NCBI GenBank assembly: GCA_030426345.1
Contig: JAUHYU010000023.1
Span: 1-55,489, forward strand
Length of the DNA stretch: 55,489 nt
Source of the DNA: Bacteroidia bacterium
Lineage (GTDB): Bacteria; Bacteroidota; Bacteroidia; Cytophagales; Cyclobacteriaceae
Direction of reading: 5' to 3'
Every line of letters begins with the position of its first letter. Positions within the stretch are counted from its first letter, which is position 1. Position numbers and translations under genes: made by a program. The notes under the pieces were generated by a model that was given only the letters and a program-made list of their open reading frames with translations, was not told where the DNA came from and did no database searches. Shown here in pieces: positions 1 to 55,489 of this stretch.

Positions 1-2
1 GG

Positions 3-599
3 GAGTTGGAATCTGATCATATCGAGGAGGTAGTCAAGATGGCCCGTATGATCAATGTCTCGGCAAAATCAGGTAGATCTCTGCTTGAAAATTTATTGGA
101 ATGGGCTAGGTCTCAGACTGGTGTATTTAACTTTTATCCAGAAGAATTAAACCTAAAGTACATCGCCAATGAGGTATTGGAATCTCAGGGAAATAATGCA
201 ATCCAAAAAAACATATGTATTAGTTCTGAAATGGCTAATGGTATGTTGGCTTACGCAGACGGAAATATGATAAAAACCATACTGCGGAATTTGATCAGCA
301 ATGGCATAAAATTTACCAACCTCGGAGGTAAGATCACTCTATCAGCCATGAAAGATGAGGGCTTTATCATTTGTTCCGTTGCAGACGATGGCATCGGCAT
401 AGAGCCATCTGATGTTGATAAGCTCTTCAGGATTGACATCAATCCAAATACCATCGGAAACAGTACGGAAAAGGGAACAGGTCTTGGCCTTATTCTATGT
501 AAAGAATTTGTTGAAATTAATGGTGGCAAAATATGGGTTGAAAGTGAGCTTGGAGCAGGAAGTACATTTAAATTCAGTATTCCTGTGGCTAAAATATGA
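3..599 (+). CDS. Sensor histidine kinase, C-terminal part (5' end outside window)
   Basis: The reading frame is open to the window edge, so only the C-terminal ~198 residues are present. The fragment holds the end of a dimerisation helix (SLLENLLEWARSQTG, a common Bacteroidetes sequence just after the phospho-accepting His) and then a full HATPase_c domain: N box NLISNGIKFT near fragment residue 95, G1 box DDGIGI near 127 and G2 box GTGLGL near 157. It should autophosphorylate with ATP and pass phosphate to a response regulator. The His itself and the sensor domains lie upstream and cannot be judged. No receiver domain follows, so it ends as a simple kinase. It converges with the next gene 32 bp away. 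Confidence 0.85.
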   Translation, partial: ELESDHIEEVVKMARMINVSAKSGRSLLENLLEWARSQTGVFNFYPEELNLKYIANEVLESQGNNAIQKNICISSEMANGMLAYADGNMIKTILRNLISNGIKFTNLGGKITLSAMKDEGFIICSVADDGIGIEPSDVDKLFRIDINPNTIGNSTEKGTGLGLILCKEFVEINGGKIWVESELGAGSTFKFSIPVAKI

Positions 600-631
600 A
601 TCAATGTATTTGTGATCCACAAAATATATTC

Positions 632-1816
632 TCATTTCCCTACCATCCTTCCAACTTCAGATTTCGACCGGCTCACGCAATCTTCAATAGACAGCCCTGC
701 GAAGTAATTTCCACTAAGAAAAATATTTTTGCCCGTTAATAATCCATCAATTTCACGAACTTTATCATAATGCCCTAGTTGCAACGAAGGAACAATATTT
801 ATTTTTTCATGGATTTTTAAGGCTTTTGTGATATCAATATTCAACACTAAGGAGACTATATCCTTTTTTTCTTCTCTTGACATCACGTCCGGCTTGAAAT
901 GAAAAGTAAAACCCCGGTAGTTTTCGTCAACTACAGTATCGCGCGACACAGCCGAAAAGTACTCACCATTTATCGGAACCAAACCGGCAAAGGGTTTTAA
1001 ATCCATGGCGTCTTTGCGCACGATGATACCCATAGATTCTACTTTCTTCCATGGAATTTTAGAGGTTTTTTGAACTATTTCCGGGGCGATAGTTGCGAGC
1101 AATATGGGTATGGAAGGAAGTGAGGTACATATTGCGAGTTTATCAGCAACGAAATCACCATGATTGGTCTTTATAAGAAATCCAGTATCAAGTTGCTCTA
1201 CTGTCGAGATTTCAACTCCATTTTTTATTTCAATCTCTTCTTGGTCAGCAATGGCATTAACTATGGATTCCAAACCCTTTTTCATGGTATAATGCTTGAT
1301 GATGTCTTTTCTGCGCTCCCTTTTTTTGAATAAGGCATTTGCTGGAAATCCATCAGCATTTTGAGATGGAACTGCACTAAACAGTGCAGAAAAAACGCGT
1401 TGAAAGTTCCTCTTGCCCAAAATACTTCCATAGTAGGATTTTACCGTTTCACCTTCTTTCTTTATTGCGAGAGCCTTGGGAATGGAAATGAGAAGTTCAA
1501 GAATGTTTATTCTGCTAAAAAAGGATTTCATTCCATTCTTTGTCCATAGTCGAAATGGCACTTTTTGCCGCGGCAAAATTTGAGATGCTATCCCGCAGTC
1601 TTCTATTATCTCCAGTAGACTGCGATACGAATTGTAGCAGGTATGTGCACCGAGCTCTATCCAAAAACCATCATCACCTTGTTCAGAATGGATCGATCCA
1701 CCTAGGCGGTTTTCCTTTTCCAATACCAGTGTTTTGCATTCGGCCTTTGCGGAAAAATGAGCAAAACTCATCCCACTGATACCTCCACCTACAACAATCA
1801 CATCATATTTTTTCAT
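632..1816 (-). CDS. FAD-dependent protoporphyrinogen oxidase-like protein
   Basis: This 394-residue flavoprotein starts with a Rossmann FAD-binding motif (VVGGGISG, residues ~8-15) and the LVLEKENRLGGSIHS segment that binds the ribose and flavin in the amine oxidase/protoporphyrinogen oxidase superfamily. A C-terminal FAD motif is seen as LTGKNIFLSGNYFAGLSIEDCV. Length and layout fit HemG/HemY-type protoporphyrinogen oxidase, which makes protoporphyrin IX in heme synthesis. Other amine-oxidase-like enzymes (phytoene desaturase type) cannot be excluded and no heme gene is adjacent. The ATG lies inside a copy of the dispersed CATGGATTTT repeat (1811-1836), which is unusual. Confidence 0.65.
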   Translation of the reverse strand: MKKYDVIVVGGGISGMSFAHFSAKAECKTLVLEKENRLGGSIHSEQGDDGFWIELGAHTCYNSYRSLLEIIEDCGIASQILPRQKVPFRLWTKNGMKSFFSRINILELLISIPKALAIKKEGETVKSYYGSILGKRNFQRVFSALFSAVPSQNADGFPANALFKKRERRKDIIKHYTMKKGLESIVNAIADQEEIEIKNGVEISTVEQLDTGFLIKTNHGDFVADKLAICTSLPSIPILLATIAPEIVQKTSKIPWKKVESMGIIVRKDAMDLKPFAGLVPINGEYFSAVSRDTVVDENYRGFTFHFKPDVMSREEKKDIVSLVLNIDITKALKIHEKINIVPSLQLGHYDKVREIDGLLTGKNIFLSGNYFAGLSIEDCVSRSKSEVGRMVGK

Positions 1817-1836
1817 GGATTTTTAGTGCTTTTTTG
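1811..1836 (+). repeat. Dispersed CATGGATTTT...GCTTTTT repeat, copy 1
   Basis: TTTCATGGATTTTTAGTG followed by CTTTTTT. The reverse complement of its CAT is the start codon of the minus-strand gene ending at 632. It lies ~50 bp beyond the 3' end of the esterase gene at 1889. Confidence 0.6.
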
Positions 1837-1888
1837 CTGATAAAACGCGCCTTCGCAACCGTAAAGATAAGCAGGCGAATCTTGCTGA

Positions 1889-2827
1889 CTATTTTAAACC
1901 TTTGAAAAATTTCCAGATTTCTTTGGCAGCATTAAAGTCCTTAGATGTCTTTCCTATGGTCTTTTCGTTGGCATATTGTCTTCCGCCAGGCCATGTATGC
2001 CCACCATTTGTCACAGTGATCAGCGCTACTTTCGTGTCGTTTTCGCAATTGTGATACTCGACGCGCTCCGATCTGGTTTCATCAAATAAGTTAGTGTTGC
2101 CCACATCCTTTTTTGTGAATTTCTCTTTACAATTGTTTTCTCCCAACCAATATTTTACAGCTTCTTCTGAAGCAAGTACACTTCCCTGACTAAGTTCATT
2201 AAATACCATTTCCCCACCGTCAAAAGGCATTATTGGGTCACGAGTTCCATTGATCATCATGACCGAAACGGAGCTGTCCGGACTGCATGTCACCAATTGA
2301 TCCAAAGGTAGCGATGCCGAAACTGCAGCAATGCCGGCAATCCTTTCCGAGAGCTCACAGGCTAGCCTAAAAGCCATAAAACCTCCATTCGACATTCCCG
2401 TAATGAAAATACGTTCGGGATCAACACGAAAATTATCAATACCATAGTCGATCAACTGATCGATGAAGCCGACGTCATCAATATTATTATAGTGTGAAAG
2501 TGAAATAGAATCTGTCCTACCATCATTCCAATATTTGTTAAGCCCTTCCGGGTAGCCGACAACAAACCCATTTTGATCCGCCAGATCGTTGAAGCTCTTT
2601 CGCGTCAAGCGCGCCATGCTCTCTGGCGATTCCTCTTCCTTGTGCAAGCACAGAATCAAAGCTCGGTTTCTCTTTTTTAGCTTTTTCGGAATATGAAAAA
2701 TCGATCTTCGCAGCGTTGAATCACGGATAAATTCCACTTCCATATTGCCCGGAGGAATTTCCGGCGGGGGAGCGTGACATCCTGCTGCCAGGACGACAAT
2801 CAACCATAAACATGCCCTGATCTTCAA
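1889..2827 (-). CDS. Secreted lipoprotein esterase, PHB depolymerase/feruloyl-esterase-like family
   Basis: Residues 1-17 form a lipoprotein signal peptide ending in LAAGC, so the mature protein should be lipid-anchored. The fold is alpha/beta-hydrolase: nucleophile elbow GMSNGG (Ser146), an acid in NGTRDPIMPFDGG (Asp197) and the catalytic His in NGGHTWPGG (His277). This pattern matches the LpqC/PHB depolymerase-like family, which includes acetyl-xylan and feruloyl esterases as well as polyester depolymerases. The substrate is not evident. It stands alone on the minus strand, with ~70 bp to the gene on either side. Confidence 0.8.
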   Translation of the reverse strand: MKIRACLWLIVVLAAGCHAPPPEIPPGNMEVEFIRDSTLRRSIFHIPKKLKKRNRALILCLHKEEESPESMARLTRKSFNDLADQNGFVVGYPEGLNKYWNDGRTDSISLSHYNNIDDVGFIDQLIDYGIDNFRVDPERIFITGMSNGGFMAFRLACELSERIAGIAAVSASLPLDQLVTCSPDSSVSVMMINGTRDPIMPFDGGEMVFNELSQGSVLASEEAVKYWLGENNCKEKFTKKDVGNTNLFDETRSERVEYHNCENDTKVALITVTNGGHTWPGGRQYANEKTIGKTSKDFNAAKEIWKFFKGLK

Positions 2828-2896
2828 TTTGTTTGGAAAAATAATTAATGAAAAGTTTCAGAAATAAAATTAACTAGGTTCGGCCAAAAACAAGAA

Positions 2897-3136
2897 TTAT
2901 TCATTCGCAGGAAGCGCGTTAAATTCGTTTTTTTTATCTTCAAGCCACTTATTCATGGCATCGGGAGATTTCATTAATTCCATCATTTCCGCAATTACTT
3001 TTAAGTGAGCTTCATCACCCTTTTGGAACATTTCCATACCATGTTGCTTACTCAGTTCAGCCATTTCCTCAAATGTATTGGCATGAAATTCTTTAGCACA
3101 TGCACCTCCCAATTGCTTACAGGTCATAGTTTTCAT
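2897..3136 (-). CDS. Small DUF1059-like protein
   Basis: A 79-residue protein starting MKTMTCKQLGGACAKEF, with two Cys near the N-terminus and an amphipathic helical remainder. The opening and the FHANTFEEMAELSKQHG segment match what I remember of the DUF1059 family, small proteins of unknown function. No signal peptide or membrane segment. Two ATGs (residues 1 and 4) could start it. It is preceded by ~115 bp of AT-rich sequence and probably has its own promoter. Confidence 0.6.
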   Translation of the reverse strand: MKTMTCKQLGGACAKEFHANTFEEMAELSKQHGMEMFQKGDEAHLKVIAEMMELMKSPDAMNKWLEDKKNEFNALPANE

Positions 3137-3251
3137 AATCTTTATATTTTGGATTTGTAGTTTTGCATATTTACAAAAAGCTCGTCAAGCCCTGCGAATA
3201 TAATTCTCCAGTTTAAAAAACACTTTTGCCCTGCTAAAGTTCAGATATAAT

Positions 3252-3983
3252 CTATACCCTATTTTCTTCATGGGTTTTGAAGCCAAATATATCTGCCAAA
3301 TGACTCATCACCCTGTTAGTCACTTCGTCCATGTTCATCGTTTTATTCAATTCTTTATCAAGTGAGGTTACGGCCTTGTCAGAGATGCCACAAGGCACGA
3401 TGTTGTTGAAGTAATCCAAATTGGCATTTACGTTGAGCGCAAAGCCATGCATTGTGACCCATCTGCTAGTTTTCACACCAATAGCACAAATTTTCCGTGG
3501 ATTTCTTTTCTCGATGTGATCAAGCCATACACCGGTGAGCCCATCAATCCTTCCAGCACTAAGCCCATAATCCTGCAATGTCAATATGATGGCTTCTTCT
3601 AAAAAACGCAAATATTTGTGGATGTCGGTAAAGAAATTATCCAAATCTAAGATCGGATAGCCTACCAATTGTCCGGGACCATGGTAGGTGATGTCGCCTC
3701 CACGATTTATTTTGTAAAATGTGGCATCTTTGTCTTTCAGCCCGTCATCATTTAGCAAAAGATTATTTTCATCTCCACTTTTTCCCAAAGTATAGACATG
3801 AGGATGTTCACAAAAAAGCAGGTAATTATCCGTGATTTTTTGCTGAGTTTCCGGTAGTTTTCGATTTTCGATTTTTACAGATACGACTTCCTGAAATACC
3901 TTTTCCTGATATTCCCAAGCTTCTTTATAATCTATCTTTCCAAGATTACGAACTATGACTTTTTTGTTTTTATGAAAATTCAC
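3252..3983 (-). CDS. lipB: Octanoyl-[ACP]:protein N-octanoyltransferase (lipoate biosynthesis)
   Basis: Transfers octanoyl from acyl-carrier protein to the lipoyl domains of 2-oxoacid dehydrogenases and the glycine cleavage H protein. Seen in the 243-residue product: GGDITYHGPGQLVGYPI (95-111), the catalytic Lys in GVKTSRWVTMHGFALNVN (Lys171) and the nucleophile in IVPCGI (Cys198), all LipB hallmarks. It starts 2 bp after the stop of manA, so the two are probably co-transcribed. No lipA is present in the window. The C-terminal coding end contains CATGGGTTTTGAAGCC, which resembles half of the dispersed repeat and may be chance. Confidence 0.95.
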   Translation of the reverse strand: MNFHKNKKVIVRNLGKIDYKEAWEYQEKVFQEVVSVKIENRKLPETQQKITDNYLLFCEHPHVYTLGKSGDENNLLLNDDGLKDKDATFYKINRGGDITYHGPGQLVGYPILDLDNFFTDIHKYLRFLEEAIILTLQDYGLSAGRIDGLTGVWLDHIEKRNPRKICAIGVKTSRWVTMHGFALNVNANLDYFNNIVPCGISDKAVTSLDKELNKTMNMDEVTNRVMSHLADIFGFKTHEENRV

Positions 3984-3985
3984 AT

Positions 3986-4966
3986 TTAAGAAACATATGA
4001 TTCTAACATCTTAAACTCACCCATGGGTTTTAAGGTTATTTTTAAGATGCTGGCAGGCACCAGAACAGCATCTCCTTTTTGTACATTTATGTGATCGTCG
4101 CCAAATTCCATGGTCAGATTGCCCTCCATGCATACGTAAATCACAAATGAATCCAAGTCCGAATGATCGCGCTCAATAGCCTTATCAAAATTCAATTTAT
4201 TCGTGATAAAGTAATCACACTTTACCAATGGAACGATCTCATTTAACTTATCCTCATAAATCGTCTTATAATTGTCATGATAGCCAAAGTCGATGGCATC
4301 GAGCGATTCTTCTGTATGAAGTTCGCGCTTATTGCCTTGGTCATCAGTTCTATCAAAATCGTACATTCGATAAGTAACATCTGAAGTCTGTTGAATCTCA
4401 GCCAGCAAACATCCCTTGCCAATATAGTGCACCCTACCTGCAGGAAGAAAATAAACATCGTCTGCTTTTACCTTTTCAATGTTCAAAATATCCATCAACT
4501 CACCCTTGTCAAAATATTTTTGATATTTGTCTTTAGTTAGTGGGCGGTTGAAACCGGAATTGAGTGTTGCTCCTTCATCGGCCTGAAAGATGTACCACAT
4601 TTCGGTTTTACCAAAAGAGTTATGACGCTTTTTGGCCAGTTTATCATCAGGATGTACCTGTACCGAAAGATCATCATTGGCATCAATAAACTTTACCAAG
4701 AGTGGAAATTCATCACCGAATTTTTCATAAACACTCTTTCCAACCAGATTGCCTTTGTATTCTACTAAAACATCGCGAAGGGTTTTTCCAGCAAGCGTAC
4801 CTTCTTTTACTGTTGAAATATTCTCTTTTACGCCACTTATTTCCCAAGTTTCCCCGCAGTTTGGCAAATCACCAAAATCTTTATTTAGTACGGTCTTTAT
4901 TTTTTGTCCGCCCCAGATTTTATCTTTATATATCGTTTCAAATTTTAATGGATACAATTCCGACAT
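3986..4966 (-). CDS. manA: Mannose-6-phosphate isomerase, class I
   Basis: Interconverts fructose-6-phosphate and mannose-6-phosphate, feeding GDP-mannose and thus polysaccharide and lipid glycosylation. The 326-residue protein has the type I PMI zinc site: VQVHPDD (102-108), the Glu of GKTEMWYIF (~119-127) and a later His in PAGRVHYIG. The length is that of the shorter Firmicutes/Bacteroidetes form rather than the ~390-residue enterobacterial form. It is first in a two-gene operon with lipB, and is divergent from the YraN gene with 22 bp between the two starts, so the promoters must overlap. Confidence 0.93.
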   Translation of the reverse strand: MSELYPLKFETIYKDKIWGGQKIKTVLNKDFGDLPNCGETWEISGVKENISTVKEGTLAGKTLRDVLVEYKGNLVGKSVYEKFGDEFPLLVKFIDANDDLSVQVHPDDKLAKKRHNSFGKTEMWYIFQADEGATLNSGFNRPLTKDKYQKYFDKGELMDILNIEKVKADDVYFLPAGRVHYIGKGCLLAEIQQTSDVTYRMYDFDRTDDQGNKRELHTEESLDAIDFGYHDNYKTIYEDKLNEIVPLVKCDYFITNKLNFDKAIERDHSDLDSFVIYVCMEGNLTMEFGDDHINVQKGDAVLVPASILKITLKPMGEFKMLESYVS

Positions 4967-4988
4967 CTTTTCTTAGTTTCATGAAATT

Positions 4989-5339
4989 ATGAGTAAAAGT
5001 AACAAATTGGGCTCAGAAGGGGAGCAACTGGCTGCACATTATTTAGAGAATAAAGGCTGGAAAATCCTAGAAATGAACTATCGACACAGCAGATATGAAA
5101 TTGATCTGATTGCCTCAAAACCAAAGATGCTAATATTTGTGGAAGTGAAGGCGAGAACCAATATTTCCTTTGGCAACCCTGAAGCGTTTGTAGATGATAA
5201 AAAGGCTGAAAATGTCATGAAAGCCGCCGATCATTTCATTCACGAACACAACTGGCAAGGAGATATTCGCTTCGACATTATTTCCATTTTTAAAAAAGAT
5301 TTCATGGAATTGGAGCACATTGAAGACGCTTTTCATTGA
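4989..5339 (+). CDS. YraN/UPF0102 family putative endonuclease
   Basis: The 116-residue protein has the UPF0102 pattern of a restriction-endonuclease-like fold: LGSEGEQLAAHYLENKGWKI at the start, then EIDLIA (Glu37, Asp39) and VEVKAR (Glu52, Lys54) as the PD-(D/E)xK-type metal site. Family members are thought to act in DNA processing or repair, but the substrate is not settled. Transcribed divergently from manA. Confidence 0.9.
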   Translation: MSKSNKLGSEGEQLAAHYLENKGWKILEMNYRHSRYEIDLIASKPKMLIFVEVKARTNISFGNPEAFVDDKKAENVMKAADHFIHEHNWQGDIRFDIISIFKKDFMELEHIEDAFH

Positions 5340-5345
5340 TAAGGG

Positions 5346-6137
5346 TTAGAATAGCCAAAGCTTGATAGCCAATCCAACCACAGCAATTACCAGAAATATC
5401 TTCACCAACCTATCCCCTTTGTCTACAGACCATCTACTTGCAAACCATGCTCCGGTCGAGTTCCCAACAGCCAAAACAATACCGTATAACCAATTTACTT
5501 TTCCTTCATAAATAAAAACTCCAAGTGCGGCAATCGTATATATCACAATCACAAATACTTTAATGCTGTTGGCCTTAACAAGTCCAAAACCATGAATGGC
5601 AGATAAAGCACCAATAATCAAGAAACCAACGCCTGCTTGGATAAACCCGCCATAAATGCCAATAAGGAAAAAGGTGATTACTCCTATTACCTTTGACCAC
5701 ACATCCGTTTTTACGGTTACAATAGATTTTGGCTTTGCCAGCCCCAATACAGTAATAATTACAACTAAAATCATGATCACGGCAAGTATTTTATTGAATA
5801 GATCACCGCGAATATCTACTGCAATCTTTGCGCCGATAATAGCACCAACTAGCGCCGAAATGCCAAGCACAAAGCTGTATTTGAATTCTGAAACGCCTTT
5901 GCTTTTAAAACCTGCGACAGCGAAAATTCCCTGTGCGAAAATCGCCACACGGTTGGTGGCATTGGCTACGGCAGGTGGCAAGCCTAAAAATATCAATATC
6001 GGCAAACTCAGCAATGATCCTCCACCTGCCAGCGTGTTCATGACCCCTGCCAGCAACCCAACGCCTAGCACCAAGCAAATCCCTAAAAAATCCATGGAAA
6101 TTTGACCGTTTTCATATTCCGGCAAACTACAAAACAT
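5346..6137 (-). CDS. TauE/SafE family membrane permease
   Basis: A hydrophobic protein with about eight membrane segments. The family signature GVMNTLAGGGSLLSLPILIFLGLPPAVANATNRVAI near the N-terminus and a repeat-like GIYGGFIQAGVGFLIIG in the second half identify it as TauE/SafE, proposed to export sulfite, sulfoacetate or other organic anions. The longest frame starts at 6137, but an ATG at residue 15 (6095, giving MDFLGICLVLGVG) puts the first membrane helix at the N-terminus as usual, and is the likelier start. The comB gene at 13.8 kb is the only other sulfonate-related gene in the window. Confidence 0.88.
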   Translation of the reverse strand: MFCSLPEYENGQISMDFLGICLVLGVGLLAGVMNTLAGGGSLLSLPILIFLGLPPAVANATNRVAIFAQGIFAVAGFKSKGVSEFKYSFVLGISALVGAIIGAKIAVDIRGDLFNKILAVIMILVVIITVLGLAKPKSIVTVKTDVWSKVIGVITFFLIGIYGGFIQAGVGFLIIGALSAIHGFGLVKANSIKVFVIVIYTIAALGVFIYEGKVNWLYGIVLAVGNSTGAWFASRWSVDKGDRLVKIFLVIAVVGLAIKLWLF

Positions 6138-6259
6138 AGTTGAAATGAGAGGCCAAAATAGTTTTCATTTATAGTGCAACATTAAATTGAATTCATAGGT
6201 ATATATAATAAGGAGCATGGTCATTTTCACGCAGATGATAACTATTAAACTTCAGGGTC

Positions 6260-6718
6260 ATGGAATATTCAAATCTAATCTCCACACAAATCGACAATAA
6301 AGATTTAAAAGAAATTATTGATGCCATCAGACTTATCAATCAAAAATTGCCAAATTTAGTTACCCTCACCAAAGAAGAGTACTGTGCGCTTCCAAAAATG
6401 CAGGAAAATACCGTAAGTTTTGTTTTAGATGCGCTCCAAGAAGCTAGACGCCATCCGGAAATTGTACCAAAAAATGTTGACGTAAATGAAATAGTAAAAG
6501 ATGTAGAACTCATTAAATCCATCGAAAAAATACTAAATCCGCTTGACACGTTGATCAAAAAATTGGAAGATAGTAAAATTCTAGCCAGTAGCGAAGCTTA
6601 CCTACCTTCCATTGCCATTCACAATGCTTCTAAAGCTGCGGATATTCAAAAGCGGCATGCTAAGAAAACCACAAATGTTCGACGCAAGTCTAAAGGCAGG
6701 CTAATGGAACTTAAATGA
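6260..6718 (+). CDS. Helical protein of unknown function
   Basis: 152 residues, not recognised. It is rich in Glu, Lys and Leu and predicted mostly helical (DNKDLKEIIDAIRLINQKLP; VKDVELIKSIEKIL), with a strongly basic C-terminal tail (KRHAKKTTNVRRKSKGR) that could bind nucleic acid. No signal peptide or membrane segment. It stands alone between a divergent permease and a long non-coding stretch. Confidence 0.7.
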   Translation: MEYSNLISTQIDNKDLKEIIDAIRLINQKLPNLVTLTKEEYCALPKMQENTVSFVLDALQEARRHPEIVPKNVDVNEIVKDVELIKSIEKILNPLDTLIKKLEDSKILASSEAYLPSIAIHNASKAADIQKRHAKKTTNVRRKSKGRLMELK

Positions 6719-7302
6719 ATAACTAATATTTATATCACAATTTGGTGATGAAATTGTTCAATTCTGAGCAGCGTAGAAATCCAAATATTTTGTATTTTTT
6801 GCACACCAATCGCCCCTTTCAAAATATGGCAATGTGAATCCAATTTGTTTTAAAATTCTGCAAAATATTACTCCATATCTTTATGATTTGTTAATCAAAT
6901 GAGCCATCGAATTTTTGATTACAAATGGCATGCAAATCCGGAATATTCTATTTCACATTTCCAAACAAAAGTTTTCCACAAAAGTGGAAAGTTTTCCACA
7001 AACCATATGTTCAGTTTTATAACACGCAGATTAACAATGAGATACGATAATTCCATCACTTTAATGGTTTGTGGATAATTCCCTCATTTCTACGCAGTTA
7101 ATAATATGCAACATTTTTTTTCAATATTTTTGCACTATCTAATTCATATAGTTTTCCTCTGCCACAGTCTCTACTTCTTTACAACATAATTACACGTGAA
7201 ATTAAATGTCCCAAAAGAATCAATTGGCTAAATATTTCAGTTTAATTATTCTGTGTATGGTTAAATGAGCAGTAGATTTACAAATGTAAAAACCTCACAA
7301 AA
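6719..7302. other. 584-bp gene-free region with DnaA-box-like sequences
   Basis: No convincing ORF. Very AT-rich. Between 6968 and 7078 it holds a 15-bp direct repeat AAAGTTTTCCACAAA (6968-6982 and 6988-7002), each containing the DnaA-box-like TTTTCCACA, and a perfect DnaA box TGTGGATAA (7070-7078). GTGGAAA-GT-TTTCCAC (6984-6999) is a palindrome within the repeats. It could be a DnaA-responsive promoter region, a secondary DnaA-binding locus or chance in AT-rich DNA. At 7189-7204 an imperfect CACGTGAAA sequence is seen, too weak to call parS. Confidence 0.5.
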
Positions 7303-8259
7303 ATGAAAAACAGAATAACGGAACTTTTAGGCATTAAATATCCTATTATCCAAGCTGGGATGGTGTGGTGCAGTGGATGGAAACTGGCCTCTGCGGTGAG
7401 CAACGCCGGAGGGTTAGGACTGCTCGGCTCAGGGTCTATGCATCCAGATCTACTGAATGAACACATCCAAAAATGCAAAAAAACCACCAAAAATCCATTC
7501 GGTGTAAATGTGCCTCTCATGTACCCGCAGGTTGAGGAGCTCATGAATATCATTATTGGGCATAAAGTGCCTGTCGTGTTTACTTCCGCCGGAAACCCCG
7601 CAACCTGGACACTCAAGCTACAAAGCCACGGCATCAAGGTGGTGCATGTTGTTTCGAGCTTGAAATTTGCCAAAAAAAGTGAAGATATCGGGGTAGATGC
7701 TATTGTCGCGGAAGGTTTCGAGGCTGGTGGTCACAACGGCAGAGAAGAAACCACCACGTTCTGTCTGATTCCTATGATCGCTAAGGAAATTTCCATTCCC
7801 CTGATCGCCGCTGGAGGCATTGCCACAGGACGGGGCATGCTAGGGGCCATGGCTCTGGGGGCAGACGGTGTTCAAATAGGTAGTAGGTTTGCTGCCAGCG
7901 AAGAATCTTCTGCAAGCCCAGAATTCAAATCACAAATCGTCGAAGCAGAAGAAGGGTCTACAGAATTGATGATGAAACAATTGGTACCCGTGCGCTTGCT
8001 AAAAAATAAGTTTTACAACCAAGTAAAAGAGGCCGAGCTGTCTTGTGCCGATACTGAAACGTTGAAAAAGTTGCTTGGAAAGGGCCGAGCAAAAAAAGGT
8101 ATGTTTGAGGGAAACCTCGATGAAGGCGAACTGGAAATAGGCCAAATCGCAGCGATGATTGAGCGTATTTTGCCGGCAGCGGATATTTTGCGAGATATAT
8201 GGGAGGAATACGTTTGTGAAGGAAAAAAACTGACGGCTAATTTTCAGGGCTTGTCTTAG
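7303..8259 (+). CDS. FMN-dependent nitronate monooxygenase / enoyl-ACP reductase-like (NMO/FabK family)
   Basis: A 318-residue TIM-barrel flavoprotein. Family features: N-terminal LLGIKYPIIQAGMVWCSG, VDAIVAEGFEAGGHNG near the middle with the conserved His, and the phosphate-binding LIAAGGIATGRGMLGAMALGADGVQIGSRF. These are shared by 2-nitropropane dioxygenases, which detoxify nitronates, and by FabK-type enoyl reductases, and sequence alone does not separate the two. Flanked upstream by the long non-coding stretch and downstream by an intrinsic terminator. Confidence 0.85.
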   Translation: MKNRITELLGIKYPIIQAGMVWCSGWKLASAVSNAGGLGLLGSGSMHPDLLNEHIQKCKKTTKNPFGVNVPLMYPQVEELMNIIIGHKVPVVFTSAGNPATWTLKLQSHGIKVVHVVSSLKFAKKSEDIGVDAIVAEGFEAGGHNGREETTTFCLIPMIAKEISIPLIAAGGIATGRGMLGAMALGADGVQIGSRFAASEESSASPEFKSQIVEAEEGSTELMMKQLVPVRLLKNKFYNQVKEAELSCADTETLKKLLGKGRAKKGMFEGNLDEGELEIGQIAAMIERILPAADILRDIWEEYVCEGKKLTANFQGLS

Positions 8260-8295
8260 TATCGAAATAAAATTATATTTGATGCGTTAGGCTAG

Positions 8296-8323
8296 GCAGG
8301 TTGTTTGCAATCCTGCTTTTTTT
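8296..8323 (+). terminator. Intrinsic terminator after the NMO-family gene
   Basis: Stem GCAGGTTG/CAA-T-CCTGC (one bulged T, loop TTTG) followed directly by seven T residues, 36 bp after the stop codon at 8259. Confidence 0.75.
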
Positions 8324-8340
8324 GATTTTATACTTTATTG

Positions 8341-8799
8341 ATGAAGAAAGGACTATTTTTTTCGATGTTGATTTTCATAGGGTTGGGTGCATGTAACACT
8401 CCTGAATCTCCACAATTTAAATATCTGGAAAATGTTGTTGTGGATTTAGAAAGTCTATCAACTGCCAACCTTCACGCTGATGCGGTGCTTTTTAACCCAA
8501 ATAAAAATAACATTACCATCAAGGGAGCAAAAATCGATATCATGATGGCTGATCAGACAATTGCTGTTTTGGACAAGGATTTTGATATAAAAGCCATGGG
8601 AAATGAGGAGTTTACTGTTCCGCTTGATGTGCAAATCAAACTAAAGGACCTAAACTTAAATGCCATCAATTCTGCATTGGGTCTTCTCGGTGGCAAAGGC
8701 CAAGAAATCAGGTACTTGGGAAGAATCAAGGTAAAAGCCTACGGAGTTCCTTTTTCTGTAAAGGTAGATTACAAAGACAATATCCAGATAAAAATCTAA
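8341..8799 (+). CDS. LEA type 2 domain lipoprotein
   Basis: Lipoprotein signal MKKGLFFSMLIFIGLGAC with Cys18 as the lipidated residue, then a single ~120-residue beta-sandwich domain of the LEA_2/water-stress type (FNPNKNNITIKGAKIDIMM; MGNEEFTVPLDVQIKL). Such lipoproteins are common in Bacteroidetes and their role is unknown; envelope stress or lipid handling are guesses. ATG at 8341 is preferred over the TTG codon just before it. Convergent with the arsC-like gene, 6 bp apart, with no terminator seen between them. Confidence 0.75.
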   Translation: MKKGLFFSMLIFIGLGACNTPESPQFKYLENVVVDLESLSTANLHADAVLFNPNKNNITIKGAKIDIMMADQTIAVLDKDFDIKAMGNEEFTVPLDVQIKLKDLNLNAINSALGLLGGKGQEIRYLGRIKVKAYGVPFSVKVDYKDNIQIKI

Positions 8800-8805
8800 T
8801 TCCGA

Positions 8806-9144
8806 TCAAAGCAACGTCAACACAGTCTCTGGAGGCCTGCCCAAAATGGCCTTATTTCCATCAATCACTATCGGCCGCTCAATCAACTTTGGATGTGCGA
8901 TCATGATGTCCAGCCATTCCTCATCTGTAAATGATTTGCCTTTAAACTGCTCTTTGAACACAGCTTCATTCTTGCGCAGCAATTGTTCGGGCGATATTCC
9001 CAACAGCTCCACCAAAGATTTCAGCTCTGCATGGGTTGGAGGTACATTTAAGTACTCGATAATTTCAACATCCCTTCCAGCATCCTGAATCAACTTAAGG
9101 GTTTGACGGCTTTTACTGCATCTGGGATTATGGTATATTTTCAT
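8806..9144 (-). CDS. arsC: ArsC-family arsenate reductase, glutaredoxin-type (ArsC/YffB-like)
   Basis: 112 residues with the thioredoxin-like ArsC start MKIYHNPRCSKSRQTL (redox Cys9), a central FKGKSFTDEEW and a C-terminal HPKLIERPIVIDGNKAILGRPPE, where the Arg residues bind the oxyanion. In the ArsC subfamily it reduces arsenate to arsenite using glutathione or glutaredoxin. Related YffB/SpxA-type proteins share the fold, so arsenate as substrate is an inference. No arsenite pump or ArsR lies next to it. Confidence 0.8.
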   Translation of the reverse strand: MKIYHNPRCSKSRQTLKLIQDAGRDVEIIEYLNVPPTHAELKSLVELLGISPEQLLRKNEAVFKEQFKGKSFTDEEWLDIMIAHPKLIERPIVIDGNKAILGRPPETVLTLL

Positions 9145-9158
9145 TGAATGTTCTTTTT

Positions 9159-9192
9159 TGAAGTAGGGTTATAAATGAAGTAGGGTTATAAA
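9159..9192 (+). repeat. Tandem duplication of a 17-bp unit
   Basis: TGAAGTAGGGTTATAAA occurs twice head to tail (9159-9175 and 9176-9192) immediately upstream of the arsC-like gene on the minus strand. This looks like a recent slippage duplication. Confidence 0.8.
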
Positions 9193-9198
9193 TATTGA

Positions 9199-9222
9199 AT
9201 TCATGGATTTCAGATGCTTTTT
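9199..9222 (+). repeat. Dispersed CATGGATTTT...GCTTTTT repeat, copy 2
   Basis: ATTCATGGATTTCAGAT followed by GCTTTTT, ~46 bp past the 3' end of the minus-strand outer-membrane gene at 9269. Shortened T-run in the core. Confidence 0.55.
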
Positions 9223-9268
9223 ATCCCTTCTAAATATAGGGACTGTTGCTAGGTATTAGCAAATAGTA

Positions 9269-10069
9269 TTAAAACCGAAAGCCTATTTGAACCAAGTAGC
9301 GAAACCCAAATCCCCAATGGGTTTTGCGCCCACTGACATCAAGATTTGTTTGATCAACCAGAGTTTCAAACCATGGATATTTGGCATATAATATGTCTTT
9401 TACAGCTTCTATCTTTTCCTTGACTTCTTCATCCGTAATACTAACGTCTGAATCCATTTCCATTTTTAGATTATAACCTCCCATCGAAGGGCCGATCAAA
9501 ACCATGTCGAGTGTAAACCTGTTTTTTATGACAAATTGATACCCCATCTGCAAACCAATATTATTGATTGCAACTCTGGAATCGACCTGTACACTTGAGC
9601 CATCCTCGGTTTTGCTTTCTATATCATTAGAAAATTTAAAATTATAATATGAATAATATGGCCCAACATACACGCCCTGAGGGGCGGAATTTTTGTTTTG
9701 GCTTTTAAAATAAAAACGATAATCTGCCGCAATAGTAAAGCCACTTCTAGATTTCGTAGAGGTCAATTCGTATGTTTCATTTTCCTTTGACCCCGACTTG
9801 CCAATACTCATATATCCTGCATTTATAGAAAACGACTGGTATGGGTTGGTGACTCGTTCATAGCCGAAAATAGCACTACTAAAACCCATTACAGTTGGGG
9901 TAAAGTTGTATTTTACCCCATTTTTGAATGGCTTGAAGCTTTTGGTGGTAAGCGTGTCTTGCCCATGGGAACAAAACGGGATGACCAAGATAAATGTGCC
10001 AATAATCATTTTTGAGACCGCATTGAGAAGATAGATCATGATGGTTGGTTTATCGATCAAAAGACTCAT
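9269..10069 (-). CDS. Outer-membrane beta-barrel-like protein of unknown function
   Basis: 266 residues. An N-terminal signal sequence ends near FCSHGQ; the true start may be the ATG at residue 11 (MIYLLNAVSKMIIGTFILVI). The remainder alternates short beta segments rich in aromatic and Gly residues (YVGPYYSYYNF, WGFGFRYLVQIGFRF) and ends in Phe, typical of outer-membrane barrels. The final GFRYLVQIGFRF fits a C-terminal barrel strand. It may lie downstream of the sigma factor gene, though 84 bp separate them. Function unknown. Confidence 0.65.
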   Translation of the reverse strand: MSLLIDKPTIMIYLLNAVSKMIIGTFILVIPFCSHGQDTLTTKSFKPFKNGVKYNFTPTVMGFSSAIFGYERVTNPYQSFSINAGYMSIGKSGSKENETYELTSTKSRSGFTIAADYRFYFKSQNKNSAPQGVYVGPYYSYYNFKFSNDIESKTEDGSSVQVDSRVAINNIGLQMGYQFVIKNRFTLDMVLIGPSMGGYNLKMEMDSDVSITDEEVKEKIEAVKDILYAKYPWFETLVDQTNLDVSGRKTHWGFGFRYLVQIGFRF

Positions 10070-10153
10070 TTCCTTTGCGCGATAAAAATAGTAATTAATT
10101 CTTTAGCAGGTAGGAAAAACGATAATCTCAATGTGATTACAAACATTTCATTC

Positions 10154-10178
10154 TCATGGATTTTTAATGCTTTTTTTT
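10154..10178 (+). repeat. Dispersed CATGGATTTT...GCTTTTT repeat, copy 3 (overlaps a CDS end)
   Basis: TCATGGATTTTTAATGC followed by eight T residues. The TCA at its left edge is the reverse complement of the sigma-factor stop codon, so the repeat supplies the last residues (SIKNP) of that protein. Confidence 0.6.
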
Positions 10179-11395
10179 GCTTTCTTTCCTGCCAAATCAT
10201 CCATCCTCTTCTGGGCCAACAACTTTTCCGCTTGGTTTGGGCTCAATTCCATCATTTTCCGAAAGCATTCAATAGCAGCAGAATACTTTTTTAAGTTGTA
10301 CAATAATTCTCCCTTGATGGCCCAATACCGATGGTCGTTTCCTTCTCTGCAATTTTCGCCTATTTCATTCAAAGCAGTTTCTGCGCCTCGGGCATGCATC
10401 ACCACCACGATCCGGTTCAATTCCAAAGCAGGATTATTTGTTGTCTTTTTCCAATAGTTATAAATATTTAACAACTTGTCCCAATCTGTATTCTCAAAGC
10501 TATCGACATTCACGTACTGGCTTTCTATGGCTGCGTGAAAATGGTATTCGCTGTGATTTTCCTTTTGAAATGCCACGTATAAAAATTCGTTTCCTTTATC
10601 GATAAGTTCCTTTTCCCATAGGTTTCGGTCTTGATCCTTGAGGCGAATAAATTCATTTCCTCCTTGCATGCGTGCTTGAAGTCTGGCAGATTTGTAACAC
10701 ATCATGGCTAAAAGTGCAAAAAGGTTGGAAGTCTTGAATGCCTCATGTCGGAGCATGGCCGTTGCGATGCGCATGGCTTCATAACACACATCTTCCTTCA
10801 AAAATTGATCTCCATCGGTGGGACGATACCCCTCGGTAAACATTAAAAAAATGACTTTTAAAACACCTTCCGTTCTTTCCTTGAGCAATTCATTGGACGG
10901 GATTTCCAAGGACAATCCACTAGATTTGAAATGTGCTTTGGCGCGTTGAAATTTTTTCTTTGTGGCTTCATAGGTAGAAAACAATGCCCATGAAATTTCA
11001 TGAAGCCCAAACCCGGCTGCAAATTTTAAACATAAAATAATACTTTCCTGTTCTTTGAGCTCAGGATGGCAGCAGGCAAAGAACAGTTTGAGCGTTTCAT
11101 CTTTTATCTCTTCCAGCGATGGTTCCTGATCCTCACCCAACTCTTTTTCAAATTCTCCATGTTTCGATTTTTTACGAAACTGATTGATCAGGTTGTTTTG
11201 AGCCACGCGGTAGATCCATGCAGATGGATTGTCAGGAATTCCTTTATACCCCCAAATCTGCATGGCTTTATGCAACGCATCATGGATGGCATCTTCAATA
11301 CTATCTATTTGTCCCGTTCCGTATTTGGATACAAATATGGACAGCATCCTGCTGTATTCGTGTCGAAACCAGTGGTCTAATTTTTCCTGAATCAT
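10154..11395 (-). CDS. ECF42-type RNA polymerase sigma factor with C-terminal TPR-like extension
   Basis: 413 residues, more than twice a normal ECF sigma. Region 2 (residues ~1-75: SIEDAIHDALHKAMQIWGYKGIPDNPSAWIYRVAQNNLINQFRKK) and region 4 (~105-160: ESIILCLKFAAGFGLHEISWALFSTYEATKKKFQRAK) are followed by a long helical C-terminal part ending in TPR-like helices (NLKKYSAAIECFRKMMELSPNQAEKLLAQKRM). This layout, together with a DGPF/YCII protein encoded just upstream, is diagnostic of the ECF42 group, whose C-terminal extension is needed for activity in place of a classical anti-sigma factor. Its last codons lie in a copy of the dispersed repeat. Confidence 0.85.
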   Translation of the reverse strand: MIQEKLDHWFRHEYSRMLSIFVSKYGTGQIDSIEDAIHDALHKAMQIWGYKGIPDNPSAWIYRVAQNNLINQFRKKSKHGEFEKELGEDQEPSLEEIKDETLKLFFACCHPELKEQESIILCLKFAAGFGLHEISWALFSTYEATKKKFQRAKAHFKSSGLSLEIPSNELLKERTEGVLKVIFLMFTEGYRPTDGDQFLKEDVCYEAMRIATAMLRHEAFKTSNLFALLAMMCYKSARLQARMQGGNEFIRLKDQDRNLWEKELIDKGNEFLYVAFQKENHSEYHFHAAIESQYVNVDSFENTDWDKLLNIYNYWKKTTNNPALELNRIVVVMHARGAETALNEIGENCREGNDHRYWAIKGELLYNLKKYSAAIECFRKMMELSPNQAEKLLAQKRMDDLAGKKAKKSIKNP

Positions 11396-11451
11396 AATAA
11401 AAAAAGCACAGTAATGTAGGCATTACCATGCTTTTTTGAAAGTCAAAAGGC

Positions 11452-11796
11452 CTACATATCCATGGACATAATCTCCCTGACCTCCACTGTGCCGTTATGC
11501 TCAAAGATTGGGCAGCCCTTAGAAATTTCAACGGCTTCATCCAGATTTGCTGCATTTACAATGAGATAACCACCGACGATCTCCGCGCCCTCCGCGAACG
11601 GACCGTCGGTAATGGCCGCACCACTGGCCACTACTTTCCCCTCTTTTCCGAGCGGAAGCCCATCGACAAGCTGACCTTTTCCGGCCAATCCTCCCATCCA
11701 ATTCTTCCAGATTTCCATGTGTGCCTGCATTTCTTCAGGTGATTGTTGTGTCCGCTGAGCATCGCCTCCTCTAAAAAGATATAAAAACTTTGACAT
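11452..11796 (-). CDS. DGPF/YCII-domain protein, partner of the ECF42 sigma factor
   Basis: 114 residues with the family-naming motif ITDGPFAEGAEIVGGYLIVNAANLDEAVEISKGCP, a YCII-like ferredoxin fold. Such proteins are the standard genomic partner of ECF42 sigma factors and are often their regulon target; their biochemical role is unclear. It lies 56 bp upstream of the sigma gene in the same direction. N-terminal MSKFLYLFRGG is typical, so the start at 11796 is secure. Confidence 0.85.
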   Translation of the reverse strand: MSKFLYLFRGGDAQRTQQSPEEMQAHMEIWKNWMGGLAGKGQLVDGLPLGKEGKVVASGAAITDGPFAEGAEIVGGYLIVNAANLDEAVEISKGCPIFEHNGTVEVREIMSMDM

Positions 11797-11919
11797 GATG
11801 ATAATGATTTATGTGAAACAAATAATTGAAATTCATATGCATGACGTTTTGATATCTCCTTTGGGGACATAATTCTTCAAAAATTTTATTTCATGTAAAA
11901 TGGGCTATGTTAAATTGTT

Positions 11920-11927
11920 TACTTTTG
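11920..11927 (+). promoter_or_regulatory. Candidate -7 promoter element for menB
   Basis: TACTTTTG matches the Bacteroidetes -7 consensus TAnnTTTG exactly, 27 bp before the menB ATG at 11955. No clear TTG -33 element is present at the expected spacing. Confidence 0.4.
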
Positions 11928-11954
11928 AAAAGGAAAATCATTAAACTGGATAGC

Positions 11955-12797
11955 ATGAGCAACATAAATTGGAAAACTGTAAAGGAATATGTCGATATTA
12001 CTTATAAAAAATCGAACGGCGTCGCCCGCATCGCATTTAACCGCCCCGAAGTGCGCAATGCCTTCCGGCCTAAAACCGTAGGTGAATTGTTTGAAGCCCT
12101 ACTGGACGCACGAGAGGATACTTTTATCGGAGTAGTTTTGCTTTCCGCTGAGGGGCCATCACCAAAAGATGGTGTATATTCATTTTGCAGCGGCGGAGAT
12201 CAAAAATCCCGCGGCAACCAAGGCTATGTCGATGATGATGGAATGCCAAGGTTGAATATTCTTGAGGTGCAGCGACTGATCCGGTTCATGCCCAAAGTAG
12301 TAATTGCAGTCGTACCGGGCTGGGCAGTTGGCGGTGGCCATAGCTTGCACACTGTTTGTGACCTGACGCTGGCAAGTGAAGAACATGCAATTTTTAAACA
12401 AACTGATGCCGACGTCACTAGCTTTGATGGCGGGTACGGGTCTGCCTATCTGGCAAAAATGGTGGGCCAGAAAAGAGCTAGGGAGATCTTCTTTTTGGGA
12501 AGGAATTATTCTGCCAAAGAAGCCTACGACATGGGCATGGTCAATGCAGCGATTCCCCATGAACAACTCGAAGACACTGCCTATGAATGGGCGCAAGAAA
12601 TATTGGCAAAATCCCCAACCTCCATCAAAATGCTGAAATTTGCCATGAACGCCACGGACGATGGCATGGTAGGCCAACAAGTATTTGCAGGAGAAGCCAC
12701 ACGATTGGCCTACATGACCGATGAAGCCAAGGAAGGTAGGAATGCATTTTTGGAGAAACGTAAACCCGATTTTAAAGACATCAAGTGGATTCCGTAA
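11955..12797 (+). CDS. menB: 1,4-dihydroxy-2-naphthoyl-CoA synthase (menaquinone biosynthesis)
   Basis: Crotonase-fold enzyme closing the second ring of menaquinone from o-succinylbenzoyl-CoA. Seen: IAFNRPEVRNAFRP (substrate CoA loop), SFCSGGDQ, the oxyanion-hole segment VVPGWAVGGGHSLH and QTDADVTSFDGGYGSAYLAKMVGQKRAREIFFLG, all MenB-specific. The product is 280 residues from the ATG at 11955 (MSNINWKTV); an in-frame ATG at 11907 would add an unlikely 16-residue basic leader and lies upstream of the candidate promoter element. No other men gene is in the window, so the pathway is scattered. Its stop codon overlaps copy 4 of the dispersed repeat. Confidence 0.95.
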   Translation: MSNINWKTVKEYVDITYKKSNGVARIAFNRPEVRNAFRPKTVGELFEALLDAREDTFIGVVLLSAEGPSPKDGVYSFCSGGDQKSRGNQGYVDDDGMPRLNILEVQRLIRFMPKVVIAVVPGWAVGGGHSLHTVCDLTLASEEHAIFKQTDADVTSFDGGYGSAYLAKMVGQKRAREIFFLGRNYSAKEAYDMGMVNAAIPHEQLEDTAYEWAQEILAKSPTSIKMLKFAMNATDDGMVGQQVFAGEATRLAYMTDEAKEGRNAFLEKRKPDFKDIKWIP

Positions 12798-12821
12798 ATC
12801 CATGGATTTTGGAGGCTTTTT
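12796..12821 (+). repeat. Dispersed CATGGATTTT...GCTTTTT repeat, copy 4
   Basis: AAATCCATGGATTTT, then GGAG, then GCTTTTT, beginning within the menB stop codon. AAATCCATGGATTT is itself a 14-bp palindrome. Confidence 0.7.
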
Positions 12822-12932
12822 ATGCAACGATTGTGCTAAGTTGCGCAAGAGGAACTTTAAAATTATGAGTATAGCATACAGGTTGTCAAGGATTTATTTT
12901 CAAATAAATGGAAATACACTATTTTTGAGTTA

Positions 12933-13787
12933 ATGAAGCACCCACTCACTGCAACCTTGATTTTTTTGACTTTTGCTTTGCCATGTTTTGGAGTAGAAAT
13001 TTCCGAAGATGTCTTTGCCGGGGCTCCACATTTTATCATCAAAACAAAAAAAGCTACCTACTATCTCGACAAAGAGGGCGGTGGGCTTTCCCGCATGATC
13101 GATAAATATGGCAACGACTGGATCAGTTTCAAACGCGAACCTTGGGAGCGCTATCCTGAGTCTGCTGCTTCTTCGTACAGGGGCTTGCCCAATCTGGTTA
13201 CTCAATCGGAAGATGTGGGAGCAGGCCATCCGGGACGTAAAAAGTGCTATAGTTTTTTAGTTGATAAAAATACGATACTGACCATTAGCAAAAGTGGAGC
13301 ATGGCAATGGCGGTGGCAATTTTACGAACAATATGCTACCATTTCCATGGAAAAGGCAGACCCAGTTCACAAATATTGGTTTTTGTATGAAGGTCCAATT
13401 GCTGGGGAATTTGCACCAAATCACCAATACTGGGGCTCCAACCTTGGTGGGCCACGGCGCGAGATCAACGATTTTTATAAAGGAGATAAAATTTTTGCCA
13501 ATTGGCATTGGGTTTATTTTGGCGATGACCGCGTAAAGCAAATCCTATTTATCGCCATGGAAAAACCGGATCGGCAAATCGATACAATTGGCTTTTTGGG
13601 AAATTCATCAAAAGGAACTGAAAGTGACGATGGTGCGGTAGTTTTTGGGTTTGGACGACAAGGAGATGGCAAGCCGCAATTAACAGATCCACACAATAAA
13701 TTCTACATCGGTTTTTTGAAGACCAAGGTTAAAAATGAAAATGTCCATGACGCAGTGGCGAAGGATATTTCGGATTTTTTGGAGTAA
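12933..13787 (+). CDS. Secreted protein of unknown function
   Basis: 284 residues with a Sec signal peptide (MKHPLTATLIFLTFALPCFG). The rest is rich in Trp, Tyr and Gly with probable beta structure (GAWQWRWQFYEQYATISMEKADPVHKYWFLYEGP; IFANWHWVYFGDDRVKQILFIAMEK). The family is not recognised; the aromatic content would suit a periplasmic carbohydrate-binding or carbohydrate-active protein, but this is inference. The KATYYLDKEGGGLSRMIDKYGNDWISF segment resembles the substrate-facing sandwich of some sugar-processing proteins only loosely. Convergent with comB, 3 bp apart. Confidence 0.7.
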   Translation: MKHPLTATLIFLTFALPCFGVEISEDVFAGAPHFIIKTKKATYYLDKEGGGLSRMIDKYGNDWISFKREPWERYPESAASSYRGLPNLVTQSEDVGAGHPGRKKCYSFLVDKNTILTISKSGAWQWRWQFYEQYATISMEKADPVHKYWFLYEGPIAGEFAPNHQYWGSNLGGPRREINDFYKGDKIFANWHWVYFGDDRVKQILFIAMEKPDRQIDTIGFLGNSSKGTESDDGAVVFGFGRQGDGKPQLTDPHNKFYIGFLKTKVKNENVHDAVAKDISDFLE

Positions 13788-13790
13788 ATC

Positions 13791-14546
13791 CTACTCCGCC
13801 AACCGTAGCTGGTCTCCCTTCAGAATTGGAATGACACTGGTGGAATTTAGCGTGACGGTATAATCAAAATCCTTTTCAGACACCAAATGCTTTAACCTGT
13901 TACGATGCGAACTTTTAGACAAGTAGCTTTTCAAATCCGATTTAGCATGATGCCACATGTCCATAGCCCCGTGGGTTGAGTCACAAACGGTCGAAAATCC
14001 ATGGTCAAGCAGTAGTTCTGCAATAGCTCCTGCAAATACAGAATCCTCAAGATTGAATAGGTTTTTCCAAGCAGCACAAAAAATCACGACATTTTTCTGC
14101 TTTTGAATTAATAGATCGGCAAGTGCTTGGATATTGGCAAATGAACCGACGAGCACTTCTTCGGCATCCCTAGCCATATTGATGGTTTTGGTGCCGTTTG
14201 TAGTCGAGAAAACCACCGACTTTCCTTTTAGGTCTTCGCGCAAAAAGTCTGAAGCTGAGTTGCCAATGTCTGCAAAATCCATGATTTCACCATTTCGTTC
14301 GCACGCCACAAAATAACCCTCCTCCTTCATAGCCTTTGCCTCTTCCAATCCCGAAACCGGAATAATACGCTCAACTCCATGGTCAAAAGCGGCGCAAATC
14401 GAGGTGGTAGCCCTGAGGATATCTGCAACGACAGTCACGAAATTTTGATTGGTAAATTTGTCTTCATACAGCTTAGGTGAAAAACAGACTTCGACGGTTG
14501 GTTGTGTATGCATATTTTTATTTAAATGGTCAAAGATAATCAACAT
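13791..14546 (-). CDS. comB: 2-phosphosulfolactate phosphatase family protein
   Basis: Removes phosphate from 2-phosphosulfolactate to give sulfolactate. Seen: VVADILRATTSICAAFDHGVERIIPV near the N-terminus, VACERNGE, then SVVFSTTNGTKTI and the C-terminal GAMDMWHHAKSDLKSYLSKSSHRNRL typical of the ComB family. Coenzyme M synthesis itself is not expected in Bacteroidetes, so a role in sulfolactate or sulfonate metabolism is more likely; many Bacteroidetes carry this gene. ATG at 14546 begins a leader of ~12 residues before MHTQPTVEVCFSP, which could be the real start (14510). Confidence 0.85.
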   Translation of the reverse strand: MLIIFDHLNKNMHTQPTVEVCFSPKLYEDKFTNQNFVTVVADILRATTSICAAFDHGVERIIPVSGLEEAKAMKEEGYFVACERNGEIMDFADIGNSASDFLREDLKGKSVVFSTTNGTKTINMARDAEEVLVGSFANIQALADLLIQKQKNVVIFCAAWKNLFNLEDSVFAGAIAELLLDHGFSTVCDSTHGAMDMWHHAKSDLKSYLSKSSHRNRLKHLVSEKDFDYTVTLNSTSVIPILKGDQLRLAE

Positions 14547-14663
14547 GGTGAATTAATATGGCCATTTTCCATGAAGTCATCTTTTTAATTGCAAGGTATA
14601 ATTGTCTTTATTAGATAATGAAAGTACATTTAATTCAACGAAACGAATTCACAAACCAATTAC

Positions 14664-15557
14664 ATGAAAAGACGTAGGGAATTTTTAAAAACTGCTGGGG
14701 CGTTTGCTGCAGGAAGTCTCATTACCCCATTTGGGTGTACTTCGGAGAAAGTGTCCAAAGATATTGGCCTCCAAATTTATACCCTTAGAAACGAAATACA
14801 GAAAGACGGCCTAGAGGTTTGTATGGAAAAAGTTGCCGCCACTGGCTATAAGTGGATAGAGGCTTTCGGCTATCAGGATCGGAAGTTTTTGGGCAAATCG
14901 CCAAAGGAGTTTGCTAAAATTATAACCGATCTCGGTATGAGCCTGCCTAGTGTACATGCTGTTTCCGGAATCCCTAAAACGTTAAGCAAAGAAGAGGCTC
15001 TAGACCAAATGAAAATCACTGCTGAAGATACTGCTGCTACTGGCGCCAAATATCTCGTGTGGGCTTATTTGCAACCAGAAGATCGTACCAGCATGGAAGA
15101 TTATAAAAGACATATTGAGCAATGGAATATTTTTGGAGCAGTTTGCAAGGATGCCGGAATTCAATTTGCCTACCACAACCATGATTTTGAATTTCAGGAT
15201 TTAGACGGTTTGAAGCCTTACGATGTGATTTTAAAAGAAACCGATCATGGCCTAGTGCAGTTTGAACTAGATCTTTATTGGATCACAAAATCAGGCAATG
15301 ACCCTGTAGCATATTTTCAGAATAATCCTGGAAGATTTCCATTGTGGCATGTAAAGGACATGTACGCCAAAGACAACCAATTTGCACCGGTTGGTAAAGG
15401 TAAAATTGACTTCAAAAAAATATTTGAAGCCCGAAAAACATCCGGAATGAAATATTTCTTTGTAGAGCAGGATTCAACAAGGGAAGGAGCTTCGCCTTTT
15501 GCCACTATTAAAACAAGCTGGAATTATCTAAATAATGCGGATTTTATTTTACCATAA
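14664..15557 (+). CDS. Tat-exported sugar phosphate isomerase/epimerase-like TIM barrel
   Basis: 297 residues. The N-terminus MKRRREFLKTAGAFAAGSL is a twin-arginine signal, so the protein should be folded in the cytoplasm and exported. A Cys at residue 25 (TPFGC) could make it a lipoprotein. The body is an AP-endonuclease-2/xylose-isomerase-like TIM barrel: IGLQIYTLRNEI, FAYHNHDFEF with metal-binding His, ELDLYWITKSGNDP, LWHVKDMY and FFVEQD. In Bacteroidetes such proteins are common in carbohydrate loci and often act on 3-keto sugars or hydroxypyruvate-like substrates; the substrate here is unknown. Followed by a TonB receptor. Confidence 0.85.
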   Translation: MKRRREFLKTAGAFAAGSLITPFGCTSEKVSKDIGLQIYTLRNEIQKDGLEVCMEKVAATGYKWIEAFGYQDRKFLGKSPKEFAKIITDLGMSLPSVHAVSGIPKTLSKEEALDQMKITAEDTAATGAKYLVWAYLQPEDRTSMEDYKRHIEQWNIFGAVCKDAGIQFAYHNHDFEFQDLDGLKPYDVILKETDHGLVQFELDLYWITKSGNDPVAYFQNNPGRFPLWHVKDMYAKDNQFAPVGKGKIDFKKIFEARKTSGMKYFFVEQDSTREGASPFATIKTSWNYLNNADFILP

Positions 15558-15593
15558 AAACCTTTGTCCGTCTTATAGATACTTAAATGCTCT

Positions 15594-15617
15594 AAAAAGC
15601 ATCATTTTTCCATGAAT
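15594..15617 (-). repeat. Dispersed CATGGATTTT...GCTTTTT repeat, copy 5 (inverted)
   Basis: On the minus strand ATTCATGGAAAAATGAT then GCTTTTT. It is 37 bp after the isomerase-like gene. The core is GGAAAAA rather than GGATTTT, so it is a diverged copy. Confidence 0.45.
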
Positions 15618-15763
15618 CTTGTTTTGCCAGCGGCTATGACCTTGAGCATTAAACCATATTCCTGTAAGCCCAGTGCGTAAATCTTTGCTATTCGCTAACA
15701 AGTATCCCTTTTAACTATTAATTTTACGTTAATACTGAAGAAAAAATTAAGCCCATAAGATTC

Positions 15764-18133
15764 ATGCTACGCTCTATTTCATTTGTTGTATTGCTTTGCT
15801 TATCCATCAGTTCAATGGCTCAGAATATCTCCTCCCTTACCGGCAAGGTAAGTACTGTGAGTGGCGAAGGCATTCCGGGAGCAACGGTTCATTTGCTCAA
15901 TACTCATTTTGGTAGTGCGACTGATCTGGACGGTAACTTTAGCATAGCCCAAATACCTACTGGAGACTACAGATTAGAGGTTTCTGCCATCGGATTTGCT
16001 GCCATAGAAAAACCAATAACTATTGACCAAGAAAATCAAACCTTAAATATGACCCTTGTCAAGGCGACCACTCAGCTGGACGCGATCGTCGTAACAGCCC
16101 AAAAAACCGAAGAGGAAGTGCAGAAAGTGCCTTTTGGTATGAGTGCCATACCTTCACGTCAAGTTTTAGAATACAGGATTTGGAATAGCAAGGATATCAC
16201 AGCCATCTCCCCAAACCTCTATTCGGCCGATCCGGGTGACGGTAGAAATGTGACTTCTATCCGTGGCATCGCGACCACTTCTTATGACCCTACAGTAGCC
16301 ACGTATATTGATGGCGTAAACCAATTTGGGCTCGATACTTATATTGCCCAGTTATCTGATATCGAAAGAATAGAAGTATTGAGAGGCCCACAGGGAACGC
16401 TATATGGTCGAAATGCCATGGGCGGCGTGATCAATATCATTACAAAACAACCAACCAATCATGCCTCCGGGTTTGGGGAAATCAATGTTGGCAGCCACGG
16501 CCAACAGCGATATAGTGCCGGTGTTCGATTGCCATTGGTCAGGAACAAACTTTTCCTAGGTCTGTCGGGAATGTACGACCGCACTGATGGTTTCTATACC
16601 AACGTATTTGACAACTCCCATTTTGATGAAAAAAATAGTGTGATGGGCAATTATTATTTAAAATATATTGCCTCTCCTTCTTGGGCGTTTATTGCGAATG
16701 TAAAGCACAATACAAATCACAACAACGGAACATTCCCTTTGGAAAGCAGTGTTGATGCAGCTTTTGCAAACCCATTTACAGTAAACCAAAATGCCACAGC
16801 CACCATGGTGGACAAAACATTCAATGCTTCTGTTGCTGCAAACTACGTTGGATTTACATTTAATTTCTCATCTCAAACAACCTATCAATCCAATTCGCGA
16901 TTGTACGATGCTCCGTTGGATGGGGATTTTTCACCAATCGATGGCGTAACTATTGTTAATGATTATGGTGGCAATTGGAATAAGGTGGATGTGGTCACTC
17001 AGGAATTTAAATTCACCTCGCCTGCAAATAACACTTCTCCTCTTCAATGGACTTTGGGTACTTATTTGTTTTACCAGCACAACCCAGTGAAACAAGGCAC
17101 TCACTTTGGTGATGATGCAGCCTACATCGATCCAGGCGCTATGCCTGGAAGTACTGTGCTCACAACAGCAACTGGCAAAGGCTCGGGCTTGGCATTTTTT
17201 GGCCAGGCCAATTATAAACTCAGTGACCGGTTGAGCCTGATCGCTGGCTTACGCTACGATTACGAACATAAGGAGCAGAGTGTATTGGGTGAGTTTTATG
17301 TGGATGGAAACTCTGACCCTGTCTTTGTAACAAGATCGGATACTTCGGCAACCGCAAACTTCAAAGCATTTTCGCCCAAGGCAGGGTTGGCATACCAAGC
17401 CAGTGAAAACAGCAATCTTTACGTCACTTATTCCCGTGGTTTTCGTGCCGGAGGTTTGACCGCCATCTCTCCGGATCCTTCTCAACCTCCGCTTTATGCC
17501 TACAAGCCGGAATTCAGCAATAATTTTGAGGCTGGTATAAAAAATATGTTTTTGGACAATCGGTTGAAATTAAACTTTGATGCATTCTATATAGAATCTA
17601 CCAATGTACAAGTGCCAACACTGATTTTGCCAGAAGGGTTTACCATTACCAAAAATGCGGGTGCATTGGATAGTTATGGTGTGGAATTGGAAACCTCGGC
17701 CACGGTAATTAAAAGCCTTCAGATCGATTATAATTTCGGTTATACCCACGCTACTTTCAAAACCCTTGATGTGCCAGAAGATGGTGGAGAAGTGGATTTA
17801 AGTGGCAATAGACAATTATTTTCACCAGAGTTCACATCCATGCTCGCTGCGCAATACAGCATTAATCTCTCGGCCTCGGGGCGTTATAAGTTTATTGTTC
17901 GTGGCGAGTGGCAAGCACTCGGAAGCCAGTTCTTTGACCTAGCCAACAATATCGAACAAAAGCCTTATAGCTTGTTAAATACGCGACTGGGATTTGCGGG
18001 TGATGGCTTCGAACTGATGTTTTGGGGTAGAAACCTGACGGATGAAAAATATATCTCTTATGCCTACGATTTTGGAGCGACCCACCTTGGAAACCCCAAG
18101 AACTGGGGCGTGACCCTTCGCAAGAATTTCTAA
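15764..18133 (+). CDS. TonB-dependent outer-membrane receptor
   Basis: 789 residues. Signal peptide MLRSISFVVLLCLSISSMAQ, then a CarboxypepD_reg-like domain (~22-110: LTGKVSTVSGEGIPGATVHLLNTHFGSATDLDGNF), a plug domain (~115-235, with IERIEVLRGPQGTLYGRNAMGGVINIITKQP) and a 22-stranded barrel ending in Phe (NWGVTLRKNF). It imports a ligand across the outer membrane using TonB energy. The architecture is closer to siderophore/vitamin receptors (~750-800 aa) than to SusC (~1000 aa), and no SusD gene lies beside it. The ligand is unknown. It ends at a strong palindromic terminator. Confidence 0.92.
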   Translation: MLRSISFVVLLCLSISSMAQNISSLTGKVSTVSGEGIPGATVHLLNTHFGSATDLDGNFSIAQIPTGDYRLEVSAIGFAAIEKPITIDQENQTLNMTLVKATTQLDAIVVTAQKTEEEVQKVPFGMSAIPSRQVLEYRIWNSKDITAISPNLYSADPGDGRNVTSIRGIATTSYDPTVATYIDGVNQFGLDTYIAQLSDIERIEVLRGPQGTLYGRNAMGGVINIITKQPTNHASGFGEINVGSHGQQRYSAGVRLPLVRNKLFLGLSGMYDRTDGFYTNVFDNSHFDEKNSVMGNYYLKYIASPSWAFIANVKHNTNHNNGTFPLESSVDAAFANPFTVNQNATATMVDKTFNASVAANYVGFTFNFSSQTTYQSNSRLYDAPLDGDFSPIDGVTIVNDYGGNWNKVDVVTQEFKFTSPANNTSPLQWTLGTYLFYQHNPVKQGTHFGDDAAYIDPGAMPGSTVLTTATGKGSGLAFFGQANYKLSDRLSLIAGLRYDYEHKEQSVLGEFYVDGNSDPVFVTRSDTSATANFKAFSPKAGLAYQASENSNLYVTYSRGFRAGGLTAISPDPSQPPLYAYKPEFSNNFEAGIKNMFLDNRLKLNFDAFYIESTNVQVPTLILPEGFTITKNAGALDSYGVELETSATVIKSLQIDYNFGYTHATFKTLDVPEDGGEVDLSGNRQLFSPEFTSMLAAQYSINLSASGRYKFIVRGEWQALGSQFFDLANNIEQKPYSLLNTRLGFAGDGFELMFWGRNLTDEKYISYAYDFGATHLGNPKNWGVTLRKNF

Positions 18134-18144
18134 ATTTTACCATC

Positions 18145-18182
18145 AAAAAGCCCTCAAAATCCATGGATTTTGAGGGCTTTTT
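18145..18182 (+). terminator. Perfect 38-bp palindromic terminator (double copy of dispersed repeat)
   Basis: Left arm AAAAAGCCCTCAAAATCCA (18145-18163) and its exact complement (18164-18182) meet with no loop, ending in TTTTT. It is 11 bp after the TonB receptor stop. The CATGGATTTT...GCTTTTT repeat is present here in both orientations sharing one CCATGG centre. It should terminate transcription in both directions. Confidence 0.8.
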
Positions 18183-18284
18183 GGGTCATTATCTTGAGGT
18201 AACTTATCAATAGTTATAAAATTATCTATATGATAGATTAAAAAACTTATTTAAGTTGTTGTCCAATAACAAGGTTCGAAGGTT

Positions 18285-18863
18285 TTGAGATTGGACAACT
18301 TTATCGACAGAACATTAAGTAGAATTAATCTTTATCACATTTTTTTTGTGGTAATTATTGTTGTTTTGTTTTCACTCGGTTTTGCAAAAAACCTAAATGA
18401 ACCCATAAAGCCTGAAGTATTAGAACAAATTAAAAATGATAATCCTTCAGATATTCATCTTTTGGAAAAAAACAGATTGCAAGTGCTGTTTATGAAGGAA
18501 AGGAGCTGGTTCTTTATCTTTACGGCATCATTGGTATTATCAATATTGATATGGATAAGTCTATCCAACCGTAAACGAAGCCGCAAATCATATACTGATT
18601 ATAAACATAATTTAACCGACAAGCTATCAAGAGGCATCAAGGAGCAACTTGATTTTCAAGAGCGTCTTCGCTTAAAATTTGTCAAGTTAACTACCAATGA
18701 TATTCTAGTTGCGGAAATGTTAGTAGATGGATTAAGCAGTAAGGATATTTCTTCAAAATTAAACATATCTCCTGCAAGTGTCAATACGGCTCGCTACAGA
18801 TTGCGAAAAAAAATGATGCTATCTGCAGACACTGATTTGCTTGACGCTTTAAGGCAAATTTGA
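18285..18863 (+). CDS. Membrane-anchored LuxR-type HTH regulator
   Basis: 192 residues. Two membrane segments (IFFVVIIVVLFSLGFA, ~19-34; WFFIFTASLVLSILIWISL, ~75-93) enclose a short periplasmic loop. The cytoplasmic part has a coil and a C-terminal GerE/LuxR HTH (LTTNDILVAEMLVDGLSSKDISSKLNISPASVNTARYRLRKKM). It probably relays an envelope signal to transcription, perhaps of the serine hydrolase gene that follows. A stop codon at 18267 and the lack of an upstream ATG mean translation begins at a TTG (18285, or 18291). Followed by a terminator-like hairpin before the next gene. Confidence 0.75.
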   Translation: MRLDNFIDRTLSRINLYHIFFVVIIVVLFSLGFAKNLNEPIKPEVLEQIKNDNPSDIHLLEKNRLQVLFMKERSWFFIFTASLVLSILIWISLSNRKRSRKSYTDYKHNLTDKLSRGIKEQLDFQERLRLKFVKLTTNDILVAEMLVDGLSSKDISSKLNISPASVNTARYRLRKKMMLSADTDLLDALRQI

Positions 18864-18896
18864 ATCTGTCTATTCAAAGTCTATATGGAGTTTTTG

Positions 18897-18924
18897 GGGC
18901 ACCCAATTTGGGTGTTCATTTTTG
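18897..18924 (+). terminator. Terminator-like hairpin between LuxR-type regulator and serine hydrolase
   Basis: GGGCACCC/GGGTGTTC stem (two G-U pairs) with loop AATTT and a following T-rich run. It lies 33 bp past the regulator stop and just before the hydrolase start, so it could terminate or attenuate. Confidence 0.55.
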
Positions 18925-18943
18925 TATAATAAACAACAATATT

Positions 18944-20248
18944 ATGCGACGACTATTCCTTGTTCCCATTTTCTTTATTGGTTTGATAAGTTCCTATGCT
19001 CAGGAATGGACCAAAAAAATTGATTCTGTACTGACAATTGTCTCTCAAGACGAGCTGTTCCATGGGCAGGTCCTAATAGCCGAGAATGGAAATATTACCT
19101 TTCACAATGCCTATGGAAATAATGAAGACAATCATAAAATCACTGAGGAAACCCCTATGGCAATAACCTCTGTAAGCAAAACTTTTACAGCACTTTCTAT
19201 TTTGATCTTGGAGAATCGAGGACTTCTGAAACTGGGCAATAGATTAACAGAATACTTTCCCGAACTTCCTTATAAAGATGTAAGCATAAAAAGCCTTTTG
19301 ACTATGACAAGCGGGTTACCCAGGTTTCAGTCGACAATTGAGGAATATGGCGACAGCTCAAAAGTTTACACCACTGATCAAATCATAAAACTGGTTGCCA
19401 AACATAAACCAAAGTCAATTTTACAAAGAGAAGTGTTTGCATATAATAATGACAATTACGTGCTGCTTGCAGCCATAATAGAAAAGGTTTCAGGGATGCC
19501 TTATGCGGCCTTTGTTAGAAACAATATTTTTGGACCGCTTAACATGATTCATAGTTATGTTTATAACCCAGCACAAGCAATTGACGGAAAACCGTTGTCG
19601 GCAAATGTGGGTCCGACTTTGGGTGATGGTCATATATTTTCTACAGCTCATGATTTGTACTTGTTTGATCAAGCTTTATATACCGATCAACTGCTTTCTC
19701 AAGATATACTAAAAAAGTCTTTTGAGTTTACCCAATTAAGCGATGGCACTTTGAGCAATTATGGTTTTGCATGGAGATTGCATAAAAATGACGACGTAAA
19801 TGAGGCCTACGTGGTAGGGGATGGAGAACATACCAGAGCAAGCGTACAACGGTATATGAATACCAGAAAAACATTTATTTATCTTCACAATATTTCAGGT
19901 TCCAATTGGAAAGGCGTTTATGGCGCTGTAAGGAATATTTGGGAAGGAAAGCCTTTTGAAGTTCCAAAAAAGCGTATCATTTACCCTATAGAAACTAATC
20001 TATACAAGAAATATGTGGGTACATATCTTTCTGAGGTATTTGGTTTATTGCACATTACTGAAAAAAACAACAAGCTTTATCTTAGACCTGATCCTGTTCC
20101 GGGAAATGAAGAATTGGTACCATCTTCAGAAACTACATTTTACTTTGCTGAACAGGCATTGGAATGGGAATTTTTTCTGGACGAAAATGGAAATGTTAAA
20201 GGTTTAGGATTAAGGGGGAAACCAGAAACTATTGGACCTAAGCAATAG
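18944..20248 (+). CDS. Secreted serine hydrolase, beta-lactamase/class C PBP-like family
   Basis: The likely start is 18944, giving the Sec signal MRRLFLVPIFFIGLISSYAQ; the longer frame from 18860 lacks sense as a leader. The body has the SxxK nucleophile in AITSVSKTFTALSILILENRG, a YxN-type motif in FAYNNDNYVLLAAIIEKVSG and a C-terminal lipocalin-like beta region (YKKYVGTYLSEVFGLLHITEKNNKLYL). The family covers esterases, D-aminopeptidases and penicillin-binding enzymes, so true beta-lactamase activity should not be assumed. It sits directly after the LuxR-type regulator. Confidence 0.85.
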   Translation: MRRLFLVPIFFIGLISSYAQEWTKKIDSVLTIVSQDELFHGQVLIAENGNITFHNAYGNNEDNHKITEETPMAITSVSKTFTALSILILENRGLLKLGNRLTEYFPELPYKDVSIKSLLTMTSGLPRFQSTIEEYGDSSKVYTTDQIIKLVAKHKPKSILQREVFAYNNDNYVLLAAIIEKVSGMPYAAFVRNNIFGPLNMIHSYVYNPAQAIDGKPLSANVGPTLGDGHIFSTAHDLYLFDQALYTDQLLSQDILKKSFEFTQLSDGTLSNYGFAWRLHKNDDVNEAYVVGDGEHTRASVQRYMNTRKTFIYLHNISGSNWKGVYGAVRNIWEGKPFEVPKKRIIYPIETNLYKKYVGTYLSEVFGLLHITEKNNKLYLRPDPVPGNEELVPSSETTFYFAEQALEWEFFLDENGNVKGLGLRGKPETIGPKQ

Positions 20249-20290
20249 AGAAGCCAATATTCGTAAAATTGTAGCTGTCATTATCTATTT

Positions 20291-20316
20291 ATATCCATGG
20301 GTTTTGAAGGCTTTTT
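20291..20316 (+). repeat. Dispersed CATGGATTTT...GCTTTTT repeat, copy 6
   Basis: ATATCCATGGGTTTTGAAG followed by GCTTTTT, ~43 bp after the serine hydrolase stop. Core GGG instead of GGA. Confidence 0.6.
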
Positions 20317-20357
20317 AGCTTCACTAAGCTCGATCTAGAAAAGGGACTTCAGAATAT

Positions 20358-20365
20358 TATCTTTG
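20358..20365 (+). promoter_or_regulatory. Candidate -7 promoter element for the 20.4 kb secreted protein
   Basis: TATCTTTG is an exact TAnnTTTG match, 53 bp before the ATG at 20419. No convincing TTG -33 partner was seen. Confidence 0.35.
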
Positions 20366-20418
20366 AAATTTTAGAAAGATAACTCTGGTTATTAGCTTTA
20401 TGGAAACAATTAAAAACC

Positions 20419-22671
20419 ATGATGCCCTACAACAACTCATCCAATCCTACTAAAAAAAAATTTCTAACTTTCTGTTTCATGGGTTTTTGTGCCTTTTTGC
20501 ATGCTCAAGACCTACCAACATCACTGCCCGAAATCAAATATCACTTGGCATCACCTGATTGGCAACCCCTCAATACACTGAAAGAAAATTACCTCGATGC
20601 TGTGGAAGGAATGGCCAGGGTGGCCAGCACTTTTCAAAATGAAACAGGAGCGATTATCGACCCGTATCTACATCGCGAACATCAATATTCCACACCATAT
20701 TATGCATTTGCCATTGGCACTCTGGTCTCTGCAGACAAAGCAAAAGATTTACTTCCTTCGGGAATTCTGGCGATGGAAAAAGCACTCACCGATTTTTCTT
20801 ACGGAATAGACAGCATCCCCGACAAGCATGGGGAATTCTACATCGCTGCATTGGCCGGTGCGATGGAGTTGTATCAAGGCCATGTCCTTCCCGACAAGTA
20901 TAAAGAATGGAGGAGAAAGATGGCTACACCACTAGATCAAGTTTGGGGTGGACCAGCTGGTCGGCTTAACAACTGGCGCACTTATGCCATGAAAGGAGAA
21001 TGGGTTAGGGCAAGTCATGGGTTTATTGATAAGAAAGAAGCCGTTGATTTTATAGAAGATAATTGGAAAAATGCCACACAATATCAGCGAATCGGCCTGA
21101 CAAAATGGAGCTTGTACGAAGATTGGAGCAGCGATCCCCAATCACTTGCTGTGGAATCTGTCGGCAGGGGAAACCTAACTGCCCTCGCAGTGAGCGGCTA
21201 TGATGGTCCGTCTGCAAATCAACTAAAGGAGATTGTCCGCAAAGGAGGAAAGACTTCTATGCTGTTGATGAGCCCAACAGGACAATGTCCTCCAAATGGC
21301 CGCACCGATGACCATGTTTTCAATGATATTCTTTATCAACTAATATTTGAAGTGTTGGCAGAAGATGCCATTCAGCAGCGCAATCCTTACCTTGCCGGGC
21401 AATATCGCCGTTCTGCAGCATTAGCTTTTAAAAGCATCGACAGGTGGAAGCGCACAGATGGGAAATGGAAGGCTTCATATTCCATTACTAAAAACCATTA
21501 TGACATGGGTGACCGAATCGGCTATCAGCCGGCGAGCCAATGGGGTAATTACAGTGGTGCGATGATGTATCATCTGGCCGAAGCATATTTATCCCATAAA
21601 ACAAATATTAGGGAAGTACCATCTCCGGTGGAAATTGGTGGATATGCCATTCAAACGAGAGACCGATTTTCCACGCTCACTGCCAATGCCGGAGGCATGC
21701 AGATAATGATCAACCTCCGCGGAGCCTCTGTTCCGAAATATGGTGATTACTGGACACCCCTGGGTGGCGTTCGTTTTTCAAAAATCAATTGGGATGACCG
21801 ACTTGGGCCATCAGACGGCATTCGAATGAATGCAGCTAACGATCCTTCGCTAAAAGCCATTGGAAATCCATCGGATGATGTCTATCCACAAACAGGATTG
21901 ACCTTTGGTCCGACCTGGATGTACGAGGGCAAATGGGTGCGCATTGCAGACTTGGCCAACCACTATCAGGGTACAGTGACTACAGAATTTGTGCATCCTC
22001 TGTTGGTGAAGTTTAGCGTAGACTATAATTACATTGATGGATTTGGTGGACCAAATTTCCGACAAGAATTCATCATTACGCCAGATGGAGTGATGACTTA
22101 TCTCACCAGCCCACAGAATATTCCGTTTGGTGTCACTGTTCCGTTGCTCTCTGAAGATGGCCGGCCCCTGCAAACTGAAGTTGGCAATGGGATGGCAAGT
22201 ACAGGATATCCTGATGGAGGTGATACGCAAAATTTTATTGGTTTGAATCAAGATGTAAAAGTCAGTCAGGATGGCGCCGGAATTAAAAGTACCTATGGCA
22301 CTTTGCTCCCTGTTAAGTTTCAATCTACGGAAAGCCAAAAAGCCGTTTTTATCTATCCAAAATCCATGAAAGATGCTAGCCCCGAAAAAGTTAAAGAGAG
22401 TTTTGTATTGACAGACCATGGATTTTCATCCCTTTTGGGAAAGGTAGAAGGGACCATCTACATAGGAAATAAGACAGCTGGGGGATTTGGCAATGCATTG
22501 GACATGAATGAAGACGGAACACCTGAACTTACTTTTAACGTCCCTTGCGGATTTATCATCCAACACGTCAATGGAAAAATCTCCGCCGTAGAAACAGATA
22601 CTGAAGTGACTCTATCGCTGCATGGAAATCCAGTCCATTTAAATGCTTATGAGCCATTAGAGATTCGTTAA
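20419..22671 (+). CDS. Large secreted protein, possible alpha/alpha-toroid carbohydrate-active enzyme
   Basis: 750 residues. Signal peptide ends at FLHAQ (~30). The N-terminal ~400 residues are helical, with repeated patterns (HGEFYIAALAGAMELYQGH; GQCPPNGRTDDHVFNDILYQLIFEVLA; PASQWGNYSGAMMYHLAEAYLSHK) resembling the (alpha/alpha) toroids of polysaccharide lyases and GH88/105-type hydrolases. The C-terminal ~350 residues look beta-rich, as in lyase C-terminal sandwiches. I do not recognise the family; an activity on polysaccharide is inference from layout and from the nearby isomerase and TonB receptor. The signal-peptide codons contain a near copy of the dispersed repeat (20475-20498). Confidence 0.75.
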   Translation: MMPYNNSSNPTKKKFLTFCFMGFCAFLHAQDLPTSLPEIKYHLASPDWQPLNTLKENYLDAVEGMARVASTFQNETGAIIDPYLHREHQYSTPYYAFAIGTLVSADKAKDLLPSGILAMEKALTDFSYGIDSIPDKHGEFYIAALAGAMELYQGHVLPDKYKEWRRKMATPLDQVWGGPAGRLNNWRTYAMKGEWVRASHGFIDKKEAVDFIEDNWKNATQYQRIGLTKWSLYEDWSSDPQSLAVESVGRGNLTALAVSGYDGPSANQLKEIVRKGGKTSMLLMSPTGQCPPNGRTDDHVFNDILYQLIFEVLAEDAIQQRNPYLAGQYRRSAALAFKSIDRWKRTDGKWKASYSITKNHYDMGDRIGYQPASQWGNYSGAMMYHLAEAYLSHKTNIREVPSPVEIGGYAIQTRDRFSTLTANAGGMQIMINLRGASVPKYGDYWTPLGGVRFSKINWDDRLGPSDGIRMNAANDPSLKAIGNPSDDVYPQTGLTFGPTWMYEGKWVRIADLANHYQGTVTTEFVHPLLVKFSVDYNYIDGFGGPNFRQEFIITPDGVMTYLTSPQNIPFGVTVPLLSEDGRPLQTEVGNGMASTGYPDGGDTQNFIGLNQDVKVSQDGAGIKSTYGTLLPVKFQSTESQKAVFIYPKSMKDASPEKVKESFVLTDHGFSSLLGKVEGTIYIGNKTAGGFGNALDMNEDGTPELTFNVPCGFIIQHVNGKISAVETDTEVTLSLHGNPVHLNAYEPLEIR

Positions 22672-22713
22672 GAGTATTTTATTAGAAAAGTAAATTTTTG
22701 CTACAAATTTATA

Positions 22714-24171
22714 ATGAATCCAAAAAACAGAATAGAACTGAAAAATGTATCGATCGCTGTTGGGCCAACCATTGTCCTAAAAGACATCAATTGGACAGTC
22801 AAAGCGAATGAGCATTGGGTAGTTACGGGAAATTGCGGCACAGGAAAAACAGTTCTAGCAGAAGCCCTCGGACAAAAGCATCGAGTAGCATCCGGAACAC
22901 TTGCTTTCCCATTTTTAGGAGAGGATGGTTCATATACCGTTCTAAGGGAAGGCATCCAAATGATTTCATTCATGGATACTACCAAACTTTTCCGAAGTGT
23001 AAATGCAATGCACTACTATCAACAGCGATTCAATGCCTTTGATTCAGACGGACACTTGACTGTCCGTCAATATTTAGAAGATGGAGGATTTGATATAGAC
23101 CAACATCATGAGATATTGGCAACCATCGGAATCGAGGATTTATTGGATTTGGAAAGGATAAAGCTTTCGAGTGGTCAAACCCGTAAAATGATGCTCGCCA
23201 AAGTGATGCTTCACCGGCCAAAAATCCTGATCATGGATAATCCATACATTGGACTCGATCATGGAAGCCGAAAAGTCCTGAATGATCTTTTGGATGATCT
23301 AGTGGCTCAGACAGATATGACACTAATATTATCCGGGCATCATCTCAAACTACCATCTTGCATATCACATCGGCTTCATATCCATGAAACAGGAATTTTC
23401 GAAAAAGATAAACTAGAAGACTTTCATCCAACACCATCTCCAAAAAACATTAACAAAAAGGCCCTAAAATCCATAAAAACACATTTTAAGAATAACATCC
23501 CTTCAGAAAAATTTACAGATATAATACGGTTTGCGAATGTAAGTATCAGATATGGTGACAAGCAAATATTAAAAAATATAACCTGGAAAGTAAAATCAGG
23601 TGAAAAATGGGCAGTTATCGGCCAGAACGGTTCCGGCAAATCAACTTTGTTGAGTTTAATCTATGCTGACAACCCACAAGCCTATGCTAACGAAATTTAT
23701 TTGTTTGACAAAAGGAGGGGACAGGGAGAGAGTATTTGGGAGGTTAAGAGAAGAATTGGTTTTACGTCGCCTGAATTACATGCTTATTTCCGTGAAAACC
23801 TTACCGCAAAGGAAGCTGTCCTTACCGGCCTGACCGATACATTCATTGTTCTAAAAAACCCTTCAGACCATCATTTGAACTTGACAAAATCGTTGTTTGA
23901 ATATTTTGGAATAGAAGCAGAATTAGATACAAAATTCAGCCAATTGTCAACCGGAATTCAGCGATTACTGCTGTTCATGCGAGCATTGGTCAAAGCAGCC
24001 CCCGTACTTTTATTGGATGAGCCGTTTCAGGGAATGGATGCCAAATTGGTCTTTCGCTGCAAATATTTAATCGGAAATATTCTGAACGGAAACCATACAC
24101 TACTTTTTATATCACATTTTGTAGACGAAATCCCTAAAAGCGTAAGACACGAACTTGCTTTAAAAAGTTGA
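22714..24171 (+). CDS. Double ABC ATPase, ModF/PhrA-like
   Basis: 485 residues with two ABC nucleotide-binding domains and no membrane segment. Domain 1: Walker A GNCGTGKT (~45-52), signature LSSGQTRKM, Walker B ILIMDNP. Domain 2: Walker A GQNGSGKST (~307-315), signature LSTGIQRLL, Walker B VLLLDEP. This tandem arrangement without a transporter partner matches ModF (PhrA), whose role is unclear but has been linked to molybdate loci. Domain 1 has Asn in place of the catalytic Glu after Walker B (DNP), so it may be inactive. No molybdate genes lie nearby. The linker encodes a copy of the dispersed repeat (23455-23479). Confidence 0.85.
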   Translation: MNPKNRIELKNVSIAVGPTIVLKDINWTVKANEHWVVTGNCGTGKTVLAEALGQKHRVASGTLAFPFLGEDGSYTVLREGIQMISFMDTTKLFRSVNAMHYYQQRFNAFDSDGHLTVRQYLEDGGFDIDQHHEILATIGIEDLLDLERIKLSSGQTRKMMLAKVMLHRPKILIMDNPYIGLDHGSRKVLNDLLDDLVAQTDMTLILSGHHLKLPSCISHRLHIHETGIFEKDKLEDFHPTPSPKNINKKALKSIKTHFKNNIPSEKFTDIIRFANVSIRYGDKQILKNITWKVKSGEKWAVIGQNGSGKSTLLSLIYADNPQAYANEIYLFDKRRGQGESIWEVKRRIGFTSPELHAYFRENLTAKEAVLTGLTDTFIVLKNPSDHHLNLTKSLFEYFGIEAELDTKFSQLSTGIQRLLLFMRALVKAAPVLLLDEPFQGMDAKLVFRCKYLIGNILNGNHTLLFISHFVDEIPKSVRHELALKS

Positions 24172-24287
24172 TTTTTGGTACAGGAATTAAGTTTTAAGCA
24201 AAAAAGAAATTCCTCAATAATACGTGTTAAAATAATTGTGGCTACTTTTATGCATATCAACAACACAAATTATTCAATTTCTATTTG

Positions 24288-24698
24288 ATGGATTCACTTT
24301 ACCCTGAAAAACTTAGTCACATCAATGACCTAATTCAACTATCTAAAATAGATGGCGCTGAATCACACATGGAATTAAATTTTATTAATTCAATTGCTGC
24401 CAGATTGGGTATAGAAAAATCGGATGTAGAAAAAATCAAAGACAAAAAACTAGATATCCCTTTTTCCCCTCCAAAAAAAGAATCGCAGATCATTGAGCAA
24501 TTTCATCGGTTGATCCTATTGATTGGAATTGATAAATCCATTTATAAAGAGGAGGTTTCATTTTGTGTAGAATTAGGTGTTCGCATGGGCTTAAACTACA
24601 ATGCCATCACCGAAGCACTTCGTAAAACAGTACGAAACCCGGCTTACATCATGCACCTTGATGAAATGGAATCTATTTTTAGAAAGTATTCAAACTAG
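24288..24698 (+). CDS. TerB-like small cytoplasmic protein
   Basis: 136 residues from the ATG at 24288. HINDLIQLSKIDGAESHMELNFINSIAARLGIEKSDVEKI has the acidic helix pair of TerB/DjlA-N-like domains, in which DG(x)...E positions may bind metal. The second half repeats a similar layout (RLILLIGIDKSIYKEEVSFCVELGVRMGL). Function in this family is unknown; the tellurite-resistance label comes from distant relatives. Its 3' end overlaps the convergent COX3-like gene by 4 bp. Confidence 0.6.
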   Translation: MDSLYPEKLSHINDLIQLSKIDGAESHMELNFINSIAARLGIEKSDVEKIKDKKLDIPFSPPKKESQIIEQFHRLILLIGIDKSIYKEEVSFCVELGVRMGLNYNAITEALRKTVRNPAYIMHLDEMESIFRKYSN

Positions 24699-25330
24699 AA
24701 AATAAACAAGAACATCAGAAAGAGCACCGTCCAGGCAATCGTGTTGAAGTGCCAATAGGACACTAGGTTTTCCAGTTTGATTTTTTCTGTTGGGTTGGTT
24801 GTCACGATCAATGTTTTCACAGGATCATGTTCGATCAACATATAGTTATAAAACAAAAACCCTGACATAACCATACCTGCCAATATAAACGCAAGGTGTA
24901 GTGCCGAAACCACAAAAAGGTAAGGAATAATATTATTTACTTTTGGAAATACTTCCTGTTGCAATAGCTCCATCCACGCAATGGACTGGGATATAAAAAA
25001 CAATACACCTCCCACAAACATTATGCTCAATGTTTTTTGAATTAATGAAATGTCTTCGTTTTGATAGGCCCTTTTTAATTGAGATGAAAAATATACCGAA
25101 CAAACAAGCAACAGGGTGCTTACAGTAAAAAAATTTGGTAAATTAAATTCGAAATTTCCATGAAGCTCCAAAGCCAAATACTTTATAAACATAAAAGCAA
25201 TAAAAGCATACAGCATTCCAGAGATAGAAAGAATCAAATAATTGATCATTTTGAAAGGATGCATCCTCTCAAACCTCTCAAAGACAGGCTTTTGAATATT
25301 TATACCGGTTCGTTCGTAGTAGGGTTTCAT
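24695..25330 (-). CDS. Heme-copper oxidase subunit III-like membrane protein
   Basis: 211 residues with five to six membrane segments. ALHLAFILAGMVMSGFLFY and the C-terminal LVSYWHFNTIAWTVLFLMFLFIF match the COX3 signature in which the YWHF motif begins the last helix. It has no heme or copper ligand of its own, as usual for subunit III, which stabilises the oxidase. It stands alone, away from subunits I and II, so it may be a paralogue rather than the main oxidase subunit. Divergent from mfd. Confidence 0.75.
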   Translation of the reverse strand: MKPYYERTGINIQKPVFERFERMHPFKMINYLILSISGMLYAFIAFMFIKYLALELHGNFEFNLPNFFTVSTLLLVCSVYFSSQLKRAYQNEDISLIQKTLSIMFVGGVLFFISQSIAWMELLQQEVFPKVNNIIPYLFVVSALHLAFILAGMVMSGFLFYNYMLIEHDPVKTLIVTTNPTEKIKLENLVSYWHFNTIAWTVLFLMFLFIF

Positions 25331-25409
25331 GGATTATTGATACATTTCTAACTAATTTGGGCACAAAGGGTTTTTTAAAAATACGACTATTTTTGAATAA
25401 AATGATGGC

Positions 25410-25437
25410 TTTGGACAAATTTAGAATTGTAAATTTG
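25410..25437 (+). promoter_or_regulatory. Candidate mfd promoter
   Basis: TTTG (25410-25413) and TAAATTTG (25430-25437) form a Bacteroidetes -33/-7 pair with a 16-bp spacer, ~23 bp before the mfd start. A second -7-like TATTTTTG lies at 25388-25395. Confidence 0.5.
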
Positions 25438-25459
25438 ATGCACATAAAATTTTTGATTT

Positions 25460-28400
25460 TTGAAAGTTAAATCTCTCGTAAAACAATATCAGGATGACAT
25501 CATTTCTAGATCTCTTGCTGAAATTTTAAAACCCAATTCGGCAGTGCGGGTGCACCTCCGGGGGTTGTCTGGCAGCCTGGATGCCGTCGTAGGTGCTGCA
25601 ATGGTTTCCTCAGATTTGCACAAAGGCCACTTGTTTGTGTTGCACGACCGCGAGGAAGCGGCGTACTTTCAGAATGACCTTCAAAACCTGCTAGAAAAAA
25701 AGACAGTGTTTTTTTTCCCTACCTCCTATAAACGTCCATATGAATTTGAGGAAATTGAAAATGCCAACGTGCTTCTGCGCACAGAGCTGATCAATAAGCT
25801 GAATTCTAAAGGATCGGACGGTACCATCATAGTGACATATCCTGAAGCGCTGTGCGAAAAAGTAGTCAACAAAAGGGCACTAAAAAACCAAACCATTTCT
25901 CTAGAAGTCGGTAAGGAAATAGAAGTAGAATCACTGTTCTCTCAACTTATCGAATTTGATTTCGAAAAAGAAGACTTCGTCTACGAAGCGGGTCAATTTG
26001 CCATGCGAGGTGGCATTGTGGATATTTACTCCTATGCCAATGAATTGCCTTATCGAGTAGAATTGTTTGGAAATGAAATTGAAAGTATTCGCACTTTTGA
26101 TCCTAATACACAATTGTCACTTGAACATGAAAAATCTATTGGAATCATCCCTAATTTGCAAACCAGGTTTAAAGAGGATACAAAACAATCATTCTTGAAC
26201 TTCCTCCCCAAAAACACAAAAATATGGTTTAAGGACGTACAGCTTACCTTGGATGTTATATCAAAATACCACGAGACTGCCACGACGAGCTTTAAAGATA
26301 TCATGGAAAAATCCAACAATACCCAGGTCATCCAAAACCCGGAATTACTGTTCGAAACCCATGATTCTTTATTAACTGATTTGGGAAAACACGACATTGT
26401 TGAATTTGGAAATCGCTATTATTTCAAGCCCGATTCAGATTTTTCATACAATTCAGAACCACAGCCATCCTTTCATAAAAATTTCGAATTGATCGCTGCC
26501 AACTTATCTGAGCACCAGCAGGCGCATCAGGTAATCATTGCTTCAGGGTCTTTTAAACAAATAAATCAACTGACTTCTATCTTTGGAGAAATAGATCCGG
26601 AATTGAAATTTGAAGCGCTAAATATCACTTTACGCAGCGGGTTTATTGATAATGACAACAAAGTTCTTTGCTATACCGACCATCAGCTTTTTGAAAGATA
26701 TCACAAATACACCACAGGCGAAAAGTATTCAAAATCCAAGGCACTCACATTAAATGAACTAAAGTCACTTCAAACAGGCGATTACGTCACACATATTGAT
26801 TATGGAGTTGGCAGGTTTGTGGGCTTAGACAAAATTGATGTTAATGGAAACCAGCAGGAAGCCATGCGGCTGATTTACAAAGATGATGATATTTTGTACG
26901 TCAGTATCCACTCTCTTCACAAAATTTCTAAATATTCCGGCAAAGAAGGGACTCCCCCGACCATGAGTAAACTCGGCTCACCCGACTGGGAAAATAAAAA
27001 GACCCGGGTCCGCAAGAAAGTAAAAGACATTGCCAAAGACCTGATTGCACTATACGCAAAAAGAAAGGAAGCCCCGGGTTTCGCATTTTCTGAAGATAAT
27101 TATTTACAAGCGGAGCTGGAAAGCTCTTTCATTTTTGAAGATACTCCAGATCAGGCTGCATCTACTTCCGATGTAAAAAATGACATGCAACTCGCACACC
27201 CAATGGACCGACTCGTCTGTGGCGATGTTGGTTTTGGAAAAACGGAAGTAGCTATTCGTGCCGCATTTAAGGCTGTGCTTGATGGAAAACAAGTTGCTAT
27301 TTTGGTTCCAACCACTATATTGGCTATGCAGCATTACCGTACTTTCAAAGAACGCCTTGAAAATTTTCCGGTGGAGCTGGCCTATATAAATCGTTTCAAA
27401 TCGTCCAAAGAAATAAAAGAAACTTTAGGCAAAACTGCCGATGGAAAAATAGACATTCTCATCGGCACTCATCGCATTGTGAATAAAGATGTGCACTTCA
27501 AAGACCTTGGATTGTTGATAATTGATGAGGAACAAAAATTTGGTGTGAGCGTTAAAGAAAAGCTCAAAAATTTTCGCGTGAACGTGGATGTGCTTACTCT
27601 GACTGCAACTCCAATTCCAAGGACATTGCATTTTTCACTGATGGGAGCCCGTGATTTAAGTGTGATTGCTACCCCACCTCCAAACCGCCAACCGGTTACT
27701 ACTGAGATTCATACTTTTAGTGAAACCATTATCCGTGATGCCATCAGTTTTGAATTGCGTCGGGGAGGCCAAGTGTTTTTTGTTCATAACCGTATAAAAG
27801 ACATTGAGCAAGTCGGCAACATCATCTTAAAACTAGTTCCTGATGCTAAGATTGTTGTAGCACACGGCCAGATGGAAGGCAAAAAATTGGAACAAATCAT
27901 GATGAAATTCATAGAGGGACAGGCGGATGTTCTGATTTCTACAAATATAATCGAATCTGGTCTGGACATACCTAACGCCAATACAATCATAATCAATCAT
28001 GCCCACATGTTTGGTCTTTCTGATTTACACCAAATGCGAGGTCGCGTTGGCCGATCAAATAAAAAGGCTTTTTGCTATTTGCTTTCTCCGCCAACCATTG
28101 GACTAACTTCAGAAGCTAGAAAGCGACTAAAAACCCTTGAAGAATTTTCTCACTTGGGCGATGGGTTCAAAGTAGCTATGAGAGATTTGGATATTCGTGG
28201 AGCTGGCAACTTGCTCGGTGCAGAGCAAAGCGGGTTTATCAATGATCTGGGCTTTGACACCTACCATAAAATCTTAGATGAGGCAGTACAGGAACTAAAA
28301 GAAAGTGAGTTTAAGGAGTTGTTTCAAAAAGAGATAATAGATGTCGAAGACCTATTTAATACAGATTGCATGATCGATTCAGATTTTGAGCTATTGATTC

Positions 28401-28831
28401 CTGATACCTATATTACCAATATATCAGAACGTTTGCGTGTTTATAACGAATTGGACAATCTTAATAAGGAAGCAGATTTAACTGATTTTATAAAATCTAT
28501 AAAAGATAGATTTGGCCCTATGCCCTCAACAGTAGAGGATTTAATAAAAATGGTTCGAATGCGCTGGGATGCCGAAAAATTGGGGTTCGAAAAGCTGACA
28601 GTAAAAAATGAAGTGATGAAAGCATTTCTGATCTCCTCGAGCAATGAGCAATACTATAATTCAGCGGTTTTTGGCAGCATTTTAAAATTTGTACAACAGC
28701 ATCCCACATCCTGTAAGATTAAGGATGGCAAAAACAGAGTAATATTCATGGTAAATAATATTGGTTCTGTGGACAAAGCCGCAGAGGTTTTGAAAGAGAT
28801 ACTGAATTTAAAATCATTACAGATGCAATAA
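25460..28831 (+). CDS. mfd: Transcription-repair coupling factor
   Basis: 1123 residues. It removes stalled RNA polymerase from damaged DNA and recruits UvrA. Seen in order: UvrB-like damage module (~1-350), a CarD-like polymerase-interaction domain with TGDYVTHIDYGVGRFVGLDKI (~445-465), the RecG-type helicase with Walker A GDVGFGKTEVA (~589-599), DEEQ (~690) and motif VI MRGRVGRSNKKAFCYLL (~856-872), and a C-terminal TRCF domain. All motifs are intact. A TGA stop lies just upstream at 25454 and no early in-frame ATG exists, so the start is TTG at 25460. Confidence 0.97.
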   Translation: MKVKSLVKQYQDDIISRSLAEILKPNSAVRVHLRGLSGSLDAVVGAAMVSSDLHKGHLFVLHDREEAAYFQNDLQNLLEKKTVFFFPTSYKRPYEFEEIENANVLLRTELINKLNSKGSDGTIIVTYPEALCEKVVNKRALKNQTISLEVGKEIEVESLFSQLIEFDFEKEDFVYEAGQFAMRGGIVDIYSYANELPYRVELFGNEIESIRTFDPNTQLSLEHEKSIGIIPNLQTRFKEDTKQSFLNFLPKNTKIWFKDVQLTLDVISKYHETATTSFKDIMEKSNNTQVIQNPELLFETHDSLLTDLGKHDIVEFGNRYYFKPDSDFSYNSEPQPSFHKNFELIAANLSEHQQAHQVIIASGSFKQINQLTSIFGEIDPELKFEALNITLRSGFIDNDNKVLCYTDHQLFERYHKYTTGEKYSKSKALTLNELKSLQTGDYVTHIDYGVGRFVGLDKIDVNGNQQEAMRLIYKDDDILYVSIHSLHKISKYSGKEGTPPTMSKLGSPDWENKKTRVRKKVKDIAKDLIALYAKRKEAPGFAFSEDNYLQAELESSFIFEDTPDQAASTSDVKNDMQLAHPMDRLVCGDVGFGKTEVAIRAAFKAVLDGKQVAILVPTTILAMQHYRTFKERLENFPVELAYINRFKSSKEIKETLGKTADGKIDILIGTHRIVNKDVHFKDLGLLIIDEEQKFGVSVKEKLKNFRVNVDVLTLTATPIPRTLHFSLMGARDLSVIATPPPNRQPVTTEIHTFSETIIRDAISFELRRGGQVFFVHNRIKDIEQVGNIILKLVPDAKIVVAHGQMEGKKLEQIMMKFIEGQADVLISTNIIESGLDIPNANTIIINHAHMFGLSDLHQMRGRVGRSNKKAFCYLLSPPTIGLTSEARKRLKTLEEFSHLGDGFKVAMRDLDIRGAGNLLGAEQSGFINDLGFDTYHKILDEAVQELKESEFKELFQKEIIDVEDLFNTDCMIDSDFELLIPDTYITNISERLRVYNELDNLNKEADLTDFIKSIKDRFGPMPSTVEDLIKMVRMRWDAEKLGFEKLTVKNEVMKAFLISSSNEQYYNSAVFGSILKFVQQHPTSCKIKDGKNRVIFMVNNIGSVDKAAEVLKEILNLKSLQMQ

Positions 28832-28980
28832 ATAAAGCGTTTTTGAATTTATTTTAAATAGAGAACACCCTAACATTGATAAAGTAAGAAAGGAAATACA
28901 TATACGCTTTTTAACGTTATTCAAAGCATATTTGGTCAGACGTTAATAGATTGTATTTTTATTCTTGTATATTTTTGGTG

Positions 28981-29026
28981 TAAATTTGTGTATATGCTGC
29001 GATAACTAAGGTGTACTTTATCGCAG
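28981..29026 (+). promoter_or_regulatory. Putative promoter element and 5'-UTR hairpin upstream of gldJ-like gene
   Basis: TAAATTTG (28981-28988) matches the -7 consensus. Directly after it, CTGCGATAA (28997-29005) and TTATCGCAG (29018-29026) are perfect 9-bp inverted repeats with a 12-nt loop, ending 25 bp before the ATG. It could be an operator or an mRNA structure. Confidence 0.45.
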
Positions 29027-29051
29027 GATAAAAAGTTAATTAAAACAGGTT

Positions 29052-30290
29052 ATGAAACATTTTGTGAAGTTATTTTACACAAGCCCGTTGCTTATTGCAA
29101 CAATCTTTTTTCTCGGATCATGTAAATCGGGAAGCAATCCTACCGCAACAAACCCGGGAAGCATTAGTACTGCTACAGGATTGGAGTACAATGCCGATGA
29201 AGGTTTTCAGGTACTCGACTTTAGAGGCCAGCCGGAAGGACCGAATTTGGTATTTATAGAAGGAGGTAGAACAGTTCTGGGATCATACGAAGAAGACATC
29301 TTCAATACCCATGACAACTTGGAGAGAGCGGTTACAGTTGCTTCGTTTTATATGGACGAAACAGAGGTGGCCAACATTCACTGGTTGGAATACCTTTATT
29401 ATGTAAAGCTGGATTCTTCCAGAGAGTTTTATGAGTCTGCCTTGCCTGATACTGTAGTTTGGGCCAGAGACTTGGCCTACAACGATCCTTATGTAGATCA
29501 CTACTTAAGGTATCCTGGATTTAGATATTTTCCGGTTGTAGGTGTTACCTGGAAACAGGCTGTTGACTATTGTGGTTGGAGAACCTCAGTAGTAAATATG
29601 AAACTTGCAGAAGATGCCGGATTGGAAGAAGTTCCTGCCGAAAGTACCGGCAATAGAATTCCATTGGAGTCTGGTGTTGTGCTGCCGAACTATCGTCTCC
29701 CTTCTGAAGCAGAATGGGAATATGCTGCACAAGCATTAATTGGCACGCAATGGCTGGATGAAAATCAAACTCACAAAAGATTGTATCCTTGGGATGGCCA
29801 TTCACTGAGAAATCCTTATGGAAAAAAAATGGGAACTTTTATGGCTAACTTTAAACGAGGTCGAGGTGACTATGCGGGTATCGCTGGTAAACTCAATGAC
29901 GGTGCCATGATTACAGATTATGTCTATAATAACCCACCAAATGATTTTGGTCTTTATAATATGGCTGGAAATGTTAACGAATGGGTGTTTGATGTCTATC
30001 GTCCGCTGTCATTTCAGGATATGGATGATCTGAACCCTGTGAGAAGAAGTGCTGAAGATTTGATTGGAAAATCTACTGTGGACCCTAATATGGACGATCC
30101 AGAAATTGGATACGACTACATAGGTTTTAACTCACTTATCTCCGACAAAGCAAGAGTATATAAAGGAGGTTCTTGGAAAGACATCGCTTATTGGCTATCA
30201 CCAGGAACACGTAGGTTTATGGAACAAGACTCTGCTACATCTTCCATTGGTTTCCGTTGTGCCATGATAAGAGCAGGTTCTAATTACTAA
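29052..30290 (+). CDS. gldJ: GldJ-like gliding-motility/type IX secretion lipoprotein (FGE-sulfatase fold)
   Basis: 412 residues. Lipoprotein signal ends at FFLGSC (Cys24). An FGE-sulfatase (SUMF1) domain follows from ~65: NLVFIEGGRTVLGS, MDETEVANIHWLEYLYYV, YRLPSEAEWEYAAQA, NMAGNVNEWVFDVYRP, VYKGGSWKD and IGFRCAMIRAG. The TGLEYNADEGFQVLDFRGQPEGPNLVFIEGG segment is the linker typical of GldJ, needed for gliding and stability of GldK-type proteins in Flavobacterium. GldJ is usually ~500-560 residues, so this is short, and GldK shares the fold; the GldJ call rests on the linker. Ends at a strong bidirectional terminator. Confidence 0.75.
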   Translation: MKHFVKLFYTSPLLIATIFFLGSCKSGSNPTATNPGSISTATGLEYNADEGFQVLDFRGQPEGPNLVFIEGGRTVLGSYEEDIFNTHDNLERAVTVASFYMDETEVANIHWLEYLYYVKLDSSREFYESALPDTVVWARDLAYNDPYVDHYLRYPGFRYFPVVGVTWKQAVDYCGWRTSVVNMKLAEDAGLEEVPAESTGNRIPLESGVVLPNYRLPSEAEWEYAAQALIGTQWLDENQTHKRLYPWDGHSLRNPYGKKMGTFMANFKRGRGDYAGIAGKLNDGAMITDYVYNNPPNDFGLYNMAGNVNEWVFDVYRPLSFQDMDDLNPVRRSAEDLIGKSTVDPNMDDPEIGYDYIGFNSLISDKARVYKGGSWKDIAYWLSPGTRRFMEQDSATSSIGFRCAMIRAGSNY

Positions 30291-30317
30291 AAATACCTGA
30301 ACAAATTTATACACAAA

Positions 30318-30345
30318 GGCTTCGATGGATTTCGAAGCCTTTTTT
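30318..30345 (+). terminator. Bidirectional terminator between gldJ-like gene and comF
   Basis: GGCTTCGA / TCGAAGCC stem with loop TGGATT and a following six-T run. It also contains ATGGATTT-CGAA-GCC, so it reads as a hairpin version of the dispersed repeat. It overlaps the comF stop. Confidence 0.85.
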
Positions 30346-31030
30346 ATTTGGCCAAGGCGATCGTTGCAAGGCTCAATGCGGATGCACCATTTTTAAGTAT
30401 TTCATTTCCACAAGCTTCTAGGGTCGCCCCTGTGGTCATCACATCATCCACGAGCAATACATGCTTGTCTTTGAAGCATTCAGCTGTTTTCACGTGAAAC
30501 GCTCGTTCTACACTTTTCCACCTTTGTTCTTTTGATTTATGTGTCTGACTTGCTGAAAAGTGAACTCTTTGCAGGTTATCAAAATCGGTGGGAATATTGG
30601 TTAGTTCAGAAATACCTTTGGCGAAATGCCGGCTTTGGTTATATCCTCTTTTTCTTTCTTTCTTCTTATGTAGCGGAACTGGAACTATTAGATCTAAATT
30701 CTTATCCATGCCGTAATTCAAAATATCATGTGCTATCCAGTTGCCAAGTAGTAAGCCAATTTCAGGCTGATTTTTATATTTCAATTGATGTAGGAGTTTC
30801 TGTGTGATACCTGATTTATAAAAATATAAATATGCCAACCCAATTTCTATATTCAACTTCCCGTAGATTCGATGTACTACTTCATTGTCCTTAGGATCTT
30901 CAAATTTTGCCTTTGGGAGTGTGCTCCTACAGTGAAAGCATATGAGTTCTTCGTTTTTGGTTAGACCTTGGTCACAAATGCAGCAAACCTTTGGAAAAAT
31001 GATATTTAAAATGTCTTCGAATATTCTCAT
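30344..31030 (-). CDS. comF: ComF family phosphoribosyltransferase-like protein
   Basis: 228 residues. An N-terminal zinc-finger-like part (CCICDQGL...LICFHC) is followed by a PRTase domain with PVPLHKKKERKRGYNQSRHFAKGI and the PRPP-binding loop VLLVDDVMTTGATLEAC. ComF proteins are needed for DNA uptake in competent bacteria and are often called amidophosphoribosyltransferase-like; their substrate is unknown. The coding sequence holds a near-parS palindrome at 30486-30501. No other competence gene is in the window. Confidence 0.85.
   Translation of the reverse strand: MRIFEDILNIIFPKVCCICDQGLTKNEELICFHCRSTLPKAKFEDPKDNEVVHRIYGKLNIEIGLAYLYFYKSGITQKLLHQLKYKNQPEIGLLLGNWIAHDILNYGMDKNLDLIVPVPLHKKKERKRGYNQSRHFAKGISELTNIPTDFDNLQRVHFSASQTHKSKEQRWKSVERAFHVKTAECFKDKHVLLVDDVMTTGATLEACGNEILKNGASALSLATIALAK
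30486..30501 (+). promoter_or_regulatory. Weak parS-like site inside comF
   Basis: GTTTTCACGTGAAACG matches the parS consensus TGTTNCACGTGAAACA at 13 of 16 positions, including the whole CACGTGAAAC half. It lies 7 kb from the two better sites before mnmG. Confidence 0.35.
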
Positions 31031-31128
31031 TTATGGATATATACCTATTTTATTATACCTCCAACTTCTATATTTGCCAATTAGATTGACATAAAAAGCA
31101 CTTCAACCTAAAAGAAAGGAAAATTTTC

Positions 31129-31482
31129 ATGATTAAGAAAGATTTTGAACAAGAACTCAAGTGGCAGGAGGTGCTCCAAAAGCTGGAAAACGTCATTGGA
31201 AAAAAACCCTCTGACCTCAAAAGTGTATTGTTTCTAATCGGTGTGCAGGAGTTGGGAAAAGGAGTAAAAGATTTCAGCAAGGAAGAAAAGCGTGATTTGA
31301 TGCACATTGCTATTTGTAAAGTTTTGAGTCTTTCCGGGTTTTATGAACTGGAAGGATTGGATGAAATGGGTTGGCCGCATTGGAAGTTGCTCAAAAAGTT
31401 ACCTTATTTTGACATTTTGGAGCAAGAAAAACTATTGAAAATGCATGTGATAGAATATTTTGAAAATGAAATTCAGATATAG
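31129..31482 (+). CDS. Small cytoplasmic protein of unknown function
   Basis: 117 residues, helical, no signal peptide. LIGVQELGKGVKDFSKEEKRDLMHIAICKVLSLSGFYELEGLDEMGWPHWK is regular enough to suggest a conserved Bacteroidetes family, but I cannot name it. Divergent from comF with 98 bp between; no operon partner downstream (177 bp to the next gene). Confidence 0.7.
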   Translation: MIKKDFEQELKWQEVLQKLENVIGKKPSDLKSVLFLIGVQELGKGVKDFSKEEKRDLMHIAICKVLSLSGFYELEGLDEMGWPHWKLLKKLPYFDILEQEKLLKMHVIEYFENEIQI

Positions 31483-31595
31483 GTCTGCATTGAATAGTAG
31501 TAAAATCACTAAGTTTTATCTTTTTGGTTTATATCGTATTCGGGTATTACATTGATTTTCTTATTCCAATTTTTACGAAATTACAACCATTAGAA

Positions 31596-31620
31596 AATTC
31601 ATGGATTTTGAGATATATTT
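31596..31620 (+). repeat. Dispersed CATGGATTTT repeat, degenerate copy 7
   Basis: AATTCATGGATTTTGAGATA then TATTT. The first half is perfect; the GCTTTTT half has decayed. It lies in the gap between the unknown gene and the binding-protein gene. Confidence 0.45.
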
Positions 31621-31659
31621 ACCAAATAGAGATTTTAAATTACTATCTGACAGCTAATT

Positions 31660-33423
31660 ATGAAACTATTTAGTAAAATCATTTTTTCAGTTATCGCGTT
31701 CAACCTGTTAATTTCATGCGGAGGAAATCAGGCAAAAGAAGAATCCAAAGAAGCAGGCCTGAAGGAAGCAAACGGCGATAAATTTTATGGGGGAGTTTTC
31801 AAAATTAATGAATCTGAATACATCAAAAACCTCTTTCCTCACAACATCACAGATGCCTATTCTTATAGAATCGCATCTCAAATCTACGAAGGACTTTTCA
31901 AGTTCAATCCCGAAACACTCGAAGTTACGGAAGGGCTTATCGATTCTTATCAGGTAGATGATTCAGGAACGATATATACTTTTTCCTTGAAAAAAGGGGT
32001 GTTTTTCCATGACGACCCATGTTTTGCAGATAAAATCGGCCGTGAGGTTAAAGCCAGTGACATTAAATATTGTTTGACTAGGCTTTGCACCAAAGATATA
32101 AATAACCAAAATTTCTCTATTTTTCAGGGAACACTTAAAGGAGCAGACTCATATTACAAAGCCAGTCAGGATGGCAACACTCCAGACTTTGAAGTTGAGG
32201 GAATTAAGGTGATTGATGATTATACTATTTCTCTGGAACTGACAGAACCTAATTCATTGTTTATAGTAAATCTAGCAAGACCAGCGTGTTTTATTTACCC
32301 AAAAGAGGCTGAAGCAAAATATGGAATAGACATGAGAATTCATGCCGTCGGAACCGGGCCATTTTCCTTGAATGTACAAGATGTAGAAGAAGATATCTCT
32401 ATTATTCTTAAGAAAAATCAAAAGTATCATGTCAAGGATGAATCCGGAAACCAATTGCCATACCTTGATGCCATCAGCATACAGTTTATCAAGGACAAAA
32501 AAACGGAACTCTTTGAATTTAGAAAGGGAAACCTCGACATGATTTACCGATTGCCAACGGAATACATCATAGAAATATTGGAGGAAACCATGCCGGGGGC
32601 TAATGGCGAATATAGCCAGTTTCAGCTTCAAAGGTCTCCCGAGATGATGACACAATTTTTGACTTTGAATAATCAAAAGGGTGTCTTCAAAAATAAAAAT
32701 GTGAGGAAAGCATTTAATTTTGCGATTGACCGAACTAAAATTTTGGATTTTGTATTAAATGGAGAAGGGTTTGCCCCAGGGAATCACGGTATCACCCCAC
32801 CAGTATTTTCCAATTATGATATTGAATCCATACCCGGATATTCGCTAAATATTGATTCCGCTAGATACTATCTGAACAAGGCAGGATATGCTGGAGGCAA
32901 AGGGTTTCCAAAACTTGAGTTCCTACTAAATGCAGAAGGAGAACGAAATACCAATGTGGCCGTGGAAATCCAAAAACAACTGAAAGACCATCTGAATGTC
33001 GATTTGGAACTGCAAATCCTACCATTTGCCCAATTATTGGAAAAGAGTTTTAATGGAGATTACAACATTTTAAGGGCTGCTTGGGTAGCTGACTTTCCAA
33101 GTCCTGAGAATTTTTTATGGATTTTTTCTTCAAAAGATGTCCCAAATTCCGCGAATGAAGTATCTTATCCGAATGTGGCACGTTATAAGAGTAGCGCATT
33201 TGACAAACATTATCAAAATGCGTTAAAAGCAAAGTCCTTGGATGAGGCAAATGCCAATTTCAAAAAAGCAGAAGTTCAATTGATGAAAGACGCTCCGGTA
33301 ATTGTACTTTGGTATGATGAAGGATACAGGTTGATACAATCTTACGTAAAGGATTTTCCCAACAACGCGATGCAATACCGGGATCTTGGGAAGGTTTATT
33401 TTAAACGAGCCGAGACTTTATAA
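31660..33423 (+). CDS. ABC-transporter extracellular solute-binding lipoprotein, family 5 (oligopeptide type)
   Basis: 587 residues. Lipoprotein signal MKLFSKIIFSVIAFNLLISC (Cys20). The SBP_bac_5 domain shows ASQIYEGLFKFNPETLEVTEGLIDSY near the start, FSLKKGVFFHDDPCF, IKYCLTRLCT and NVRKAFNFAIDRTKI. These proteins bind oligopeptides, nickel or similar ligands for DppBC/OppBC permeases. No permease or ATPase gene is adjacent, so the transporter is encoded elsewhere. It lies 5 bp before the DUF4175 gene and probably leads the operon running to ybeY. Confidence 0.9.
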   Translation: MKLFSKIIFSVIAFNLLISCGGNQAKEESKEAGLKEANGDKFYGGVFKINESEYIKNLFPHNITDAYSYRIASQIYEGLFKFNPETLEVTEGLIDSYQVDDSGTIYTFSLKKGVFFHDDPCFADKIGREVKASDIKYCLTRLCTKDINNQNFSIFQGTLKGADSYYKASQDGNTPDFEVEGIKVIDDYTISLELTEPNSLFIVNLARPACFIYPKEAEAKYGIDMRIHAVGTGPFSLNVQDVEEDISIILKKNQKYHVKDESGNQLPYLDAISIQFIKDKKTELFEFRKGNLDMIYRLPTEYIIEILEETMPGANGEYSQFQLQRSPEMMTQFLTLNNQKGVFKNKNVRKAFNFAIDRTKILDFVLNGEGFAPGNHGITPPVFSNYDIESIPGYSLNIDSARYYLNKAGYAGGKGFPKLEFLLNAEGERNTNVAVEIQKQLKDHLNVDLELQILPFAQLLEKSFNGDYNILRAAWVADFPSPENFLWIFSSKDVPNSANEVSYPNVARYKSSAFDKHYQNALKAKSLDEANANFKKAEVQLMKDAPVIVLWYDEGYRLIQSYVKDFPNNAMQYRDLGKVYFKRAETL

Positions 33424-33428
33424 AAAAC

Positions 33429-36400
33429 TTGAATAAGGATTTAAACTATCGATTATACCGCTATAAGCGAAAATATTATTTGAATCTTATTTTTAAAGGA
33501 TTCATTTATATCCTTGCGGTTTTACTTTCCGCATTTCTCTTTTTTAACCTTGTCGAATACCAATTCCATTCTAGCAAAACTGTCCGGGCGATTCTTTTCT
33601 TTACTTATCTGATAATCTGCAGTTTTGTATTATACAAGTGGCTTTTTGTACATTTAATCAAGCTATTGTTCAAAGGCCAGCAAATCAGCGATGAATTGGC
33701 CGCAAAAAATATTGGCTCTTATTTTCCCGATATTAACGACAAATTGCTAAATCTGGTTCAACTTAGAAAAATCCATTCGGACAATAGTTTGTTGCTTGCT
33801 ACCATCGATCAGCGCTCAGATCAAATGGAACTCGTACCTATAGAAGAGGCAATTCAATTGAAGGAAAATATAAGGTACATCAAGTATCTCATTTTCCCAT
33901 TTCTAGCTGTGGCGATATTGGGCATAATCTCCCCGGATACTATTACGGAACCAGCCAAAAGAATCATCCAGTTCAATAAGGATTTTATTCCACAAGCCCC
34001 ATTCAATTTTTCCATTCAAAATAAAAATTTAATGGCATTCCGAAATGAAGACTTTATCTTAAACTTACAATTAAAGGGAACAGAAATGCCAGAAAGCGTG
34101 TATTTAATCATGGAAAACAGAAGGGTTAAATTAAAAAATTCACGGCAGCAAAACTTCACACATACATTCGAAAAAATTCAAGAATCCTCCATGTTCTATT
34201 TTGAAGCAGCTGGATTTTCTTCCAAGGAATACACTATTAATGTAGTCAATCGTCCGAATATCAATAATTTTTCTGTGTCTCTTTCCTATCCCTCATATTT
34301 AAACAAAAAACCGGAATATCTCGACAATATTGGAAATTTTCAAGTACCAATAGGCACTTCGGCCAAATGGATTTTTAACACAATGGATGTGAATGAAATT
34401 GGGTTAATATTTGAAAGGGATACGACCAGCTCATTACCCAAATATATTGACGATCAAGTATTTGAATATGAAAAAAGGTTATATCATTCCGATGAATATA
34501 CGGTCAAATTAAGAAATGAATTCAGCGAAAACAAACAGGTAATTCAATATCATGTAGAAGTAATTCCCGATGAATATCCCAAGATTAGGTTAGAACAACT
34601 GTCCGACACAGTGCTCTTTCAATACCTGATTTTTGGAGGAAATATCTCCGATGATTATGGCCTGTCTGATTTGGCAGTCTTTTATAGGTTCTATCAGGAA
34701 AAGCCTGCAGAAAATTCATCATTCAGTCGGATAAACCTGAACGTAGATAGATCAAAAACCAATCAATCCTTTTATTACAATTGGAAATTGGACAGTTTAG
34801 ATTTACAAAACGGAGAAAAGTTAGAATACTATCTTCAGGTAAGGGACAATGATGCAATTCATGGAAAAAAAGCTACTTCAACTTTACACTATACTTTTGA
34901 AATTCCATCAGCTAAAGAATTTCGTGAAGAATTGAATATATCTGCAGAATCATCTGAAAATCAAATAGATAAGACTATTAAAGAGGCCAAAGATATAAAT
35001 CAGGAATTGGACAAAATTGACAATAAGCTAAAGGGTAAAAAGGAAATGTCCTGGCAAGACCAGCAGCAAATGGAAGATTTGATCCAAAGAAAAGATGCAC
35101 TGAATGAAGCCATTAAAAAACTTCAGGAACAGTTTAAAGCAGCTTCACAAAAAAGAGAACGTTTTCATAAAGAGCCTAACGAAGAAACAAAAGATAAACT
35201 AGAACAACTTCAGAAGTTAATGGATGAGTTATTGGATGAAGAAACGAAGAAATTGTATCAGGAATTGCAGAAACTTTTGGAAGATCAGAAGAACATGGAT
35301 GAGCTGAAAAATGTGATTAATCAATTAAATAATAAAGAAGACAATCTAGAAAAAGAACTTGAGCGCACCCTCGAGCTATTCAAAAAAATGAAGTTTGAGT
35401 TTAAGCTCAATGATAATATAGAACGGACTGACGAACTTCAAGAAAAACAAGAAAAGGCGGCTGAAAATTCAGATGAAAAAGCAATGGATCAAGAATCCCT
35501 TCAGAAAGAGCAGCAAGAATTGAATGAAGAATTTAAGGAGCTTCAGGAAGAACTAAGTGAAATGCAAAAACTCAACCAAGACCTGGAGAGACCACAACCC
35601 ATTCAAGATTTGTCCGAAGAAAAACAGGCCATCGAAAACAAACAACAGGAAGCTACAGAAAACTTAGAAAACAATAAACCCAAAAAAGCCAGTAAAGCCC
35701 AACAAGGCGCTAGTGATCAAATGAAAAAACTAGCGGAAAAGCTACAGTCTATGCAAAGCATGATGATGCAATCGCAGACAAAAATGAATTTGAACCAGTT
35801 GCGAGATATACTTGATAATCTTATCAAATTATCTTTTGAACAGGAAAGCACTATGGTAGAATTTAGGAACGTACATCAAAGTGATCCTAGGTTTCTGGAA
35901 CTTTCTCAAAAGCAACTATTAATTAAAGATGAGGCAAAGGTCATTCAAGATAGTTTGATATCTTTATCCAAAGATGATTTTAGAATTCAGTCCATTGTCA
36001 CTAGAAAAGTTGATGAAATGAACCGTTATTTGGATGAATCAGTAGCCATGATCAAGGAAAGAAAAAAGGGCGAAACTGTTGGCAAGCAACAATTTGCCAT
36101 GACATCGATGAACGATTTGGCATTAATGCTTGACGATGTTATGTCTCAAATGATGAATTCAATGGGAATGGGAGGTAACAAACCACAAGATGGTAAAACG
36201 CCAACTTTATCTGAACTGCAACAACAGCTCGGTGAAAAAATAAATGAATTGAAAAAAAGTGGAAAATCAGGCAGACAACTTTCCGAAGAATTGGCTAAAA
36301 TGGCGGTAGAACAAGAACGTATTCGCCAGATGCTAGGTGAAATGGAAAAGGAATTGAATGATGGCCAAAATGGGAGTGGCAACAAATCATTAGAGGAGAT

Positions 36401-36707
36401 TAAGGATAAAATGGAGCAAAATGAACTTGATCTAGTCAATAAACGTTTAACTGATCAATTGGTAGAGAGACAAAAGGAAATAGTAACAAGAATGCTAGAG
36501 GCCGAAAATGCACAAAAAGAACGAGAATTGGATAATGAACGAGAGGCCCAGCAGGCAAAAGAAAAAGAAAAAAATATCCCAGAGGCATTTGAAGATTATA
36601 TCAAGACTAAAGAAAAGGAAATAGAATTGCTCAAAACAGTTCCACCAAAACTAAATCCTTATTATAAAAAAGAAGTAAATGAGTATTTTAGGCGCTTAGG
36701 AAGTTAA
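33429..36707 (+). CDS. DUF4175 membrane protein with long coiled coil
   Basis: 1092 residues. Two or three membrane helices near the N-terminus (~20-42, 48-70 and ~138-156), a beta-rich periplasmic-looking middle, then a very long Glu/Lys/Gln-rich coiled coil (~510-790) and a Met-rich segment (MQSMMMQSQTKMN; MMNSMGMGGNK). This is the Bacteroidetes DUF4175 family, function unknown; a surface or envelope scaffold is only a guess. The start is a TTG at 33429, 5 bp after the binding-protein stop. The downstream RsbW-like gene begins 1 bp after its stop. Confidence 0.85.
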   Translation: MNKDLNYRLYRYKRKYYLNLIFKGFIYILAVLLSAFLFFNLVEYQFHSSKTVRAILFFTYLIICSFVLYKWLFVHLIKLLFKGQQISDELAAKNIGSYFPDINDKLLNLVQLRKIHSDNSLLLATIDQRSDQMELVPIEEAIQLKENIRYIKYLIFPFLAVAILGIISPDTITEPAKRIIQFNKDFIPQAPFNFSIQNKNLMAFRNEDFILNLQLKGTEMPESVYLIMENRRVKLKNSRQQNFTHTFEKIQESSMFYFEAAGFSSKEYTINVVNRPNINNFSVSLSYPSYLNKKPEYLDNIGNFQVPIGTSAKWIFNTMDVNEIGLIFERDTTSSLPKYIDDQVFEYEKRLYHSDEYTVKLRNEFSENKQVIQYHVEVIPDEYPKIRLEQLSDTVLFQYLIFGGNISDDYGLSDLAVFYRFYQEKPAENSSFSRINLNVDRSKTNQSFYYNWKLDSLDLQNGEKLEYYLQVRDNDAIHGKKATSTLHYTFEIPSAKEFREELNISAESSENQIDKTIKEAKDINQELDKIDNKLKGKKEMSWQDQQQMEDLIQRKDALNEAIKKLQEQFKAASQKRERFHKEPNEETKDKLEQLQKLMDELLDEETKKLYQELQKLLEDQKNMDELKNVINQLNNKEDNLEKELERTLELFKKMKFEFKLNDNIERTDELQEKQEKAAENSDEKAMDQESLQKEQQELNEEFKELQEELSEMQKLNQDLERPQPIQDLSEEKQAIENKQQEATENLENNKPKKASKAQQGASDQMKKLAEKLQSMQSMMMQSQTKMNLNQLRDILDNLIKLSFEQESTMVEFRNVHQSDPRFLELSQKQLLIKDEAKVIQDSLISLSKDDFRIQSIVTRKVDEMNRYLDESVAMIKERKKGETVGKQQFAMTSMNDLALMLDDVMSQMMNSMGMGGNKPQDGKTPTLSELQQQLGEKINELKKSGKSGRQLSEELAKMAVEQERIRQMLGEMEKELNDGQNGSGNKSLEEIKDKMEQNELDLVNKRLTDQLVERQKEIVTRMLEAENAQKERELDNEREAQQAKEKEKNIPEAFEDYIKTKEKEIELLKTVPPKLNPYYKKEVNEYFRRLGS

Positions 36708-36708
36708 T

Positions 36709-37116
36709 ATGACAATGGACACGATTAAGATAGTTATCCCCTCAATCACTGAAAACATCAGGATTATTGAAAGTTTCATAGATAATGCTAAAGAAAAATT
36801 TAATCTCAATGATGACATTTATGGCAATATTATGATTGCAGTGACTGAGTCAGTAAACAACGCAATCATGCATGGAAATAAAAATGACAAAACTAAAAAT
36901 GTCACACTCAGCCTTTCCTTAAATGATAATGTGATAAACTTTATGATTAAGGATGAAGGAGCAGGTTTTGATTATAGAACTCTTCCCGATCCTACATCAC
37001 CTGAAAACCTCGATAAGCCTTCAGGTAGAGGAATTTTTCTAATGAAACATCTGTCTGACGAAGTTAATTTCGACAATGATGGCAGCGTAGTAGAATTGTC
37101 TTTCTACATGAGCTGA
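36709..37116 (+). CDS. RsbW-like anti-sigma serine/threonine kinase (HATPase_c_2)
   Basis: 135 residues forming one GHKL ATPase domain: N box TESVNNAIMHGNK, G1 DEGAGFD and G2 GRGIFLMKHLSDEV. RsbW/SpoIIAB-type kinases hold a sigma factor and phosphorylate an antagonist. No STAS antagonist or sigma-B-like gene is nearby, as is usual for the Bacteroidetes version, where it sits in housekeeping operons with ybeY. It is 1 bp from both neighbours, so translation is probably coupled. Confidence 0.85.
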   Translation: MTMDTIKIVIPSITENIRIIESFIDNAKEKFNLNDDIYGNIMIAVTESVNNAIMHGNKNDKTKNVTLSLSLNDNVINFMIKDEGAGFDYRTLPDPTSPENLDKPSGRGIFLMKHLSDEVNFDNDGSVVELSFYMS

Positions 37117-37117
37117 C

Positions 37118-37540
37118 ATGGAAAAAATACAGTTTTTCCCTGAAAACATAGACTTTACCATCAAACAAAAAAAGAAATTAAGGGGTTGGGTAAAAAAAAC
37201 CATTGAACACCATCATAAGAAAATTAATACGATCAATTACATTTTTACTTCAGATGCTACTCTATTATCAATTAATAAGGAGTTCCTAACACACAACACA
37301 TATACTGACATCATAACTTTTGACCAGTCCTCTGACCCCAACCAAATAGAGGCAGATATTTATATAAGTGTTGAACGAGTTAAAGAAAATGCTAAAAAAC
37401 TAGCCATTTCGTTTGAAGACGAATTGCATAGAGTAATGATCCATGGCATTCTACATCTTCTTGGCTATAGCGATAAAGAAAAATGTCAGAAGGAAGAAAT
37501 GAGGAAAAAAGAAAATCATTATTTAGCTTTGCGCTTTTAA
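37118..37540 (+). CDS. ybeY: rRNA maturation endoribonuclease
   Basis: 140 residues with the YbeY metal site MIHGILHLLGYSDKE, where the His residues ligate zinc (the usual third His of H-x3-H-x5-H is replaced in the GYSDKEK stretch, as often seen in Bacteroidetes, with Asp as the likely third ligand). YbeY processes the 3' end of 16S rRNA and supports ribosome quality control. TYTDIITFD is the other family block. Last gene of the 31.7-37.5 kb run; two parS sites follow. Confidence 0.9.
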   Translation: MEKIQFFPENIDFTIKQKKKLRGWVKKTIEHHHKKINTINYIFTSDATLLSINKEFLTHNTYTDIITFDQSSDPNQIEADIYISVERVKENAKKLAISFEDELHRVMIHGILHLLGYSDKEKCQKEEMRKKENHYLALRF

Positions 37541-37551
37541 ACCAATCAAAT

Positions 37552-37567
37552 TGTTCCACGTGAAACA
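37552..37567 (+). promoter_or_regulatory. parS centromere-like site 1
   Basis: TGTTCCACGTGAAACA, identical to the parS consensus TGTTNCACGTGAAACA bound by ParB (Spo0J). It lies 12 bp after ybeY. Such sites cluster close to chromosomal origins and direct segregation by ParAB and loading of SMC. Confidence 0.85.
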
Positions 37568-37586
37568 TTGTCGCTCTTGCAATCGG

Positions 37587-37602
37587 TGTTCCACGTGGAA
37601 CA
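37587..37602 (+). promoter_or_regulatory. parS centromere-like site 2
   Basis: TGTTCCACGTGGAACA, a perfect 16-bp palindrome differing from the parS consensus at one base. Centre-to-centre distance from site 1 is 35 bp; mnmG starts 17 bp downstream. The site could also affect mnmG transcription. Confidence 0.85.
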
Positions 37603-37618
37603 ATTATATATAAACAAA

Positions 37619-39481
37619 ATGTTTACAGAATACGATGTAATTGTAGTTGGCGCAGGACATGCAGGGTGTGAAGCTGCTCATGCCGCAGCTACCATGGGTT
37701 CCAAAGTCATGCTTATCACCATGAACATGATGACAATTGCCCAAATGTCATGCAACCCTGCAATGGGTGGCATTGCAAAAGGACAAATTGTACGGGAAAT
37801 CGATGCGCTTGGTGGTATGTCCGGAATAGTATCTGATAAATCCATGATACAATTTAGGATGTTGAACAAGTCTAAGGGGCCTGCAATGTGGAGTCCTAGA
37901 ACACAAAATGACCGCATGCAATTTGCCCAATATTGGCGTGAAGCATTGGAAGCCAATCCTAATGTAGATATGTGGCAAGATATGGTGACGCAATTGCTTG
38001 TAGAAAATAATAGAATTGTTGGAGTAAAAACAGGAATCGGTCAAGAGATTAGATCAAAATCCGTTGTACTAACTAATGGCACATTTCTAAATGGGCTGAT
38101 ACATATCGGTGAAAAAAGATTTGGTGGCGGCCGTACTGCAGAAAAAGCTGCAACCGGCATTACCGAACAGCTTATTGAATTGGGCTTCGAGTCTGGCAGA
38201 ATGAAAACCGGCACCCCGCCTAGACTAGATGGTAGAACCATCAATTACAGCATTCTCGAAGAACAGAAAGGAGATGAAATCCCAGGAAAATTTTCCTATA
38301 TACCTTCGCATAATATCAAAGAACAAAAGAGTTGCTTCATCACTTATACTAATAAAGATGTCCATGAAATTCTAGAAACCGGCTTCGAAAAATCGCCCAT
38401 GTTTACTGGTAGAATCAAAGGTGTAGGACCAAGGTATTGCCCATCCATTGAAGATAAAATAAACCGATTCTCAGAGAGGGACAGACATCAAATATTTGTA
38501 GAACCAGAAGGCTGGAACACTGTGGAAGTTTATGTCAACGGTTTCTCTACTTCACTCCCAGAAGATGTGCAGTACAAAGCCTTGAAACAAATAAAAGGAT
38601 TTGAAAACATCAAAATGTTCCGTCCGGGATATGCCATCGAATACGATTATTTTCCACCAACACAACTAAATCTCACACTTGAAACAAAGTTGTTCGAGAA
38701 CCTATATTTTGCCGGACAGATAAATGGAACTACAGGATATGAAGAGGCTGCAGGGCAAGGTTTAATCGCAGGCATCAATGCATCTCGAAAAACAAATGAC
38801 TTAGCGCCCTTAGTCTTGAAAAGGAGCGAAGCGTATATCGGCGTACTAATTGATGACCTTATCAATAAAGGAACAGATGAACCATATCGCATGTTTACTT
38901 CTAGAGCTGAATATAGAATTCTTCTTCGCCAAGATAATGCTGACCTTCGATTGAGTAAAATTGGATATGAAATAGGACTGGCATCTAAAGAGAGATTAGA
39001 TCTTGTATATCAAAAAATTAAGGGGATCAAAACGCTAACTAATGATCTTAAACATAAAAAAATAGATCCGGTTAACATTAATAGTAGCTTGGAAAGGATA
39101 GGTTCCTCACCAATAAAAGAAAAAACAAGTGTTTTTCAATTGCTAAAAAGACCTGAATTAAATACTGAAAAAATATTACAGTTAGATAGCTCCCTCAAAG
39201 GTTATTTATCAAAATACGATAAGGAAGTAATTGAGCAAGCAGAAATAAATACGATATATGAAAGCTATATTGAAAAAGAACAAAAACTTGTTGAAAAGGT
39301 AGAACACCTAGAAAATTATATTATTAAGGAAAATTTCGACTACCGAAAAATAAAGGCGCTGTCATCTGAAGCCATGGAAAAATTGAGCATTACAAGGCCT
39401 AAAACCATTGGGCAGGCGACAAGGATCAGCGGGGTTTCGCCAGCTGACATTTCCGTAATCATGGTATATCTTGGAAGATAG
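37619..39481 (+). CDS. mnmG: tRNA uridine-5-carboxymethylaminomethyl modification enzyme, FAD subunit
   Basis: Acts with MnmE to place a carboxymethylaminomethyl group on the wobble uridine of tRNAs. ~620 residues from the ATG at 37619 (MFTEYDVIVVGAGHAGCEAA); an upstream TTG frame overlapping the parS sites is not needed. Seen: FAD motif GAGHAGCEAAHAAATMGSK, SCNPAMGGIAKGQIVREIDALGG, GGGRTAEKAATGI, the catalytic-region GRMKTGTPPRLDG and FTSRAEYRILLRQDNADLRLS. Complete. In many bacteria this gene (gidA) lies beside the replication origin, which fits the parS and DnaA-box signals here. Confidence 0.97.
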   Translation: MFTEYDVIVVGAGHAGCEAAHAAATMGSKVMLITMNMMTIAQMSCNPAMGGIAKGQIVREIDALGGMSGIVSDKSMIQFRMLNKSKGPAMWSPRTQNDRMQFAQYWREALEANPNVDMWQDMVTQLLVENNRIVGVKTGIGQEIRSKSVVLTNGTFLNGLIHIGEKRFGGGRTAEKAATGITEQLIELGFESGRMKTGTPPRLDGRTINYSILEEQKGDEIPGKFSYIPSHNIKEQKSCFITYTNKDVHEILETGFEKSPMFTGRIKGVGPRYCPSIEDKINRFSERDRHQIFVEPEGWNTVEVYVNGFSTSLPEDVQYKALKQIKGFENIKMFRPGYAIEYDYFPPTQLNLTLETKLFENLYFAGQINGTTGYEEAAGQGLIAGINASRKTNDLAPLVLKRSEAYIGVLIDDLINKGTDEPYRMFTSRAEYRILLRQDNADLRLSKIGYEIGLASKERLDLVYQKIKGIKTLTNDLKHKKIDPVNINSSLERIGSSPIKEKTSVFQLLKRPELNTEKILQLDSSLKGYLSKYDKEVIEQAEINTIYESYIEKEQKLVEKVEHLENYIIKENFDYRKIKALSSEAMEKLSITRPKTIGQATRISGVSPADISVIMVYLGR

Positions 39482-40363
39482 ATGCTCGAAGAAATTAATC
39501 TTTGCCCCATATGTGACCATAATTCAATTGATACTTATGTCACTTGCACAGATCATATGCTATCAGGAGAAAGCTTTGCTATAGCCCAGTGCGCCAAATG
39601 CTCCTTTCTATTCACCAACCCAAGGCCCGCTGAATCAGATTTGGGCAAATACTATAAATCAGAAGCCTATATTTCTCATGCAAACAAAGCTACTAACCTC
39701 GTTAATCTAGCTTACAAATTGGCTAGAAATTATACTTTGACTAAAAAGATCAAACTGATAAATTCCATTTCATCAGAAAAAACTTTATTGGACTATGGCT
39801 GCGGGTCAGGAGAATTTCTCCAAGCCTGCCAAAAAAAAGCATGGAAAATCCATGGTTTTGAACCCGAAAATACTGCCAGGGAAAAAGCAATATCTATCAC
39901 TAAAAATAACATTTTATCGGATCTAGAAGAACTCAAAAATATAGATCAGGTGTCGTTGATTACTTTATGGCACGTATTGGAGCACATCCCCAGTCTGAAT
40001 TCAACTTTTGATCAGTTAAAAGCCAAATTGACCATCAATGGAAAATTTCTAATTGCTGTTCCCAACTATAAATGCTATGATGCCCAATACTATAAAGAAT
40101 ACTGGGCCGCTTATGATGTACCACGGCATTTGTATCATTTTTCCATGGAAACAATGAAGGACTTTTTACAAAAGCATGGATTGAAAATCCACAAAACAAT
40201 TCCAATGACCTTAGATGCCTATTATGTAAGTCTACTCAGTGAAAAATATAAAAATGGAACTAATAATTATATAAATTCCATTATAACTGGCTATAAATCA
40301 AATACTTATGCTTTAAAAAATCAAAATAACTATTCCAGTCTCATTTATATTGCCGGAAAATGA
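39482..40363 (+). CDS. Class I SAM-dependent methyltransferase with N-terminal zinc-ribbon-like region
   Basis: 293 residues. Two CxxC-type pairs (CPICDHNS... and CAKCSF, ~8-42) suggest a zinc ribbon, followed by a SAM-binding domain with motif I LLDYGCGSGEFLQAC, acidic post-II GFEPE and WHVLEHIPSLNSTFDQL. The substrate is unknown; similar proteins act on surface glycans or lipids. The ATG directly follows the mnmG stop, and its end overlaps the next gene by 4 bp, so the three form an operon. The motif II codons resemble the dispersed repeat in inverted form (39832-39854). Confidence 0.85.
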   Translation: MLEEINLCPICDHNSIDTYVTCTDHMLSGESFAIAQCAKCSFLFTNPRPAESDLGKYYKSEAYISHANKATNLVNLAYKLARNYTLTKKIKLINSISSEKTLLDYGCGSGEFLQACQKKAWKIHGFEPENTAREKAISITKNNILSDLEELKNIDQVSLITLWHVLEHIPSLNSTFDQLKAKLTINGKFLIAVPNYKCYDAQYYKEYWAAYDVPRHLYHFSMETMKDFLQKHGLKIHKTIPMTLDAYYVSLLSEKYKNGTNNYINSIITGYKSNTYALKNQNNYSSLIYIAGK

Positions 40364-42096
40364 TCAAATACGCATTATCTATAATTTCAATTATCCTGGC
40401 CTATCAGCTTTTGGTTTCTTGTGCAAATGTTACAGCTCCAACCGGTGGTCCAAGGGATACCATCGCACCCGTAAGAATCCACACTATTCCCATAGACAAA
40501 AGCATTAATTATGCAGGTAAGACAATCACAATGGAATTCAATGAGCGAATCAAAACAGATAAAATAAAAGAACAGTTGATCATTACCCCACTTATTGAAT
40601 CTGACTATGAATTTAAGATCAAAAAAAATACTATCAAGCTAACCTTTGAAGAACCCTTCCAGGACAGTACCACTTATACACTTAATTTTCGCGAGTCAAT
40701 TCAAGACATCACAGAAGGAAACCCCACGAAGGAAAACAAATTTACTTTTAGTACCGGAAACTATTTAGATTCCATGTCCATAAAAGGATATGTGAAAGAA
40801 CTACTGACATACGACACTTTAGAAAGTATTGTGATCGGAATGTACAAGGCAGACGACACCGTCACAATTGCTAATGGGTCTCCTTATTATTTTACTGAAA
40901 TAGAAGAGGACGGTACTTATCTAATTGAAAATATAAAAAATGGTAACTATCTAATATATGCTTTTGAAGATGCAAACAAAAATCTGAAACTCGAAACTGA
41001 CAAAGAAATATATGGTTTTGTAAAAGACACCATTCGTCTCGATACCATGATGGTTCAGCAAAATATAGACTTGATTCATCTTGATCTATCCAAATTCAAA
41101 ACAATGACTGCCCTACCATCAGGTCAATATTTTGATATCAATTTCAATAAATATATTACCGATTACGATGTAAAACCAATCAACAGTCCTCACCGGTTAT
41201 TAGTCAATTCAGCTAAGGAAAATCGATCACTAAGGATTTATAATAACTTCACAGATATCGATAGTTTGCAAATTTCTTTCACTGCAATAGATTCCATAGA
41301 TACTCAAATATCGGATACGCTATTTGTTAAGTTTATAGAAAGCAAAAGAAAAAAGGAGGAATTTAAGTGGAAACTTTTACCAGAAAACAAAAGTAAAATC
41401 GAACCAAAGTTGGAGGTGACAATTGATTTTAATAAACCGATCGTTGAAGTCAATACAGATAGCATGTTCATTCAATATGACACTACCCGGATCGAATCAA
41501 TACATGATTCACTTTTGCATTGGAATAAACATAAAGACCAATTAACCTTCCTTATCGAAATAGATAAAAGCAAAGCAGACACCATAGCAAAGCAAAGAAT
41601 AAGATTTGAGGAAATGAAAAAAGATTCTTTGCAAAAATTAAATGAAGAAGCTCCAGCCAAAAAACAAATGGCCAAAACACAACAGAAAGATCTTCCTAAA
41701 ATTAATCGTGGCCTTCAATTGTATTTTGGTCGTGGCACTTTCTATTCCGCAGATATGGATACTTCCCGATCAAAGGGATACAACTATGAATTTATCAAAA
41801 AAGAAGATTTTGGAATACAAAAAATAAATGTACAAACTGATTATACCAGCTACACAGTTCAACTCGTTTCAGAAGACTTCAAAATCATAGATGAACGTGA
41901 GAATCAAAAGGAAATTATATTTAAAAATATACCTGCCGGTAAATACAAAATCCGTGTACTAATCGATTCCAATAATGATGGAAAATGGAGTCCCGGCAAC
42001 ATGCTAAAACAAATAGAACCCGAACCCGTTTACATATTTCCTGAGCTACTTGTAATACGAGCCGATTGGGAAACAAGCCTCGATCTCGCATTTTAA
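40360..42096 (+). CDS. Lipoprotein with N-terminal bacterial Ig-like (Big_5) domain
   Basis: 578 residues. Lipoprotein signal ends at QLLVSC (Cys21), followed by the typical ANVTAPTGGPRDTIAP opening and a Big_5 domain (KSINYAGKTITMEFNERIKTDKIKEQLIITP...NFRESIQDITEGN). The C-terminal part has AGKYKIRVLIDSNNDGKWSPGNMLKQIEPE, a pattern shared by Bacteroidetes surface lipoproteins. Function unknown. It is third in the mnmG operon and its stop borders the candidate origin. Confidence 0.8.
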   Translation: MIKYALSIISIILAYQLLVSCANVTAPTGGPRDTIAPVRIHTIPIDKSINYAGKTITMEFNERIKTDKIKEQLIITPLIESDYEFKIKKNTIKLTFEEPFQDSTTYTLNFRESIQDITEGNPTKENKFTFSTGNYLDSMSIKGYVKELLTYDTLESIVIGMYKADDTVTIANGSPYYFTEIEEDGTYLIENIKNGNYLIYAFEDANKNLKLETDKEIYGFVKDTIRLDTMMVQQNIDLIHLDLSKFKTMTALPSGQYFDINFNKYITDYDVKPINSPHRLLVNSAKENRSLRIYNNFTDIDSLQISFTAIDSIDTQISDTLFVKFIESKRKKEEFKWKLLPENKSKIEPKLEVTIDFNKPIVEVNTDSMFIQYDTTRIESIHDSLLHWNKHKDQLTFLIEIDKSKADTIAKQRIRFEEMKKDSLQKLNEEAPAKKQMAKTQQKDLPKINRGLQLYFGRGTFYSADMDTSRSKGYNYEFIKKEDFGIQKINVQTDYTSYTVQLVSEDFKIIDERENQKEIIFKNIPAGKYKIRVLIDSNNDGKWSPGNMLKQIEPEPVYIFPELLVIRADWETSLDLAF

Positions 42097-42459
42097 CCCG
42101 TGTATAACTTATGGATAATCTGAGGATAACCGTTGTTATAAACAACGACAATCTACATTTGAATTATTGAATAAAAACTGTGTGTATAACTTTATGAAAC
42201 TAAAACTAATGCACACCATTATCTACATCTCAATATCTATGTTCGCATAGTTACTAAAAATTAAAAATATGTGCACAAACTATAAACTACTGATTATTAA
42301 AAACTTAGTTGTAGATTAAATGTGGATAACTAAATACTTATTCTGAAGTAGTACACATTGGTTTAAACCAAGAAAAAAAATGACTATTTATCCACTTATC
42401 CACAGTCCTAATATTTAATAATAATATTTATATATATGTATTATATTATTATTACACTT
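42097..42459. other. Candidate chromosomal replication origin (oriC)
   Basis: No ORF. DnaA boxes (TTATNCACA): perfect TGTGTATAA at 42181-42189, TGTGGATAA at 42321-42329 and TTATCCACA at 42396-42404. One-mismatch boxes lie at 42099-42107, 42110-42118, 42121-42129, 42219-42227 and 42388-42396. Right of the last pair is an almost pure A/T stretch (42405-42459) containing a perfect 12-bp inverted repeat TAATAATAATAT (42416-42427) / ATATTATTATTA (42443-42454), a fitting unwinding element. Also CGTTGTT-ATA-AACAACG at 42131-42147 and GGTTTAAACC at 42360-42369. mnmG and two parS sites are 2.6-4.5 kb to the left. Confidence 0.65.
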
Positions 42460-42465
42460 ATGTAT

Positions 42466-44292
42466 ATGTTGACAACCCTGCGATATCGGTTTTTAATTTT
42501 GTCAAGTTGCCTGCTGTTTTCTTCGCTACAGCTCGTAGGTCAGAATGTGTCTGAAGTACAACTGGCCAATCAGTATTTACAGCAGGGAGAAAGTGAAAAG
42601 GCACTGACTCTTTTTGAAAAGCTTGAAAAGAATTCAAAAAATATACCTCTAATCCATGAAAAGTATTATCAGTTGCTACTCATGACCGGTCGCTTTGACC
42701 ATGCAGAAGATTATATTGACAAAACCATCAAGAGATTCCCTTCCAACCTTTATTATCAAATTGACAAGGGGATGATCTATGTGCAGCAAAACGATGCTGC
42801 TTCAGCAAAAAAATATTTTAATAACCTGATAGCACAAATTTCAGAAGATCCCTTCAAAGTTAGGATTACTGCTCAGCATTTTGCCAAAAATCAACAACTG
42901 GAGTACGCTATAGAAACGTACTTACAGAGCAGAAAAAAGATGAATGATCCTTACGCATATTCCATTCAGATGGCAAGCATGTACAGGATGCTGAACAAAA
43001 AGAAAGAGATGATTGAGGAGTATCTCAACTATGCGACTCAAAATCCCAACAATGTCAGTTCCATAAAGAACCTTTTGCAAAACCTCCTGCGTGAAGATGA
43101 GGATTTGGAACTTTTCGAAAATATGATGTATGCGAAAGTTCAAAAATATCCCAATGACATGATTTATAACGAGTTGTTGATTTGGGTGAATGTGCAGCGA
43201 AAAAATTTCCATTCAGCCTTTATCCAGTCTAGAGCAATTGACAAACGGAAACAGTTAAATGGTACAGAAGTCATGGAAATAGGCCGAATTTCCATGGTGC
43301 ACAAAGATTATAAAAATGCAGTGCGCATTTTTGAATATATCATAGACTCATATCCCAATACACCAAACTATCAAATTGCCAGAAGGCTGGTGATCAGTTG
43401 CCGCGAAGAAATCGTAAAAAATACATTTCCGGTGCAAGAGGTGGATATTAGAAAACTAGTCAATGATTATCGACAGTTGGTAAAGGATATTGGATTGAAT
43501 CAAAACACCATAGAGGCCCAGCGCAGTGAGGGTCTGTTATATGCCTTCTATCTCCATGATCAGGATTCGGCGATTATGATATTAGAGCGCATCATCACAA
43601 CTCCAAGAATCAGTAAATCCATTATTGACAAAACCAAGTTGGATTTAGGTGATATATATCTACTCATCGGTGAGCCATGGGAATCTACATTATTGTATTC
43701 ACAGGTAGAAAAATCGAGCAAGGATACGCCGATAGGCTATGAGGCAAAACTGAAAAATGCGAAACTTTCCTATTATCGAGGCGATTTTGCACTGGCTCAA
43801 AGTCATCTTGATATTTTGAAAATGGCAACAACCCGTGAAATTGCCAACAACGCCATGGCGCTCAGTATGCTGATCAAGGACAACACACAGCTGGATACGA
43901 GCGATGTAGCTATGAAAAAATTTGCAGATATTGATTTGCTTATATTTCAGAATAAGAAATTTGCAGCGATGGATTCCCTTCAAGAATTAAAAGCCGAATT
44001 TCCATCCCATCCTCTTGCAGATGAGATTTTATATCGACAAGCAAACCTCAACATGGAAATGGGAAAATTTGAAATGGCGATTTCTGAACTGCAGCAGGTA
44101 GTCGATAAGTTTGGAGAGGATATTTTAGGAGATGACGCACTTTTCCTGATAGGGACCATTTATGAAGACCAGCTTAAAAATAAAGATAAGGCTAAGGAGA
44201 TCTATCAGGAATTTCTCGTCAAATACCCCGGAAGCAACAAGGCGGCCGAGGCCAGAAAGCGCTTCCGAACCCTACGCGGGGATTTTTTATAG
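42466..44292 (+). CDS. Secreted tetratricopeptide-repeat protein
   Basis: ~608 residues from the ATG at 42466, which begins a normal signal peptide (MLTTLRYRFLILSSCLLFSS...VGQ); ATGs at 42436 and 42460 are in frame but the first lies within the AT-rich unwinding element. TPR helices run through the protein (EVQLANQYLQQGESEKALTLFEKLEKN; DEILYRQANLNMEMGKFEMAISELQQVVDKFGEDILGDDALFLIGTIYEDQLKNKDKAKEIYQEFLVKYPGSNKAAEARKRF). The C-terminal repeats resemble YbgF/BamD-type TPRs, suggesting an envelope scaffold. Partner unknown. Confidence 0.85.
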   Translation: MLTTLRYRFLILSSCLLFSSLQLVGQNVSEVQLANQYLQQGESEKALTLFEKLEKNSKNIPLIHEKYYQLLLMTGRFDHAEDYIDKTIKRFPSNLYYQIDKGMIYVQQNDAASAKKYFNNLIAQISEDPFKVRITAQHFAKNQQLEYAIETYLQSRKKMNDPYAYSIQMASMYRMLNKKKEMIEEYLNYATQNPNNVSSIKNLLQNLLREDEDLELFENMMYAKVQKYPNDMIYNELLIWVNVQRKNFHSAFIQSRAIDKRKQLNGTEVMEIGRISMVHKDYKNAVRIFEYIIDSYPNTPNYQIARRLVISCREEIVKNTFPVQEVDIRKLVNDYRQLVKDIGLNQNTIEAQRSEGLLYAFYLHDQDSAIMILERIITTPRISKSIIDKTKLDLGDIYLLIGEPWESTLLYSQVEKSSKDTPIGYEAKLKNAKLSYYRGDFALAQSHLDILKMATTREIANNAMALSMLIKDNTQLDTSDVAMKKFADIDLLIFQNKKFAAMDSLQELKAEFPSHPLADEILYRQANLNMEMGKFEMAISELQQVVDKFGEDILGDDALFLIGTIYEDQLKNKDKAKEIYQEFLVKYPGSNKAAEARKRFRTLRGDFL

Positions 44293-44321
44293 CTTGAGCA
44301 GCATCTGATCATTTTTTTCAT

Positions 44322-44346
44322 AAAAAAAGCCTCTAAAATCCATGAA
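44322..44346 (-). repeat. Dispersed CATGGATTTT...GCTTTTT repeat, copy 8 (inverted)
   Basis: On the minus strand TTCATGGATTTTAGAG then GCTTTTTTT, 30 bp after the TPR gene. Confidence 0.65.
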
Positions 44347-44442
44347 GTAATTGCATAGTTCAACTTTGCCTCTCAATTAAAAAAGCGTAAATTTCAAATG
44401 TGTTTTTACACGTTGTCTTTGCACAAGATTATTTCCACTGCT

Positions 44443-45312
44443 ATGAAAAAGATATTTACCTTAGTCTGTTTTGTTCTACTTACATCATGGGCATTTTCAC
44501 AAAATGAGCCGATTAATGTAATCGTATTTGGTGCACATCCCGATGATTGTGATTTGGATGCCGGAGGAACGGCCATTCTTTTTGCCAAGATGGGACACAA
44601 TGTCAAATTTGTATCGCTGACTAATGGAGATGCCGGGCATCAAGACAAGGGCGGTGGTGAGTTGGCAAGAATCCGGATTGCGGAAGCAAAAGAAGCAGGC
44701 AAAAGATTTGGTGTGGAATATTCGGTTCTGGACAATCACGATGGTGAATTGATGCCGACCCTGGTCAATAGATTGAAAGTGATCCGGGAAATCAGAAAGT
44801 GGAATGCCGACATCGTCATCGCACCACGACCAAACGACTACCATCCCGATCATCGCTACACAGGTATTTTGGTGCAAGATGCAGCGTACATGGTTATCGT
44901 GCCAAATGTTGCTCCGGAAGTGCGACCACTTACTAAAAACCCGGTTTTTTTATATTCTGAAGATGGTTTTCAAAAACCAAATCCGCTCACACCAGACATT
45001 GCTGTAGATATAGATGAGGTATTTGATCAAAAAATATATGCGCTATCGGCTCATGAATCACAATTTTTTGAATGGTTGCCATGGACTATGGGTATATTAG
45101 ATCAGGTACCATCTGACGAAAAAGAAAGATTATCTTTTTTGGCCAATTGGAGAAATAAGAAACCATCGTCTTCTACGACAGAGTGTTTGAAAAAATGGTA
45201 TGGAGATAAAGCGGCTATAACAAACCACGCAGAAATTTTTGAAATTTGCGAATATGGCAAGCAGCCAACCGATGAAGAAATATTAAAACTTTTTCCGATG
45301 CTCAAAAAATAA
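44443..45312 (+). CDS. Exported PIG-L (LmbE) family deacetylase
   Basis: ~289 residues from the ATG at 44443, which gives the signal peptide MKKIFTLVCFVLLTSWAFS; the frame start at 44398 is not needed. Zinc motif GAHPDDCDLDAGGTAI with the catalytic Asp and HPDH later (DYHPDHRYTGIL) mark the PIG-L superfamily, which removes acetyl groups from GlcNAc-type substrates (bacillithiol, mycothiol and GPI enzymes belong here). Secretion points to an envelope or imported substrate. A creatininase-family gene follows after 20 bp, so the two are probably one operon. Confidence 0.85.
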   Translation: MKKIFTLVCFVLLTSWAFSQNEPINVIVFGAHPDDCDLDAGGTAILFAKMGHNVKFVSLTNGDAGHQDKGGGELARIRIAEAKEAGKRFGVEYSVLDNHDGELMPTLVNRLKVIREIRKWNADIVIAPRPNDYHPDHRYTGILVQDAAYMVIVPNVAPEVRPLTKNPVFLYSEDGFQKPNPLTPDIAVDIDEVFDQKIYALSAHESQFFEWLPWTMGILDQVPSDEKERLSFLANWRNKKPSSSTTECLKKWYGDKAAITNHAEIFEICEYGKQPTDEEILKLFPMLKK

Positions 45313-45332
45313 TTTCATTTCAAATATAAATC

Positions 45333-46109
45333 ATGGAACCAAGACCATTTATACTAGCAGAAACCAACTTGAAAACCATCAAAGCCACAGACTACGAAGT
45401 GGCTGTTTTGCCTTGGGGAGCTACAGAAGCACATAATTATCATTTGCCGTATGGCACGGATAGCATTCAAAATGAATTTATCACCGCCCAAGCAGCTAGT
45501 TTTGCCTGGGACAGGGGTGCCAAAGTAGTGGTGCTTCCGAACATTCCCTTTGGGGTCAATTGTCAGCAATTGGATATCCCGCTGACGATAAACCTCAACC
45601 CGTCCACGCAGTTTCAGATTCTGAAAGACATCGCGGGTTCGCTGAATGGTCAGGGGATCAAGAAATTAATTATTCTCAATGGCCACGGGGGCAATGATTT
45701 TAAGCAGATGATCCGTGAACTGAGTGCAGAATTTCCCGAGATGTTCATTGGTCAGATCCATTGGTTTATGGTTGATCCACATTGGGACAAATATTTTGAC
45801 GATCTTGGAGATCACGCTGGCGAAATGGAAACCAGCATCATGATGAAGATCGTTCCCGACTGGGTGTTGCCAATGTCTGACGCAGGAGATGGAAAATCCA
45901 AAAAATTAAAATTCAAAGCACGGGAAGAAGGTTGGCTTTGGGCGCCACGTGAGTGGACTAAAGTGACACCCGATACCGGAATCGGCAACCCCGAAAAATC
46001 TACCGTAGAAAAAGGTGAGGCATTTTTGAATAAAGTAATTTCCAAATTATCAGACTTTTTGGTGGAGCTTGCCAACACAGATATGAAAGATAAATATGTC
46101 GATCAATAG
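45333..46109 (+). CDS. Creatininase (creatinine amidohydrolase) family protein
   Basis: 258 residues, cytoplasmic. Metal ligands in AVLPWGATEAHNYHLPYGTDSI, LNGHGGNDFK and GDHAGEMETSIMM match the creatininase superfamily, which hydrolyses cyclic or linear amides (creatinine, formamidopyrimidine intermediates, peptide in mycofactocin). The first motif has Ala-His where Glu-Asn-His-Gly is usual (ATEAHNYHLP), normal for this branch. The substrate is unknown. It is paired with the PIG-L deacetylase just upstream. Confidence 0.85.
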   Translation: MEPRPFILAETNLKTIKATDYEVAVLPWGATEAHNYHLPYGTDSIQNEFITAQAASFAWDRGAKVVVLPNIPFGVNCQQLDIPLTINLNPSTQFQILKDIAGSLNGQGIKKLIILNGHGGNDFKQMIRELSAEFPEMFIGQIHWFMVDPHWDKYFDDLGDHAGEMETSIMMKIVPDWVLPMSDAGDGKSKKLKFKAREEGWLWAPREWTKVTPDTGIGNPEKSTVEKGEAFLNKVISKLSDFLVELANTDMKDKYVDQ

Positions 46110-46134
46110 GCCTATTTATGAAAAACAATGCCTG

Positions 46135-46166
46135 AAAAGCATTGAAAATCCATGGATTTACTTTTT
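46135..46166. repeat. Dispersed repeat, copy 9 (overlapping in both orientations)
   Basis: AAAAGCATTGAAAATCC (inverted orientation) runs into CATGGATTTACTTTTTA (forward, decayed). The centre AAATCCATGGATTT is a 14-bp palindrome. It lies between the creatininase and thioesterase genes. Confidence 0.6.
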
Positions 46167-46183
46167 ATAAAATCAATTCGTAA

Positions 46184-46924
46184 ATGAATACGCTTAAGAT
46201 TTGGGAAGAAGAATTCCGAATACGTACTTTTCATTTAGACCCAAAGAGAAAAATCCACCTGACTGCGATCTGTAATTTTTTGCAGGAAGGTGCCAGCATG
46301 CATGCAGAGCAGGCCGGTTTTGGTTATGAAAATATGCTCAAAAACCATCAGGTTTGGGTATTGGCGCGAATGAAGGTTGAGATACAGCACTATCCCGAAT
46401 GGAATGAAAAATTGAAATTGCAAACCTGGTCGAGAGGCAATCAGGGCATTTTTTATGTTCGTGATTTTAATATTGATGATGGCCATGGAAAATCAATAGT
46501 TAAGGCGACCAGTTCGTGGACAGCAATTAACACGAAAACCCGAAGGCCTGAATTGGTCAAAGATTTGGAAGAGGGCTTATTTACCTGGAAGGATAAAATG
46601 GCTATTGATGAGACACTCAACAAGATTCCGGCTTTGAAATACCCGAAATTGATGCGTAACCGACGCATAGAATATACTGATATTGATCTGGTATATCATG
46701 TCAACAATGTGAAATACGTTGAGATGATCATCAATAGTTTTTCGAAGGAAACGCATCATGAAATGAGCATTCACACACTTGAAATAAACTATTTGGGGGA
46801 AGTGATGCTCGATGATGATGTGCTCATTTATGCTGAAGAAATGGGTTCAAAATCCATGAAAGTCAATATAATCAGGCAATCGGATGAAAAGGAAGTATGC
46901 AGGGCAATGCTGGATTGGAAATGA
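46184..46924 (+). CDS. Acyl-ACP thioesterase
   Basis: 246 residues made of two hotdog domains as in plant FatA/B and bacterial acyl-ACP thioesterases. Seen: LTAICNFLQEGASMHAEQAGFGYENM, VWVLARMKVEIQHYPEWNEKLKLQTWSRG, IEYTDIDLVYHVNNVKYVEMIINSF (second domain with the Asn-x-His pair HVNNVKY) . It releases fatty acids from acyl carrier protein, for lipid synthesis or export. Gene order gives no further pathway clue. Confidence 0.85.
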   Translation: MNTLKIWEEEFRIRTFHLDPKRKIHLTAICNFLQEGASMHAEQAGFGYENMLKNHQVWVLARMKVEIQHYPEWNEKLKLQTWSRGNQGIFYVRDFNIDDGHGKSIVKATSSWTAINTKTRRPELVKDLEEGLFTWKDKMAIDETLNKIPALKYPKLMRNRRIEYTDIDLVYHVNNVKYVEMIINSFSKETHHEMSIHTLEINYLGEVMLDDDVLIYAEEMGSKSMKVNIIRQSDEKEVCRAMLDWK

Positions 46925-46973
46925 GTTGAGGCTATTTTTTCAGTAATTTTTTTATCTTCCAACCTTTTGTAAA

Positions 46974-47477
46974 TTGAAATGCAATCTAACCGAAGGCTAC
47001 ATGGCTAAACCTAAAGAGCATCAGACCATTTTTTTGCGGAAAATTGGGAAGATAGAGTTCATTCTCTTCGTTTTTACTTTTGCCGGAATCATCCTCAATG
47101 TGTTGGATATCAAAGGAGGAAAACTGGTTTTAGGATTGGGGATGAATGCCTTTGCCTTGTTGTATTTATTTGTGGCGATTTCTTTTAGAAGCATCAAAAC
47201 GAAAAATCAATTTGATCGTGTTGTCTCGATTTTTTCCTATCTGTTTTTGTCCGTATTGATCATCGGAATTCTATTTACAGTCCTGAAAGTTTCAGGAACA
47301 GATTTGTTGATTCACGCAGGGATGATTTCTGTTTTGATCATGATGTTGATTATTCAAATCAGAAAAGTAAAAATCGGATTGATGAGCAGCGATACTACTT
47401 CGCTGTTGTACCGGCTCATGATATTTTGGGTGGTGAGTTTGGTCACCTACTATATATTGCCGGGGCCTATTACATAA
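46974..47477 (+). CDS. Membrane protein of unknown function
   Basis: 167 residues with four or five membrane segments (FILFVFTFAGIILNVL, LVLGLGMNAFALLYLFVAISF, SYLFLSVLIIGILFTVLKV, ISVLIMMLIIQI, MIFWVVSLVTYYILPG). Not recognised. The ATG at 47001 (MAKPKEH) is an equally good start. It is 49 bp from the thioesterase gene and its end runs close to the aldo/keto reductase start. Confidence 0.65.
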   Translation: MKCNLTEGYMAKPKEHQTIFLRKIGKIEFILFVFTFAGIILNVLDIKGGKLVLGLGMNAFALLYLFVAISFRSIKTKNQFDRVVSIFSYLFLSVLIIGILFTVLKVSGTDLLIHAGMISVLIMMLIIQIRKVKIGLMSSDTTSLLYRLMIFWVVSLVTYYILPGPIT

Positions 47478-47512
47478 ACCCCTCTATGAATAGAAAAAAC
47501 CATATTAAACCC

Positions 47513-48466
47513 ATGAAAACTTACGAATTAGCCAACGAAGACAAAATGCCTGCACTAGGTCTTGGCACTTGGAAATCCAAACCCGGCGAAGTCTATGCAG
47601 CAGTGCGCCACTCCATCAAAACAGGTTATCGCCACATAGATTGCGCCGCAGCTTATGGCAATGAAGCAGAAATCGGAAAAGCCTTTACCGATGCCTTTCT
47701 CGAAGGGGATGTGACAAGGGACGAACTGTGGGTTACCTCTAAGTTATGGAACAACGCACATTTGAAAGAAGACGTCAGGCCGGCCTTAGAGCAAACGCTC
47801 AAGGATTTGAGCCTCGGCTATCTGGATTTGTATTTGATGCACTGGCCCATTGCCCTAAAGCCCGGAGTGGGCTTTCCCGCATCGGGTGATGATTTCCTTT
47901 CTCCGGACGAAATTCCGGTGAGTGTCACTTGGGCGGCCATGGAGGAATGCGTGGACGCCGGACTTACAAAACATATCGGCGTTTCTAATTTTAGCATCAA
48001 GAAACTCAAAGCACTCAATGCCAATAGTCGTATCAAAGTACAAGTCAATCAGGTGGAGTTGCATCCTTTTTTGCAACAAAACAGTATGTTGGAGTTTTGC
48101 CAAAAGGAAAAAATCGTGCTGACTGCCTATTCGCCACTGGGTTCTTCAGATAGGCCGGCCGTATTTAAGGCTCAGGATGAACCAAGCCTGTTGGAAAATA
48201 AAACGATTATGGAAATTGCGGCAGCAAACAATTGCTCTGCTGCTCAGGTTTTGATCAGTTGGGCGATACAGCGGGGAACCTCCGTAATACCTAAATCTGT
48301 TAATCCCAACAGGATCGAACAAAACTTCCAAGCGACATCGATCACGCTGAACGATGCCGACATGCAAATAATTGCCGGCCTGGACAGGCATTCACGATAT
48401 GTGGTTGGGGAATTTTGGGCCATGCCGGGATCCGGGTATTCGGTAGAGACTTTGTGGGATGAGTAG
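47513..48466 (+). CDS. Aldo/keto reductase
   Basis: NADPH-dependent reductase of aldehydes or ketones. From the ATG at 47513 it has the AKR catalytic tetrad: Asp and Tyr in YRHIDCAAAYGNE, Lys in WVTSKLWN and His in YLMHWPIA. The signature ITAYSPLGSSDRP and SVIPKSVNPNRIEQNF for NADPH are also present. 317 residues, usual for the family. Earlier in-frame ATGs (47426, 47486) overlap or crowd the upstream gene and are less likely. Confidence 0.92.
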   Translation: MKTYELANEDKMPALGLGTWKSKPGEVYAAVRHSIKTGYRHIDCAAAYGNEAEIGKAFTDAFLEGDVTRDELWVTSKLWNNAHLKEDVRPALEQTLKDLSLGYLDLYLMHWPIALKPGVGFPASGDDFLSPDEIPVSVTWAAMEECVDAGLTKHIGVSNFSIKKLKALNANSRIKVQVNQVELHPFLQQNSMLEFCQKEKIVLTAYSPLGSSDRPAVFKAQDEPSLLENKTIMEIAAANNCSAAQVLISWAIQRGTSVIPKSVNPNRIEQNFQATSITLNDADMQIIAGLDRHSRYVVGEFWAMPGSGYSVETLWDE

Positions 48467-48531
48467 GATCAGAATGGAAGTATGGCAATAAAACTGATCT
48501 AAACCGTCTGAAAAGCACAAACTAGATAAGT

Positions 48532-48906
48532 ATGAATACAAAATTTGAAGCAGGAATTAACATTGCGATAAAAATCCCTAAAAATAAATATGAGAAAACC
48601 GTTGCTTTTTACAGGGACATTTTGAAGTTGGAAGTCGAAGAAAAGCCCATTGATAATCCAACCGTTTCGAAAACACACGAAGTAAAGTTCGGAAACAATA
48701 TCATATGGTTAGACTGTGTGGACAACTATACACATTCAGAAACTTGGTTACAGCTTGCGGTTCCTGACGTAGAAGTAGCGACAAACTATCTGGAATCAAA
48801 TGGTGTGGAAACTTGTGACGAACTTGAAGAGCTTCCTGAAAATATGCATTGGATCCAGGACCCAGCGGGAACCGTATTTAACTTGCAAAAGAAAGAAACC
48901 AAATAA
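48532..48906 (+). CDS. VOC-superfamily (glyoxalase/bleomycin-resistance-like) protein
   Basis: 124 residues: NIAIKIPKNKYEKTVAFYRDILKLEVEEKP and DVEVATNYLESNGVETCDELEELPENMHWIQDPAGTVFNLQKKE show one pair of the beta-alpha-beta-beta-beta modules of vicinal-oxygen-chelate proteins. The usual metal-binding His of true glyoxalase I are not all evident, so the activity is open. Confidence 0.75.
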   Translation: MNTKFEAGINIAIKIPKNKYEKTVAFYRDILKLEVEEKPIDNPTVSKTHEVKFGNNIIWLDCVDNYTHSETWLQLAVPDVEVATNYLESNGVETCDELEELPENMHWIQDPAGTVFNLQKKETK

Positions 48907-49363
48907 CTTGAATAAAAAACGACACCACAATGGCTATAATTAATGGCTAGTTTTAGCTTACTTACGAAAATCCGCGAGGATTTTCTATTCGGTTTTATTT
49001 GCTAAATTCCTTGCTTAACCACGCCACTAATCACATACAAACACGTTATCAAAAGGGAAAAGAGAAAGCTCTCCAATGTACTCTCAAACGAACTATTCTG
49101 AGTTTCCCAAGCTGCTGGAAATTACCTCAAAATATGTTGTTTTTCTCAAAGCAAATAACACATAGCTATGATCACGAGCATAATTATTTTCTAAGCCGAA
49201 GCTGCCCTTAAGTTGTTTCTATTTTAAATTCATGGAATTTGAAAGGATTTTTACCCGTCTTTCAACGACATTATTAACCCGAAAAATTGTTTCTAAATAT
49301 TTGTTATTCTATAATTGCTACATTATTCAAATTTTACCTAACTATTAACTTAAAAGCCCTAGC
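48907..49363. other. 457-bp gap without a convincing gene
   Basis: A short frame at 48999-49211 has no recognisable sequence pattern and unusual composition for this genome, and I do not call it. The only structure seen is copy 10 of the dispersed repeat at 49226-49252. Confidence 0.5.
49226..49252 (+). repeat. Dispersed CATGGATTTT...GCTTTTT repeat, copy 10 (diverged)
   Basis: AAATTCATGGAATTTGAAA then GGATTTTT, ~110 bp upstream of mscL. Confidence 0.5.
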
Positions 49364-49768
49364 ATGAAAGAATTCAAGGAATTTATTAGTAAAGGAAATG
49401 TCATTGACATGGCTGTTGGTTTGATCATGGCCACCTACTTTGGCGCCATTGTCAAATCTTTGGTCGATGATATATTAATGCCACCACTTGGCAAATTATT
49501 GGGTGGTGTGGATTTTTCAGAATTGAAATTTGTAATTCAGCCTGAGATGGGTGACACGGCAGAAGTTGCGATCAACTATGGCCTGTTTATAAATTCTATC
49601 ATCACCTTTCTGATCGTGGCCTATGCTATTTTCATGGTTGTGAAACTATACAATAATATGAAAGCAAAGATGGCGAAGAAAGAAGAAGCAGCGCCAGCAG
49701 CACCTGCACCTCCATCAAAAGAAGAAGTGCTTTTGACGGAGATTCGAGACCTTTTAAAGAACAAGTAA
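49364..49768 (+). CDS. mscL: Large-conductance mechanosensitive channel
   Basis: 134 residues. FKEFISKGNVIDMAVGLIMATYFGAIVKSLVDDILMPPLGKLLGGVDFSEL is the classic N-terminal/M1 block; M2 follows (FINSIITFLIVAYAIFMVVKL) and a short charged C-terminus ends in EVLLTEIRDLLKNK. Opens under membrane tension to release solutes on hypo-osmotic shock. Followed by a strong terminator. Confidence 0.96.
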   Translation: MKEFKEFISKGNVIDMAVGLIMATYFGAIVKSLVDDILMPPLGKLLGGVDFSELKFVIQPEMGDTAEVAINYGLFINSIITFLIVAYAIFMVVKLYNNMKAKMAKKEEAAPAAPAPPSKEEVLLTEIRDLLKNK

Positions 49769-49780
49769 AATATAAAAAAA

Positions 49781-49808
49781 GGCCGTGTCATAGACACGGC
49801 CTTTTTTT
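49781..49808 (+). terminator. Intrinsic terminator after mscL
   Basis: GGCCGTGTC-ATA-GACACGGCC perfect 9-bp stem with seven following T; an A-run before it makes it bidirectional. Confidence 0.9.
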
Positions 49809-49827
49809 ATATGATTTTTCCATGGAA

Positions 49828-49852
49828 ATTCCATGGATTTTTGGCGGTTTTT
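49828..49852 (+). repeat. Dispersed CATGGATTTT...GCTTTTT repeat, copy 11
   Basis: ATTCCATGGATTTTTGGC then GGTTTTT, next to another CATGGAAATT just upstream. Between the mscL terminator and the 3' end of the minus-strand RHH gene. Confidence 0.6.
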
Positions 49853-49876
49853 CACATCCAAAATATAGCAGAAGTA

Positions 49877-50047
49877 CTATGAACCATCGGGTTTCTTTTT
49901 GGGAAGCCTACCAGATTTTTTCAGTGCTTCATGGATAATCCACTCTATTTGGCCGTTGGAACTGCGAAATTCATCTGCAGCCCATCTTTCAATTGCTCCG
50001 AGCAATTCCGGATTCATCCTCAATACAAAAGGCTTTTTTTTTGGCAT
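49877..50047 (-). CDS. Arc-type ribbon-helix-helix protein (56 aa)
   Basis: A small gene below the usual ORF size cut-off. Translation starts MPKKKPFVLRMNPELLGAIE and continues RWAADEFRSSNGQIEWIIHEALKK, the RHH pattern of Arc-family DNA-binding proteins (beta strand FVLRM, then two helices with the G-x-S/T/N turn). Third in an operon with a DUF4177-like gene (5 bp upstream) and an SPFH protein. SPFH plus Arc-type combinations are a known Bacteroidetes/Proteobacteria arrangement. It could repress its own operon. Confidence 0.8.
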   Translation of the reverse strand: MPKKKPFVLRMNPELLGAIERWAADEFRSSNGQIEWIIHEALKKSGRLPKKKPDGS

Positions 50048-50052
50048 AACAA

Positions 50053-50217
50053 CTAACTGTCGTATTTGTCGATCCTTTGCAGTAAAACGGATTTATTCCC
50101 ATGATCCGATGCCATGGAAATTGGTCTCCATCCTTGCCTACATATCTCGTTGAGTTTTTTTTCAAAGGCATTTGCAGATTCAAAGGTCTTCTGGTTCAAT
50201 ATTTTATACTCGTCCAT
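50053..50217 (-). CDS. DUF4177-like small protein (54 aa)
   Basis: A second gene too small for a normal ORF cut-off. It begins MDEYKILNQKTFESANAFEK and continues KLNEICRQGWRPISMASDHG, the ALNEL-x-x-GW-type pattern of DUF4177. It lies 4 bp after the SPFH gene stop and 5 bp before the RHH gene. Function unknown. The reading frame on the same strand at 49989-50183 overlaps it and the RHH gene in another phase and is a shadow. Confidence 0.75.
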   Translation of the reverse strand: MDEYKILNQKTFESANAFEKKLNEICRQGWRPISMASDHGNKSVLLQRIDKYDS

Positions 50218-50221
50218 GATA

Positions 50222-51076
50222 CTATTGATGCAAGGTTCCGGTGTTGATTACAGGTTGTGCGTCGCGGTCTCCACAAAGCACTACCATCAGATTGCTCACC
50301 ATTGTTGCCTTTCTTTCTTCATCAAATTCAATAATGTTTTTTTCAGAGAGTTTTGCCAACGCACCCTCTACCATGCCCACGGCCCCTTCCACTATTTTGT
50401 ATCTTGCCGCGACGATGGCTGTGGCCTGTTGCCTTCTGAGCATGGCCTGGGCGATTTCGGGAGCATAGGCTAGATAACCTATCCGCGCTTCCATCACATG
50501 GATTCCGGCGATATTAAGCCGCTCTTCAAGCTCTTTTTCCAAAGCCACATTTACTTCGTTCAGACCTGATCGCAAAGTAATTTCAGACTGGTGATCATCA
50601 AAATTGTCGTAAGGATAAGAGCCCGCCAGTTTTCTGACGGCTGCGTCCGTTTGTACTTTCACAAACTGAGCGTAGTCATCTACTTCAAAGGCCGCTCGAT
50701 ATGTTTCCTGGACTTTCCATACGAGGATTACACTTATCAAAATGGGGTTGCCAACGTTGTCATTTACCTTCAACCGTTCACTATCAAAATTCCGCGCCCG
50801 CAGTGAAATATTTCGCTTTACGTAAAAAGGATTTGTCCAGAAAAAACCATTCTTTTTAACTGTTCCTTGATAAGCCCCAAACAGGATCATCACTTTGGAA
50901 TGATTGGGATATATAATAAAAAAACCTGCTAAAATCAACAGGAAAAGTACAATGGCGATAAGTGCCAAGGCATTTTTTAACACAATTAACCCAAATAACC
51001 CAACGGCTAAAAGCAATAGCTCCAGCACGGCAATCGGATATGCACTGATAGGCGATATGATGGTTTCTTTTTTCAT
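50222..51076 (-). CDS. SPFH/Band 7 domain membrane protein
   Basis: 284 residues. Two adjacent N-terminal membrane segments (~12-60) are followed by an SPFH domain (NHSKVMILFGAYQGTVKKNGFFWTNPFYVKRNISLRARNFDSERLKVNDNVGNPILISVILVWKV...LEERLNIAGIHVMEARIGYLAYAPEIAQAMLRRQQATAIVAARYKIVEGAVGMVEGAL). Members scaffold membrane microdomains or hold proteases. The GTVKKNGFFWTNPF insert is typical of the slipin-like type linked to small RHH genes. First gene of the three-gene operon. Confidence 0.88.
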   Translation of the reverse strand: MKKETIISPISAYPIAVLELLLLAVGLFGLIVLKNALALIAIVLFLLILAGFFIIYPNHSKVMILFGAYQGTVKKNGFFWTNPFYVKRNISLRARNFDSERLKVNDNVGNPILISVILVWKVQETYRAAFEVDDYAQFVKVQTDAAVRKLAGSYPYDNFDDHQSEITLRSGLNEVNVALEKELEERLNIAGIHVMEARIGYLAYAPEIAQAMLRRQQATAIVAARYKIVEGAVGMVEGALAKLSEKNIIEFDEERKATMVSNLMVVLCGDRDAQPVINTGTLHQ

Positions 51077-51160
51077 GGCGAGTAGGTTTATTTTGATATT
51101 ATTTTGATATCATATTTTATGAACGTGACATTGACGGAAAAGGTTTTTATTTGAAAACAA

Positions 51161-51185
51161 TTCTTCATGGGTTTAGCATGCTTTA
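51161..51185 (+). repeat. Dispersed CATGGATTTT...GCTTTTT repeat, copy 12 (diverged)
   Basis: TTCTTCATGGGTTTAGCAT then GCTTTA. In the divergent gap between the SPFH and VCBS genes. Confidence 0.4.
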
Positions 51186-51301
51186 ATTGCTCTTAGCACT
51201 CCTAAACCTTAAAACAGGAGGTCATGAAATAATAGTCGAAAAACGTATTAAAAATTTTTAGTAACTTAATGGGCATATGCTTCAAACCCCAAACACATAA
51301 T

Positions 51302-52441
51302 ATGATGGCATCTTTTGTTTTCTCCTTGATCGCACTTTTCATCAACAGCTTGGATCCCGCACCAAAATTCAAAGCTCAAACCATTGATGCCAATATTGCC
51401 ATCGGCTATGGTCTGGCCATTGGCGACGTAGATGGCGACAAGAAGCCCGACATTCTGCTGGCCGATAAAAAAGAATTTGTGTGGTATAGGAATGGCGACT
51501 GGAAGCGATTCGTAATGGCTGAAAACCTCACCGCATCTGATAATGTGTGTCTGGCAGCGCGAGATATTGACGGTGATGGGATGGTGGAAGTAGCTGTGGG
51601 CGCACAATGGAATCCGGGTGAAACAACGGATGCTGAGATCTCCGGAAGCGTGCATTATCTTGTTAGGCCCAAAGATCCTACGAAAAAATGGACCGCAATA
51701 AAACTGCATCATGAACCAACCGTTCACCGAATGCATTGGGCCCGAACTAGTGGCAACCAATATCAACTTATCGTGTTGCCGCTTCACGGCAGAGGCAATA
51801 AAAATGGCGAGGGCAATGGTGTCAGAGTTTATGCATATCTGCCACCAAAGGATCCAAATCAGCCATGGAAAACTACCTTAATCGACCAATCGATGCACCT
51901 CACACATAACTTTGATCTTCTTGATAATGGGAGAACAGATCGGATGTATATTGGAGGAAAGGAAGGGGTAAAAATTTTTTCGTATGAGAATAAAAATTGG
52001 ACAACACCTGCCAAAGGCTTTATATCAGAGCATAGTTTTGGGGAAGTGCGTGTTGGTAAAATTGGGAATGAAAATTTCGTGGCAGGTGTAGAGCCCATGC
52101 ATGGAAACCAACTTTCTGTGTATTTATCTGACCACAACAAACGTATAATGCTTACTGATGAACTAAAGCAAGGCCATGCGCTGGCCACTGCTGATTTTCT
52201 AAATTCAGGGGTTGATCAAATCGTGATCGGCTGGCGGGAACCAAATTCCGAGCAGAAGGTGGGTATTAAGATATTTATTGCAAACGATAAGCAAGGAATG
52301 ACATGGTCCGGCTATTGGGTTGATGAAAATGGAATGGCATGTGAGGATTTGAAAGTAGCCGATCTGAATGGAGACGGCAAAAGGGACATCATTGCCTCTG
52401 GGAGATCCACGCACAATTTAAAAATTTATTGGGGGGAATAA
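51302..52441 (+). CDS. Secreted VCBS/FG-GAP-repeat protein
   Basis: ~379 residues from ATG 51302 (MMASFVFSLIALFINSLDP signal-like start; the frame from 51269 has a basic leader and is also possible). FG-GAP/VCBS repeats with calcium-binding DxDxDGxxD loops: LAIGDVDGDKKPDILLADKKEFVWYRNGDW, ARDIDGDGMVEVAVGAQW and VADLNGDGKRDIIASGR. A seven-bladed propeller is likely. Such proteins are common extracellular binding proteins in Bacteroidetes; the ligand is unknown. Confidence 0.85.
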   Translation: MMASFVFSLIALFINSLDPAPKFKAQTIDANIAIGYGLAIGDVDGDKKPDILLADKKEFVWYRNGDWKRFVMAENLTASDNVCLAARDIDGDGMVEVAVGAQWNPGETTDAEISGSVHYLVRPKDPTKKWTAIKLHHEPTVHRMHWARTSGNQYQLIVLPLHGRGNKNGEGNGVRVYAYLPPKDPNQPWKTTLIDQSMHLTHNFDLLDNGRTDRMYIGGKEGVKIFSYENKNWTTPAKGFISEHSFGEVRVGKIGNENFVAGVEPMHGNQLSVYLSDHNKRIMLTDELKQGHALATADFLNSGVDQIVIGWREPNSEQKVGIKIFIANDKQGMTWSGYWVDENGMACEDLKVADLNGDGKRDIIASGRSTHNLKIYWGE

Positions 52442-52530
52442 GTACATCATTAACCTGGGTCTGATTATTATTCACCAAAGGTAAATCAGAATGACCAATA
52501 CATGGATTATGTACTGATCATTGTTGATAC

Positions 52531-52557
52531 AGCAAAACCACCAAAAACCCATGAAAT
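52531..52557 (-). repeat. Dispersed repeat, copy 13 (inverted, diverged)
   Basis: Minus strand: ATTTCATGGGTTTTTGGTGG then TTTTGCT. Between the VCBS gene and the 3' end of the AHSA1-like gene. Confidence 0.4.
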
Positions 52558-52577
52558 CCATCACTTGGCAAATGCAC

Positions 52578-53009
52578 TTACCAAGGTTGACCTTCCCCTT
52601 TCTCGCAGTACGACACCAGACTACTGACGAAATGCTCCCATCCCTGTTTTGTCATTTCAAACGGATCCTGTCCGCCCCATTTTTCATCGAAACCGGCATG
52701 GGAGAAAACAACGCTACAGCCATCTGCCCGTCCTGATATTTCAGTTATAATTTTAGTGCCGATCCAAGCCGGGTTGGCATTTTCTGTACATTCCCAAACC
52801 ACCTTTTTGTTTGGGGCTAGAGACAGAGTCTTAAAACCCATTTCGACGATGGCACCCTGTTTGTCAAACTTCAACACGGAGTTACCGCTTTCGGTTTCTG
52901 CTACAGAACAGTCCTTCGACCACCAGCTGCTTATTCCTTTTTCCGTCGCTACCGCATTGTAAATTGTTGTGGGAGTAGCCTTGATCTCCAAATTGTGTGT
53001 AATGTCCAT
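52578..53009 (-). CDS. AHSA1/SRPBCC-family protein
   Basis: 143 residues: MDITHNLEIKATPTTIYNAVATEKGISSWWS and WECTENANPAWIGTKIITEISGR...SHAGFDEKWGGQDPFEMTKQGWEHFVSSLVSYCEKGEGQPW give the START-like helix-grip fold of AHSA1 proteins. Ligand unknown; often paired with ECF sigma or ArsR genes, not here. Convergent with the VCBS gene. Confidence 0.85.
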   Translation of the reverse strand: MDITHNLEIKATPTTIYNAVATEKGISSWWSKDCSVAETESGNSVLKFDKQGAIVEMGFKTLSLAPNKKVVWECTENANPAWIGTKIITEISGRADGCSVVFSHAGFDEKWGGQDPFEMTKQGWEHFVSSLVSYCEKGEGQPW

Positions 53010-53159
53010 TTTTTGATTATTTTAAAGGTTCATTTTCTTAAAGACAAACAGAGGGGATAAAAAGGGACAGGAATTGAAAAAATCTTTTTAAGAAAAAAGT
53101 ATCCATTGTTATGCACCTATTCTTACCTTCAGTCGACGCACATTTTTTTAGCTAATAAT

Positions 53160-53173
53160 ATGATTCAAATCAT
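53160..53173 (+). promoter_or_regulatory. CRP/FNR-type operator upstream of nirK
   Basis: ATGATTCAAATCAT is a perfect palindrome with the FNR/DNR half-site spacing TGAT-N4-ATCA, 60 bp before the nirK ATG, a position usual for activation under low oxygen or NO. Confidence 0.6.
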
Positions 53174-53232
53174 CAAAAACTTAAAATCATCGGCGTATAA
53201 TTGATAAAATTTAGAAAGAATAATTTATAACT

Positions 53233-54672
53233 ATGAAAAAACAGATTTCACAAAATAGAATTTTTTCTATTCTAGTTGTTGCCGCAATTTTATTTTTATG
53301 GTCTTGCTCCAAGCAAGAGAAGGCGGTTGATCCAGCATCAATTCAAGTCTCCGGCGAGCTGAAACCGGAACTTACCGCGCCACCTAAAGTTCCTTTTCCA
53401 GTAGGAAACAGGCCTGCTAAAAAGTTGATTATTGACATGGAAATTCTGGAACAAGAAGGTGAAATGGTCAATGGTGTCAAATATATCTATTGGACTTTTG
53501 GGGGAAGTGTCCCGGGAAGTTTTATCAGGACACGGATTGGTGATGAAGTGGAATTTACGTTGAAAAACCATCCTGACAATAAACTCCCTCACAATATTGA
53601 TTTGCATGCTGTCACCGGACCCGGCGGAGGGGCGGAGTCTTCTTTCGTAGCACCAGGTCATGAAATAACATTTTCATTTAAGACGCTCAATCCTGGTTTA
53701 TATGTATATCACTGTGCTACTGCACCTGTGGGGATGCATATTGCCAATGGTATGTATGGGTTGATTTTAGTAGAACCAGAAGGAGGATTAGCTCCTGTAG
53801 ATAAGGAATACTACATCATGCAGGGTGATTTTTATACCAAAGGTGCCCACGGACAGCCGGGACTGCAGCCATTTGATATGCAGAAGGCTGTCGATGAAAA
53901 TGCCGATTATGTAGTGTTTAATGGCAAAGTAGGAGCTCTAAATGGAGACAATGCCATCACCGCTAAGGTTGGGGAAACGGTTCGGTTATTTGTTGGTAAT
54001 GGTGGACCAAATTTGGTTTCTTCTTTTCATGTAATAGGGGAAATATTTGATAGGGTACATATCGAAGGTGGCAGTGCCATCAATGAAAATGTACAAACCA
54101 CGCTGATCCCTGCCGGTGGAGCAGCTATCGTAGAGTTCAAGGTGGATGTGCCGGGAACGTTTATTCTTGTAGATCACTCTATTTTCCGAGCATTTAACAA
54201 AGGTGCTTTGGGAATGCTGAAAGTTCAAGGTGAAGAAGACAAAACGATCTATTCGGGCAAAAAACAAGAAGGTATCTATAATCCGGAAGGGCGTGCTTTG
54301 CAATCTATGCCTGGCGAAGCACCTGCAATACCAACTGCCACATCAGCTGCAGAAAGGGTAAAACTAGGAAAGCAAATTTATTCGCAAACTTGCTTTGCCT
54401 GCCACCAGGGTGAAGGTCAAGGAATACCAGGAGTATTCCCTCCTTTGGCAAATTCGGATTATCTCAATGCAGATGTTGATCGGGCCATTGACATCGTACT
54501 CCATGGAAAAACAGGGGAAATTACGGTAAACGGAGAAAAGTACAACAGTGTGATGACAGCTCAAACCCTCAGCGATGAGGAAGTTGCCAACGTACTTACA
54601 TTTATTTACAACAATTGGGGAAATAATAAAACTGAAGTGACTCCGCAAATGGTTGCTAAGGTCAAAAAATAA
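53233..54672 (+). CDS. nirK: Copper nitrite reductase fused to cytochrome c
   Basis: Reduces nitrite to nitric oxide in denitrification. 479 residues. Lipoprotein signal ends at FLWSC (Cys25). Two cupredoxin domains follow: His120, His125 ([10 protein letters not shown]), His160-Cys161 ([16 protein letters not shown]), His169 and Met174 supply the type 1 and type 2 copper ligands, with the second-domain His in [16 protein letters not shown]-terminal cytochrome c (~370-460) has CFACH (387-391) and a distal Met in [14 protein letters not shown], so electrons can be delivered directly from the heme. The FNR-type site upstream suggests anaerobic control. The FGE-like gene starts 6 bp after its stop. 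Confidence 0.93.
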
Positions 54673-54675
54673 AGA

Positions 54676-55446
54676 TTGATGATACGACTAACTGCTATGT
54701 TAGTATCTTTTCTTATTTCTTTTACAGGAATAAGTCAGCAATTGTCAGAGATGAAGCAAATCAAGGGGGGGGCTTTTGTCCCCCTTTATGGTGCTGATTC
54801 TGCTGAAGTTCCCATTGCTGATTTCAATTTGGATGTTTATCCCGTAACCAACCAACAATTTCTGGATTTTGTGAGGAAATACCCTAAGTGGCAGCGGTCT
54901 AAAGTGAAAAGGCTATTTGCCGATAAAAACTATTTATCTAAATGGCAAAACGACACAACTCTCGCCAAGGAGACATCTCTAAAATCTGCAGCCACTACTG
55001 TTTCCTGGTATGCCGCCAAGGATTATTGCGAATGTCAGGGAAAGAGGTTGCCAACCATGGATGAATGGGAGTATGCCGCGATGGCCAGCGAAACCATGCC
55101 AAATGCACAAAGGGATAGCGTATTCAATCAAAAAATTGTAGCGGGATACGAAATTCCCAAAACCTATAAAAACGAAGTAGGTAGCACCTACAAAAACTAT
55201 TGGGGCATTTACGACATGCACGGCTTGGTTTGGGAGTGGACGAGCGATTTCAACTCGGTACTGATCTCAGGAGAGTCAAGACAAGATGTTGATACGGAAA
55301 GGGATCTCTTTTGCGGTAGTGCAGCAATAAATGCCACCAATCTCATGGATTATGCGGCATTTATGCGTTATGCATTTAGGGGAAGCATCAAGGCAAACTA
55401 CAGCATCCAGAACTTAGGTTTTAGGTGTGCCAAAAACATACAATAA
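54676..55446 (+). CDS. FGE-sulfatase-domain (SUMF1-like) secreted protein next to nirK
   Basis: 256 residues. Signal peptide ending at TGISQQ (~20). SUMF1-like domain: MKQIKGGAFVPLYG, LDVYPVTNQQFLDFVRKYP, RLPTMDEWEYAAMAS, YDMHGLVWEWTSDF and LGFRCAKN. The two active-site Cys of true formylglycine-generating enzymes are not both evident (one Cys in CAKN and others in DYCECQGK), so catalytic activity is doubtful. In Bacteroidetes nirK clusters such a gene often follows nirK and may help its maturation; this is inference. The next gene starts in the overlap TAATG. Confidence 0.85.
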   Translation: MMIRLTAMLVSFLISFTGISQQLSEMKQIKGGAFVPLYGADSAEVPIADFNLDVYPVTNQQFLDFVRKYPKWQRSKVKRLFADKNYLSKWQNDTTLAKETSLKSAATTVSWYAAKDYCECQGKRLPTMDEWEYAAMASETMPNAQRDSVFNQKIVAGYEIPKTYKNEVGSTYKNYWGIYDMHGLVWEWTSDFNSVLISGESRQDVDTERDLFCGSAAINATNLMDYAAFMRYAFRGSIKANYSIQNLGFRCAKNIQ

Positions 55447-55489
55447 TGAAACGATATATAATTTTCACAGCAGTATTATCCTTTTTGAT
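55446..55489 (+). CDS. Start of a further gene in the nirK cluster (truncated by window)
   Basis: ATG at 55446 overlaps the stop of the FGE-like gene (TAATG) and gives MKRYIIFTAVLSFL, a typical signal-peptide start. Only 14 residues are present, so the product cannot be named. The overlap makes co-translation with nirK and the FGE-like gene likely. Confidence 0.55.
   Translation, partial: MKRYIIFTAVLSFL

Follow-up and report, generated by a model that had tools for sequence, protein, structure and literature searches.

The question raised by this locus is whether the gap at 42097-42459, bounded by a Big_5/DUF2141 gene on its left and a TPR protein gene on its right, both on the plus strand, is the place at which replication of the chromosome starts. 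We addressed it using the whole stretch of DNA in which the gap lies, here called the window (55,489 nucleotides; contig 174 in a draft genome of 182 contigs and 5.1 Mb), together with related genomes, for which our own labels are given below (G for genomes, L for loci). As judged from the sequence of the gap and its comparison with relatives, 42097-42459 is very probably the chromosomal replication origin, oriC. An mnmG-linked oriC had been proposed in the initial annotation, and that proposal was supported by the box array, by conservation, by the skew of related chromosomes and by the lack of any skew change at dnaA.

DnaA boxes, AT-rich tract and neighbouring genes

With a DnaA box defined as TTATCCACA or TTATACACA having at most one mismatch, the gap was found to contain nine boxes between 42099 and 42404, three perfect and six near-perfect, which is one near-perfect box more than the at least three perfect and five near-perfect ones originally noticed. 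A left group at 42099-42144 holds four boxes with one mismatch each (42099, 42110 and 42121 on the minus strand and 42136 on the plus strand), followed by a perfect box TTATACACA at 42181-42189 (minus strand), a near-perfect box TTATCTACA at 42219-42227 (plus strand), a perfect box TTATCCACA at 42321-42329 (minus strand) and, finally, two tandem boxes set 8 bp apart at 42388-42404 on the plus strand, TTATCCACT at 42388 and the perfect TTATCCACA at 42396. Scanning the whole window in 400-bp windows at 50-bp steps gave no other one with more than three boxes outside this cluster, and the cluster was the sole one of its kind in the window; the initial annotation had named it as the only such gap near mnmG and the parS sites. 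Dinucleotide-preserving shuffles of 42097-42459 (n = 2000) had on average 0.74 boxes and at most 5, with nine boxes reached in 0/2000 and three perfect boxes likewise in 0/2000, showing that the cluster is beyond chance.

The tandem boxes abut an AT-rich tract at the right end of the gap (42405-42459), which is a candidate unwinding element and, in terms of sequence composition, fit for that role. The tract of about 55 bp and the 12-bp perfect inverted repeat described before were both recovered, with 49 of the 55 bases being A or T and with the repeat arms at 42416-42427 and 42443-42454; the tract also contains TAATATTTAATAATAATA. The AT maximum of the window, 55-bp windows with 50 or 51 A/T, was located here as well, with every start at 42406-42416.

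The tandem boxes at 42388/42396 are, furthermore, a candidate platform of an unwinding module. The BUS model of Bacillus subtilis, as presented in part of PMC8287927, has a DnaA box or tandem boxes, then a spacer of at most 16 bp and then at least three trinucleotides with a fixed middle base. The gap is alike when read by hand, having the two boxes, 10 bp and then TTA-ATA-ATA-ATA-TTT-ATA, where the middle base of the trios is T on the plus strand and A on the other strand, the rule being a loose one in AT-rich DNA. It differs in that the tract is made of TAATA/TAATAATA, whereas the consensus given in that part of PMC8287927 is GAT, and in that the trios stand in two phases with one base between them.

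A lineage signature, TCCACA-N(2-4)-TAATA-NN-TAATAATA, lies at 42399-42423 on the plus strand and is present as a single copy in this genome. Among 98 genomes of the family, the strict signature gave 11 matches in 11 genomes, one site each and all directly upstream of the TPR gene, and its reversed control gave no match in the 98; the remaining 87 of the 98 had no strict match, with looser forms recognizable in many of the loci that we fetched. An origin should occur once per chromosome and in a conserved place, and this was what we found, with uniqueness judged from the strict motif (11/98 genomes) and not from box clusters. A looser rule of our own making (box, spacer, TAAT) was matched in 31/77 loci, compared with 9/77 on the opposite strand and 26/1540 in shuffles, and we count it against the oriC reading as only 31/77 loci carry it.

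To the left of the gap lies a row of four plus-strand genes, all transcribed towards it, namely ybeY (37118-37540), mnmG/gidA (37568-39481 as the longest open reading frame), a gene with a methyltransferase domain (39482-40363) and the Big_5/DUF2141 gene (40360-42096) that adjoins the predicted origin. On the right, the open reading frame of the TPR protein gene (plus strand) extends from 42436 to 44292, and its start is more likely at 42460 or later. Two parS sites, at 37552-37567 and, as a perfect palindrome, at 37587-37602, match TGTTYCACGTGRAACA exactly and are the sole exact matches in the 5.1-Mb draft. Both are located about 4.5 kb from the gap and shortly precede the family-matching part of mnmG; because this match begins only at 37631, the true start of mnmG is probably placed after both parS sites. 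Two further genes of the window may be mentioned, one an HATPase_c_2 gene (36709-37116), presumably RsbW-like, immediately 5' of ybeY, and the other a copper nitrite reductase (53233-54672) in which a stretch at the C-terminus is similar to part of CcoP, a subunit of cytochrome oxidase.

Conservation of the box cluster and its anchor genes

Using the TPR protein to search the 98 genomes of the family, we fetched 30 loci including that of the window itself (L002). At least three boxes were found upstream of TPR in 28 of the 28 loci with usable upstream DNA, L012 and L027 being left out since contig ends cut them. In a second set of 80 named loci, overlapping in part with the first (L092 / G083), 77 had 700 bp upstream, and these contained on average 5.83 boxes per 750 bp as compared with 0.44 per 750 bp elsewhere in the same loci, with at least four boxes in 59, at least three in 65 and two or fewer in 12. 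The best named relatives of the TPR protein came from MAGs titled Cytophagales, Bacteroidetes or Cyclobacteriaceae bacterium, the next ones from Splendidivirga, Imperialibacter and Fulvivirga, and lower ones from Chryseolinea and Reichenbachiella.

We examined the gene order in the 64 named loci with 7 kb upstream. In 60 of these Big_5 was next to TPR, with mnmG behind it and reading towards the gap. The synteny of the mnmG/Ig-like/TPR block pointed to in the initial annotation could thereby be confirmed for Cytophagales relatives, in which both the box cluster and the anchor operon are conserved. The annotation was also correct about the direction of the genes to the left, which would be head-on with the leftward fork, but mnmG reads towards the gap in 60/60 syntenic loci, so that the head-on orientation characterises the group as a whole and is not an oddity of this genome. 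With the operon in place, 54/60 loci had at least three boxes and 6/60 had one or two (L137, L140, L150, L153, L158 and L168). Where TPR occurred without the operon genes (L156, L157, L166 and L167), the counts were 0, 0, 1 and 1 boxes, the cluster being absent in 4/4, and in three complete genomes of the same family having no strong TPR match (G047, G096 and G085) the cluster was kept right behind Big_5, in 3/3 examined. Because the cluster is kept without TPR and missing where TPR stands alone, the TPR gene is a replaceable neighbour, and the oriC site belongs to the ybeY-mnmG-methyltransferase-Big_5 end.

The TPR gene was rejected as the anchor; in other families, 17 loci (a count that excludes the partial match L180 and L190-L199) carried 0-2 boxes upstream of it. 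Three genomes from other families (G190, G130 and G099) had smaller box clusters at distances of about 3-11 kb from mnmG, and the best cluster of G104 was located 17 kb from mnmG. In family f6 (G153, G126 and G198) no canonical DnaA-box cluster was found in 40 kb around mnmG, and the origin of that family may use other boxes or be located farther off; G153 has parS at mnmG despite the absent canonical cluster.

The linkage between parS and mnmG extended more widely. An exact parS was present in 51 of 80 genomes sampled evenly across the class; among the 42 for which positions were listed, 37 had parS at most 1.2 kb from mnmG, before or behind the gene, and five of the sampled genomes (G109, G266, G238, G216 and G230) had one parS on either side of it. 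The remaining 5/42 comprised two with parS 25 and 43 kb off, two with parS and mnmG on different contigs and one without an mnmG call. Among the named loci of Cytophagales type, 37/64 had an exact parS, located 4.6-6.2 kb upstream of the TPR match. One of the 37 genomes with parS close to mnmG (G239) has 12 parS sites, most of them away from mnmG; seven exact copies spaced 98-99 bp form a tandem array (contig 24, 13202-13810, and contig 40, 54060-54174), and five further copies are spread over three other contigs.

As a wider proposition, to which we give slightly less than an even chance, the class Bacteroidia may keep an old chromosome-start module round mnmG, with parS at mnmG, oriC a few kb off and uncoupled from dnaA, neighbouring genes head-on and, in Cytophagales, a specific signature of tandem box plus TAATA-NN-TAATAATA.

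Skew of related chromosomes and the position of dnaA

The genome studied here is a draft of 182 contigs, and skew on the chromosome scale was tested on four sampled complete chromosomes of the same family (G012, G036, G028 and G030), with twenty 20-kb samples each for G012 and G036 and 16 samples for G028. In G012 and G036 there was a clean change from negative to positive skew at the TPR/mnmG locus, with the reverse change near the antipode. One G012 sample, at 2.20 Mb, deviated in the sign of its raw skew; 95% of its coding sequence is on the minus strand, and at third positions it conformed to the other samples. In G028 the third-position skew of plus-strand genes went from -0.22 to +0.13 across the locus, minus-strand genes turned about 40 kb before it and the raw skew had no sharp step there; away from the locus the two halves differed as expected, and one sample at 5.87 Mb had the opposite sign. 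The raw skew of G030 was negative in every sample from 1.2 to 3.72 Mb and positive from 3.74 Mb through 0.2 Mb, with one exception near zero (-0.002 at 3.82 Mb), and its third-position signal was weak.

A skew minimum far from the locus had been named at the outset as the result that would speak against an origin; in these relatives the switch was instead at or close to the locus in all four chromosomes, although more weakly so in G028 and G030. The change from minus to plus with reversal at the antipode, as expected of an oriC, was hence observed in relatives only, less cleanly in G028 and G030 and with a pooled fine position about 8 kb off. The raw GC skew of the window itself was discarded as a test; its cumulative minimum, at 11-13 kb, is misleading because the genes right of 18 kb are mostly plus-strand ones.

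For the fine position of the switch we determined gene-wise changepoints on third-position skew, with intervals that are approximate. In the window the changepoint fell between the Big_5 and TPR genes (42296, the midpoint between the gene centres, at a resolution of one gene), with 2/300 permutations as good. For G036 it came out at +14.9 kb in the direction of mnmG, and its interval (+19 bp to +16 kb) reaches the gap. In G012 and G091, two species of one genus, the changepoints were 7.8 and 10.6 kb towards mnmG, respectively, and both intervals exclude the gap, while in G030 the third-position skew did not switch at the gap (amplitude -0.001) and its best point was at -97.6 kb, with 35/300 permutations as good. 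With the five pooled, the best point was displaced by 8.1 kb towards mnmG (interval -10.6 to -7.3 kb), and this offset of about 8 kb is the chief finding that speaks against the exact coordinates of the origin. We take it to reflect gene-specific composition noise, because no second box cluster is present there in the window.

An origin beside dnaA was also considered and was rejected. In this draft dnaA is on a different contig from the gap, its locus has one near-box in 3.1 kb, and the samples flanking dnaA had the same sign in all four chromosomes (G012, G036, G028 and G030), with no skew change across the gene. Nor was the origin candidate found within a few kb of dnaA in six relatives, where the distance between cluster and dnaA was 0.86-2.4 Mb (G036, G028, G030 and G012), 2.2 Mb (G091) and 3.3 Mb (G071). 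The DnaA protein of this genome contains GGRDHSTVIHA, which we take to be the box-recognition motif.

Alternative readings and comparison with known origins

Three other explanations for the box cluster were weighed. It could be a DnaA reservoir or regulatory array, for which datA is the comparison, with forks starting elsewhere within about 10 kb, for instance left of mnmG and parS. The pooled changepoint on the mnmG side and the intervals of G012 and G091 that exclude the gap would agree with such an arrangement, which we nevertheless regard as improbable: no second box cluster exists in the window; in 200-kb stretches, scoring a perfect box as 3, the best score elsewhere was 7 vs 16 in G036 and 4 vs 13 in G012; both the window and G036 have a changepoint compatible with the gap; and the cluster comes with an AT tract and a motif found once per genome.

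It is far less probable still that the origin lies beside dnaA and that the gap serves the TPR gene as a promoter under DnaA control. Boxes are often close to the start of that gene, and DnaA may well regulate it in addition, but the constant skew sign across dnaA in all four chromosomes sampled, the single near-box at the dnaA locus of this genome, and the persistence of the cluster without TPR together with its absence at TPR without the operon all argue against this explanation. Least probable, to a degree that we consider negligible, is a cluster due to chance or AT-rich composition; the gap and the DnaA box motif are both rich in A and T, yet none of the composition-preserving shuffles reproduced the cluster, and it is conserved across genera.

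The predicted oriC is a standard DnaA-type origin, of ordinary type and in a conserved place away from dnaA. By analogy with such origins, we infer that DnaA would load on the box array and that the tandem boxes at 42388/42396 would seed a DnaA filament, which would extend into the TAATA tract along one of its strands and open it, whereupon the helicase could enter and two forks depart. The left fork would then meet the mnmG genes head-on, and ParB at the two parS sites near mnmG, together with SMC, would presumably segregate the new origins.

The oriC of E. coli is linked to gidA (mnmG) and has a DnaA-box array with an AT-rich unwinding element, features that it shares with the present locus. 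It differs in having mnmG directly beside it and reading away, whereas here mnmG ends 2.6 kb off and reads towards oriC, and parS sites are present; to our knowledge, E. coli is without ParB/parS.

Origins adjacent to mnmG are not wholly new in the phylum, to which the present analysis contributes the landmark, the motif occurring once per genome and the linkage of parS to mnmG. In Flavobacteriaceae, the relevant parts of two reports give oriC as predicted beside mnmG by Ori-Finder 2022, consistent with GC skew, for Mariniflexile litorale (PMC11278836) and Algorimicrobium (PMC12843772); for Mariniflexile, the text of PMC11278836 has dnaA out of line with the skew plot, and in one figure legend of that paper the labels for oriC and ter are interchanged. 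These predictions are alike in their mnmG-adjacent oriC but concern other families, and the comparison covers the place of oriC and its agreement with skew. For Prevotella intermedia, part of PMC4755523 describes a cluster of boxes located, as in the present case, where the skew switches and far from dnaA. Its authors, citing DoriC, state that an oriC far from dnaA is common in Bacteroidetes. In Cytophaga hutchinsonii, also of the Cytophagales, plasmids are labelled oriC in the section of PMC5288383 concerned; the comparison extends to that label and to the shared order. The listings of a literature search pointed to no account of the locus in Cyclobacteriaceae.

The 3' end of the ybeY-mnmG-methyltransferase-Big_5 row, with parS about 4.5-5 kb off, offers a gene-based landmark for oriC in drafts and MAGs of Cytophagales, useful as Bacteroidota origins are poorly mapped and dnaA is usually taken as the marker. 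With it, assemblies could be rotated correctly, growth rates could be estimated from coverage and small oriC plasmids could be made. With regards to rotation, a dnaA match was found in the first 1.2 kb of G028, G047, G085, G071, G099, G126, G198, G100 and G207, assemblies that therefore start at dnaA. The evidence for an origin is located about 1 Mb from this start in G028, and the box cluster is 3.3 Mb away in G071; dnaA-rotated assemblies whose origin is probably elsewhere are G028, by the evidence for its origin, and G047, G085 and G071, by the position of the cluster.
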